A stretch of DNA of 40,116 nucleotides from Lachnospiraceae bacterium (GTDB lineage: Bacteria; Bacillota; Clostridia; Lachnospirales; Lachnospiraceae). Position 1 is the stretch's first letter. Each line of letters begins with the position of its first letter. The stretch covers positions 1 to 40,116 of the forward strand of contig JAFUAE010000040.1 in NCBI GenBank assembly GCA_017460845.1. The letters are read 5' to 3'. This document shows, piece by piece, positions 1 to 40,116 of the stretch. Below the pieces are notes generated by a model. The model was not told the origin of the DNA. It worked only from the letters and a program-made list of their open reading frames with translations, and ran no database searches. Made by a program: the position numbers and the translations under genes.

Positions 1-142
1 CCATATCGGAAAGAGCTGCCTCACCGAGGATGACCATCAGTTCCTTTGCATCCTTACCTCTGGAATATGCCGCAAAGAGCTGGTTCATGGTACTTGCGTG
101 GTCTGCACGTGTCTTGCCCTCGCCGACACCCTTATCCTTCAG
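1..142 (-). pseudogene. ntpB: C-terminal remainder of V-type ATPase subunit B, past an in-frame TGA
   Basis: Reading on from the TGA at 143-145 in the same frame gives about 47 uninterrupted codons to the window edge, beginning [12 protein letters not shown] and continuing with [13 protein letters not shown] and [10 protein letters not shown]. This is the normal continuation of V-ATPase subunit B after the LPSLSR motif, so the reading frame is intact and only one codon is wrong. There is no frameshift. The piece has no ribosome site of its own; an in-frame ATG lies inside it but would give only a fragment of the C-terminal helical domain. The real gene should end about 60 codons beyond the left edge. 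Confidence 0.85.
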
Positions 143-1192
143 TCAGGACAGGGACGGCAGTACATCGATCGGCGGCTGAATGCCTCTTCTGTAGAGATCA
201 CGTCCGAGCATAATCTGTCCTTCGGTAATATATCCGGTCAGATCCGGGATCGGGTGGGTCTTGTCATCTTCCGGCATGGTCAGGATCGGGATCATGGTAA
301 TGGAGCCCTTGCGGCCAAGCTGACGTCCTGCTCTTTCATACAGGCTGGCAAGGTCGGTATACATGTAGCCCGGATATCCGCGGCGTCCCGGAACCTCCTT
401 GCGGGCTGCGGAGATCTCACGAAGGGAGTCCGCATAGTTTGTAATATCCGTCAGAATGACCAGGACGTGCATATCCTTTTCAAATGCAAGATATTCTGCA
501 GCAGTCAGAGCCATTCGCGGAGTTGAAATTCTTTCTACCGCCGGGTCGTTTGCCAGGTTCAGGAACATAACCGCTCTGTCGATTGCACCGGTCTCACGGA
601 AGGAGTTCATGAAGAAGCTCGCTTCCTCGAAGGTGATACCCATTGCTGCGAATACAACGGCGAACTGCTCGTCCGTTCCGCGGACCTTTGCCTGACGCGC
701 GATCTGCGCTGCCAGATTGGCATGCGGAAGGCCGGAGCAGGAGAAGATCGGAAGCTTCTGGCCTCTGACCAGTGTATTCAGTCCGTCGATTGCGGAAACG
801 CCGGTCTGGATGAACTCGGACGGATACGCACGTGCTGCCGGGTTGATCGGCAGGCCGTTGATATCCATTCTTGCATCCGGAATGATCTCGGGACCGTCAT
901 CAATGGCTCTGCCCATGCCGTCGAACATACGGCCGAGCATATCCTCCGAAACGCCGAGCGTCAGGCTCTTTCCGAAAAATCTGACCTTGGAGGATTCCAG
1001 GTTAATACCTGTGGAAGCTTCGAAAAGCTGTACCAGGGCGTTGCCCTCGTCGATCTCAAGGACCTTGCAGCGGCGTTTTGTTCCGTCTGCAAGCTCGATC
1101 TCGCCAAGCTCGTCATATTTTACATTCTCAACGCCTTTGACCAGCATCAGAGGTCCCGTGACCTCCTGTATGGTTCTATACTCCTTAGGCAT
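143..1192 (-). CDS. ntpB: V-type ATPase subunit B, stopped at codon 350 by TGA
   Basis: Nucleotide-binding but non-catalytic subunit of the cytoplasmic V1 head; alternates with A in the A3B3 hexamer. The protein matches the family from residue 1 (KEYRTI, then GPLM) through the nucleotide-binding domain ([41 protein letters not shown]) to LPSLS at residue 349. Codon 350 is TGA, where the family has the arginine of LPSLSR, the arginine finger that reaches into the A-subunit active site. Full-length B is about 460 residues, so the product as written lacks the C-terminal domain. The ATG directly follows the ntpA stop, and an AGGAGG site sits inside the ntpA end. A real nonsense mutation, a base-call error or leaky readthrough are all possible. 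Confidence 0.9.
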
Positions 1193-2965
1193 TTAGAAAG
1201 CCTCCTTTCTTGCAACGGCATCCGCGCACTCTTTCTTCAGAGTTTCCACGATCTTTGCATATTCCTCTTCGATCTGGTCTTCAGCAACATATTTGAAACG
1301 TCCGATGGCCTCGCGGCACGGGATCGAAATCAGGTCATTGACCTTTGCTCCCTGTGCAAGCGCTCTGCCTGCCTCGTCATAGTAGTCCAGGATCAGGGTC
1401 ATCATGATATGCTGCTTCTTCTGTGAAGTATAGGTATCGACATCGTCGAATGCATTCTGATGCAGATAGTCCTCACGGATGGAGCGTGCTGCTTCCAGCT
1501 TCAGGCGGTCGGGTGCGGAAAGCGCATCCATACCGACCAGGTTAACGATTTCTTCCAGCTCCGACTCATCCTGCAGAAGTCCCATCATTCTGCCGCGCAG
1601 AGCTGACCAGTCTTCAGCGACTGTCTTGTCAAAATACGGCTCCACAGAGTCAAGATACAGACTGTATGAGGTCAGCCAGTTGATTGCCGGGAAATGTCTC
1701 TTATATGCAAGTCCCGCATCCAGTGACCAGAATACCTTGACGATACGAAGCGTTGCCTGTGTAACGGGCTCCGAAATATCGCCGCCTGCAGGAGAAACCG
1801 CACCGATAACCGAAAGTGCACCCTCGCGGCCCTCTGAGCCAAGACAGATAACACGTCCGGCACGCTCATAGAACTCAGCCAGACGGGAACCCAGGTATGC
1901 AGGATAACCTTCTTCACCCGGCATTTCCTCCAGACGTCCTGACATCTCTCGAAGAGCCTCTGCCCATCTGGAAGTCGAATCTGCCATCAGTGCAACGGAA
2001 TAACCCATATCACGGAAGTACTCCGCAATGGTGATGCCTGTGTAAATAGATGCTTCTCGTGCCGCAACCGGCATATCCGAAGTGTTTGCAATCAGGACGG
2101 TCCTCTCCATCAGGGACTTTCCGGTACGCGGATCCTTCAGCTCTGGGAACTCGTTCAGAACGTCGGTCATCTCATTTCCGCGCTCTCCGCAGCCGATATA
2201 AACCACGATTTCCGCATCAGCCCATTTAGCAAGCTGATGCTGTACAACTGTCTTACCTGAACCGAACGGTCCCGGAACAGCTGCAACACCGCCCTTAGCG
2301 ATCGGGAACATGGTATCGATGACACGCTGGCCGGAAATCAGCGGCATATCCGGGCTGAGCTTGGTCTTATAGGGTCTTCCCGTACGTACGGGCCATCTCT
2401 GCATCAGCTGGACCTTTTTATCGCCCTTTTCCGTTGCGATCACAGCGATATCTTCAGTCACTGTGAAATCGCCCTCTGCGATCTCCTTCACTTCTCCGTC
2501 CGCATCCTTCGGCACCATGATCTTGTGAAGAACAACATCCGTCTCCTGTACGGTTCCGATCACGTCGCCGTAAACGACCTTGTCGCCTGCCTTGACCGTC
2601 GGTACAAAATGCCATTTCTTCTCTCTGTCAAGGGATGGAACCGATACGCCTCTCTGAAGCAGATTGGATCCTGTCTGTTCTACGATTTTCTCAAGCGGTC
2701 TCTGAATACCGTCATAAATACTGCTGATGATGCCGGGGCCGAGTTCTACGGACATCGGAACGCCGGTGGATTCTACAGGCTCGCCCGGGCCGAGTCCGGA
2801 CGTTTCCTCATAGACCTGGATCGACGCTTCGTCCCCGTGGATCTCAATGATCTCTCCGGTCAGGTTTTTGTCGGATACACGGCACACGTCACGAATGCTG
2901 GCGTCGCGCATTCCTTTGGCAATAACCAGAGGTCCGGCTACTTTTTTGATAACACCTTTACTCAT
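1193..2965 (-). CDS. ntpA: V-type ATPase catalytic subunit A
   Basis: Catalytic subunit of V1; hydrolyses ATP to drive ion transport by Vo (or makes ATP in reverse). At 590 residues it is full length. Walker A GPFGSGKT lies at about residues 232-239 and the catalytic glutamate is in GCGERGNE (Glu261). The long non-homologous insert typical of A subunits (about residues 110-200) precedes the P-loop. The C-terminal helical part is complete. The start ATG has GGAAAGG upstream. It sits between subunit F and subunit B with short gaps, so it is translated from the operon mRNA. Nothing in this gene looks damaged, in contrast to ntpB next to it. Confidence 0.97.
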
Positions 2966-2991
2966 GTTTATACTTACCTTTCCATCAAAAA

Positions 2992-3312
2992 CTAGTCATT
3001 TCCGAAAATGATATCTGAGCCTACCGCGCGCTCCACCGACTTCTTTACGGCCTTCAGGCCCTTGCCGGTATTGCCGAAAACGCCCGGGATCTGAATGATT
3101 GCGGGAAGCCTTCTTTCCGAATAGTAATTGATCTCCCGCTCCAGTCTCTCCGCAAGCTCTTCGGTAATATAAATGACCGCATAATTGCCTTCCACGAGAG
3201 TCTTCAGCTTTTCAGCCGCTTCCTCCGTATCAGTAACCGGAAAAGGTTCAAGTCCGACGGCGCCGAAACCGTAAATGCTGTCACGGTCGCCGATCACTGC
3301 TATTTTATACAT
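2992..3312 (-). CDS. ntpG: V-type ATPase subunit F (central stalk)
   Basis: Small Rossmann-like subunit that binds subunit D in the rotating central stalk; called NtpG in Enterococcus hirae nomenclature and AtpF/subunit F elsewhere. At 106 residues it has family length. Recognisable pieces are the N-terminal [11 protein letters not shown] and FGAVGLEPF, a middle strand [11 protein letters not shown] and the proline-rich [10 protein letters not shown] chose the ATG of MYKIAV at 3312, which overlaps the last 8 bases of ntpC; a GTG at 3321 is in frame but too close to the AAAGGG ribosome site. The overlap suggests coupled translation with ntpC. Confidence 0.92.
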
Positions 3313-4285
3313 AAGTATCACGCACCCTTTCCCTTAACATTTCCGCCGGAAAACCGTTCTGCTTGCCGGCAAGAATGATCCTTACTGATTTGATCTCATT
3401 TTCTCTGGCTATGATATACGCTGCGATAGGCCCGGGTCCGAATGCCTCATAATGCATGGACTCCATCCTGTCCGTGATCAGGTTGTCACACCAGCGTTCA
3501 AATGCTGCAGGCGACTTCTTGAGTTCCTGTACTGCCCCGGCAAAATCCGTGCTTGCGAGAAATGCGCCGATTGCATCCTCTCCGCTCAAAGCAGCCGAGG
3601 TCAATCCGCCAACCGAAAGGATGCCGCTCTCTGCGAGCGCCATATTCAGAAAATCTCTGTCCTTTCCGGTCAGGCAGGCGCGGATCGCGATCTTGATGTC
3701 GGATGCGGCAGTCTTCAGCTCTGCGTATTCTCCGATAAAGCTGTCTCCTGTCTCCAATCCGGCTTCCCTGATTGCTTCCAGGCAGGCCTTGTCGACCATG
3801 ATGTCGCAAAGCTGTCCGTCACCGGTCCTCAGAAAGACCTCATGTGCCTTTTCGGCAATCTCTGACATGGATACCGGCAGCGTCTTGTAAGACCTGGTGC
3901 TGACAGCATTCCGGATCATCTCGGCCGGCAGTGTGCCGTTCTCCGCATAGATGCCCGGATAATCCGTATCCATCACAGATGCTTTCAGTGCAGCCTTGAG
4001 GTTGTTGAAATCATTCTGAAGCCTGAATACATTAAATACATTCAGATCCGGAACGATTTCATCCACGTAGTTCCAGAGCTTCTCCGTTTCCTGGCGGAAC
4101 ATCTCATCAAGATCATCCGAATCCTCGCTGCCCCAGCCCCTGTCTTTCAGGATCCTGACAGCATCCTCCGTGGTCTTTGCAGAAATGAGCTGTTCCATAA
4201 AAGCCCCGTCAAGAAGTTTTAATTCTGCATGTCTTAACCGCGCAACAGCATATGCATAGCTTTTATCTACATATGTATTTGTCAT
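3305..4285 (-). CDS. ntpC: V-type ATPase subunit C
   Basis: Subunit C (the d-type socket) links the membrane K ring to the central stalk. At 326 residues it matches the family, which is all-helical and built from three similar bundles. Visible family features are the N-terminal YAYAVARLRHAELKLLD and a C-terminal ENEIKSVRIILAGKQNG followed by [10 protein letters not shown]. It lies 15 bases after ntpE and overlaps the subunit F start by 8 bases, consistent with a single polycistronic message. Confidence 0.93.
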   Translation of the reverse strand: MTNTYVDKSYAYAVARLRHAELKLLDGAFMEQLISAKTTEDAVRILKDRGWGSEDSDDLDEMFRQETEKLWNYVDEIVPDLNVFNVFRLQNDFNNLKAALKASVMDTDYPGIYAENGTLPAEMIRNAVSTRSYKTLPVSMSEIAEKAHEVFLRTGDGQLCDIMVDKACLEAIREAGLETGDSFIGEYAELKTAASDIKIAIRACLTGKDRDFLNMALAESGILSVGGLTSAALSGEDAIGAFLASTDFAGAVQELKKSPAAFERWCDNLITDRMESMHYEAFGPGPIAAYIIARENEIKSVRIILAGKQNGFPAEMLRERVRDTYV

Positions 4286-4300
4286 GCTGACCTCCTGCTG

Positions 4301-4894
4301 TTACGCAAACAATATTGATTTCACCTTATCCAGCAAATCGTCGATATTCTGATCGAAAAGCGCGTCAAATGTACAGTTTTCCTCAACTCCGCCGAAATCA
4401 AGCACGAAACCGTCCCTGATATCCGCCGCATCCTTGGATATCGTCAGATTGGAGCCCGCTGCCTTTGCAGCAGCTGTCAGCGCATCCAGGGTCTCCCCGG
4501 AGAATCTTCCAAGATCCTTTTTGCCGAGCTTCAGTACTGCGTCCTGAGCCGGTACATGCTTTTGGAACAGCTTTACGAAGAAGTCCGTATACTCCTGATC
4601 AGACAGTCCGGCAAGCTTTTCCTTTGCCAGTCTGATCGTATCATTCATTGCTTCCTGTTTGCCGGAAAGAAGAATCTGTTTGGATTTCAGTTCTGCCGAT
4701 GCCTTGCTTCTTTCCGCAATGCCGCGTGCCTGGGCTTCGGCTTTTTTCTCGATTCTGCCGCATTCTTCCATGGTCTTCTTCCGGTTATCCGCAAGGATCG
4801 CTTCAGCCCTTGCCTTTGCTTCCTTCAGGATCGCATCCGCCTTACCTGAAGACTCCTGGGAAATGCGGCCGACTATTTTTTCAAGTCCGCTCAT
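4301..4894 (-). CDS. ntpE: V-type ATPase subunit E (peripheral stalk)
   Basis: Peripheral-stalk subunit that holds the A3B3 head against rotation by pairing with the G/H subunit. At 197 residues it has an N-terminal half that is a long charged helix rich in Ala, Lys and Glu (residues about 15-100, for example KKAEAQARGIAERSKASAE), expected to form the right-handed coiled coil of the stalk. The C-terminal globular half ends VEENCTFDALFDQNID. The ATG has AAAGGA upstream. It is one of the less conserved subunits, and the identification rests on composition, length and operon position together. Confidence 0.9.
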   Translation of the reverse strand: MSGLEKIVGRISQESSGKADAILKEAKARAEAILADNRKKTMEECGRIEKKAEAQARGIAERSKASAELKSKQILLSGKQEAMNDTIRLAKEKLAGLSDQEYTDFFVKLFQKHVPAQDAVLKLGKKDLGRFSGETLDALTAAAKAAGSNLTISKDAADIRDGFVLDFGGVEENCTFDALFDQNIDDLLDKVKSILFA

Positions 4895-4949
4895 TGATCT
4901 GTCCTTTCCTATTGTTCTTTTTCATCATCCTGATCCTGCTGCAGCATTA

Positions 4950-7444
<2,495 letters not shown>

Positions 7445-7495
7445 GCTTTCCCCTCCCTTCCTGAATATTTTAAAATAAGTTTCATGGTTTCTCCT

Positions 7496-7804
7496 TTAAA
7501 GCAGCGAGTCAAGCACAGCTTTGACAGCGTCAGTCTGTTTGCCTGCAGCAGCAGCCTTCAGTGCGGCTTTGGCTTCCTCAGCCTTTGCCTCTGCCTCGCT
7601 GATCTCCCTGCTGGCAGCAGCCTCTGCATCCGATACCTTCGCCGCCGCTGCGTCACGGGCTTTTTTCAGCTCGGCATCGTAATATGCCTTTGCCTCGCTT
7701 TTTGCATCGTCGACCAGCTTTTCAGCTTCCGCTTTGGCAGCGGCAAGTCCCTCTGCTGCAGCGGTCTCAGCTTTTCTGATTGCATCAATGATTTCTTTTG
7801 CCAA
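7496..7804 (-). CDS. ntpF: V-type ATPase peripheral stalk subunit (G/H type)
   Basis: First gene of the V-ATPase operon. The 102-residue product is almost entirely one Ala/Glu/Lys-rich helix (KAEAEKLVDDAKSEAKAYY, AEAKAEEAKAALKAAA) with no Cys, Pro or Trp, as expected for the partner of subunit E in the peripheral stalk (NtpF in E. hirae naming, AtpH in archaeal naming). The start codon is TTG at 7804, preceded by AAGGAGG about nine bases upstream; no ATG or GTG is available near the ribosome site. Sequence identity is weak evidence in such helices, so position in the operon carries much of the call. Confidence 0.88.
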   Translation of the reverse strand: MAKEIIDAIRKAETAAAEGLAAAKAEAEKLVDDAKSEAKAYYDAELKKARDAAAAKVSDAEAAASREISEAEAKAEEAKAALKAAAAGKQTDAVKAVLDSLL

Positions 7805-7868
7805 GACTACTATCCTCCTTACTCTAGATATCCTAGTAATTCTACCATTTTCATTGTTAATATTCCAT

Positions 7869-7897
7869 AAAAAAAACTTTGCTTACAAATTTTTTTT
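7869..7897. other. Symmetric A8-TTTG-CTTA-CAAA-T8 hairpin in the V-ATPase leader
   Basis: On the plus strand eight A's, one C, TTTG, a four-base loop, CAAA and eight T's. The transcript of either strand can fold it and ends in a U-run, so it resembles an AT-rich attenuator or weak bidirectional terminator. It lies between the proposed ntp promoter and the ntpF start, within the leader. Function is inferred only from shape. Confidence 0.4.
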
Positions 7898-7922
7898 ACC
7901 TAAAATTCCTGTCCCGATTGCT

Positions 7923-7950
7923 ATTATAGAACAAAAAAATAAGATCACAA
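7923..7950 (-). promoter_or_regulatory. Candidate promoter of the V-ATPase operon
   Basis: On the minus strand TTGTGA, 16 bases, TATAAT (-35 at plus 7945-7950, -10 at plus 7923-7928). It gives a leader of about 110 bases before ntpF. The -35 lies inside the arm of the gltX terminator hairpin, so the end of one unit and the start of the next share sequence. Confidence 0.55.
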
Positions 7951-7970
7951 TGCGTAAAAGCATTGTGATC
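7932..7970 (-). terminator. Rho-independent terminator of gltX
   Basis: Inverted repeat GATCACAATGC / GCATTGTGATC (11 base pairs, no mismatch) with a six-base loop, at plus 7943-7970. On the minus strand it is followed by TTATTTTTTT. It ends gltX, which stops 47 bases upstream. Confidence 0.85.
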
Positions 7971-8016
7971 CCATACAGATTTTGAATATCGTCATTATAT
8001 TATTTAATCATCAGTC

Positions 8017-9501
8017 TCAGGCTTCCAGTTTTTCGATCCCGGCCCGGATCCTTCTGAGCGATTCCTCTTTTCCGAGGATATCACAGATCTCGACAACGCC
8101 GCCCGGCGTCACAAGCCTGCCGGATACAGCGATACGTACCGGCCACATGACCGTCGCATTCTTGCATCCCATTTCCTCTGCCAGTCCTGTAAATGCAGAT
8201 TTCAGCGTCTCCTCATCCCAGTTTTCAAGTCCTTCCAGGATCGGGAGCATGCGTTTCAGCACATCCAGGGAATTCTCAGCATTGGTCTTGGATTTCTTAT
8301 TGGTGTAGAATTCGGTCTCATATTCCGGCAGTTCATCAAAGAAATCCAGTTTTTCCGGGATATCCGTCAGCTTCTCGGTCCGGTTCTGCAGCAGTGCAGC
8401 AATTTTCGAGACGGAATACGCTTCATTTTTTACCGCCTGGCGGATATAGGGCTCCGCAGCCTTGCTGAACGCTTCCGGCGTCATATTGCGAATGTACTGG
8501 GCATTGAAATACTTCAGTTTTTCAATGTCGAAAATCGCCGGTGACTTGGAGATGCCCGCAATATCAAAAGCTTCGGAAAGTTCCTTCATTGTAAAGAACT
8601 CTTTTTCCGCCAGCTCGCCCTTCGGTGACCAGCCGAGCAGCGCGACATAGTTGAGGATCGCATCCGTCAGGAAGCCGTCTCTGCGCAGATCCTCATAGGA
8701 TGGATCTCCATGGCGCTTTGACATCTTGTGCTGCTGATCGCGCATAACCGGAGAGCAGTGCACATATTCCGGAATCTCCCATCCGAAGCCCTCGTAAAGA
8801 AGGTTATATTTCGGAGCGGACGCAAGGTACTCGCTGCCGCGCACGACATGGGTGATGCCCATCAGATGGTCATCCACAACATTTGCAAAATTATAGGTAG
8901 GAAGCCCATCCCTCTTCAGAAGCACCTGATCATCAAGAGAATCATTCGGCACCGTAATATCCCCGAAAGAGGCATCGTGGAAGGTCGTTGTGCCCTCATG
9001 CGGCACCTTCTGGCGGATCACATAAGGCTCCGTTTCGGCTCTCTTCAGAGCTTCCGCAGGATCCAGGGATCGGCAGGGGCAGTCAGCGCGCTCAAACTCG
9101 CCGCTGTCCTCCTCTGACTCGGTCTTATCGCAGAAGCAGTAATAAGCATGGCCCCTGCCCACAAGCATTTTGGCATATTTACCATACAGGGAACGGCGCT
9201 CGGTCTGGATATAAGGTCCTACCGGGCCGCCGATATCCGGGCCTTCATCATGCCTGAGCCCGCATTCCTCAAGGGTATGATAAATGATTTCTTCCGCTCC
9301 TTCGACCTGGCGGGACTGATCCGTATCTTCAATTCTGAGAATGAAGACGCCGTCTGAATGCTTTGCGATCAGATAAGTATAAAGCGCGGTCCTCAAATTA
9401 CCCACGTGCATATATCCCGTCGGGGACGGTGCAAATCTGGTCCTGACCTGTCCGTGCGGGATACGTGCCTCCATCTCCTCAAAAAAAGCTGTATCTGACA
9501 T
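8017..9501 (-). CDS. gltX: Glutamyl-tRNA synthetase
   Basis: Charges tRNA-Glu with glutamate in the cytosol. The 494-residue class I synthetase has the HIGH-type motif in APSPTGYMHVGNLR near the N-terminus, the KMSKS loop as QHKMSKRHGD, and a likely zinc site CFC...CPC between them. The C-terminal helical anticodon-binding domain is present. The start is the ATG of MSDTAFF at 9501, with CCGGAGG five bases upstream; an in-frame TTG six codons earlier would put the ribosome site inside the gene. It stands alone between the chromate-family genes and its own terminator. Whether it is discriminating or also charges tRNA-Gln cannot be told here. Confidence 0.96.
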   Translation of the reverse strand: MSDTAFFEEMEARIPHGQVRTRFAPSPTGYMHVGNLRTALYTYLIAKHSDGVFILRIEDTDQSRQVEGAEEIIYHTLEECGLRHDEGPDIGGPVGPYIQTERRSLYGKYAKMLVGRGHAYYCFCDKTESEEDSGEFERADCPCRSLDPAEALKRAETEPYVIRQKVPHEGTTTFHDASFGDITVPNDSLDDQVLLKRDGLPTYNFANVVDDHLMGITHVVRGSEYLASAPKYNLLYEGFGWEIPEYVHCSPVMRDQQHKMSKRHGDPSYEDLRRDGFLTDAILNYVALLGWSPKGELAEKEFFTMKELSEAFDIAGISKSPAIFDIEKLKYFNAQYIRNMTPEAFSKAAEPYIRQAVKNEAYSVSKIAALLQNRTEKLTDIPEKLDFFDELPEYETEFYTNKKSKTNAENSLDVLKRMLPILEGLENWDEETLKSAFTGLAEEMGCKNATVMWPVRIAVSGRLVTPGGVVEICDILGKEESLRRIRAGIEKLEA

Positions 9502-9576
9502 AAATACCTCCGGTATCAATTATGAATGCTGATTTTTTATTCTAATGCGGATAGACCCGCACATTTTCCCGACCGC

Positions 9577-10134
9577 TCAGAAGCGGAACACGATCCCGAT
9601 GATGGCCGCAGCCAGCAGCCAGAAAGCCGGGTGGAGCTTCTGCAGCTTTTTGACCTGCAGGAGGACGAAAACAATTACACACAGGGCCAGGATCTTCGGG
9701 ATCGGTTCGTAAACCCCGTCCTGATAGGAAAACATCGACACCTTGCAGACGGTATAAACACTGGCTGCAATGATGGAGCATACTGCCGGCCTGATTGCGG
9801 CAAAGGCGCCCTTGACAAACTTATTCTCATTGAAATCCTCAAGGAACTTGGCGATCAGGCAGATAATGATAATACTCGGAATGACAAGTCCCGCGGTGGA
9901 CACGATGCCGCCAAAGGTGCCGAGTGTCTTGAAGCCCGCATAGGTGGCCATATTCAGTCCCAGCGGTCCCGGTGTGGATTCACTGACCGCGATCATATTG
10001 GTCAGGTCCTCCATCGTATACCAGTCATATTTTTCGGTCAGTTCCATCAGATAGGGAAGCGTTGCGGGACCCCCTCCGACTGCAATGAGACCGATCTTCA
10101 TAAACTCCAGAAAAAGTAATACCAGATCGCTCAT
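9577..10134 (-). CDS. Chromate-family (CHR) transporter, half-size, second of a pair
   Basis: The 185-residue membrane protein consists of a single CHR domain; the signature GGGPATLPYL lies near the N-terminus and about five or six hydrophobic segments follow. Short CHR proteins occur as adjacent pairs that act together, in place of the two-domain ChrA. Its ATG overlaps the stop of the partner gene (ATGA at 10131-10134), so translation is coupled. Chromate export has been shown for only some members; in Clostridia without obvious chromate exposure the substrate may be another oxyanion. Confidence 0.85.
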   Translation of the reverse strand: MSDLVLLFLEFMKIGLIAVGGGPATLPYLMELTEKYDWYTMEDLTNMIAVSESTPGPLGLNMATYAGFKTLGTFGGIVSTAGLVIPSIIIICLIAKFLEDFNENKFVKGAFAAIRPAVCSIIAASVYTVCKVSMFSYQDGVYEPIPKILALCVIVFVLLQVKKLQKLHPAFWLLAAAIIGIVFRF

Positions 10135-10688
10135 GCCGCATTCCTCCCGACTATATATACATTATAGATAATGCCGATCACGGCAGCCGCAATAACGATC
10201 GCCACGGTCGGAACATGGAAGAAAAATGCTGCTGCAAAGGAAAACGCTGCTATGATCCAGGCAAATTTTCCCTTCAGTGTCTTTTTCCCCAGCGTATAGA
10301 CGGTATTCAGCATCAGGGCGCACACGACTGCACGTATCCCCATGATGGCATGCTGGACCCACACATTGTCAATAATTGCCTGCAGGCAGAGCGCCGCCAG
10401 TGTAATAATGACGAGGGACGGCGTAACCATGCCGATCGTCGCGACAATGCCTCCCATCACACCGGCCTTTTTGTAGCCTACGTAGGTTGCCGTATTGATT
10501 GCAATAATGCCCGGGGTACACTGCCCGATCGCATAAATGTCGATCAGTTCCGGTTCCTCGAGCCAATGGTATTTCTGTACGATCTCGTATTTCAGCATCG
10601 GAAGCTGTGCCAGACCTCCGCCGAATGTCAGGCCTCCGATCCGGAAAAACGCCATAAACAGCTGCCAGTATATTTTCAAAACGTGCAC
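10131..10688 (-). CDS. Chromate-family (CHR) transporter, half-size, first of a pair
   Basis: The 185-residue partner of the downstream CHR gene. The signature FGGGLAQLPML is at about residues 22-32, followed by ALGQCTPG-like IYAIGQCTPGIIAINTA and several membrane helices; the C-terminus ends VYIVGRNAA. The two halves are diverged from each other and probably insert in opposite topology. The start is uncertain: a GTG at 10688 lies only three bases after GGAGGGG, and a TTG three codons later is better spaced. A promoter-like TTGCAA-N17-TATAAA lies upstream. Confidence 0.83.
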   Translation of the reverse strand: MHVLKIYWQLFMAFFRIGGLTFGGGLAQLPMLKYEIVQKYHWLEEPELIDIYAIGQCTPGIIAINTATYVGYKKAGVMGGIVATIGMVTPSLVIITLAALCLQAIIDNVWVQHAIMGIRAVVCALMLNTVYTLGKKTLKGKFAWIIAAFSFAAAFFFHVPTVAIVIAAAVIGIIYNVYIVGRNAA

Positions 10689-10711
10689 ACCCCTCCCGGA
10701 TTTCTTGACTT

Positions 10712-10738
10712 TTGTGAAAAGTACCTTATCTTTATAAT
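10712..10738 (+). promoter_or_regulatory. Candidate promoter of the glycosyltransferase gene
   Basis: TTGTGA (10712-10717), 15 bases, TATAAT (10733-10738). The -10 is perfect but the spacing is short. If used, the mRNA leader is about 185 bases and contains the whole structured repeat at 10773-10913. Confidence 0.4.
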
Positions 10739-10759
10739 GGATTTATATTAAAATTGCAA
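10731..10759 (-). promoter_or_regulatory. Candidate promoter of the chromate-family pair
   Basis: On the minus strand TTGCAA, 17 bases, TATAAA. Its -10 overlaps the plus-strand TATAAT on the other strand, so the two divergent units may compete for polymerase. Confidence 0.5.
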
Positions 10760-10772
10760 GGAAACATTCCAA

Positions 10773-10913
10773 TTACTATGAAAGTCAGCGAAAGCGAGCC
10801 GCAGGCGATGCTTGAGCGCTACTTTCACTATGGAATGCAACGAGCTGAGCGAGCGCTCATTCCATGTGTGCGTTAGCTCATGTATACGTAGTGCCAACGA
10901 AGTTGGTATGAAG
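10773..10913 (+). repeat. Structured dispersed repeat A, copy 1 (with 53-base insert)
   Basis: Aligns with the reverse complement of 24710-24797 over its whole length except for an extra 53 bases (10828-10880). Hairpin 1 pairs TGAAAGT (10779-10785) with ACTTTCA (10821-10827), plus AGCG with CGCT. Hairpin 2 pairs GTGCCAAC (10891-10898) with GTTGGTAT (10902-10909). In copy 2 the same stems are TGAAAAC/GTTTTCA and GTGCCAAC/GTTGGCAC, so pairing is kept although bases differ. The insert has its own GGAATG...CATTCC stem. It sits in the likely 5' leader of the glycosyltransferase gene. Confidence 0.8.
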
Positions 10914-10929
10914 TTTAAGGAGAATTCCG

Positions 10930-12192
10930 ATGAAGCACACAATCTGTCTGATGAACGATTCTTTTCCGCCCCAGATTGACGGGGTTTCCAATACAGTCGC
11001 CAACTATGCAAGGATCATTGAACAGAAGCACGGTCACTCCCTGGTCGTCACGCCTGACATTGATGAGAAAAATGATGAACAGTTTCCGTTTCCGGTGCTG
11101 CGCTACGCGAGCCTGGATGCGCGCTGGTTTATCGGCTATATGGCCGGGATCCCGTTCTCTCCGACGCTTACCAAGCGAATGAAGGATGAGAAGGTGGAGC
11201 TGATGCACTGCCACTGTCCCGCAGCCGCTCTGTTTCTGGCCCGCGAACTCAGGGGACTCCTGAAGGTTCCTGTCGTGATGACCTATCATACCAAGTATGA
11301 CGTTGATATCCTGAAGGCATTTAAGAGCAAACAGCTTTCGGGCAATGTCATTAAGATCATGATTTCCAATATCAATTCCTGCGACGAAGTCTGGACCGTA
11401 AGCCGCGGAGCCGGAGATAATCTCAAATCCCTCGGCTTTAAGGGGGACTACATCGTCATGCCGAACGGTGTGGATCTGCCGCGGGGAAGGGTGTCTGACA
11501 GCGCAATTCAGAAAGTCACCGGAGGATATGACCTGCCGCCGGAAATCCCGGTATTTCTCTTTGTCGGCCGCATCTTCTGGTACAAGGGCCTCAGACTGAT
11601 CATTGACGCGCTTGAGGGTCTGAAATCCCAGAATGTAGATTTCCGTATGGTTTTTGTCGGCAACGGGGCGGATTTCGACGCGGTCAGGGCCTATGTGACC
11701 AGTCTCGGCCTTGACGATAAGGTTATCTTTACCGGCGCCGTCAAGGACCGCGACCAGATCCGCGCCTGGTACTGCAGGGCGGACCTGTTCCTTTTTCCGT
11801 CCACCTATGACACCAACGGTCTTGTCGTCCGTGAAGCGGCCTCCTGCTCCCTGCCTTCCGTGCTTGTGGCCGGCAGCTGTGCTGCCGAAGGCGTTTCCGG
11901 AGACCGGAACGGGTTTTTCATTTCCGAGACCGCATCTTCTCTGGCTGTGAAGCTGTACCAGCTTTGCAGCAATCGCGAGATGATGAAGCGTGTCGGAGAG
12001 CATGCTGCCGAGGAGCTGTATATTTCCTGGGAGGATGCAGTCGCAAAGGCCTGTGAGCGATATGAGATCGTGATCGATAATTATAAGTCAGGCAAGTATC
12101 CAAAGCGGCGCAGGATCTCCGACCGGATCATGAAGGGTAACGGTGAGTTTATGAATGTGCTGTCCCATCTGCCGACCTTCGGAGACGACTGA
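10930..12192 (+). CDS. GT4-family glycosyltransferase
   Basis: A 420-residue GT-B fold transferase of CAZy family GT4, resembling enzymes that glucosylate diacylglycerol or similar membrane acceptors. The N-terminal acceptor domain has PPQIDGVSNTV (residues 13-23) and HCHCPA; the C-terminal donor domain has VGRIFWYKG (Arg213, Lys219 for the nucleotide-sugar phosphates) and the D/E-x7-E motif DTNGLVVRE (294-302). There are no membrane segments, so it would act at the cytoplasmic face. AAGGAGA precedes the ATG. The sugar and acceptor cannot be named from sequence. The lipid-like match fits the phospholipid genes later in the window but is only suggestive. Confidence 0.85.
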   Translation: MKHTICLMNDSFPPQIDGVSNTVANYARIIEQKHGHSLVVTPDIDEKNDEQFPFPVLRYASLDARWFIGYMAGIPFSPTLTKRMKDEKVELMHCHCPAAALFLARELRGLLKVPVVMTYHTKYDVDILKAFKSKQLSGNVIKIMISNINSCDEVWTVSRGAGDNLKSLGFKGDYIVMPNGVDLPRGRVSDSAIQKVTGGYDLPPEIPVFLFVGRIFWYKGLRLIIDALEGLKSQNVDFRMVFVGNGADFDAVRAYVTSLGLDDKVIFTGAVKDRDQIRAWYCRADLFLFPSTYDTNGLVVREAASCSLPSVLVAGSCAAEGVSGDRNGFFISETASSLAVKLYQLCSNREMMKRVGEHAAEELYISWEDAVAKACERYEIVIDNYKSGKYPKRRRISDRIMKGNGEFMNVLSHLPTFGDD

Positions 12193-12233
12193 ATTTATGA
12201 CGGTCTGCAGTCAGGACGGACTCCCGTTAAAAA

Positions 12234-12677
12234 TCACAGGACCGCCGTATCGAAGATCAGCGTGACGGGGCCGTCATTTACAGATGCAACCTTCATGTCC
12301 GCACCGAATTCGCCGCACTCCACATGGAACCCTTCGGAAGCACAAGCCGCCTTGAATTTCTCATATAGCGGGATCGCCTGATCCGGCTTTGCGGCATGGG
12401 AGAATCCCGGCCGCCTGCCGCCGAGGTCCGCGTAGAGCGTAAACTGGGAAATGATCAGAAGCTCTCCTCCTACAGCGTTGAGATCAAGATTCATTTTGCC
12501 GGCTTCATCCTCGAACACCCTCAGATTGCAGATCTTCCTGGCAAGGCGGATGGCTTCGGCTTCAGTATCTTCCGGACCGACGCCCAACAGGACCAGATAA
12601 CCTTTACCGATGCTGCCCCTGACCGCGCCTTCAATGGTAACGGAAGCTTCGGATACTCTTGTAACAACTGCTTTCAT
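12234..12677 (-). CDS. dtd: D-aminoacyl-tRNA deacylase
   Basis: Removes D-amino acids (and glycine mischarged on tRNA-Ala) from tRNA. The 147-residue protein has the two defining motifs: SQFTL (residues 77-81) with the catalytic threonine, and NDGPVT near the C-terminus (the cross-subunit Gly-Pro motif). It starts MKAVVTRVSEASV, typical of the family. It is convergent with the glycosyltransferase gene and divergent from the PfkB kinase with only 41 bases between starts. Confidence 0.96.
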   Translation of the reverse strand: MKAVVTRVSEASVTIEGAVRGSIGKGYLVLLGVGPEDTEAEAIRLARKICNLRVFEDEAGKMNLDLNAVGGELLIISQFTLYADLGGRRPGFSHAAKPDQAIPLYEKFKAACASEGFHVECGEFGADMKVASVNDGPVTLIFDTAVL

Positions 12678-12718
12678 CTATTTTTTCCTTTCAGTTATTT
12701 ATTATGAGGTAATCATTT

Positions 12719-13654
12719 ATGATCGTTTGTGCCGGATCAGCCATGATCGACTGTATTATAACAGGGAATGACGCCGATGTCGCGGAGGATATTGCATTAA
12801 GTCCGGGCGGCGAGGCCTTCAATGAAGCCAGCGCGCTTGCAGTACTCGGGAACGAGGTTTATTTAAATGCAGCCGTCGGTAAGGATCACGCGGGAAACAT
12901 TCTGCGCATAGCTGCCCGGGAAGCCGGATTCCGCATCATGCCTGAAAGCTATGCAGGCCGTACGCCCGTGTCTCTCCTTGCGGTAGATGAGACCGGAAAC
13001 CGCAAAAGCAGGGTCTCAAGGGTCCATGCACTTACCGGCTTTTCTCCTTCTGTTCCCGCAGACTGCAGAATCTCTTTTGTGACTATGGGAAGCCTGTTCC
13101 GTCCGCCGTTTCTGGATCCGGAGGTATGCTTCCGCTTCGCATCTGCGGCAAAAGCTGCCGGCGCAAGGCTGCTGATGGATACTAAGCTGCCAAAAGGCAC
13201 CTCACCCATCCTGAAGGAATATGCCAATACCCTCGCACTCGCAGATTACCTGACGCCCAACGAAACGGAATCCGAGTACTATACCGGCTGCAGCGATCCT
13301 GCAGAGGCAGCCGCAGTATTTCATTCCTTCGGCGTCCGCAACGTGATTATCAAGATGTCCGAACGTGGCTGCTATATTTCACCGGAAGATGGCCCGGATT
13401 TCCGGCTGCCTGCATTTCCGGCTGAAGTCGTGGACGGTATCGGGGCGGGCGATACCTTTGCAGCGGGACTGATCCACAGGCTGGTCCGCGGCGATAAGCT
13501 GCGGGATGCTGCGGTTTTTGCTTCTGCCTGCGCCTCCGTTTCGCTTACCGGACGCGGCGCGGTTTCCGCCCTTCATTCCGAAGCGCAGGTGTTGGAATAT
13601 CTTCAGAAACAGCCGCTGTCAGGGATCGGTCTCCCTGCTGCCGGCCCCGGCTGA
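12719..13654 (+). CDS. PfkB/ribokinase-family carbohydrate kinase
   Basis: Phosphorylates a sugar or nucleoside using ATP. The 311-residue protein has both PfkB signatures: the N-terminal GGEAFNEASALAVLG with GKD (about residues 30-56) and the C-terminal DGIGAGDTFAAG (239-250) with catalytic Asp245 and the anion hole. The middle has PNETE, which binds Mg-phosphate. Unlike most ribokinases it has no linked transporter or sugar-isomerase gene, so the substrate is unknown; 2-keto-3-deoxygluconate, fructose or ribose are typical alternatives. GAGGT precedes the ATG. Confidence 0.88.
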   Translation: MIVCAGSAMIDCIITGNDADVAEDIALSPGGEAFNEASALAVLGNEVYLNAAVGKDHAGNILRIAAREAGFRIMPESYAGRTPVSLLAVDETGNRKSRVSRVHALTGFSPSVPADCRISFVTMGSLFRPPFLDPEVCFRFASAAKAAGARLLMDTKLPKGTSPILKEYANTLALADYLTPNETESEYYTGCSDPAEAAAVFHSFGVRNVIIKMSERGCYISPEDGPDFRLPAFPAEVVDGIGAGDTFAAGLIHRLVRGDKLRDAAVFASACASVSLTGRGAVSALHSEAQVLEYLQKQPLSGIGLPAAGPG

Positions 13655-13761
13655 TCAAACCTTACCATCGTATTCTGTTTTTCGTCCGTTTTTCTTTCGA
13701 CTTTTTTATTTTTGTTTGCATTTTCCCCGTTTATCTTAAGGGAACCTTTATCCCTTGTTTA

Positions 13762-13790
13762 TTGATATCCGGGGTATTTTTTTTTACAAT
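13762..13790 (+). promoter_or_regulatory. Promoter of the secreted cell-wall-binding protein
   Basis: TTGATA (13762-13767), 17 bases, TACAAT (13785-13790), within an AT-rich region. It gives a leader of about 75 bases; the ribosome site is AAAGGA eight bases before the ATG at 13871. Confidence 0.65.
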
Positions 13791-13870
13791 TCAGACAGAA
13801 ACAGACAAACAGCCCAACAGCGGAAATTGTACAAAGCATAAGCAGTTACTATATACGAAAGGATTCAGTT

Positions 13871-15094
13871 ATGATCAAGAAAGGATTTAAACTTTTCGGA
13901 ACAGGCCTTCTGATGAGTGCGGTACTCTCCATGACCGCTTTCGCGGCTACGGCGATCACTTCCGTGAATTTCACCTATACGATCTCGGGTGATTCCGCGA
14001 TCAGCGAAGGCTACAATGAGCCGACGATCAGCTTTGTTGACAACGGTATGTTTGACGTCAGCGATTTCAGCTGCACCGGCGACACCGCTTCGGCAACCGG
14101 CAAAACGCCCCTGACCTACACGATGACGCTTTCTGCAAGAAGAGGCTACTACTTCCCGGCAGCAAATTCCGTCAACGTATCCGGCAGCTGCATCACGGAG
14201 CTGACAAGAAAAACCACTGACAGCAACGATAATGCCTTTTTCACGATCCGCTTCCGCGCGTATCCGTACATTCAGCTCGCTGCACCGGAATATGTCACAA
14301 CATTTGACAAGATCAAGGGCAGCAAGTCCAATTCAGAAACGGAAGGCCGCGAAGGCACGCTGAATTTCAATAAAAACGGCGCGCCGAAGATCGAGTATGT
14401 GATCGGTTATGTAGACCAGAACGGCGAATATAAGACCAAATCCGGCACAACGACCAATTCCTATATCTCCGTGGCCAATTACAACAAGCAGTACAAGGGC
14501 AGCGATTCTTCCAAGCAATCCTGCTACATCCGCGGGATCGCGATCCGCGCAGCAGGCACTCTCGGCAGCAACACGAATGTGGCACCGAGCCCCTGGGTCT
14601 TTATTGACGGCGGTCTCTCCAAAATGGATACAGAAGAATACTTCTATAATTATACCGTCTGGGATGACCTCAATCAGGGTACAGGCACCTCGACCGGTTC
14701 CGTTTCCGGCCCGTCCGGCGGCTCTGCTGTAGCTCCGGCTGCCAATGTCAATGTATTCGGCTGGCAGGGCTCCGGTGACAACTGGTATTACTACAGCAAC
14801 GGAACGATCGTCAAGGGCTGGCTCTTTGACGGAAGCAACTGGTATTACTGCGATCCGTCTACCGGCGTGATGAGAAGCGGCTGGATCCAGGACAGCGACG
14901 GACGCTGGTATTACATGAATCAGAATCATGACGGCACCTTCGGCCGCATGGTCACAGGCTGGCTTAACGACAGAGGCGTCTATTACTATCTCAATCCGAA
15001 TGCAGGCGGTCCGATGGGCTCCATGGTCACGGGAACCGTCCAGATCGGCGGAAAGAATTATAACTTTGCCTCCAGCGGCGCACTGATCGGATAA
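13871..15094 (+). CDS. Secreted protein with C-terminal cell-wall-binding repeats
   Basis: The 407-residue exported protein has a Sec signal peptide (KKGFKLFG, hydrophobic core, cleavage after TAFAA near residue 26). Residues about 30-270 are a beta-rich Ser/Thr/Asn region with no recognised catalytic motif. After a Gly/Ser linker, the last 110 residues hold aromatic cell-wall/choline-binding repeats (DNWYYYSNGTIVKGW, SNWYYCDPSTGVMRSGW, GRWYYMNQN, VYYYLNPNAG). Such repeats bind teichoic-acid choline or other wall glycans, so the protein probably stays on the surface. It resembles the protein at 32042-33703 in design. Enzymatic activity cannot be claimed. Confidence 0.85.
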   Translation: MIKKGFKLFGTGLLMSAVLSMTAFAATAITSVNFTYTISGDSAISEGYNEPTISFVDNGMFDVSDFSCTGDTASATGKTPLTYTMTLSARRGYYFPAANSVNVSGSCITELTRKTTDSNDNAFFTIRFRAYPYIQLAAPEYVTTFDKIKGSKSNSETEGREGTLNFNKNGAPKIEYVIGYVDQNGEYKTKSGTTTNSYISVANYNKQYKGSDSSKQSCYIRGIAIRAAGTLGSNTNVAPSPWVFIDGGLSKMDTEEYFYNYTVWDDLNQGTGTSTGSVSGPSGGSAVAPAANVNVFGWQGSGDNWYYYSNGTIVKGWLFDGSNWYYCDPSTGVMRSGWIQDSDGRWYYMNQNHDGTFGRMVTGWLNDRGVYYYLNPNAGGPMGSMVTGTVQIGGKNYNFASSGALIG

Positions 15095-15108
15095 GACATC
15101 ATAAAAAG

Positions 15109-15148
15109 AAAGGTCCGGGAAGCTTTCATCGGCTTACCCGGATCTTTT
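15109..15148 (+). terminator. Terminator of the cell-wall-binding protein gene
   Basis: Stem AAAGGTCCGGG / CCCGGATCTTT (11 pairs with one G-T) at 15109-15119 and 15137-15147, followed by only a short T-run. It lies 15 bases past the stop codon. Confidence 0.7.
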
Positions 15149-15181
15149 GCTATATATAAGCTCTTGGAAAAATATCTGTTA

Positions 15182-15210
15182 GCGATGCGGGAGCAGTGCG
15201 CAGCTCATAT
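15182..15210 (+). repeat. Short repeat B, copy 1
   Basis: GCGATGCGG followed by GAGCAGTGCGCAGCTCATAT. It matches 16665-16710 at 27 of 29 positions once a 17-base hairpin insert there is removed, in the same orientation. It lies just downstream of the membrane-protein pair, whose promoter region carries copy 2. Confidence 0.7.
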
Positions 15211-15218
15211 GCCAATCA

Positions 15219-15872
15219 TCAATTCAAACTGTATGCCCGGTCAAATGAACCTGCACCGAACTTTGCCTTCAGGATCAGGATCCCAAGGATCAGCAGTCCC
15301 CCTGCAAATTTGATCAGTCCGTCAAATCTGCCGTAATCCTCCCAGAATACGGGGAGTACCGAACACAGCAGCGCCAGCAGGGCGGTTCCTCCTGCAACTG
15401 TCAGGACATTTTCCCTGTTCAGGATCTTTCGAAGAGGCACATCCGGGAAAAGGAGTTTAATCGTGATCGCTCCCGCCGCCAGAAGGCAGACGCCCAGAAT
15501 GATCCAGCCGAGGGCAGCGCTTAAAACCGGACTCAGGATCCCGCTCCACAAAGCGGACATTGCACCGCTCACTGCCCATCCGAGTGCCCAGAGCGGCACG
15601 CCGGCCAGTGCACGCAGCACGACGGGAATCTTCAGGATCCTCTGCCGCAGCAGATTGCGGAAGCCTTTTTTCTTTTCATCCGCGCTGTCGTCCATATCCT
15701 CCGCTTCTTCCGCCTGATCAGCCGTTTCCACGATCATCTCTACCGCAGCCTTCGGATTCTGATCCCTGCCCGTAACGAGCTCGGCAGGTGAGCCGAACAG
15801 CCCTGCGACCGCAACGGAAGCGGCTGTCAGCACGGCAGCAGCGCTTGCGGCAATTTTCTTCTTCAGATTCAT
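15219..15872 (-). CDS. Unknown membrane protein next to trhA
   Basis: Not recognised. The 217-residue product starts with a positively charged signal-like segment (MNLKKKIAASAAAVLTAAS) that may be cleaved or act as an anchor. A short acidic linker (EAEDMDDSADEKKKG, about residues 56-70) follows, then four or so hydrophobic helices (ALAGVPLWALGWAVSGAM, AALGWIILGVCLLAAG, VAGGTALLALLCSVLP, FAGGLLILGILILKA). There is no enzyme motif. It begins 14 bases after the hemolysin-III-like gene with AAGGTG before its ATG, so the two are probably co-transcribed and may work on the same membrane process. Confidence 0.75.
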   Translation of the reverse strand: MNLKKKIAASAAAVLTAASVAVAGLFGSPAELVTGRDQNPKAAVEMIVETADQAEEAEDMDDSADEKKKGFRNLLRQRILKIPVVLRALAGVPLWALGWAVSGAMSALWSGILSPVLSAALGWIILGVCLLAAGAITIKLLFPDVPLRKILNRENVLTVAGGTALLALLCSVLPVFWEDYGRFDGLIKFAGGLLILGILILKAKFGAGSFDRAYSLN

Positions 15873-15886
15873 ATCACCTTAAACTC

Positions 15887-16627
15887 CTACAGGATCATTG
15901 CAATGCTGATAAACTGCAGAACTGAGCCAACCAGCACCCAGACATGCCAGATGCAGTGCATCACAAAATTCTTTTTGCCTAAAATATAAAAGATAATACC
16001 TACTGTATAGCAGACCCCGCCGGCTGCCAGCCAGATAATGCAGGATGCAGGCAATATCAGCAGCAGAAGCCGCATCGCAAATACCACCATCCATCCCATG
16101 ACCACATAAGCAGTAAGGCTGAAAACTTTGACAAAGCGTGAACTCATATTTCTCAGGTTCAGCCCGATTCCGGCAATGGCCATGGACCATTCAAATGCAA
16201 GGATCCATTTTCCGACAGGATACTCCCACAGACAGATCGCACAAAACGGGGTATAACAGCCTGCGATCAGAAGGAAAATCGTCGAATGATCAAGTACCCG
16301 GAAGATCTGCTTGACCCTCCCGTTTGTAATATGATAGGTTCCGCTCATCGTATAGAGCGCAATCATGGAGAAGGAATATACAATGACTGAAATCAGCTTG
16401 GCATATGTAAAATCCAGCGAGATGGCCTTGAATGCCCATCCGCTAAAAAAAATGCTGAGCACGGTCCCTGCATAATGGGAGATCGCATTGAATCTCTCCG
16501 CATATACTGCTGCCCTTGAATATGTATCCCTTACAAGCTCCGGAAGTCTGATAAACTTCAGAAATGTGTCCTTATATCTCTTGTCCTCTGTATTTTGAAG
16601 GGTGCCGGTCCCTGTATTTGTATACAT
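15887..16627 (-). CDS. trhA: Hemolysin III / TrhA family membrane protein (PAQR superfamily)
   Basis: A 246-residue seven-helix membrane protein of the hemolysin III family, linked in other bacteria to membrane-lipid and energy homeostasis. Family motifs are the His of NAISHYAGTV, SGTYHI, the VLDHSTIFLLIAGCYTPF segment and the C-terminal MHCIWHVWV, whose His residues form the predicted metal-dependent hydrolase-like site. I start at the ATG at 16627 (MYTNTGTG), with AGGAGG six bases before it; longer in-frame starts would translate the repeat B sequence upstream. The family's cytolytic name comes from a Bacillus cereus member and should not be read as toxicity here. Confidence 0.87.
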   Translation of the reverse strand: MYTNTGTGTLQNTEDKRYKDTFLKFIRLPELVRDTYSRAAVYAERFNAISHYAGTVLSIFFSGWAFKAISLDFTYAKLISVIVYSFSMIALYTMSGTYHITNGRVKQIFRVLDHSTIFLLIAGCYTPFCAICLWEYPVGKWILAFEWSMAIAGIGLNLRNMSSRFVKVFSLTAYVVMGWMVVFAMRLLLLILPASCIIWLAAGGVCYTVGIIFYILGKKNFVMHCIWHVWVLVGSVLQFISIAMIL

Positions 16628-16664
16628 AACCATCCTCCTGACATCATCTTTGCTTAGTATATAC

Positions 16665-16710
16665 GCGATGCGGGAGTTGCTTTGGCAACGGAGCAGCGCG
16701 CAGCTTATAT
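16665..16710 (+). repeat. Short repeat B, copy 2 (with hairpin insert)
   Basis: Same 29-base element as 15182-15210, split after GCGATGCGG by 17 bases that contain the hairpin GTTGC-TTTG-GCAAC. It lies directly upstream of trhA, probably within its promoter or leader. Confidence 0.7.
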
Positions 16711-16818
16711 ACATGGTTGTGTGAATTATCTCATAAAGTTCACTTCCATGGTACGAGTTGAACAAAAACTTGTCAAGAGTTTTTCAAAAACCTGTAACAG
16801 GATTCCGATGTCTCAATC

Positions 16819-16847
16819 TTGACATGCCGGAATCCGCTTTTTATACT
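16819..16847 (+). promoter_or_regulatory. Strong vegetative promoter of the DUF1836 gene
   Basis: TTGACA (16819-16824), 17 bases, TATACT (16842-16847): a perfect -35 and optimal spacing. The leader of about 80 bases contains GCCGG-TTTTG-CCGGC and other CCGG repeats. Confidence 0.8.
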
Positions 16848-16935
16848 TATCTGAAAGCGCTGATGAAGCTCCACGCCGGTTTTGCCGGCAGCCGGTATTC
16901 ATGAGCCGGAGCACATATAATATGAGGGCTGTCGC

Positions 16936-17469
16936 ATGGAAATGGAACGAAACGAACTCAAACTGTACAACGAGACATTTGTTGAATATCATCTTCCGCG
17001 CTATAAGGAGATCCCGGACGTCGGGCTGCTGCTGGAGCAGACGGTACGCCTGATCAACGGATATCTGGATCCCCTGGGCGTACGTATTACAAACTCAATG
17101 ATCAGCAATTATGTCAAGCAGCGTATTATTGCCCGGCCGATCAAAAAGCTGTATTACCGCGACCAGATCGCTGCCCTGATTTTTATCGCACTGTCCAAGA
17201 CTGTGCTCTCGCTGGAAGGAATCGCCAAATACCTGAACATGCAGCGCAGATCCTATTCGGAAGCCGCTGCCTATAATTATTTCTGCGCACATTTTGAAAA
17301 GGGGCTGCACGATAAATTCTCTGACGGTTCAGCCTCACAGCATAGCGATGCGACAGATCCCGCCGACACGGGAAAAGCCGGAAATGACGCCTTCCTCGTC
17401 AGCTTCCTGGTCCAGGCGATCGTAGAATGCATCCATCTGCAGTACCGTATCTCCCATTCAGACCTCTGA
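16936..17469 (+). CDS. DUF1836 domain protein
   Basis: The 177-residue cytoplasmic protein of the DUF1836 family is common in Firmicutes and of unknown function. Typical stretches are HLPRYKEIPDVGLLLEQ, ITNSMISNYVKQRII (helix-turn-helix-like) and KKLYYRDQIAALIFIALSK. The predicted fold resembles MerR-like DNA-binding domains, so a regulatory role is possible, but this is inference. GAGGG precedes the ATG by seven bases. It is monocistronic, with a strong promoter in front and a strong hairpin behind. Confidence 0.83.
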   Translation: MEMERNELKLYNETFVEYHLPRYKEIPDVGLLLEQTVRLINGYLDPLGVRITNSMISNYVKQRIIARPIKKLYYRDQIAALIFIALSKTVLSLEGIAKYLNMQRRSYSEAAAYNYFCAHFEKGLHDKFSDGSASQHSDATDPADTGKAGNDAFLVSFLVQAIVECIHLQYRISHSDL

Positions 17470-17515
17470 GGCGGCAGGATCTGATCCTCTGTCTGCCATG
17501 ACATATATAAATCAA

Positions 17516-17546
17516 GCGCCGGACAGACGAATCGTCAGACCGGCGC
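17516..17546. terminator. Terminator hairpin between convergent genes
   Basis: GCGCCGG / CCGGCGC outer stem (17516-17522, 17540-17546) with an inner GACGA-TCGTC type pairing. On the minus strand it is followed by TTGATTTATATA, so it serves mainly the DUF3048 gene; on the plus strand it may also stop DUF1836 transcripts. Confidence 0.6.
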
Positions 17547-17563
17547 CCGAAATCAGCATTTCT

Positions 17564-18769
17564 TTACAGTTCTACCTTTACATCATCCACAACGAAGGAA
17601 TCCTGGCCGGTGCGCGCAACAAATACCATTGTGCGGCCGGTATTTAATTTGATTTCCTCGCCGTTATCATCATAAAACCTGGTCGTCTCATATTCATTGG
17701 TCTTGGTCCAGGTCCCGTGTATCATCTTTCCTCCGGTCAGATACCAGGCATCGTGTCCCGCATCCAGCGAATGAAAATACAGATATCCGGCTCCGCGGCT
17801 GCCTGAGGTTTCACTCTTGATCAGCACATTGCTGAAGGATAACTGTTCTCCCGTCACCGCATCCTTCTGCGGAGCTCCGTAAATGCTGCGGTAGTAAAGC
17901 CCGTCATCCTCATGGTATTCCAGGACAGAGCCCGTGATCGGATAGCAGCCTTTCATATCCAGTTTCTTTGCGGAAACGGCATCCGGACGTCCGGAAAGAT
18001 CGACCGGATCGTTTTCCCGGGCAAAATGCCACCTGTCCGTATCGTAATAATCCTTGCGGTATTCCCTCTCAAATCCGCCCTTTTCAATCGCCGCCGCGAT
18101 ATGCTTTCCGTCTGTATAGGCAGCGTGGACTGACTTTGTACCTGCCGGCACCCGGTAAAAAGCACCGTAGGAGGATCCCATACCTCCATCGACGCCATTG
18201 ATATTATCCACATCGGGTCTGGTCAGCATGCTTTTTACAAATACCTCCGGTCCTCCGAAATGTACGATAATGCTGTCCCATTCCAGTGCTTCATAAATGA
18301 AATAATCGCGGATGCTGCGCAGGTTGCCGATCCGTCCGAGATCCTCCCAGTCAAGCAGGATCCCCATCTGGCGGCTCATCGAGCCTTCTTCCATAATCTC
18401 ATAAAAGACTTCCACCCGGTCCAGCCCATATTGAGGCTGCGCTTTTTTATCCGTCGGGTACATGACTGCCAGCGGGCGCTTTTTGGCAAGCTCCTCCGGG
18501 ATCCACTCATTTGTGATCGGACTTCTCACGAGTCCCTCCTCCGGCGGCAGATCCGGCTCCTCAGCTTCTGTTTCCGCTTCAGCCGGGGTTTCAGCCTCAG
18601 TCTGCGCTTCAGTTTCGGCCTCTGTTTCGCTCTCCGGCTCACTTTCCGTCTGTGCTGCTGTTGTTGTCTCAGACGCCGCAGCTGTTGGCGTCTGATTCCC
18701 GGCGCACGCTGTGAGCAGCGTGATACCTGCAAGCATTCCGGTTAATAAGATTCCTTTAAAACGTTTCAT
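17564..18769 (-). CDS. DUF3048 lipoprotein (YerB-like)
   Basis: A 401-residue lipoprotein. The signal peptide ends with the lipobox LTAC (Cys22). An unusual linker of about 45 residues made of Glu/Thr/Ala repeats (ESETEAETEAQTEAET) follows. The DUF3048 domain comes next, with LAVMYPTDKKAQPQYGLDR, VFYEIMEEGSMSR, LGRIGNLRSIRDYF and the C-terminal TGRTMVFVA. It is related to B. subtilis YerB; function unknown, probably at the outer face of the membrane. The ATG at 18769 (MKRFKG) has AGAAGGG at suitable distance; an in-frame TTG eight codons earlier would absorb the ribosome site. Divergent from aroD. Confidence 0.88.
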   Translation of the reverse strand: MKRFKGILLTGMLAGITLLTACAGNQTPTAAASETTTAAQTESEPESETEAETEAQTEAETPAEAETEAEEPDLPPEEGLVRSPITNEWIPEELAKKRPLAVMYPTDKKAQPQYGLDRVEVFYEIMEEGSMSRQMGILLDWEDLGRIGNLRSIRDYFIYEALEWDSIIVHFGGPEVFVKSMLTRPDVDNINGVDGGMGSSYGAFYRVPAGTKSVHAAYTDGKHIAAAIEKGGFEREYRKDYYDTDRWHFARENDPVDLSGRPDAVSAKKLDMKGCYPITGSVLEYHEDDGLYYRSIYGAPQKDAVTGEQLSFSNVLIKSETSGSRGAGYLYFHSLDAGHDAWYLTGGKMIHGTWTKTNEYETTRFYDDNGEEIKLNTGRTMVFVARTGQDSFVVDDVKVEL

Positions 18770-18818
18770 AAATGATTGCCCTTCTAACAACACACAAATG
18801 ACTTTCCTTTCGCGGATA

Positions 18819-18847
18819 TTGTATCAACTTTTGCGGAATGGTACAAT
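18819..18847 (+). promoter_or_regulatory. Candidate promoter of aroD
   Basis: TTGTAT (18819-18824), 17 bases, TACAAT (18842-18847). The start of transcription would fall very close to the GGAGGG ribosome site (18855-18860), giving an unusually short leader; this lowers confidence. Confidence 0.4.
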
Positions 18848-18867
18848 CGGAAACGGAGGGATTTGTT

Positions 18868-19635
18868 ATGCCTGCTGTAAATGTCAAAAACGTAACGCTT
18901 GGAAAGGGGATCCCGAAGATTTGTGTGCCTCTTACCGGAAAAACCATAGCCGGAATCAAGGACGAGCTCCTGCAAATGAATACTGCCGTCTTCGATCTGA
19001 TCGAGTGGAGAGCAGATAAATTTGAAGCGCTTCATGATCCGGAGAGCCTGTCGGCTGCTGCCGCAGCTATTCACGAAGCCTTCCCCGATAAGCCTTTAAT
19101 ATTTACAATACGAACGAAAAACGATATGGAAGACTTTGAAATTTCTGATTCAGATTATCAGAAAATCAATTATTATGTCTCTGAACGCCGGCTTGCAGAT
19201 CTGATCGATCTTGAATTCAGCAGAGGATCCGGCTTTGTATGTGATTTTATCAATTCAGCCCGTCCTCACGGAACCGGATTCATCTGTTCCCGTCATCTGA
19301 AGGACAGCACCCCGTCCGTTGAGGATATGCTGCAAATGCTTTCGGAAATGGCCGGAACCGGCGCCGATCTTGTCAAGCTGGCAGTCATGCCGCAATCGGC
19401 CGGGGATGTGCTTGCACTGATGGAAGCGACACGGCAATTTTCTGATAATTGTCCGGATCTGCCGGTCATCACCATGTCCATGGGCCGGCTCGGCATCTTA
19501 AGCCGGATCAGTGGAAAGCTTACAGGTTCCTGCCTGACCTTCGGCACAGCCGTTGCCGCTTCCGCTCCGGGTCAGCCCGACTGCCGCCAGCTCAAACAGA
19601 TCCTTGATTTCCTGACTCCTGATAATATCTGCTGA
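18868..19635 (+). CDS. aroD: 3-dehydroquinate dehydratase, type I
   Basis: Third step of the shikimate pathway: dehydrates 3-dehydroquinate to 3-dehydroshikimate through a Schiff base. The 255-residue protein has EWRAD (46-50), the catalytic His143 in SRHLKDSTP and the Schiff-base Lys170 in DLVKLAVMP; these numbers coincide with E. coli AroD. The C-terminal substrate loop has MSMGRLG and a Gln-Pro (PGQPD). The start is the ATG of MPAVNV with CGGAGGG upstream; a longer in-frame start would overlap the promoter. No other shikimate gene lies in the window. Confidence 0.95.
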   Translation: MPAVNVKNVTLGKGIPKICVPLTGKTIAGIKDELLQMNTAVFDLIEWRADKFEALHDPESLSAAAAAIHEAFPDKPLIFTIRTKNDMEDFEISDSDYQKINYYVSERRLADLIDLEFSRGSGFVCDFINSARPHGTGFICSRHLKDSTPSVEDMLQMLSEMAGTGADLVKLAVMPQSAGDVLALMEATRQFSDNCPDLPVITMSMGRLGILSRISGKLTGSCLTFGTAVAASAPGQPDCRQLKQILDFLTPDNIC

Positions 19636-19694
19636 CATTTATCACAAAGGATATGATAGAATTGTTCAGATATTATTAAGAGGGAGAACGACCT

Positions 19695-20576
19695 ATGCCG
19701 CAAGCTTTTGATTATTCGGATATTCAGACTTATCTGGACGCTGTCCACGAGGACCGTCAGCATGACGTAGAGCTCAGTATCCGGAAGAAATTTCATAAAA
19801 GCCTGTTTACGCCCTTTGCCAAAGCAATCAATACTTATGAGCTGCTGCAGGAGGGCGACCATGTCGCTGTCTGCATTTCCGGCGGAAAGGATTCCATGCT
19901 GATGGCCAAGCTCTTTCAGGAACTGAAGCGCCATAATAAATATCCCTTCGATCTCAGCTTCCTTGTCATGGACCCCGGCTACACCCCCTTTAATCGCAGG
20001 ATGATCGAGAAAAACGCTTCGGATCTCGGCGTACCGGTGCATATTTTTGAATCGGACATCTTTAATGCTGTCTACGAGATAGAAAAATCTCCCTGCTATC
20101 TATGCGCGCGCATGCGCCGCGGTTATCTCTACAGCCAGGCAAAAGAACTCGGATGCAATAAGATCGCCCTCGGCCATCATTTTGACGATGTCATTGAAAC
20201 GATCCTGATGGGAATGCTTTACGGCGGCCAGGTGCAGACGATGATGCCGAAGCTCCACAGCACCAATTTTGAAGGGATGGAACTGATCCGCCCCATGTAT
20301 CTGATCCGGGAGGAAGAAATCATACACTGGCGGGACTACAACGGTCTCCGTTTCCTGCAGTGCGCCTGCCGCTTTACCGAACACAACGCCCACTGCAACC
20401 CGGACGGATCTTCCGACTCAAAGCGCATGGAGATCAAGCAGCTGATCGCAGAACTGAAGAAAACAAATCCTTTCGTCGAGAAGAATATTTTCCGCAGTGT
20501 GGAAAATGTCAATCTTGCAACGGTGATCGCGTACAAAGACCAGAACGGAACGCACAATTTCCTTGACCGCTACTAA
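19695..20576 (+). CDS. ttcA: TtcA-type tRNA 2-thiocytidine synthetase (PP-loop ATPase)
   Basis: A 293-residue PP-loop enzyme. SGGKDS (62-67) binds ATP; Cys134 and Cys137 in CYLC, together with a Cys near 223-225 (CAC), are expected to hold the iron-sulfur cluster used for thiolation. GHHFDDVIET (160-169) is the family hallmark. It would put sulfur on cytidine 32 of tRNA. Close relatives (TilS, TtuA-like) are alternatives, but the CxxC spacing and HHFDD favour TtcA. AGAGGGAG precedes the ATG. The next gene, an RNA-methyltransferase-like protein, follows after 33 bases, so an RNA-modification unit is plausible. Confidence 0.82.
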   Translation: MPQAFDYSDIQTYLDAVHEDRQHDVELSIRKKFHKSLFTPFAKAINTYELLQEGDHVAVCISGGKDSMLMAKLFQELKRHNKYPFDLSFLVMDPGYTPFNRRMIEKNASDLGVPVHIFESDIFNAVYEIEKSPCYLCARMRRGYLYSQAKELGCNKIALGHHFDDVIETILMGMLYGGQVQTMMPKLHSTNFEGMELIRPMYLIREEEIIHWRDYNGLRFLQCACRFTEHNAHCNPDGSSDSKRMEIKQLIAELKKTNPFVEKNIFRSVENVNLATVIAYKDQNGTHNFLDRY

Positions 20577-20595
20577 AGATCGCGGCTGCTCTGCC

Positions 20596-20618
20596 GGCAC
20601 TGCGCATACATGAAAACA
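20596..20618 (+). repeat. Fragment of repeat A over the rsmJ-like start codon
   Basis: GGCACTGCGCATACATGAAA and the next three bases match 24728-24750 at 22 of 23 positions. The ATG of the methyltransferase reading frame is inside it. The rest of the repeat, including both stems, is missing here. Confidence 0.6.
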
Positions 20619-21461
20619 AACCCTGCCATGTCTGAAACTCCGACTGAAAAACCAAATATTTCCGATCCGGCGCCTGTATCCGAAGACGCTCTGCTGCGTG
20701 CAGAAAAGGTCGGGCTTTCCCTGGTTATGACTAAAAACGGTCTGGCACTGACTGACGGAGCGCTTTATCTTTGCGCCGATCTTTCACAGAATCTGCGCAG
20801 ACTGCAGACAAACAACCTGCGTCAGGAGCTTCTGGTCAAAGCTGCACGGATCAAAAATCCGGATCATCCCCTGCATGCAATCGACGCCACAGCCGGCTTC
20901 GGAGAGGATGCTCTGCTGCTTGCAGCCAGCGGGTTCTCCGTTGATCTGTATGAATATGACCCGGTCATAGCCGCACTTCTCCGGGATGCCCTCCGGCGTG
21001 CTGCTGCGATACCGGAGCTGGCAGAGACTGCCGGCCGGATGCATTTGCATGCAGAGAACAGTATTGCGGCAATGCACACTCAGGCTAAGATGCAAACCTT
21101 GTCCGAAGACACAGCTTCTTTTATAGCAGGGGCTGAAGACAAAGACAAATCCGCAGCCGACCCCGGACAGGGTATCGCCCTGCCATCCGCAGCCAGGGCA
21201 TTACGTCCGGATGTGATCCTTCTCGACCCTATGTTCCCAGCCAGAGACAAGAGTGCCCTGATCAAGAAGAAATTCCAGCTGCTGCAGCGGCTGGAGCAGC
21301 CATGCGGAGACGAGCAGGAACTGCTGGCGGCTGCATTTGCAGCACATCCTCATAAGATCGTGATCAAGCGTCCCCTGAAGGGACCCTTCCTGGCGGAGAG
21401 GAAACCGGACTACTCACTGAAGGGTAAGGCGATCCGCTACGACTGTTTTGTGATCGCATAA
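20610..21461 (+). CDS. RsmJ-like SAM-dependent methyltransferase
   Basis: A 283-residue class I methyltransferase resembling RsmJ, which methylates guanine 1516 of 16S rRNA in enteric bacteria. The SAM motif is DATAGFGED (92-100); the acidic ribose-binding pair is YEYDP (114-118); motif IV is LLDPMFP (204-210), followed by KSALIKKK and the family VIKRP (251-255). A region of about 40 residues (155-195) looks like an extra, low-conservation loop. The start is uncertain: ATG 20610 has no ribosome site and lies in a repeat fragment; ATG 20628 (MSETPTEK) is an alternative, also without a clear site. Coupling to ttcA is possible. Confidence 0.75.
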   Translation: MKTNPAMSETPTEKPNISDPAPVSEDALLRAEKVGLSLVMTKNGLALTDGALYLCADLSQNLRRLQTNNLRQELLVKAARIKNPDHPLHAIDATAGFGEDALLLAASGFSVDLYEYDPVIAALLRDALRRAAAIPELAETAGRMHLHAENSIAAMHTQAKMQTLSEDTASFIAGAEDKDKSAADPGQGIALPSAARALRPDVILLDPMFPARDKSALIKKKFQLLQRLEQPCGDEQELLAAAFAAHPHKIVIKRPLKGPFLAERKPDYSLKGKAIRYDCFVIA

Positions 21462-21482
21462 AATACCGGATCCTGAATAAGA

Positions 21483-21511
21483 TTGTTCTTTGCCTCTTTT
21501 TGATCTATACT
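21483..21511 (+). promoter_or_regulatory. Promoter of the small Cys protein gene
   Basis: TTGTTC (21483-21488), 17 bases, TATACT (21506-21511), with GAGGTG ten bases before the ATG at 21551. Confidence 0.55.
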
Positions 21512-21550
21512 AATAAGGAATTTCATAAACATACGAGGTGACATATCATT

Positions 21551-21907
21551 ATGGAGAAGCAGTTTTTTATTGACAGAACACAGACAATTTTAAATGCAGA
21601 GTCCAGCTGCCCGGAAATCAAGGCTGCAGCGAAAGCATGGCTTGATTCCATCGGCACCGAGAAAGAATTGGATGCCGCAAAGGCTTATATTGCGGAGCTT
21701 GAGGAGGATGTGACCCCGATCGAGAACCTGATCGGTCTGCTTCAGTCTGAAACCGGCCTGCACATCTTCGGAGAAACAAAGGTTAAGACAATGCTGAAGA
21801 AGGCTAAGGACAGCCAGGACATGGGACTGAAGTACTGCATCTGTGCGGCCTGCAACGCCGGCGGTGCGATCCTTGATAACAAGGAGAAGTTCCTGGAACT
21901 GATCTGA
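21551..21907 (+). CDS. Small conserved cytosolic protein with a C-x-C-x-x-C motif
   Basis: The 118-residue protein has no membrane segment or signal. The N-terminal 90 residues are helical and acidic (EIKAAAKAWLDSIGTEKELD, AELEEDVTPIENLIG). The C-terminus has Cys96, Cys98 and Cys101 in YCICAACNAGGAIL, a possible metal or redox site. Similar short proteins are frequent in Lachnospiraceae and are sometimes labelled Hsp90-like, a name I see no sequence support for. It has its own promoter and terminator and is monocistronic. Confidence 0.8.
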   Translation: MEKQFFIDRTQTILNAESSCPEIKAAAKAWLDSIGTEKELDAAKAYIAELEEDVTPIENLIGLLQSETGLHIFGETKVKTMLKKAKDSQDMGLKYCICAACNAGGAILDNKEKFLELI

Positions 21908-21941
21908 TTCTCAGATATTTGGCATCCTATTGTTCTCTAAT

Positions 21942-21990
21942 GGCCTGTATAATGATAGATTATATCGAATCATTCTGCAGGTCTTTTTAT
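21942..21990 (+). terminator. Terminator of the small Cys protein gene
   Basis: GGCCTG...CAGGTC outer stem with AATGAT / ATCATT inside, followed by TTTTTATTTT. Confidence 0.75.
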
Positions 21991-22132
21991 TTTCCATGCG
22001 TGTTTACATACTGGCTGATCACGCGTATGTTAGAAAGGTTCCGGATTTAAAGCATTGCTTTTTAACGGCAATTTTACAACTCTTCATTCATGTTTGATTT
22101 ATAATACAGAATGAGAACATGGAGGTACGAAA

Positions 22133-23287
22133 CTGAACGCGCAATATTTCAAGCAAAATCACAGACGGCTCCTGCAGGATCTGCTCTTTACGATCCTGAT
22201 CCTTTATCTGGCCTGGGCCGTCAGCAGCCTGCTGCTGCCCAATACCGGCGTGGAGAATAACTCCGCGCTGATTTTTGTGCTTGCGGTCGTCATCATTTCC
22301 TGCATGACAGAAGGCTATTTCTTCGGTATTACGGCATCACTGGTCAGCACCATCTGCATCAACTGGTTTTTCATGTATCCATATGGAAACTTTAACCTGT
22401 CCCTGACAGGCTACCCGGTTGCGATCATCAGCACCCTCACCTGCGCACTGGTTGTCTGTACGCTGACCTCCCGCACCAAGCTGCACGCCAAAATGGCCGA
22501 AGACCGCGAACGGAAAACCACGGAGCTGTACCGCAAGAATGCGATTCTCGAAAAAGAAAAAACCACAATGGAAATCAGCCGCGCAAAAGCGGATGTGCGC
22601 AGCAATATTCTGATGTCCGTGTCGCACGATCTGCGCACGCCCCTGACCGCAATTGCAGGCGCGGCCTCCGTCGTCCTTGAGCAGGATCCGAATGAACATC
22701 TGGCGGATAACTTTGAGCTGGTCCGGGGTATTAAGGACCAGGCCGAATGGATGTCGATCATGGTTGAAAACATTATCTCCGTCGCAAAGCTCGGAGGAAC
22801 GGATACCGAGCTTCAGCTGCGTCCTGAAATCCCGGATGAAATCATTGAAAGCTGCGTGATCAATATCCGCAGGCTTTTCCCGGACGCAGATATCGAGCTG
22901 CATCTTTCCGATGAGATCGTGCTGGTTTATGCTGAACCCATCCTGATCCGCCAGGTCCTCCAGAATCTTCTGGAAAATGCGATCAGGCATTCCGAAAGCA
23001 AGCTTCCTTATGAGGTCAGTACCGAAATCACCGAAGACGGTCTGCGCTTTGCCGTGCGGGACCATGGAATCGGTATCCCCGAAGACATCCGGGCGCTGAT
23101 CAACCGGAATGATTCCGTCTTTATGGATGATAATTCAGAAGGGGAACACCGACGCGGGATCGGGATTTCCGCATGTCAGAGCATACTGAAGGCTCACGGC
23201 AGCAAACTGATTGCTGCAGAAATGCCGGATGGCGGCACAGAATTCAGCTTCATTTTAAAAACCGCAGAACAGGAGTATTCAATATGA
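22133..23287 (+). CDS. KdpD-like sensor histidine kinase without the N-terminal KdpD domain; CTG start
   Basis: Membrane histidine kinase, 384 residues if begun at CTG. Four membrane helices of the DUF4118 type span about residues 15-115, then a HisKA domain with SVSHDLRTPLTA (phospho-acceptor His165) and an ATPase domain with QNLLENAIRHS and DHGIGIP. The cytoplasmic KdpD and UspA domains of true KdpD are absent. The reading frame has no ATG, GTG or TTG until codon 40, which would delete the first helix; CTG at 22133 has GGAGG seven bases upstream. A TATAAT at 22100-22105 may be the -10. It overlaps the regulator gene by ATGA. No kdpFABC is present. Confidence 0.85.
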   Translation: MNAQYFKQNHRRLLQDLLFTILILYLAWAVSSLLLPNTGVENNSALIFVLAVVIISCMTEGYFFGITASLVSTICINWFFMYPYGNFNLSLTGYPVAIISTLTCALVVCTLTSRTKLHAKMAEDRERKTTELYRKNAILEKEKTTMEISRAKADVRSNILMSVSHDLRTPLTAIAGAASVVLEQDPNEHLADNFELVRGIKDQAEWMSIMVENIISVAKLGGTDTELQLRPEIPDEIIESCVINIRRLFPDADIELHLSDEIVLVYAEPILIRQVLQNLLENAIRHSESKLPYEVSTEITEDGLRFAVRDHGIGIPEDIRALINRNDSVFMDDNSEGEHRRGIGISACQSILKAHGSKLIAAEMPDGGTEFSFILKTAEQEYSI

Positions 23288-23994
23288 GTATCCACTCCAC
23301 TATCTTAATTGTTGAAGACGATCCCCTGATCGGAAAGTTCATGTCCCGGGCCGTAGAGGACGCAGGTTTCCGCTGCATGATCGCCGAAACTGCAAAAGAC
23401 TGCAGAATCCTTTTCTTTTCTGAAATGCCGGATCTTGTCCTGCTGGACCTCGGTCTGCCGGATGATGACGGTCTCAACCTGCTGAAAGAAATGAAAGATG
23501 TCCGGGAAAGTATTCCGGTTATCATTGTCTCTGCAAGAGAGCGTGAAAACGAAAAGGTGAAAGCCCTGGATATGGGTGCGGACGACTATGTCACAAAGCC
23601 CTTCGGCATTTTCGAACTGATGGCCAGGATCCGTACGGCGCTCCGGCACAGCAACAGGGCCGCTTCCCAGACTCTTTCCGATGAGGATGCCGTATTCCAG
23701 CATAAAGGGCTGACTATGGATATTTCAAAGCATCAGGTCAGACTAAACGGAGAAGAGATCCATTTGACGGGAAAAGAATTCCGGATCCTGGAGCTGCTCT
23801 TCCGGCACAAGGGAAAGGTGCTGACCTATTCCTGGCTCATGCAGCAGATCTGGGGCGATTTTATACCGGCGGATAATCAGATCCTCCGTGTTAATATGGC
23901 CAATATCCGGCGTAAATTAAAGGAAAACATTGAAGAGCCGGTTTATATCAAAACAGAGCTGGGCGTAGGCTACAGAATGCCGGAGGAGGAATGA
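23284..23994 (+). CDS. KdpE-like response regulator (OmpR family)
   Basis: The 236-residue partner of the preceding kinase. The receiver domain has ED (11-12), phospho-acceptor Asp55 in LVLLDLGLPD and Lys105 in VTKPF. The C-terminal winged helix has the OmpR-type HLTGKEFRILELLF and NQILRVNMANIRRKL, ending GVGYRMPEEE. The start is the ATG at 23284, overlapping the kinase stop, with CAGGAG upstream. Likely targets are itself or the gene following at 24136; TTCTTAAC and TTCTAAAC at 24020 and 24041, 21 bases apart, could be half-sites, but this is speculation. Confidence 0.92.
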   Translation: MSIHSTILIVEDDPLIGKFMSRAVEDAGFRCMIAETAKDCRILFFSEMPDLVLLDLGLPDDDGLNLLKEMKDVRESIPVIIVSARERENEKVKALDMGADDYVTKPFGIFELMARIRTALRHSNRAASQTLSDEDAVFQHKGLTMDISKHQVRLNGEEIHLTGKEFRILELLFRHKGKVLTYSWLMQQIWGDFIPADNQILRVNMANIRRKLKENIEEPVYIKTELGVGYRMPEEE

Positions 23995-24135
23995 GCCGCA
24001 CGATTCATAATATCACAGCTTCTTAACAGGTTCGACGGTCTTCTAAACCCATTTTTTATCAGATTCAGACTATACTTCCCTTGAAGGTTAGAAAAACAAC
24101 TTCCTGAAATGATGGAAAGGTAAAAGGAGAAAAAA

Positions 24136-24684
24136 ATGTCTGAAAAAAATGAGGCCTGGGAGAGACTGCTCAGACCGGAAGAAAAGCTGCTTTGGACCGG
24201 AAAGCCGTCCAATACCAATGTCGTAGATCCGGCAAATAAAGTCACTGTGTTTGCCGAAATCACTGTTGCGGTCCTATGGATTATCGCAAGCTGCATTCTG
24301 ATCATCCCGAAATGCGAAACAATAACTTCTGTTATCATTGTGGAGCTTGTTCCGGTGATCCTGCTGCTGCTTCCGCTGCTCAATGTCAGGACCCTCAGGA
24401 AAGCGGAATATGCACTGACTGACAGCCGCGCGATCGTAAAAATGGCTGAGGATGTCTATTCCATGGAATATGACGCTTATACCGCATACGAGCGTAAGGC
24501 AAATAACACCATCTGCCTCGGTGCCGCCGTCGGCACAAAGGACAGCCGTGAGCGAAAAGTCCTGCTTTATCATGGCATTCAGGATGGAGAAAAGACCTGC
24601 CTCGGTCTGCTGTTCTACACCACTACCAATGCCGATCAGGCCATGGAGATTCTTAACCAGAAAGCTTCTAAGAAATCAGCCTGA
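24136..24684 (+). CDS. Two-helix membrane protein with a PH-like domain
   Basis: The 182-residue protein starts with RPEEKLLWTGKPSN, the entry motif common in bacterial PH-domain (DUF304-like) membrane proteins. Two adjacent hydrophobic helices follow (about residues 39-58 and 64-84), then a cytoplasmic PH-like beta domain with EYALTDSRAIV. The substrate or partner is unknown. AAAAGGAG precedes the ATG. It lies directly after the two-component pair with a 140-base gap, and may be its target. Confidence 0.72.
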   Translation: MSEKNEAWERLLRPEEKLLWTGKPSNTNVVDPANKVTVFAEITVAVLWIIASCILIIPKCETITSVIIVELVPVILLLLPLLNVRTLRKAEYALTDSRAIVKMAEDVYSMEYDAYTAYERKANNTICLGAAVGTKDSRERKVLLYHGIQDGEKTCLGLLFYTTTNADQAMEILNQKASKKSA

Positions 24685-24709
24685 TCTGCAATCTGCATTT
24701 TATAATAAG

Positions 24710-24803
24710 CTTCGTGCCAACTTTGTTGGCACTACGCATACATGAAAACAGCGCTCAGGCTTCGCCGTGGGCTCGCCTTCGCTGGTTTTCATAGTAACAT
24801 TCC
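24710..24803 (-). repeat. Structured dispersed repeat A, copy 2
   Basis: Inverted relative to copy 1 at 10773-10913. Hairpin 2 is the perfect GTGCCAAC-TTT-GTTGGCAC (24714-24732). Hairpin 1 pairs ATGAAAAC with GTTTTCAT plus AGCG with CGCT (24742-24753 and 24780-24792, one bulged G). It lacks the 53-base insert of copy 1. It lies between the PH-like gene and a terminator. Confidence 0.8.
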
Positions 24804-24815
24804 CTCTATAAGAGC

Positions 24816-24862
24816 AGGCAGCCTGTACGTTTTGACCCGACGTACCGGCTGTCTGTTTTTTT
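24816..24862 (+). terminator. Strong Rho-independent terminator
   Basis: AGGCAGCC-T-GTACGT pairs with ACGTAC-C-GGCTGTCT (24816-24830, 24840-24854), then GTTTTTTT. It separates the PH-like gene and repeat A from the MATE gene. Confidence 0.88.
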
Positions 24863-24902
24863 CGCATTTTTTTCTATTTTGTGGTATGATTATGCAGATT
24901 TC

Positions 24903-24937
24903 CCGCAGCTGTCCCGGACCGTAGCCGGCAGCTGCGG
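24903..24937 (+). promoter_or_regulatory. Hairpin in the MATE gene leader
   Basis: Perfect nine-base inverted repeat CCGCAGCTG / CAGCTGCGG (24903-24911, 24929-24937) with a 17-base loop that holds a further CCGG...CCGG. There is no T-run, so it is not a terminator. It ends 27 bases before the chosen ATG and could act as a translational or protein-binding element. Confidence 0.4.
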
Positions 24938-24963
24938 CTTCCATGAAAAAGGGGTTTCGTATC

Positions 24964-26298
24964 ATGCAGAGGGATCTGACCAAAGGAAACGTTTTTCTGA
25001 ACCTGATTCATTTTTCCATACCGTTTTTGTTCTCCTATTTTCTGCAGGTCCTTTACGGACTGGCAGATCTTTATATTACCGGACGCTTCAATGCGACTGA
25101 GAGTATTACTGCCGTCGCGATCGGCAGCCAGATCATGCATATGATCACGGTTATGATCGTTGGTCTTGCTATGGGTGCCACGGTCTCGATCGGCAAGGCA
25201 TATGGCGCAAAGGATAAGGGCCGGACGGCAAAAGCTGTCGGAAATACGATTACTCTCTTTCTGAGCGGTTCCCTGATCCTGATGCTGATCCTGCTGTCCG
25301 CAGCAGACAGCATTGTTGCCGTCATGTCCACGCCGGAAGAGGCGGTACCCGGCACCAGGATCTATCTGATGATCTGTTTTCTGGGAATTCCCTTCATTAC
25401 CGCCTACAATGTCCTCAGTTCCGTTTTCCGCGGGCTCGGGGATTCCAGAAGTCCGATGTATTTTATCATTGTTGCCTGTATCTGCAACATTTTACTGGAT
25501 TATCTGTTTATCGGTTATTTCCGTCTGGGACCTGCCGGTGCCGCGCTCGGCACTACACTTGCGCAGGCAGTCAGTGTGATAGCCGCATTTGCCGTACTGA
25601 GAAGCAGACGCGGCATCGTAGACCTGCATCCGGGTGATTTTCTGCTGCAAAAGGATAATGTCTCCGCGATTCTGAAGGTCGGGATCCCGGTGTCCGTACA
25701 GGACGGTTTTATACAGATCTCCTTTCTTGTCATTACGGTTTTTGCAAATCTGCGCGGTCTTGACGATGCTGCTGCCGTAGGGATCGTGGAAAAGGTAATC
25801 GGAATCCTGTTCCTGGTTCCGTCCTCCCTTTTATCTGCGGTTTCTGCGCTTTGTGCGCTCAATCTCGGCGCAGGGGAACCTGTCCGCGCAAAACAGACGC
25901 TGCGCTATGCGGTAATGCTTGCAGTCGGTTTTGGCTTTATCGCATCAGTCATAACCCAGTTTACAGCGCCGGCCATCGTAGGGATTTTTGAAACAAATCC
26001 GAATGTGATCCGCCTTGGCGCGCAGTACCTTAAGGGTTATGTCTGGGACTGCATCTTTGCCGGCGTACATTTCTGCTTCAGCGGTTATTTCTGTGCGGTT
26101 GAACATGCGGGACTGTCATTCCTGCACAATGCGCTTTCCGTTGTGCTGCTCAGGATCCCCGTAGCTTATGTCACCTCCCGCGGTTTTCCCGACACACTGC
26201 TGCCAATGGGCTTTTCTGCTCCCGCAGGATCCCTGCTTTCTATTGTGATATGCCTGGCAGCTTATCGTTTCCTCAACCGGAAAGATAATAAAGTATAA
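24964..26298 (+). CDS. MATE-family efflux transporter
   Basis: A 444-residue membrane transporter with 12 predicted helices in two related halves of six. It starts MQRDLTKGNVFLNLIHFS, common in clostridial MATE proteins; the first half has YGLADLYITGRF and AMGATVSIGKAYGAKD, the second half the matching VGIVEKVIGILF and ALNLGAGEP. It would export drugs or metabolites in exchange for Na+ or H+; the substrate cannot be read from sequence. I chose the ATG at 24964 with AAGGGG before it; the ATG at 24943 is in frame but lacks a site. Confidence 0.9.
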   Translation: MQRDLTKGNVFLNLIHFSIPFLFSYFLQVLYGLADLYITGRFNATESITAVAIGSQIMHMITVMIVGLAMGATVSIGKAYGAKDKGRTAKAVGNTITLFLSGSLILMLILLSAADSIVAVMSTPEEAVPGTRIYLMICFLGIPFITAYNVLSSVFRGLGDSRSPMYFIIVACICNILLDYLFIGYFRLGPAGAALGTTLAQAVSVIAAFAVLRSRRGIVDLHPGDFLLQKDNVSAILKVGIPVSVQDGFIQISFLVITVFANLRGLDDAAAVGIVEKVIGILFLVPSSLLSAVSALCALNLGAGEPVRAKQTLRYAVMLAVGFGFIASVITQFTAPAIVGIFETNPNVIRLGAQYLKGYVWDCIFAGVHFCFSGYFCAVEHAGLSFLHNALSVVLLRIPVAYVTSRGFPDTLLPMGFSAPAGSLLSIVICLAAYRFLNRKDNKV

Positions 26299-26313
26299 AA
26301 AATATTTTTTCAG

Positions 26314-26345
26314 CCCCCCTGTTTTTTCATTCTCTTTTTCGTATG
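26314..26345 (+). promoter_or_regulatory. Candidate SigI-type promoter of the secreted protein-sigI-rsgI unit
   Basis: CCCCCC at 26314-26319, a 20-base T-rich spacer, then CGTATG at 26340-26345. SigI promoters described in Bacillus and Clostridium have a run of C in the -35 and CGWA in the -10. Spacing is a little long and I cannot score the match, but no good vegetative promoter is seen in the 120-base gap. Confidence 0.4.
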
Positions 26346-26420
26346 TATAGGTGAAAAGCAAAGAACGGACCCGTTCCGGCAAACCTTACGCGACTGGTCC
26401 ATATGAAAAGGAGAATTAAA

Positions 26421-27038
26421 ATGAAAATGAACACAAACTCTGAAAAAGCATTTACCCTGAAAAAGCGCAGCATTGGTCTTACTGCAGCAGCAATTGCAAT
26501 GACATTCAGCATTTCAGCATTTGCAGCACAGGGTCTCCCGGGTGCAGGAAATCCGGACCACAGCGGAATCGGATATCATACTGAAATGAATAACGATACC
26601 GGCCGCAGCCAGGACTCCCGCTCTCAAATGCATGAGCAGCCGCAGACCCAAAAGCAGGACCGGATGCCTTCCATGGGTCAAAAGGACGGCAATCAGCAGT
26701 TCAATCGCAGCGGCAGGGATCAGGGACAGAACCAGATGCCGCCGATGATGGATCACCAGAACGGCAATCAGCAGTTCAATAACAGTGGCAGGGATCAGGG
26801 ACAGAACCGCGGTCCTCTGGGCATGAATAACGGCAGAGATTCCATGGAAGGAATCAAAGAAAAGATCGATGCCCTGACTGATCCTTCTGTTAAGAAAAAC
26901 CTGGAAACTCTTAATCAGAAGCTCGAGGAGGCGATTGCTGCCGAAGAAGCAGCACGTAAGGCTCTCAATGATGCTCTGAAGGATGCCGGTATCGAAAACA
27001 CAGTTAGAGAAGAAAGAGCAAAAGCAAACAATACCTGA
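26421..27038 (+). CDS. Secreted Gln/Asn/Met-rich protein upstream of sigI
   Basis: The 205-residue exported protein has a signal peptide (long positive N-terminus, core IGLTAAAIAMTFSISA, cleavage after FAA). The middle (about 45-140) is low-complexity, rich in Gln, Asn, Gly, Met and Asp, with a 25-residue unit present twice (NGNQQFN..SGRDQGQN). The C-terminus is a charged helix (KEKIDALTDPSVKKNLETL, EEAIAAEEAARKALNDAL). No known domain. It begins at the ATG at 26421 with AGGAGA upstream, and ends three bases before sigI, so it belongs to the same unit. Confidence 0.75.
   Translation: MKMNTNSEKAFTLKKRSIGLTAAAIAMTFSISAFAAQGLPGAGNPDHSGIGYHTEMNNDTGRSQDSRSQMHEQPQTQKQDRMPSMGQKDGNQQFNRSGRDQGQNQMPPMMDHQNGNQQFNNSGRDQGQNRGPLGMNNGRDSMEGIKEKIDALTDPSVKKNLETLNQKLEEAIAAEEAARKALNDALKDAGIENTVREERAKANNT
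26685..26807 (+). repeat. Two-copy 75-base tandem repeat inside the secreted protein
   Basis: The 48-base core from 26685 recurs at 26760 with four differences, in phase (25 codons). It encodes the NGNQQFN...GRDQGQN unit. This is an internal duplication within the gene. Confidence 0.75.
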
Positions 27039-27040
27039 AT

Positions 27041-27772
27041 ATGCAGAAAAGTATGAACGAGCTCGCCGTCCTCGCAAAAACGGACGAGCGGGTCCGGGAA
27101 AACTTTATAAGGGAACACGAACAGACAATTCTGAGAATGGCTTATCACGCTGCAGGACATTTTATCAGCCGGAGCGATGACGAATGGTCTGTTTCCCTGT
27201 ATGCATTTTCAAAGGCAATTGATTCTTATGAACCCGAAAAAGGCGATTTCGCCGGTTATGCGCAGCTGCTGATCCGGAGAGATCTGACAGACGAATACCG
27301 CCGGAAGGCCAGATTCAGTCCGGAAATTTCCACGGCCGCACATGTACTGGAAGGAAATGCGGAGCCGGAGGAAGACCCGGATCACGTCCTGAAAGCAGTT
27401 GCCGCAGAAAGCATGCGTGCCTCCGAAAACGGCACCGCTCTTCAGGATGAGATCCTGGAAGTCAGCACTGAGCTTCAGGCATTTGGATTTTCTTTTTTTG
27501 ACCTGACCTTTGGCTCTCCCAAACAGGACCGGACCCGGGATGCCTGCGCTTTTGTGATCCGCTGGATCCTGTCGCAGCCGCTGCTGGTCCGGAAAATTCT
27601 AAGCACTCACCAGCTTCCGGGAGCTGAGATCCGCAGAGCGACACATGCCTCGGAAAAGCTTCTGGAGCATTACCGCAAATATCTGATTGCGGCTGTCCTG
27701 ATCCTCAGCGGGAATTATCCGCACCTGCAGGAATACCTGAAATACATCAGAAGGGAGGAGGTTCGCATATGA
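27041..27772 (+). CDS. sigI: RNA polymerase sigma factor SigI
   Basis: A 243-residue alternative sigma factor of the sigma-I family, used in Firmicutes for heat, envelope or extracellular-polysaccharide signals. Region 2 is visible as WSVSLYAFSKAIDSYEPEKGDFAGYAQLLIRRDLTDEYRR; a C-terminal helix-turn-helix region (LPGAEIRRATHASEKLLEHYRKYL) would read the -35. The middle about 80 residues are acidic and weakly conserved. The ATG at 27041 lacks a clear ribosome site; ATG 27053 is an alternative. Its stop overlaps the rsgI ATG (ATGA), the usual sigI-rsgI arrangement. Confidence 0.85.
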   Translation: MQKSMNELAVLAKTDERVRENFIREHEQTILRMAYHAAGHFISRSDDEWSVSLYAFSKAIDSYEPEKGDFAGYAQLLIRRDLTDEYRRKARFSPEISTAAHVLEGNAEPEEDPDHVLKAVAAESMRASENGTALQDEILEVSTELQAFGFSFFDLTFGSPKQDRTRDACAFVIRWILSQPLLVRKILSTHQLPGAEIRRATHASEKLLEHYRKYLIAAVLILSGNYPHLQEYLKYIRREEVRI

Positions 27773-29259
27773 AAGCTGTTGTAACTGAAATACGCGGCAC
27801 TGAAGCTGCGGTCCTTACAGAAGACGGACAATTTCTGGCAGTCCCCGATCTGGATTATCGGATCGGCATGGAACTGGACCTCCCCGATTCTGTGACTTTA
27901 TATGATGACAAGGATGAATTGTCCGAAGATGAGCTCTTTGATGATTTCCCTGAAGAAAATGAAATCACCGAACCTGTTCCGGCTGATCCTGTGACAGAAA
28001 CCGGCTCCCGCCGGTCCCCGAAGTCCGTAAGCGGTCTCTCTGTGAGACGCTGGCGGAAAGTCCTTTCCACTGCTGCAGCGGCTGCCGTGCTGATCGTAGG
28101 CGCCGGCGGTGCTTACACCTATGCGCAGCCCTACGGCGTGGTCAGTCTGGACGCAGCCCCTTCTATTGAATATACGATCAACCGCTTCGACCGGGTCCTG
28201 TCCGCAGAGCTTGTCAGCGGGAATGCGGAATCATTTTCCCCTGATTTTGACCTGAATTCCCTGAAGCACACAAGGATCGACCGTGCCCTTGAGCTCACGC
28301 TGGATCATATCAGTCTCTCTGATCCGGAAGAAAGCAGCTCAGATGAGTCAGCACCTGTGGTCATCCTGGGAACAAACACAAGGGACGGCCGGCATTCCTC
28401 GGATCTTTCAGACAGACTGAAGCTGAAAGTACAGGATTCTGTCGGAGATATCGACGTCTATGCAGCCTCGATTTCAGACGAGGAAGCAGGAAGGGCTCAT
28501 GAATTCGGCACGACCCCGGGCAGACTGCATTTTGTGCGGACAATGCTGAATGGTGAGGAGAATGCGGATAATGCAGTTAACGCTGAAACTGCGGAGCTCG
28601 AATTAAAGAAATGGGTCAAGGAGCCGATCCCGGAAATCATGTCTGAACACAAACGCCGCAGGCATCCCGATGCCCAGGCTGCACCTTTTGGAAATACTGA
28701 ATCCGGCCAACTGCTTCCAGAGCCCGGTAAAGAATCGGGTGCCGGCCTTCCCGCCGCATCAGATGCAGGTCCTGCAGGGCAGGCGCTGAAGGAGGCTGTC
28801 CCGCAGGAAACGATCCCACAGGAACAGGATACGCCGGCCGGGAACATTCCTGCCCAGCGTCCGGAAACCGGCTTCCCATCCGGTGATAATTCCACACCGC
28901 AGCATGAAATGCCGGAGGATGCAAAGGCGCCAGCTCCCTTGACGCAGCAACAGGAGGAGGCTCCCGCTATGCAGCAGCCTGAAGGGCAATTTGGGCATGA
29001 AATCAGCGCAGATGAGAACCGCGGGCAGGAAGCGGCACCCCAGCCGGGTGATGCGGATTCTACGGAAATGTTTCCTCTGGATGGAAACACAGACCGGCAG
29101 GAAAACATGCAGTTCCCTGGAGAAATGTCCCGCCCCGATATGTCTCATGACGGAGGCGGTATGCCCGGACACTCCGGCTCCCTTCACGAAGGAGCAGGCC
29201 CCGGTATGGGAGGAAACGGATTCCAGGATTCCCACGGCCCGGGCGGTCCCATGCACTGA
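27769..29259 (+). CDS. rsgI: Membrane anti-sigma factor RsgI with a disordered His/Met/Gly-rich tail
   Basis: A 496-residue transmembrane anti-sigma factor. Residues 1-45 form the small cytosolic SigI-binding domain (KAVVTEIRGTEAAVLTEDGQF); an acidic linker and one membrane helix follow at about 98-118. The extracellular juxtamembrane domain has the family GVVSLDAAPSIEYTINRFDRVL, but where most RsgI have Asn-Pro this one has Ala130-Pro131. Beyond about residue 300 the tail is low-complexity (Pro/Gln/Glu), ending with a Gly/Met/His-rich stretch; no carbohydrate-binding module is visible. GGAGGAGG precedes the ATG. Confidence 0.85.
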   Translation: MKAVVTEIRGTEAAVLTEDGQFLAVPDLDYRIGMELDLPDSVTLYDDKDELSEDELFDDFPEENEITEPVPADPVTETGSRRSPKSVSGLSVRRWRKVLSTAAAAAVLIVGAGGAYTYAQPYGVVSLDAAPSIEYTINRFDRVLSAELVSGNAESFSPDFDLNSLKHTRIDRALELTLDHISLSDPEESSSDESAPVVILGTNTRDGRHSSDLSDRLKLKVQDSVGDIDVYAASISDEEAGRAHEFGTTPGRLHFVRTMLNGEENADNAVNAETAELELKKWVKEPIPEIMSEHKRRRHPDAQAAPFGNTESGQLLPEPGKESGAGLPAASDAGPAGQALKEAVPQETIPQEQDTPAGNIPAQRPETGFPSGDNSTPQHEMPEDAKAPAPLTQQQEEAPAMQQPEGQFGHEISADENRGQEAAPQPGDADSTEMFPLDGNTDRQENMQFPGEMSRPDMSHDGGGMPGHSGSLHEGAGPGMGGNGFQDSHGPGGPMH

Positions 29260-29283
29260 ACTATTTAAAAGCCATATCTGAAG

Positions 29284-29312
29284 ACGATCCGGATCATTCC
29301 GGGTCGTTTTTA
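29284..29312 (+). terminator. Terminator of the sigI-rsgI unit
   Basis: ACGATCCGG / CCGGGTCGT (nine pairs, one G-T) with a six-base loop, followed by TTTTTATTT, 25 bases past the rsgI stop. Confidence 0.82.
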
Positions 29313-29399
29313 TTTGTCTATAAAAGAATATAAGAAAGTGTTATAATATAAAATATTTTAAGACACCCGGATCCGACAGGACTAAGACTGGGACAACGT

Positions 29400-30446
29400 A
29401 TGGAAGTCAAAAAGAGAGGTCTTTGGGCACTTGCAGCTCTGCTGCTTGCAGTCCTGACTGTTCGTCTGATATTTAAAAACAGTGCCGAGCTTTCACCGGA
29501 AGAACTGCTTCGTACTTTGGAATCAGCTTCACCGGTTTGGTTGATTACGGCAATTTTCTGTATGCTCGGCTTCATCTGGTTTGAAGGGAAAGCTATTCTT
29601 GTAATTCTGGAAGGGATCGGTTCTCCCAGAAGCAACTTCAGAGGACTCGTTTACGGAGCATCCGATATCTATTTTTCTGCTATTACGCCTTCTGCTTCGG
29701 GCGGCCAGCCGGCCAGCGCTTATTTCATGATCCGGGACGGCATCTCCCATGCGACGACGACTGCCGTTCTTCTGCTGAATCTTGTGATGTACACACTTGC
29801 AATCGTCAGCATTGCGCTGGTTTGCATCATCTTCCGCTTTCCTGTTTTTTACCGCTTCAGTCTCTTTTCAAAGTTTCTGATCCTGATCGGTTTTGCTGCA
29901 TTGAGCGGACTGGCATTTATGTTTATCCTGCTCCTCAAAAAACAGCGGCTGATCTTCGGCGCCTGCAGGCGCATCATCCGCTTTCTGGCCTCACATGACT
30001 GGATCCGCAATTCCGAAAAGAAGATCGAAAAGCTTAATCAGGCACAGGATGAATATGCCTATTGCGTCAGGCTGATGTCGGGACACACTGCTATGCTGCT
30101 GAAGGCATATCTGTATAATCTCATCCAGCGGCTGTGCCAGTTTGTGCTGATTATCTGCGTATATATGGCGATCGGCGGAAACACTTCCAATATCGCTGAC
30201 CTGTTTGCAACCCAGTGCTGTATCATTTTAGGCTCAAACTGCGTACCGGTCCCGGGAGCGATCGGAGTAGCGGATTATCTGATGCTTGACGGCTACACAC
30301 AGATGTTCGACCGCACGATGGCTTTTAATCTTGAAATGATCGGAAGAAGCCTGTCCTTCTATATCTGTGTTCTGGTCAGTGCGGTCATTACGCTGTATGC
30401 TTATCTTAAAATTCATACTTCCGGGAAAAGGGGGTTGAAATCATGA
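29400..30446 (+). CDS. Flippase-like membrane protein (LPG synthase TM / UPF0104 family)
   Basis: A 348-residue polytopic protein with about seven to eight helices, of the lysylphosphatidylglycerol-flippase/YbhN type: it corresponds to the membrane half of MprF without the aminoacyl-transferase domain. Family motifs are SASGGQPASAYFM and PVPGAIGVADY. It would move or sense a lipid across the membrane. It precedes pssA and psd with an ATGA overlap, so a role in handling phosphatidylserine or phosphatidylethanolamine is a reasonable inference. GGGA lies before the ATG; a TATAAT at 29342-29347 may be the -10. Confidence 0.82.
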   Translation: MEVKKRGLWALAALLLAVLTVRLIFKNSAELSPEELLRTLESASPVWLITAIFCMLGFIWFEGKAILVILEGIGSPRSNFRGLVYGASDIYFSAITPSASGGQPASAYFMIRDGISHATTTAVLLLNLVMYTLAIVSIALVCIIFRFPVFYRFSLFSKFLILIGFAALSGLAFMFILLLKKQRLIFGACRRIIRFLASHDWIRNSEKKIEKLNQAQDEYAYCVRLMSGHTAMLLKAYLYNLIQRLCQFVLIICVYMAIGGNTSNIADLFATQCCIILGSNCVPVPGAIGVADYLMLDGYTQMFDRTMAFNLEMIGRSLSFYICVLVSAVITLYAYLKIHTSGKRGLKS

Positions 30447-31144
30447 TTGGATTTTATAATTACACAGTCGTTCTGACTTATCTTTCTCTTATATCCGGCG
30501 TCATGGGGATTATTGTCTGTCTTAACGGCATCGGTCATCCGTTTATCGGGATTTTTTTCCTGATGCTGAGCGGACTCTGCGATACCTTTGACGGAAAAGT
30601 GGCACGTACCAAAAAAGACCGCTCCGATATGGAAAAAGGATTCGGCATCCAGATCGATTCTCTTGCGGACATGGTGGCATTCGGCGTGCTCCCGTCCTGT
30701 ATCGGGATGGCAATGCTTCGGGTCAGCGAGCGCTTCACAAATGTTCCCTATATCAATCTGCACGGAGGAGAGGAGAAATCCGTCATTTATCCGATCTTTC
30801 TCATGCTGATCGCGCTCGGCTATGTTCTGGCAGCCCTGATCAGGCTCGCATATTTTAATGTACTGGAAGAGGAGCGGCAGAAAACGGACCAGGGATCTCT
30901 GAAATATTATATCGGCCTTCCGGTCACATCAGCCGCCCTGATTTTTCCAACAGTCATGCTGATCCAGTACCTGACAGAAGCGGATCACACAATGCTTTAT
31001 TTCGGAGCCCTTGCAATCACCGGTCTGCTGTTTGTTACAAGGATCCACGTCACAAAGCCGAACCTCAGGTATTTACTGATCCTGGTCGGGATCGGCGCTG
31101 TAGAATTCATTCTCCTGATCATTGTCCACTATTGTGTGAAATGA
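30443..31144 (+). CDS. pssA: CDP-diacylglycerol-serine O-phosphatidyltransferase
   Basis: Makes phosphatidylserine from CDP-diacylglycerol and serine. The 233-residue membrane enzyme has the CDP-alcohol motif D47-x2-D50-G51-x2-A54-R55 and G68-x3-D72-x3-D76, but 12 residues separate AR from the Gly instead of the usual eight (TKKDRSDMEKGF). The rest consists of six or so helices. Identification as the serine enzyme, rather than a phosphatidylglycerol-phosphate synthase, rests on the psd gene immediately downstream and on IQIDSLADMVAFG. Confidence 0.9.
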   Translation: MIGFYNYTVVLTYLSLISGVMGIIVCLNGIGHPFIGIFFLMLSGLCDTFDGKVARTKKDRSDMEKGFGIQIDSLADMVAFGVLPSCIGMAMLRVSERFTNVPYINLHGGEEKSVIYPIFLMLIALGYVLAALIRLAYFNVLEEERQKTDQGSLKYYIGLPVTSAALIFPTVMLIQYLTEADHTMLYFGALAITGLLFVTRIHVTKPNLRYLLILVGIGAVEFILLIIVHYCVK

Positions 31145-31171
31145 TCCTTTCGATAAATCTGAGGTCTGATC

Positions 31172-31996
31172 ATGGATTCCCAGCTTTTTCTTTATCATAC
31201 AATTCCCGGCAGAGTCCTGCTGAAATTTCTGACACAGCCGATTCTCTCAAAGATTATCGGGTGTTTTTTGGATACGTCCTGTTCCGGTATCCTGATAAAA
31301 CCCTTTGTGAAGCAAAACCGGATAGATCTCAGCGACTATGAGACTGACGGCATCCGCAGCTTTAATGAGTTTTTCATCCGCCGGATCAAGCCGGGACTGC
31401 GTCCCGTTGATTTCGATCCGGAGCACCTCATCGCTCCCTGCGACGGGCTCCTGAGAGTATATCCGATCCGGGACGGTCTCGTAATGAATATTAAAGAAGC
31501 GCCCTATACGACAGCCTCCCTGCTGCGGGATCCCGCACTTGCCAAAAGATATGACGGCGGCTATTGTTTCGTATTCCGGCTGTGCGTTGACCACTATCAC
31601 CGTTACTGCTACGCGGACAGCGGCATCAAAAGCCGGAATGTCCATTTAAAGGGAATCCTGCATACGGTCCGGCCTGCAGCACTTATGACCCTTCCTGTCT
31701 TTACGGAAAACAGCCGGGAATTCACCCTGATCAGGACAGTGCGCTTTGGCACGATCCTTCAGATGGAGGTCGGGGCCATGCTGGTCGGTAAAATCTGCAA
31801 TCATCTGCAGAAGGGCATTGTCAGACGGGGAGACGAAAAAGGATATTTCAAATACGGAGGTTCTACCGTGATCCTGCTGGTGCCAGAAGGCCGCGTGCAG
31901 ATCGATCCGGATCTGCTGAAAGCATCCGCAGCCGGCAAAGAAACTCCGGTTCAGCTCGGCAGTAAAATAGGAACAGCCTGTATCAGTAAAACCTGA
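31172..31996 (+). CDS. psd: Phosphatidylserine decarboxylase
   Basis: Converts phosphatidylserine to phosphatidylethanolamine. The 274-residue proenzyme has FNEFFIRRIKPGLRP, Asp91 in APCDGLL, His141 in VDHYHRY, and the self-cleavage site GGST (229-232; Ser231 becomes the pyruvoyl group). Most members have LGST; GGST keeps the required Gly-Ser-Thr. The ATG at 31172 has GAGGT at good distance. The 3' end is part of the terminator hairpin. Together with pssA it completes the pathway. Confidence 0.94.
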   Translation: MDSQLFLYHTIPGRVLLKFLTQPILSKIIGCFLDTSCSGILIKPFVKQNRIDLSDYETDGIRSFNEFFIRRIKPGLRPVDFDPEHLIAPCDGLLRVYPIRDGLVMNIKEAPYTTASLLRDPALAKRYDGGYCFVFRLCVDHYHRYCYADSGIKSRNVHLKGILHTVRPAALMTLPVFTENSREFTLIRTVRFGTILQMEVGAMLVGKICNHLQKGIVRRGDEKGYFKYGGSTVILLVPEGRVQIDPDLLKASAAGKETPVQLGSKIGTACISKT

Positions 31997-32014
31997 TACA
32001 GGCTGCTTTCTTTT
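31974..32014 (+). terminator. Terminator of the phospholipid operon
   Basis: CAGCCTGTATCAG / CTGATACAGGCTG, 13 perfect pairs with a six-base loop, then CTTTCTTTT. The left arm encodes the last residues of Psd. Confidence 0.85.
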
Positions 32015-32041
32015 CTGAATATCTTTACTTCAATTGTTTCT

Positions 32042-33703
32042 TTACTCGACCCAGGCACCGAACGGAAGTTCCGGATGACTGCCGTCATTCAGGAAGTATT
32101 CCGTACCGTTATCCGTAATCGTACCCGTCTTCATATGATGATCTTCATCAAAGAAATACCAGAGACTGCTTTCGGGATCCTGGAACCAGCCGGTTTCGGC
32201 ATTGCCCCTTTCATTGAAGTAATACCACTCTCCTGCCAGCTCCTGCCATCCGGTCAGCTTGTCTCCCGATTCATCACGGTAACTTAAGTTCCCTCCGGTC
32301 GTCTTGAAGCTTCCGTCCATCGTATTGGTCTCCACAAAGCTTTCCATATCCTTGATCTCGGCTGCGGCAGAATCCAGTACATTCTTCCTGTTATTCTTGC
32401 TGGCCCTCGCCGTAACCTTGACTGTCAGATCCTGATAATACCCCAGATACTCGGAAATATCCGCCTCCGGCTTTGTCTCTGTCAGGGTTTTGCTGGCTGT
32501 GCGCTCTTCCTCTCCGCTGTCATCCGTATAAGAAAGCACAACACTGTACTCATGAGCGCTCGGTACCTTATTCCATTTCAAAACGCCATCACTGGTGACA
32601 TAGAGCCCGCTCGGCGTCTCAAGCGTCATTCTCGGGCTGTATGTGAAGTATGCGGTCCGTCTGCGGTCGTCTCCGCTAGAATTTGTAAACACGGCACTTC
32701 CCAGGGAGAATTTTGTCTTATTGGAAAACTTATAATCTCCGTTGGCGGTCATTTCCACTGAAATCGTTACGCCGGTGCCGATCTGCCACTGCTCATAAGG
32801 AATGCTGTAATTGACATTTTCGACCGTAACATTGGATGCCGTGCCGACCTCTGCCTTACGGATCACGCCTGGTTCGGCGCTGCTCTCCTTCATATTGAGT
32901 TTGACAGAATCCAGTTCCTTCTGGGCACCCGACGGTGCTGTCGATGCGGTTGCATCTGTCCCACCGGTCGTCATCGCGTTCCCTGTCTCCGGATCGATCC
33001 AGACGCCATCCTGATTGACCGTATAGCCGTCCGGAGTCATAGTGCTCACATAAAGTGCGCCGTCCTTTCCGAAGTAATACCAGTAATTCTTGATTTTCTG
33101 CCATCCGGTCACCATATAGGAATTAGTGCCGAAGTAGTACCATTTTCCGTCCGTATCCTGGAACCAGTCGCCCTTGATGAAATTCCCGTCATTTTTTAAG
33201 TACTGATAGGTTCCGTTCGGATTCATGACCCAGCGTTCCTGTCCCGGCGCCGTTGCCGCCGCGACTGCATCCGCTTTTTTATCCTTCAGGAAGGTCTTGA
33301 TTTCAGACATGCGGTCGGAATCGACCTCAAGTACATCAGAAGCCGCCGCATCTTCTACGCCGCCCTTGACCGGAATGACGATGAAAGAGTAGTTGCCGGT
33401 CCCTTTTTTGGAGATCGCATTACTGAAATCATGGCTTGCCGCGCTGGTCGTAACCGGATTGCCGACGGTGCTGGTTCCTCTGTAGAGCTGCACTCTGTAC
33501 TTTGTGGAAGACTCGGCCTTCTCCCATTCAGCTTTAGCTGCACCGCCCTCTTCTTCCCACCAGGCGCTGCTTACCATATAGTCATTTTCTCCTGTCGCCG
33601 CATAAGCGGGGAATCTGACTGTCTCAAACGATACTGCGCAGACAGATAATACGATTCCCAGCATCAGCGCCAGTTTTCCAATATTACCAGTTCTGTCCCT
33701 CAT
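32042..33703 (-). CDS. Secreted protein with cell-wall-binding repeats, behind hflKC
   Basis: A 553-residue exported protein. The signal peptide is within the first 35 residues (core LALMLGIVLSVCAVSF, cleavage after AYA). Aromatic wall-binding repeats occur in two blocks: middle (GDWFQDTDGKWYYFG, NYWYYFGKDG) and C-terminal (GEWYYFNERGNAETGWFQD, SLWYFFDEDHHMKTG). Between them are beta-rich, fibronectin-like segments (VLKWNKVPSAHEYSVVLSY). No catalytic motif is seen. It starts 27 bases after hflC with AGGAGT, so it is probably co-transcribed with hflKC. The layout resembles the protein at 13871-15094. Confidence 0.85.
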   Translation of the reverse strand: MRDRTGNIGKLALMLGIVLSVCAVSFETVRFPAYAATGENDYMVSSAWWEEEGGAAKAEWEKAESSTKYRVQLYRGTSTVGNPVTTSAASHDFSNAISKKGTGNYSFIVIPVKGGVEDAAASDVLEVDSDRMSEIKTFLKDKKADAVAAATAPGQERWVMNPNGTYQYLKNDGNFIKGDWFQDTDGKWYYFGTNSYMVTGWQKIKNYWYYFGKDGALYVSTMTPDGYTVNQDGVWIDPETGNAMTTGGTDATASTAPSGAQKELDSVKLNMKESSAEPGVIRKAEVGTASNVTVENVNYSIPYEQWQIGTGVTISVEMTANGDYKFSNKTKFSLGSAVFTNSSGDDRRRTAYFTYSPRMTLETPSGLYVTSDGVLKWNKVPSAHEYSVVLSYTDDSGEEERTASKTLTETKPEADISEYLGYYQDLTVKVTARASKNNRKNVLDSAAAEIKDMESFVETNTMDGSFKTTGGNLSYRDESGDKLTGWQELAGEWYYFNERGNAETGWFQDPESSLWYFFDEDHHMKTGTITDNGTEYFLNDGSHPELPFGAWVE

Positions 33704-33730
33704 AATTACTCACTCCTGTCACATACAATC

Positions 33731-34603
33731 TTATTCGTTACCGTATAAAATCCTTGCAAGCTCGGAATTCTTATCAAGAATAATCGTTTTTGAACCGCCC
33801 TGCAGCGATTTCTCTACTGCATCCAGACTGCGGAGATAATTGTAGAAGTCCGCCTTTTCCTGCGTATTATAGGCCTCCTGCAGGATCCGCATGTATTCCG
33901 CTTCTCCCTCCGCCTCAATGATGGCCGCCTGTTTGTTGGCATTTGCCTCAAGGATCGCAACACTTTTATCCGCAGCATTCCGGATCTTCTGCGCCTCGGC
34001 ATCGCCCTCTGCCTTATAGGATGCGGCAATGTTCTGCCGTTCTGAGATCATTCGCTCGTAAACCGACTCCTTATTGTCGTCCGGCAGATCAAGGGATTTG
34101 ATTTCAGACTTAATGACCTCGATCCCGTAGTTCAGGATATCCGAATTGGCTTCCTCCGTGATCAACTGTGTGAGACGCTCGCCTCTCGACTCGATAACTT
34201 CATCCTGCGTCATGGAAGAAATCACATTCTTGGTTGCATTATAGACTGCCGCTTCGATCCTTTCCTCGGCACGAAGCTCCACGGCGTCAAGCGTCCTGAT
34301 GTAACTGGCCGGCTCCACCACACGCCACAGCACATAGTTATCTGCGATCATGCTCTTTTTATCCTTGGTGATCACGTCGGACGAAGGAATATCGTACAGG
34401 ATCGTCGCTGCGGTGATCGGCTGGATCGACTGAATAAACGGAAGCTTAAAGTAAAGTCCCGGCGCGCTCTTAATATCTACGATCCTTCCAAACTGCCGGA
34501 CAGCTGCATATTCTTTCGGATGGACAACATACAGCGACGAAAATCCCAGCCCCGCAAGAAGGATAATCAGGACGATCAGGAGAATGCTTTTCATTTTACT
34601 CAT
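33731..34603 (-). CDS. hflC: HflC, SPFH-domain membrane protein
   Basis: The 290-residue partner of HflK: one N-terminal membrane helix (ILLIVLIILLAGLGFSSLYVV) and a large SPFH domain outside the membrane, with the long Ala/Glu-rich helix (AEAQKIRNAADKSVAILEANANKQAAIIEAEGEAEY region) that lets HflKC form a cage around FtsH and tune membrane proteolysis. The ATG of MSKMKS overlaps the hflK stop; the site GGAGGAAC lies in the end of hflK. A longer in-frame start would add 14 residues of hflK sequence. Confidence 0.93.
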   Translation of the reverse strand: MSKMKSILLIVLIILLAGLGFSSLYVVHPKEYAAVRQFGRIVDIKSAPGLYFKLPFIQSIQPITAATILYDIPSSDVITKDKKSMIADNYVLWRVVEPASYIRTLDAVELRAEERIEAAVYNATKNVISSMTQDEVIESRGERLTQLITEEANSDILNYGIEVIKSEIKSLDLPDDNKESVYERMISERQNIAASYKAEGDAEAQKIRNAADKSVAILEANANKQAAIIEAEGEAEYMRILQEAYNTQEKADFYNYLRSLDAVEKSLQGGSKTIILDKNSELARILYGNE

Positions 34604-35669
34604 TTGTCTGTTCCTCCTTTTCCGGTGCGCCGACAAAGCTCTCAAGCGGAAGCATGGTCTGTGTGCCGCCGTCTGTTATGATCACCTTAGTCCCCGGAAG
34701 GACATTTTCCATGGTCTCATAAAAAAGACGCTGCTTCGTGATCAGAGGACTGTTCCGGTACTGGTCATACATCGCATTAAAACGGGCAACCTGTCCTTCC
34801 GCTTCGGCAATGCGGGCCGCCTTTTTGGCCTCTGCACTCTGGGTGATCCTGTCCGCGCGCGCCTCTGCTGCGGGAACCTGCTCATTGCGGTACTTATTGG
34901 CGTTGTTGATGGCTGTCTCCTTGCCCTGCTTGGCCGTTTCCACGGACTTGAAGGCCTGGATGATTTCCGCCGTGGGCGGCTCTGCATCCTGAACCGTAAT
35001 ATTTACCACAGAAAGGCCGATCTGGCGGCGCTCGAGCTCTTCCGTCATTTTCGCCTTGACCTCTGCCTGGATCTGGCTTTTACCGATCGTGATAGCGTCA
35101 TCCACATCGAAGTCGATGACGGTAGACCTGATCGCAGCCAAGGCAATATTCTTCAGGATCTGCTCCGGCTCTCTGGAATTATACAGATAGGCAACCGGAT
35201 CATTGACCTTATATTCCATATAGAAGTCGATATCGATAAAGTTAAAGTCGCGTGTGATCATCACGCCGTCCGTATTGGCCGCAAAATTCTGGCCGTCATC
35301 GCTCACGTTATAACCGATGCCCGTGCCATGCGTCGTGATATCCACAAAATGTACCTGCTGTATCAGAGGCAGCTTGAAATGCAGGCCTGCCGTATCTGTC
35401 CGGATCACGTTTCCGAACATAGTAACGACCGCATTTTCCTGCTCATGCACATTGTAATAGCTGCCGGTCACGACTACGCCGGCAACTGCGATGATAATCA
35501 CAGGGATCACATATTTTCTGATCGGCGGCAGTTTAATAGAAGGCTTTTTTCTGTGAACTGTGCCGTCCTGGTCGATCACTTCACCGTTTTTTCTCTGCTG
35601 CTGCAGATACGGCAGCAGATATTTCTGTACCAGATAAACGATCACAAGTAAGAGGATAATTAATTCCAT
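34596..35669 (-). CDS. hflK: HflK, SPFH-domain membrane protein
   Basis: A 357-residue member of the HflK/HflC pair. The N-terminus has a first hydrophobic stretch (LIILLLVIVYLVQ), a basic linker with Gln-rich region, then the membrane helix YVIPVIIIAVAGVVVTG, followed by the SPFH domain (ENAVVTMFGNVIRTDTAGLHFKLP) and helical region (YRNEQVPAAEARADRI). E. coli HflK has a Gly/Pro-rich cytosolic N-terminus, whereas here an extra hydrophobic segment occupies that place. GGAGAAG precedes the ATG. It is first of the unit, with a palindrome-rich region upstream. Confidence 0.92.
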   Translation of the reverse strand: MELIILLLVIVYLVQKYLLPYLQQQRKNGEVIDQDGTVHRKKPSIKLPPIRKYVIPVIIIAVAGVVVTGSYYNVHEQENAVVTMFGNVIRTDTAGLHFKLPLIQQVHFVDITTHGTGIGYNVSDDGQNFAANTDGVMITRDFNFIDIDFYMEYKVNDPVAYLYNSREPEQILKNIALAAIRSTVIDFDVDDAITIGKSQIQAEVKAKMTEELERRQIGLSVVNITVQDAEPPTAEIIQAFKSVETAKQGKETAINNANKYRNEQVPAAEARADRITQSAEAKKAARIAEAEGQVARFNAMYDQYRNSPLITKQRLFYETMENVLPGTKVIITDGGTQTMLPLESFVGAPEKEEQTNE

Positions 35670-35724
35670 AAATACTTCTCCGAATCAACTTTTCACATGA
35701 GCTGCCCGACAAATGGGCACTTCT

Positions 35725-35758
35725 ATATGAGCTGCGCGCTTTCTTCGCGATACATCGC
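35725..35758 (-). repeat. Short repeat B, diverged third copy
   Basis: On the minus strand GCGATG, an unrelated 13-base stretch, then GCGCGCAGCTCATAT, whose last 15 bases match copies 1 and 2 at 14 of 15. It is the weakest of the three. Confidence 0.45.
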
Positions 35759-35836
35759 TCCGAAATCGCTTCAAACATTCGGAATCCGCTCATTTTTCTA
35801 TGAAAAATGGCTCCTTCCTCATGTTTGGCGGGACCC

Positions 35837-35877
35837 ATGAACATAAATTTGCAAGTACACTTGCAAATTATGTTCAT
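35837..35877. repeat. Near-perfect 20-base inverted repeat
   Basis: ATGAACATAAATTTGCAAGT, two bases, ACTTGCAAATTATGTTCAT; only one extra A spoils symmetry. GGGAC and GTCCC outside extend the pairing (35830-35885). No T-run, so not a usual terminator; upstream of hflK. Confidence 0.8.
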
Positions 35878-35974
35878 TTGTCCCTTAGCTCATATTCTAC
35901 CACAAATGACTCTTCTCAGAATGCTGCAGGCTCATTTTTCATGTAATCTTCAGTTTCTTTAGAAATCCGTAATG

Positions 35975-36003
35975 AAAAACGGCACGGATTTTACTCCGTG
36001 CCG
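35975..36003 (-). terminator. Terminator of the AGCS symporter gene
   Basis: CGGCACGGA / TCCGTGCCG, nine perfect pairs with a six-base loop, followed on the minus strand by GTTTTTC. Confidence 0.78.
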
Positions 36004-36073
36004 GCTCAAAAATTATATTTCATTGTATATGATCCGCCTTCCGGCGATTCGGAGGGCAAAGAGACAGAGGCCT

Positions 36074-37456
36074 TTACTTTTTGTCTGCAAAGTATTCCTT
36101 CGTCATATTGATGATGACGCCTGATAGCAGAAGCAGGGCGATCAGGTTCGGGATCGCCATCAGGCCGTTGAGCGTGTCGGAGATATCCCAGACCAGCTGT
36201 CCGGAACCGATTGCGCCAATGATACAGACAAATGCAAAGATGACCTTATAGACCATAACCACTGTCTTATTGTGAGTCAGATACTCCCAGCAACTCGCAC
36301 CGTAATAGCTCCAGCCAAGGACTGTGGAAAGTGCAAAGAAAATCAGGCTGGCCTGAATGATGATGCCGCCGATGCTTCCCGGAAGCAGTGTGTTAAATGC
36401 AGCTGCGGCTGCAGCTCCCTTGGAGCTGTAGGAAGCCAGATCTCCGGTATATACGCCGGAAAGCAGGATGGCAAGAGATGTGATCGAACAGATGACGATC
36501 GTATCCACAAAGACTTCAAACACACCCCACATTGCCTGCTCGCAGGGCTCTTCCGTAGAGGAAGCCGCATGCGCGATCGGCGCGGATCCCAGACCTGCCT
36601 CATTGGAGAAAACGCCTCTTGCGCAGCCCTGTCTCATTGCCAGCATGATTGCATAACCGAACAGGCCGCCTCCGACCGAACGGAAGCTGAAAGCCTCACG
36701 GATGATCAGGCCGATCACGCCCGGAATCTCCGTCAGATGCGTGACGATCATAAACAGACCGGCAAGAATATAGAAAATCGACATAAACGGAACCAGATAA
36801 GAAGTTACCGTACCGATACGCTTGACACCGCCGAGGATAACGATTGCAACGATAAATGCAAGTATAATGCCCGTGATCATCGGGCTGACATGGAAAATAT
36901 CCTTCATTGCGCCGGCAATCTCGTTGCACTGTGAAATGTTGCCGATACCAAAGGACGCCACACCGCCGAGGAATGCGAAAATAGCCGCAAGCCATCCCCA
37001 TTTCTTTCCGAGACCGTCACGGATATAATACATCGGTCCGCCGTGATGTACGCCGTCAGCATCGACTTCACGATATTTGATTGCAAGTGCGATCTCGGCA
37101 AACTTTGTGAACATTCCGAAGAAGGCGGACAGCCACATCCAGAAAATAGCTCCGGGTCCGCCGGTAAAGATCGCTCCGGTAACGCCTGCGATATTTCCGG
37201 TTCCGACGGTTCCGGCAAGCGCTGTTGTCATTGCCTGGAACGGAGTCAGATTGGCGCCGTGATCCTTGTCGGACTTTTCAAACAATGTCCCGAAGGTATT
37301 CTTCATGATATATCCGAACTTTGTAAGCTGAATACATCCCGTCCTGATCGTCAGGTAGATACCCGTACCGACCAGAAGGATCAGCATAAACGGTCCCCAG
37401 GCGATTCCGTTCAGAAAGTCATTAACTTCTGTAATCGTTGCTACAAAACTCTCCAT
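36074..37456 (-). CDS. Alanine/glycine:cation symporter (AGCS family)
   Basis: A 460-residue amino-acid importer of the AGCS family (AlsT/DagA/AgcS), driven by Na+ (or H+). About 11 helices. Family signatures are ALAGTVGTGNIAGVTGAI near residue 80-97, VDADGVHHGGPMYYI, FSNEAGLGSAPIAHA (the substrate-site region) and a Trp-Ser-Tyr motif LGWSYYGASCWEYL. It probably takes up alanine or glycine with sodium, which would match a Na+-pumping V-ATPase. It is monocistronic: promoter upstream, terminator downstream. Confidence 0.93.
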   Translation of the reverse strand: MESFVATITEVNDFLNGIAWGPFMLILLVGTGIYLTIRTGCIQLTKFGYIMKNTFGTLFEKSDKDHGANLTPFQAMTTALAGTVGTGNIAGVTGAIFTGGPGAIFWMWLSAFFGMFTKFAEIALAIKYREVDADGVHHGGPMYYIRDGLGKKWGWLAAIFAFLGGVASFGIGNISQCNEIAGAMKDIFHVSPMITGIILAFIVAIVILGGVKRIGTVTSYLVPFMSIFYILAGLFMIVTHLTEIPGVIGLIIREAFSFRSVGGGLFGYAIMLAMRQGCARGVFSNEAGLGSAPIAHAASSTEEPCEQAMWGVFEVFVDTIVICSITSLAILLSGVYTGDLASYSSKGAAAAAAFNTLLPGSIGGIIIQASLIFFALSTVLGWSYYGASCWEYLTHNKTVVMVYKVIFAFVCIIGAIGSGQLVWDISDTLNGLMAIPNLIALLLLSGVIINMTKEYFADKK

Positions 37457-37512
37457 ACAAACCTTCCTTCCCCTCTTGATGATGATACTGTTTTCTGAAT
37501 AAGTATTTATTA

Positions 37513-37541
37513 ATCATACCCGATTTACGGCGTAAATACAA
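37513..37541 (-). promoter_or_regulatory. Promoter of the AGCS gene with an internal palindrome
   Basis: On the minus strand TTGTAT, 17 bases, TATGAT. The spacer contains TTTACG-C-CGTAAA (plus 37524-37536), a perfect 13-base palindrome placed between -35 and -10 where a repressor would block polymerase. Confidence 0.55.
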
Positions 37542-37613
37542 TTCTTATTTGATTTAGCGTTTCAACAATTTACTGTGGAAAAGCGACGGTTTTTTATTCA
37601 TATTTGACAATTT

Positions 37614-38297
37614 TTATACAAACTCTTTCCAGAAGCCGAGTGCAAAACAGGTCATAATGACCCAGGCAAACCCGGAATAATACCGTCCTTTCCGGTCTCT
37701 GCCCTCCTTAAGGAGCCGCATGACCTCCGCTTCCGTCAGCAGTTCAAAACCTTCAAAAAGCTCTGTTCCTTCCGCTCCCTTTGTGCTCAGTGCGCCGGTA
37801 TCCTCTGTATGAAGGACGGCGCACATCACAGCACAGCTCTCATCCGTGAACCCCGGACTCACAAACAGACAGGGATTGACCGTAAACACCTGATCTCCGG
37901 GCCCCGCTTCAAGTCCCGTTTCTTCCCGGATCTCCCTGATTGCCGCAGATACCCGCGGATCCGGCTGCTGCCGGTCTGCGGCGTCAATGATTCCGGAAAC
38001 CGGTCCCAGCACAAATCTGCCGATCGGGTAGCGGTATTCGCTGGTCAGCAGAAGCCTCGGTTCCTGTCCCTTTTCACATATCACGATGCAGCAGCCGACC
38101 CCGTCGGGAAGCATGTCATGAAATTCCTCTTCCGTCTGTACCGCGGCAAGCTGATCTGCCTTTCTTCTGGAAGCGTCATAATAGTGACAGCCCGGGGCAT
38201 ATTCCAGGTCATAGACCCGGATGTATTCCGTGTCCAGCAGCGAAGATACCATATCCCTGCCGATCACAGGCTCCCGCACGCTCTTCTCGTTTTCCAT
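37614..38297 (-). CDS. Nudix hydrolase
   Basis: A 227-residue Nudix-fold hydrolase, similar in layout to ADP-ribose pyrophosphatases. The catalytic helix REIREETGLE is intact, but the upstream half of the Nudix box deviates: the expected Gly and Glu are not in place (SGIIDAADRQQPDPRVSAAI, with Asp where Glu is usual). The C-terminus is hydrophobic and aromatic (YSGFAWVIMTCFALGFWKEF). The ATG at 38297 has AGAGG at good distance; ATG 38303 overlaps the upstream stop. It follows the helicase gene directly. The substrate cannot be given. Confidence 0.85.
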   Translation of the reverse strand: MENEKSVREPVIGRDMVSSLLDTEYIRVYDLEYAPGCHYYDASRRKADQLAAVQTEEEFHDMLPDGVGCCIVICEKGQEPRLLLTSEYRYPIGRFVLGPVSGIIDAADRQQPDPRVSAAIREIREETGLEAGPGDQVFTVNPCLFVSPGFTDESCAVMCAVLHTEDTGALSTKGAEGTELFEGFELLTEAEVMRLLKEGRDRKGRYYSGFAWVIMTCFALGFWKEFV

Positions 38298-38299
38298 AT

Positions 38300-40116
38300 T
38301 CATTCCTCTCTCTGTAAGGAAACCCCGAAGGAGATCCTCCGCGGGGTGGTGATGTTATCAAATTGTATCGTATAAGCCCGTTTATCCGCATCTGCAGAAA
38401 GAACCGTGCCCGTCCCCAGGTATGGATGCCGGATCCTGGCGCCTTCGGGAAATGCATCCGGACAGTTGTTCCCGGGAAGATATCTGTCCTGCCTTTGGAT
38501 GTATTCCCTTGTATCCCGGATCAGTCCTTCTGAGGGCTTGCGGACATATTCCAGATTCCCGCTGCCGATATCGAGAATAAATCTTGAAGGATACCGCGGT
38601 GTCCCGTCAAAATTGCGCCCTTCCGCGGCAGACAGATACAGACGCTTTTCCGCCCTGGTCAGTGCGACAAAGGCAAGCCGTCTCTCCTCCTCCATGCCTG
38701 GGAGGTCTCTGGTCTTTCTGGATGGGAAGACACCTTCATTCATGCCGCATAAAAAGACATACGGAAACTCCAGTCCCTTTGCGGCATGCACGGTCATCAG
38801 CTTTATCCTGTCCGAGGCATCCTCCGTATCACTGTTGGTAAACAGCGCCGTATGCGCCAGAAAATGCTGCAGCATATGCTCTTCGCCGCAGCTGGTCTCA
38901 TACTCATAGACAGCCTGCTTGAGTTCCGCCAGATTATCAAGTCTTTCCTGGCTTCCTTCCGTCCTCAGCATTTCCTCATATCCGCTGTCGTTCAGGATCC
39001 CGGAAAGTACCTCTGAAATATTCTGCCCTTCATACTCGGCGGCATAGCGGTCGATCAGCCGCACGAAGCGGTCCGCTTTTGTTCCTTTAAAAATGTCGTC
39101 CTCCAGAGAACTTTTCAGCGCCTGATAAAGCGTACAGCCGTGCTCCCCGGCATACTGCTCCAGAAAAGCCATGCGCCGAAGCCCGAGATTGCGCTTTGGT
39201 GTATTGGCGATCCTGCGGAAGGACAGATCATCCTGCGAAACGATCATCCGGAGATAACTGAGTGCGTCCTTGATCTCCGCCCTTCCGAAAAAGGGCACGC
39301 CGCTGTAAATATGATAAGGCAGCTTTTCCTTCAGCAGCTGCTCCTCCACGGTCCTGGAGACGTAATGGGCACGATAGAGTATCGTGATATCATTGTAGGG
39401 CGTTCCCTGTTCATGAAGCTTCCCGATCTCCGATACGATCCATGCCGCTTCCTCTTCCGTGTTGTCTGCGGAATCAAAGAGTACCGGGAGACCGCCGGTG
39501 ACCACCGGTACCAGTTCTTTTTCGATACGGTGCTGATTCTTTGCGATCAGAGCATTTGCAGCCTTCAGGATCGGCGGCGCGGAACGATAGTTTTTGAGCA
39601 TCATAACCGTCCTGACATCCGGGAAATGTCTGTCGAATTCCAGCAGATAGCGGACATCGGCGCCCCTCCAGGTATAGATTGTCTGATCCGGATCACCGAC
39701 AATAAATAAATTCCGGTGCAGACCGCAGAGATGTTCCATCAGTTCATACTGCAGCCCGTCGATGTCCTGAAACTCATCGATCATAATATATTCGAGGCGG
39801 TCCTGCCATTTCAGCCTGATATCCTCATGATTGCGGAAGATATAAAGACAGAACTTGATCAGGTCATTATAGTCGAGGCCAAAGCATTTCTTTTCCTGAT
39901 ACAGATATCCGTAAAAAATGATGTCATCCGTTCCGGTAGCATTCATATATTTTTCATGCAGAACATCCAGGGACATATCGATCATGTCCAGATAGTACTC
40001 CGGCTTTTTAAAGAGCTTCTGGATCTCGATCATATTTCTGGCATCGGAAAATGTCCTGTCCCGAAGCGTCAAGCCCCGCTCTTCGTAAATGATGCGAAGC
40101 ATGGAATCGATGTCAC
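38300..40116 (-). CDS. UvrD/PcrA-type DNA helicase, 5' end cut by the window edge
   Basis: About 605 residues of a superfamily 1A helicase; the frame stays open to the right edge, so the Walker A part lies outside. Motif II is IDEFQD, motif III GDPDQTIYTWRGAD, motif IV LKNYRS, motif V TVHAAKGLEFPYVFLCG and motif VI VALTRAEKRLYLS. Near the C-terminus (about 545-595) is a Tudor-like domain (GARIRHPYLGTGTVL) as in PcrA, which binds RNA polymerase. Probably acts in repair or conflict resolution. Whether it is the main PcrA or a paralogue cannot be decided without the missing N-terminus. The stop overlaps the Nudix start region. Confidence 0.92.
   Translation of the reverse strand, partial: DIDSMLRIIYEERGLTLRDRTFSDARNMIEIQKLFKKPEYYLDMIDMSLDVLHEKYMNATGTDDIIFYGYLYQEKKCFGLDYNDLIKFCLYIFRNHEDIRLKWQDRLEYIMIDEFQDIDGLQYELMEHLCGLHRNLFIVGDPDQTIYTWRGADVRYLLEFDRHFPDVRTVMMLKNYRSAPPILKAANALIAKNQHRIEKELVPVVTGGLPVLFDSADNTEEEAAWIVSEIGKLHEQGTPYNDITILYRAHYVSRTVEEQLLKEKLPYHIYSGVPFFGRAEIKDALSYLRMIVSQDDLSFRRIANTPKRNLGLRRMAFLEQYAGEHGCTLYQALKSSLEDDIFKGTKADRFVRLIDRYAAEYEGQNISEVLSGILNDSGYEEMLRTEGSQERLDNLAELKQAVYEYETSCGEEHMLQHFLAHTALFTNSDTEDASDRIKLMTVHAAKGLEFPYVFLCGMNEGVFPSRKTRDLPGMEEERRLAFVALTRAEKRLYLSAAEGRNFDGTPRYPSRFILDIGSGNLEYVRKPSEGLIRDTREYIQRQDRYLPGNNCPDAFPEGARIRHPYLGTGTVLSADADKRAYTIQFDNITTPRRISFGVSLQREE

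Follow-up and report, generated by a model that had tools for sequence, protein, structure and literature searches.

An in-frame TGA interrupts ntpB, the gene for subunit B of a V-ATPase, at the codon for the catalytic arginine finger. It lies at 143..145 on the minus strand of the window, by which we mean the whole stretch of DNA analysed here (40,116 bases, the entire contig G000:C159). On balance we think it probable that this TGA reflects an erroneous base, or one present in a minority of reads, next to a contig end, and we infer a base error at this position. This reading is favoured because of the position beside the contig edge, the intact genes of sister genomes and the lack of any other sign of decay, the alternative being a mutation too young to have left such signs.

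An in-frame TGA at codon 350 of ntpB

The ntpB frame begins at position 1192 on the minus strand and is read downwards. Codons 1-349, all of them sense codons, occupy 146..1192, and codon 350 is the TGA formed by bases 145-143. A further 47 codons (351-397, at 1..142) are open to the contig end. Sequence and translation agree with the first-pass annotation, which had reported an in-frame TGA at this codon of subunit B; the UGA-C context that it named is likewise confirmed, as the next base 3′ is C. The two domains expected of a V-type ATPase subunit B (NtpB/AtpB) are present up to the stop and score above their Pfam cut-offs, namely the ATP-synt_ab nucleotide-binding domain (PF00006, 260.2 bits) and the N-terminal barrel (PF02874, 32.6 bits). 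The arginine finger that is expected at the LPSLSR motif of such proteins is absent from the window assembly, where its codon is TGA.

Across these 349 residues the product is 99.7% identical to subunit B of the closest sister genome (G010), in which ntpB is intact and encodes 460 amino acids. The G010 protein aligns gaplessly over residues 1-454 with chain 3vr2_D of Enterococcus hirae NtpB (E 9e-223), query residue 1 pairing with chain residue 8 and codon 350 with chain residue 357. As the chain numbering is offset by 7, the aligned position is NtpB residue 350. In an excerpt of PMC5095293, Arg350 of Eh-B is termed the 'Arg-finger'. The alignment and this excerpt thus both agree with the earlier proposal that codon 350 corresponds to the finger residue Arg350 of E. 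hirae NtpB.

Codon 350 encodes arginine in the relatives examined

When ntpB was searched for in 60 relatives, 58 gave some match (59 of 61 with the genome under study included). Among 24 genomes of the same genus, 18 match all 349 residues at 85-100% identity. The remaining genomes comprise one whose match falls in two pieces (G020), three with only a 41% identical relative and two that have no match. From 29 of these 58 relatives one locus per genome was retrieved (L005-L033), at 52-100% identity; codon 350 is Arg in every one of these 29 loci from whole genomes. It is also Arg in 80 of 80 GTDB loci, which are the best 80 of at least 593 matching relatives, and which include one (L073) that has CGT. 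The two sets overlap (L045, for example, coincides with the G014 locus), and the 109 loci are therefore partly shared. A stop at codon 350 was found in 0/29 and 0/80 of these loci.

In G010 and G011 the codon is CGA, one transition away from TGA. Within the first 397 ntpB codons of G010 (L035 5840-7222, minus strand), CGA is used at the Arg-finger codon only. In one distant relative, L030 (G060), the match is interrupted by a TAA at another position. At the DNA level, eight relatives are 76-84% identical to ntpB of the window.

The V-ATPase operon and rotary ATPase content

The genes around ntpB follow the order ntpI-K-E-C-F-A-B(-D). Pfam recognizes seven genes, and the six that lie upstream of ntpB run in the same direction on the minus strand. 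They encode subunits I (5426..7444, PF01496), K, the c-ring protein (4950..5423, PF00137), E (4301..4894, PF01991), C (3305..4285, PF01992), F (2992..3321, PF01990) and A (1193..2965). The last of these, ntpA, is intact as judged by Pfam and by the ORFs of two sisters, which match residues 1-590 of 590 without gaps or stops. In G010, ntpD directly follows ntpB. No ntpD was found in the bin, which is 87.95% complete, and a search of the bin for the last ~63 codons of ntpB matched only the contig's own codons. The claim that the rest of the operon looks intact consequently holds for ntpI, K, E, C, F and A, on the evidence of Pfam and sister ORFs, and does not hold for ntpD and the 3′ end of ntpB, which fall outside the contig and could not be located in the bin. 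Over 143-7444 (minus strand), two sisters share 91-99.7% identity with the window in subunits B, A, F and K, but only 70-82% in subunits E, C and I.

An intact second V-ATPase would make this copy of ntpB dispensable, as the first-pass annotation had pointed out. A search of the genome (88% complete) with PF00006 found no second rotary ATPase. It returned only the present subunit B, its A partner and one weak match, an ABC transporter ATPase with an oligopeptide-transporter C-terminal region, which was rejected as a candidate. The same search of six sisters gave two patterns. G010, G007, G013 and G022 each have the A/B pair and a weaker match of 102-108 bits, which is probably Rho. G011 and G023 have an additional strong alpha/beta-like pair, which its length suggests is probably F-type; rotary ATPase content thus varies within the genus. 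In members of other genera, second copies are ~52-57% identical to subunit B of the window.

The TGA is the only stop in the gene frames examined

In a reverse test, 61 sister ORFs of at least 100 amino acids, from stretches of G010 and G007, were matched back to the window. The ntpB TGA at 143 is the sole stop in 14 gene frames that total 4,582 codons. Another 15 stops fall outside these frames, two of them just upstream of two gene starts and 13 antisense to genes or otherwise outside them. As the only stop in 4,582 codons, the ntpB TGA is more than chance.

Other genes of the contig were recorded in passing. At 27041-29259 (plus strand) a sigma factor gene (Sigma70_r2) is followed by an RsgI-like anti-sigma gene (RsgI_M, with RsgI_N just below cut-off), and by their domains the two look like a SigI-RsgI pair. 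A short KdpD-like sensor kinase (DUF4118, HisKA, HATPase_c) lies at 22250-23994 (plus strand), where it is overlapped by the start, as listed, of a response regulator ORF. Two adjacent Band_7/SPFH genes are located at 33731-35669 (minus strand), and their listed ORFs overlap by 50 bases.

ntpB is conserved on both sides of the stop

Between the window and G010, 395 of 396 ntpB residues agree. The 396 sense codons carry 182.5 synonymous and 5.5 nonsynonymous differences by the Nei-Gojobori method, and dS to G010 is ~1.5, which is near saturation (1.36-1.48 to three other sisters). The one amino acid that differs from G010, residue 283, is in the window the residue also found in two other sisters, and among the five ntpB sequences the stop is the only residue unique to the window. 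The 47 codons past the stop show 18 synonymous and 0 nonsynonymous differences from G010, with nonsynonymous counts of 1, 4.5 and 5 against the other three sisters. Their divergence from the sisters resembles that of the rest of ntpB, and there is no other disturbance in them.

This pattern of substitution indicates that purifying selection acted until recently both before and after the stop. Loss of function over an appreciable part of the branch should have left ntpB of the window with many residues of its own. If the stop is real, a rough estimate, which takes branch rates to be equal and uses an approximate dS, puts its age at less than ~1% of the branch.

The stop lies where a fragmented assembly ends

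The genome consists of 198 contigs and is 87.95% complete and 3.18% contaminated; such a fragmented draft assembly is probably a metagenome bin. As the window is a complete contig, the TGA lies ~145 bases from a contig end, and the share of the contig that near either end is 0.7%, a figure computed after the site had been seen. The assembly ended just past the stop codon, within ntpB. The rest of ntpB and ntpD are missing from the bin although ntpD adjoins ntpB in G010, and hence this is a place where the assembly broke. At the other end of the contig, a UvrD-like helicase gene (38300-40114, minus strand) is cut off, its frame being open to base 40,114 with no stop.

Searches for a second reading of the site gave none. 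No second copy of the window's first 400 bases exists in the bin, whose 32 further matches to them span 15-32 bases, and there is no duplicate or overlapping contig in the bin that covers the TGA. A search of viral contigs for a same-species copy, using a pattern in which the codon was left open, returned 0 matches, in a search that may omit very near records. The undisturbed flank, its ordinary divergence and the single copy of the first 400 bases together give no sign of a chimeric end.

Origin of the TGA

Under the preferred reading, the consensus would be wrong at one base, or would show a base that a minority of reads carry, within the last ~145 bases of a contig in a fragmented draft assembly. 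The TGA would then likely be absent from the genome of the population as a whole, and the organism's ntpB would likely encode Arg at codon 350 within a normal subunit B of ~460 residues. Several observations count against an error: the 47 codons that flank the TGA are otherwise undisturbed and diverge from the sisters much as the rest of ntpB does, the single copy of the first 400 bases gives no hint of a chimeric end, and the frame at the other end of the contig, that of UvrD, is open without a stop. Sequencing or assembly error was one of the options listed in the first-pass annotation, and it emerges as the best supported of them, by indirect evidence. The runner-up, which we regard as distinctly less probable though not negligible, is a real nonsense mutation of very recent date that changed a single base of an Arg codon, either in the strain sampled or in part of its population. 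The TGA is read cleanly between normal flanks, the CGA of G010 and G011 is a single transition away, and nonsense mutations of this kind do arise. Such a mutation, at the same modest probability, would leave a 349-residue subunit B that lacks the Arg-finger and the C-terminal part, and with it a dead V-ATPase. However, the stop is the only window-unique residue among five sequences while dS to the four sisters is ~1.4-1.5. Moreover, no second rotary ATPase was found in the bin, and G010 and G007, the nearest sisters, likewise have a single A/B pair beside a PF00006 match of ~102 bits that is probably Rho, which argues that loss should be costly. For a real mutation, finally, the location of the site beside a contig end would be a coincidence. 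It is very improbable that the stop is both real and fixed, in which case the cell would either be without the only rotary ATPase found or obtain some complete subunit B through UGA readthrough, the finger position then being filled by a residue that is not Arg.

Also very improbable is the idea that UGA is read through or recoded at this site, as Arg, Trp or selenocysteine, so that a full-length enzyme is made. The frame does continue past the TGA with conserved sequence, and UGA followed by C is a leaky context. Against this, none of the 26 tRNA matches in the genome (88% complete) has a UCA anticodon, in a tRNA set that is itself incomplete, as tRNA-Trp is also absent from those 26 matches. 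The five matches to tRNA-Sec (RF01852) are all below cut-off and all fall on tRNAs assigned by ARAGORN to Ser (three), Leu or Gly. Release factor RF2 is intact (521 bits against a cut-off of 370), and TGA terminates 21 of the 38 other ORFs listed for the window, some of them doubtful, including gltX and ntpK. The RNA 3′ of the codon has no unusual structure (z -0.28; 63 of 200 shuffles fold equally well). Nor is a stop at this position shared by relatives, as it occurs in 0 of the 109 loci examined (overlapping sets, with the GTDB loci being the best 80 of at least 593). A change of genetic code was rejected on the grounds of the intact RF2, the frequent use of TGA as a stop among the window ORFs and the failure to find a suitable tRNA. 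Selenocysteine insertion was also rejected, there being no tRNA-Sec over cut-off and no structure after the codon. Readthrough as a working mechanism, another option of the first pass, is left unsupported by the intact RF2, the lack of a UCA or Sec tRNA among the matches and the lack of structure.

A wrong or minority base thus remains our preferred explanation, and the case carries a caution. A stop that strikes a catalytic codon looks notable, yet the location beside the end of a draft contig, together with the intact sister genes and the lack of other decay, points to an error or to a young mutation that has left no trace. If the stop were true, the genome would have naturally lost the one rotary ATPase found in it, a case worth a look.

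Comparison with known systems

The reading as a wrong or minority base resembles the local consensus and assembly errors described for metagenome-assembled genomes. In the part of PMC7111523 drawn on here, gaps and local assembly errors are said to limit such genomes, and assemblers are presumed to halt at uncertain points; one case is given in which assembly was ended by two sequence variants. The likeness is that of a single disturbed position near the halt of a fragmented assembly. With regard to the protein, the nearest known system is E. hirae NtpB, as represented by 3vr2 and related structures. It is the same protein, Arg350 has the same number, and the LPSLSRLKDKG motif is held in common with G010. 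The window copy departs from it in two ways, a TGA at codon 350 and truncation after codon 397, where the contig stops.
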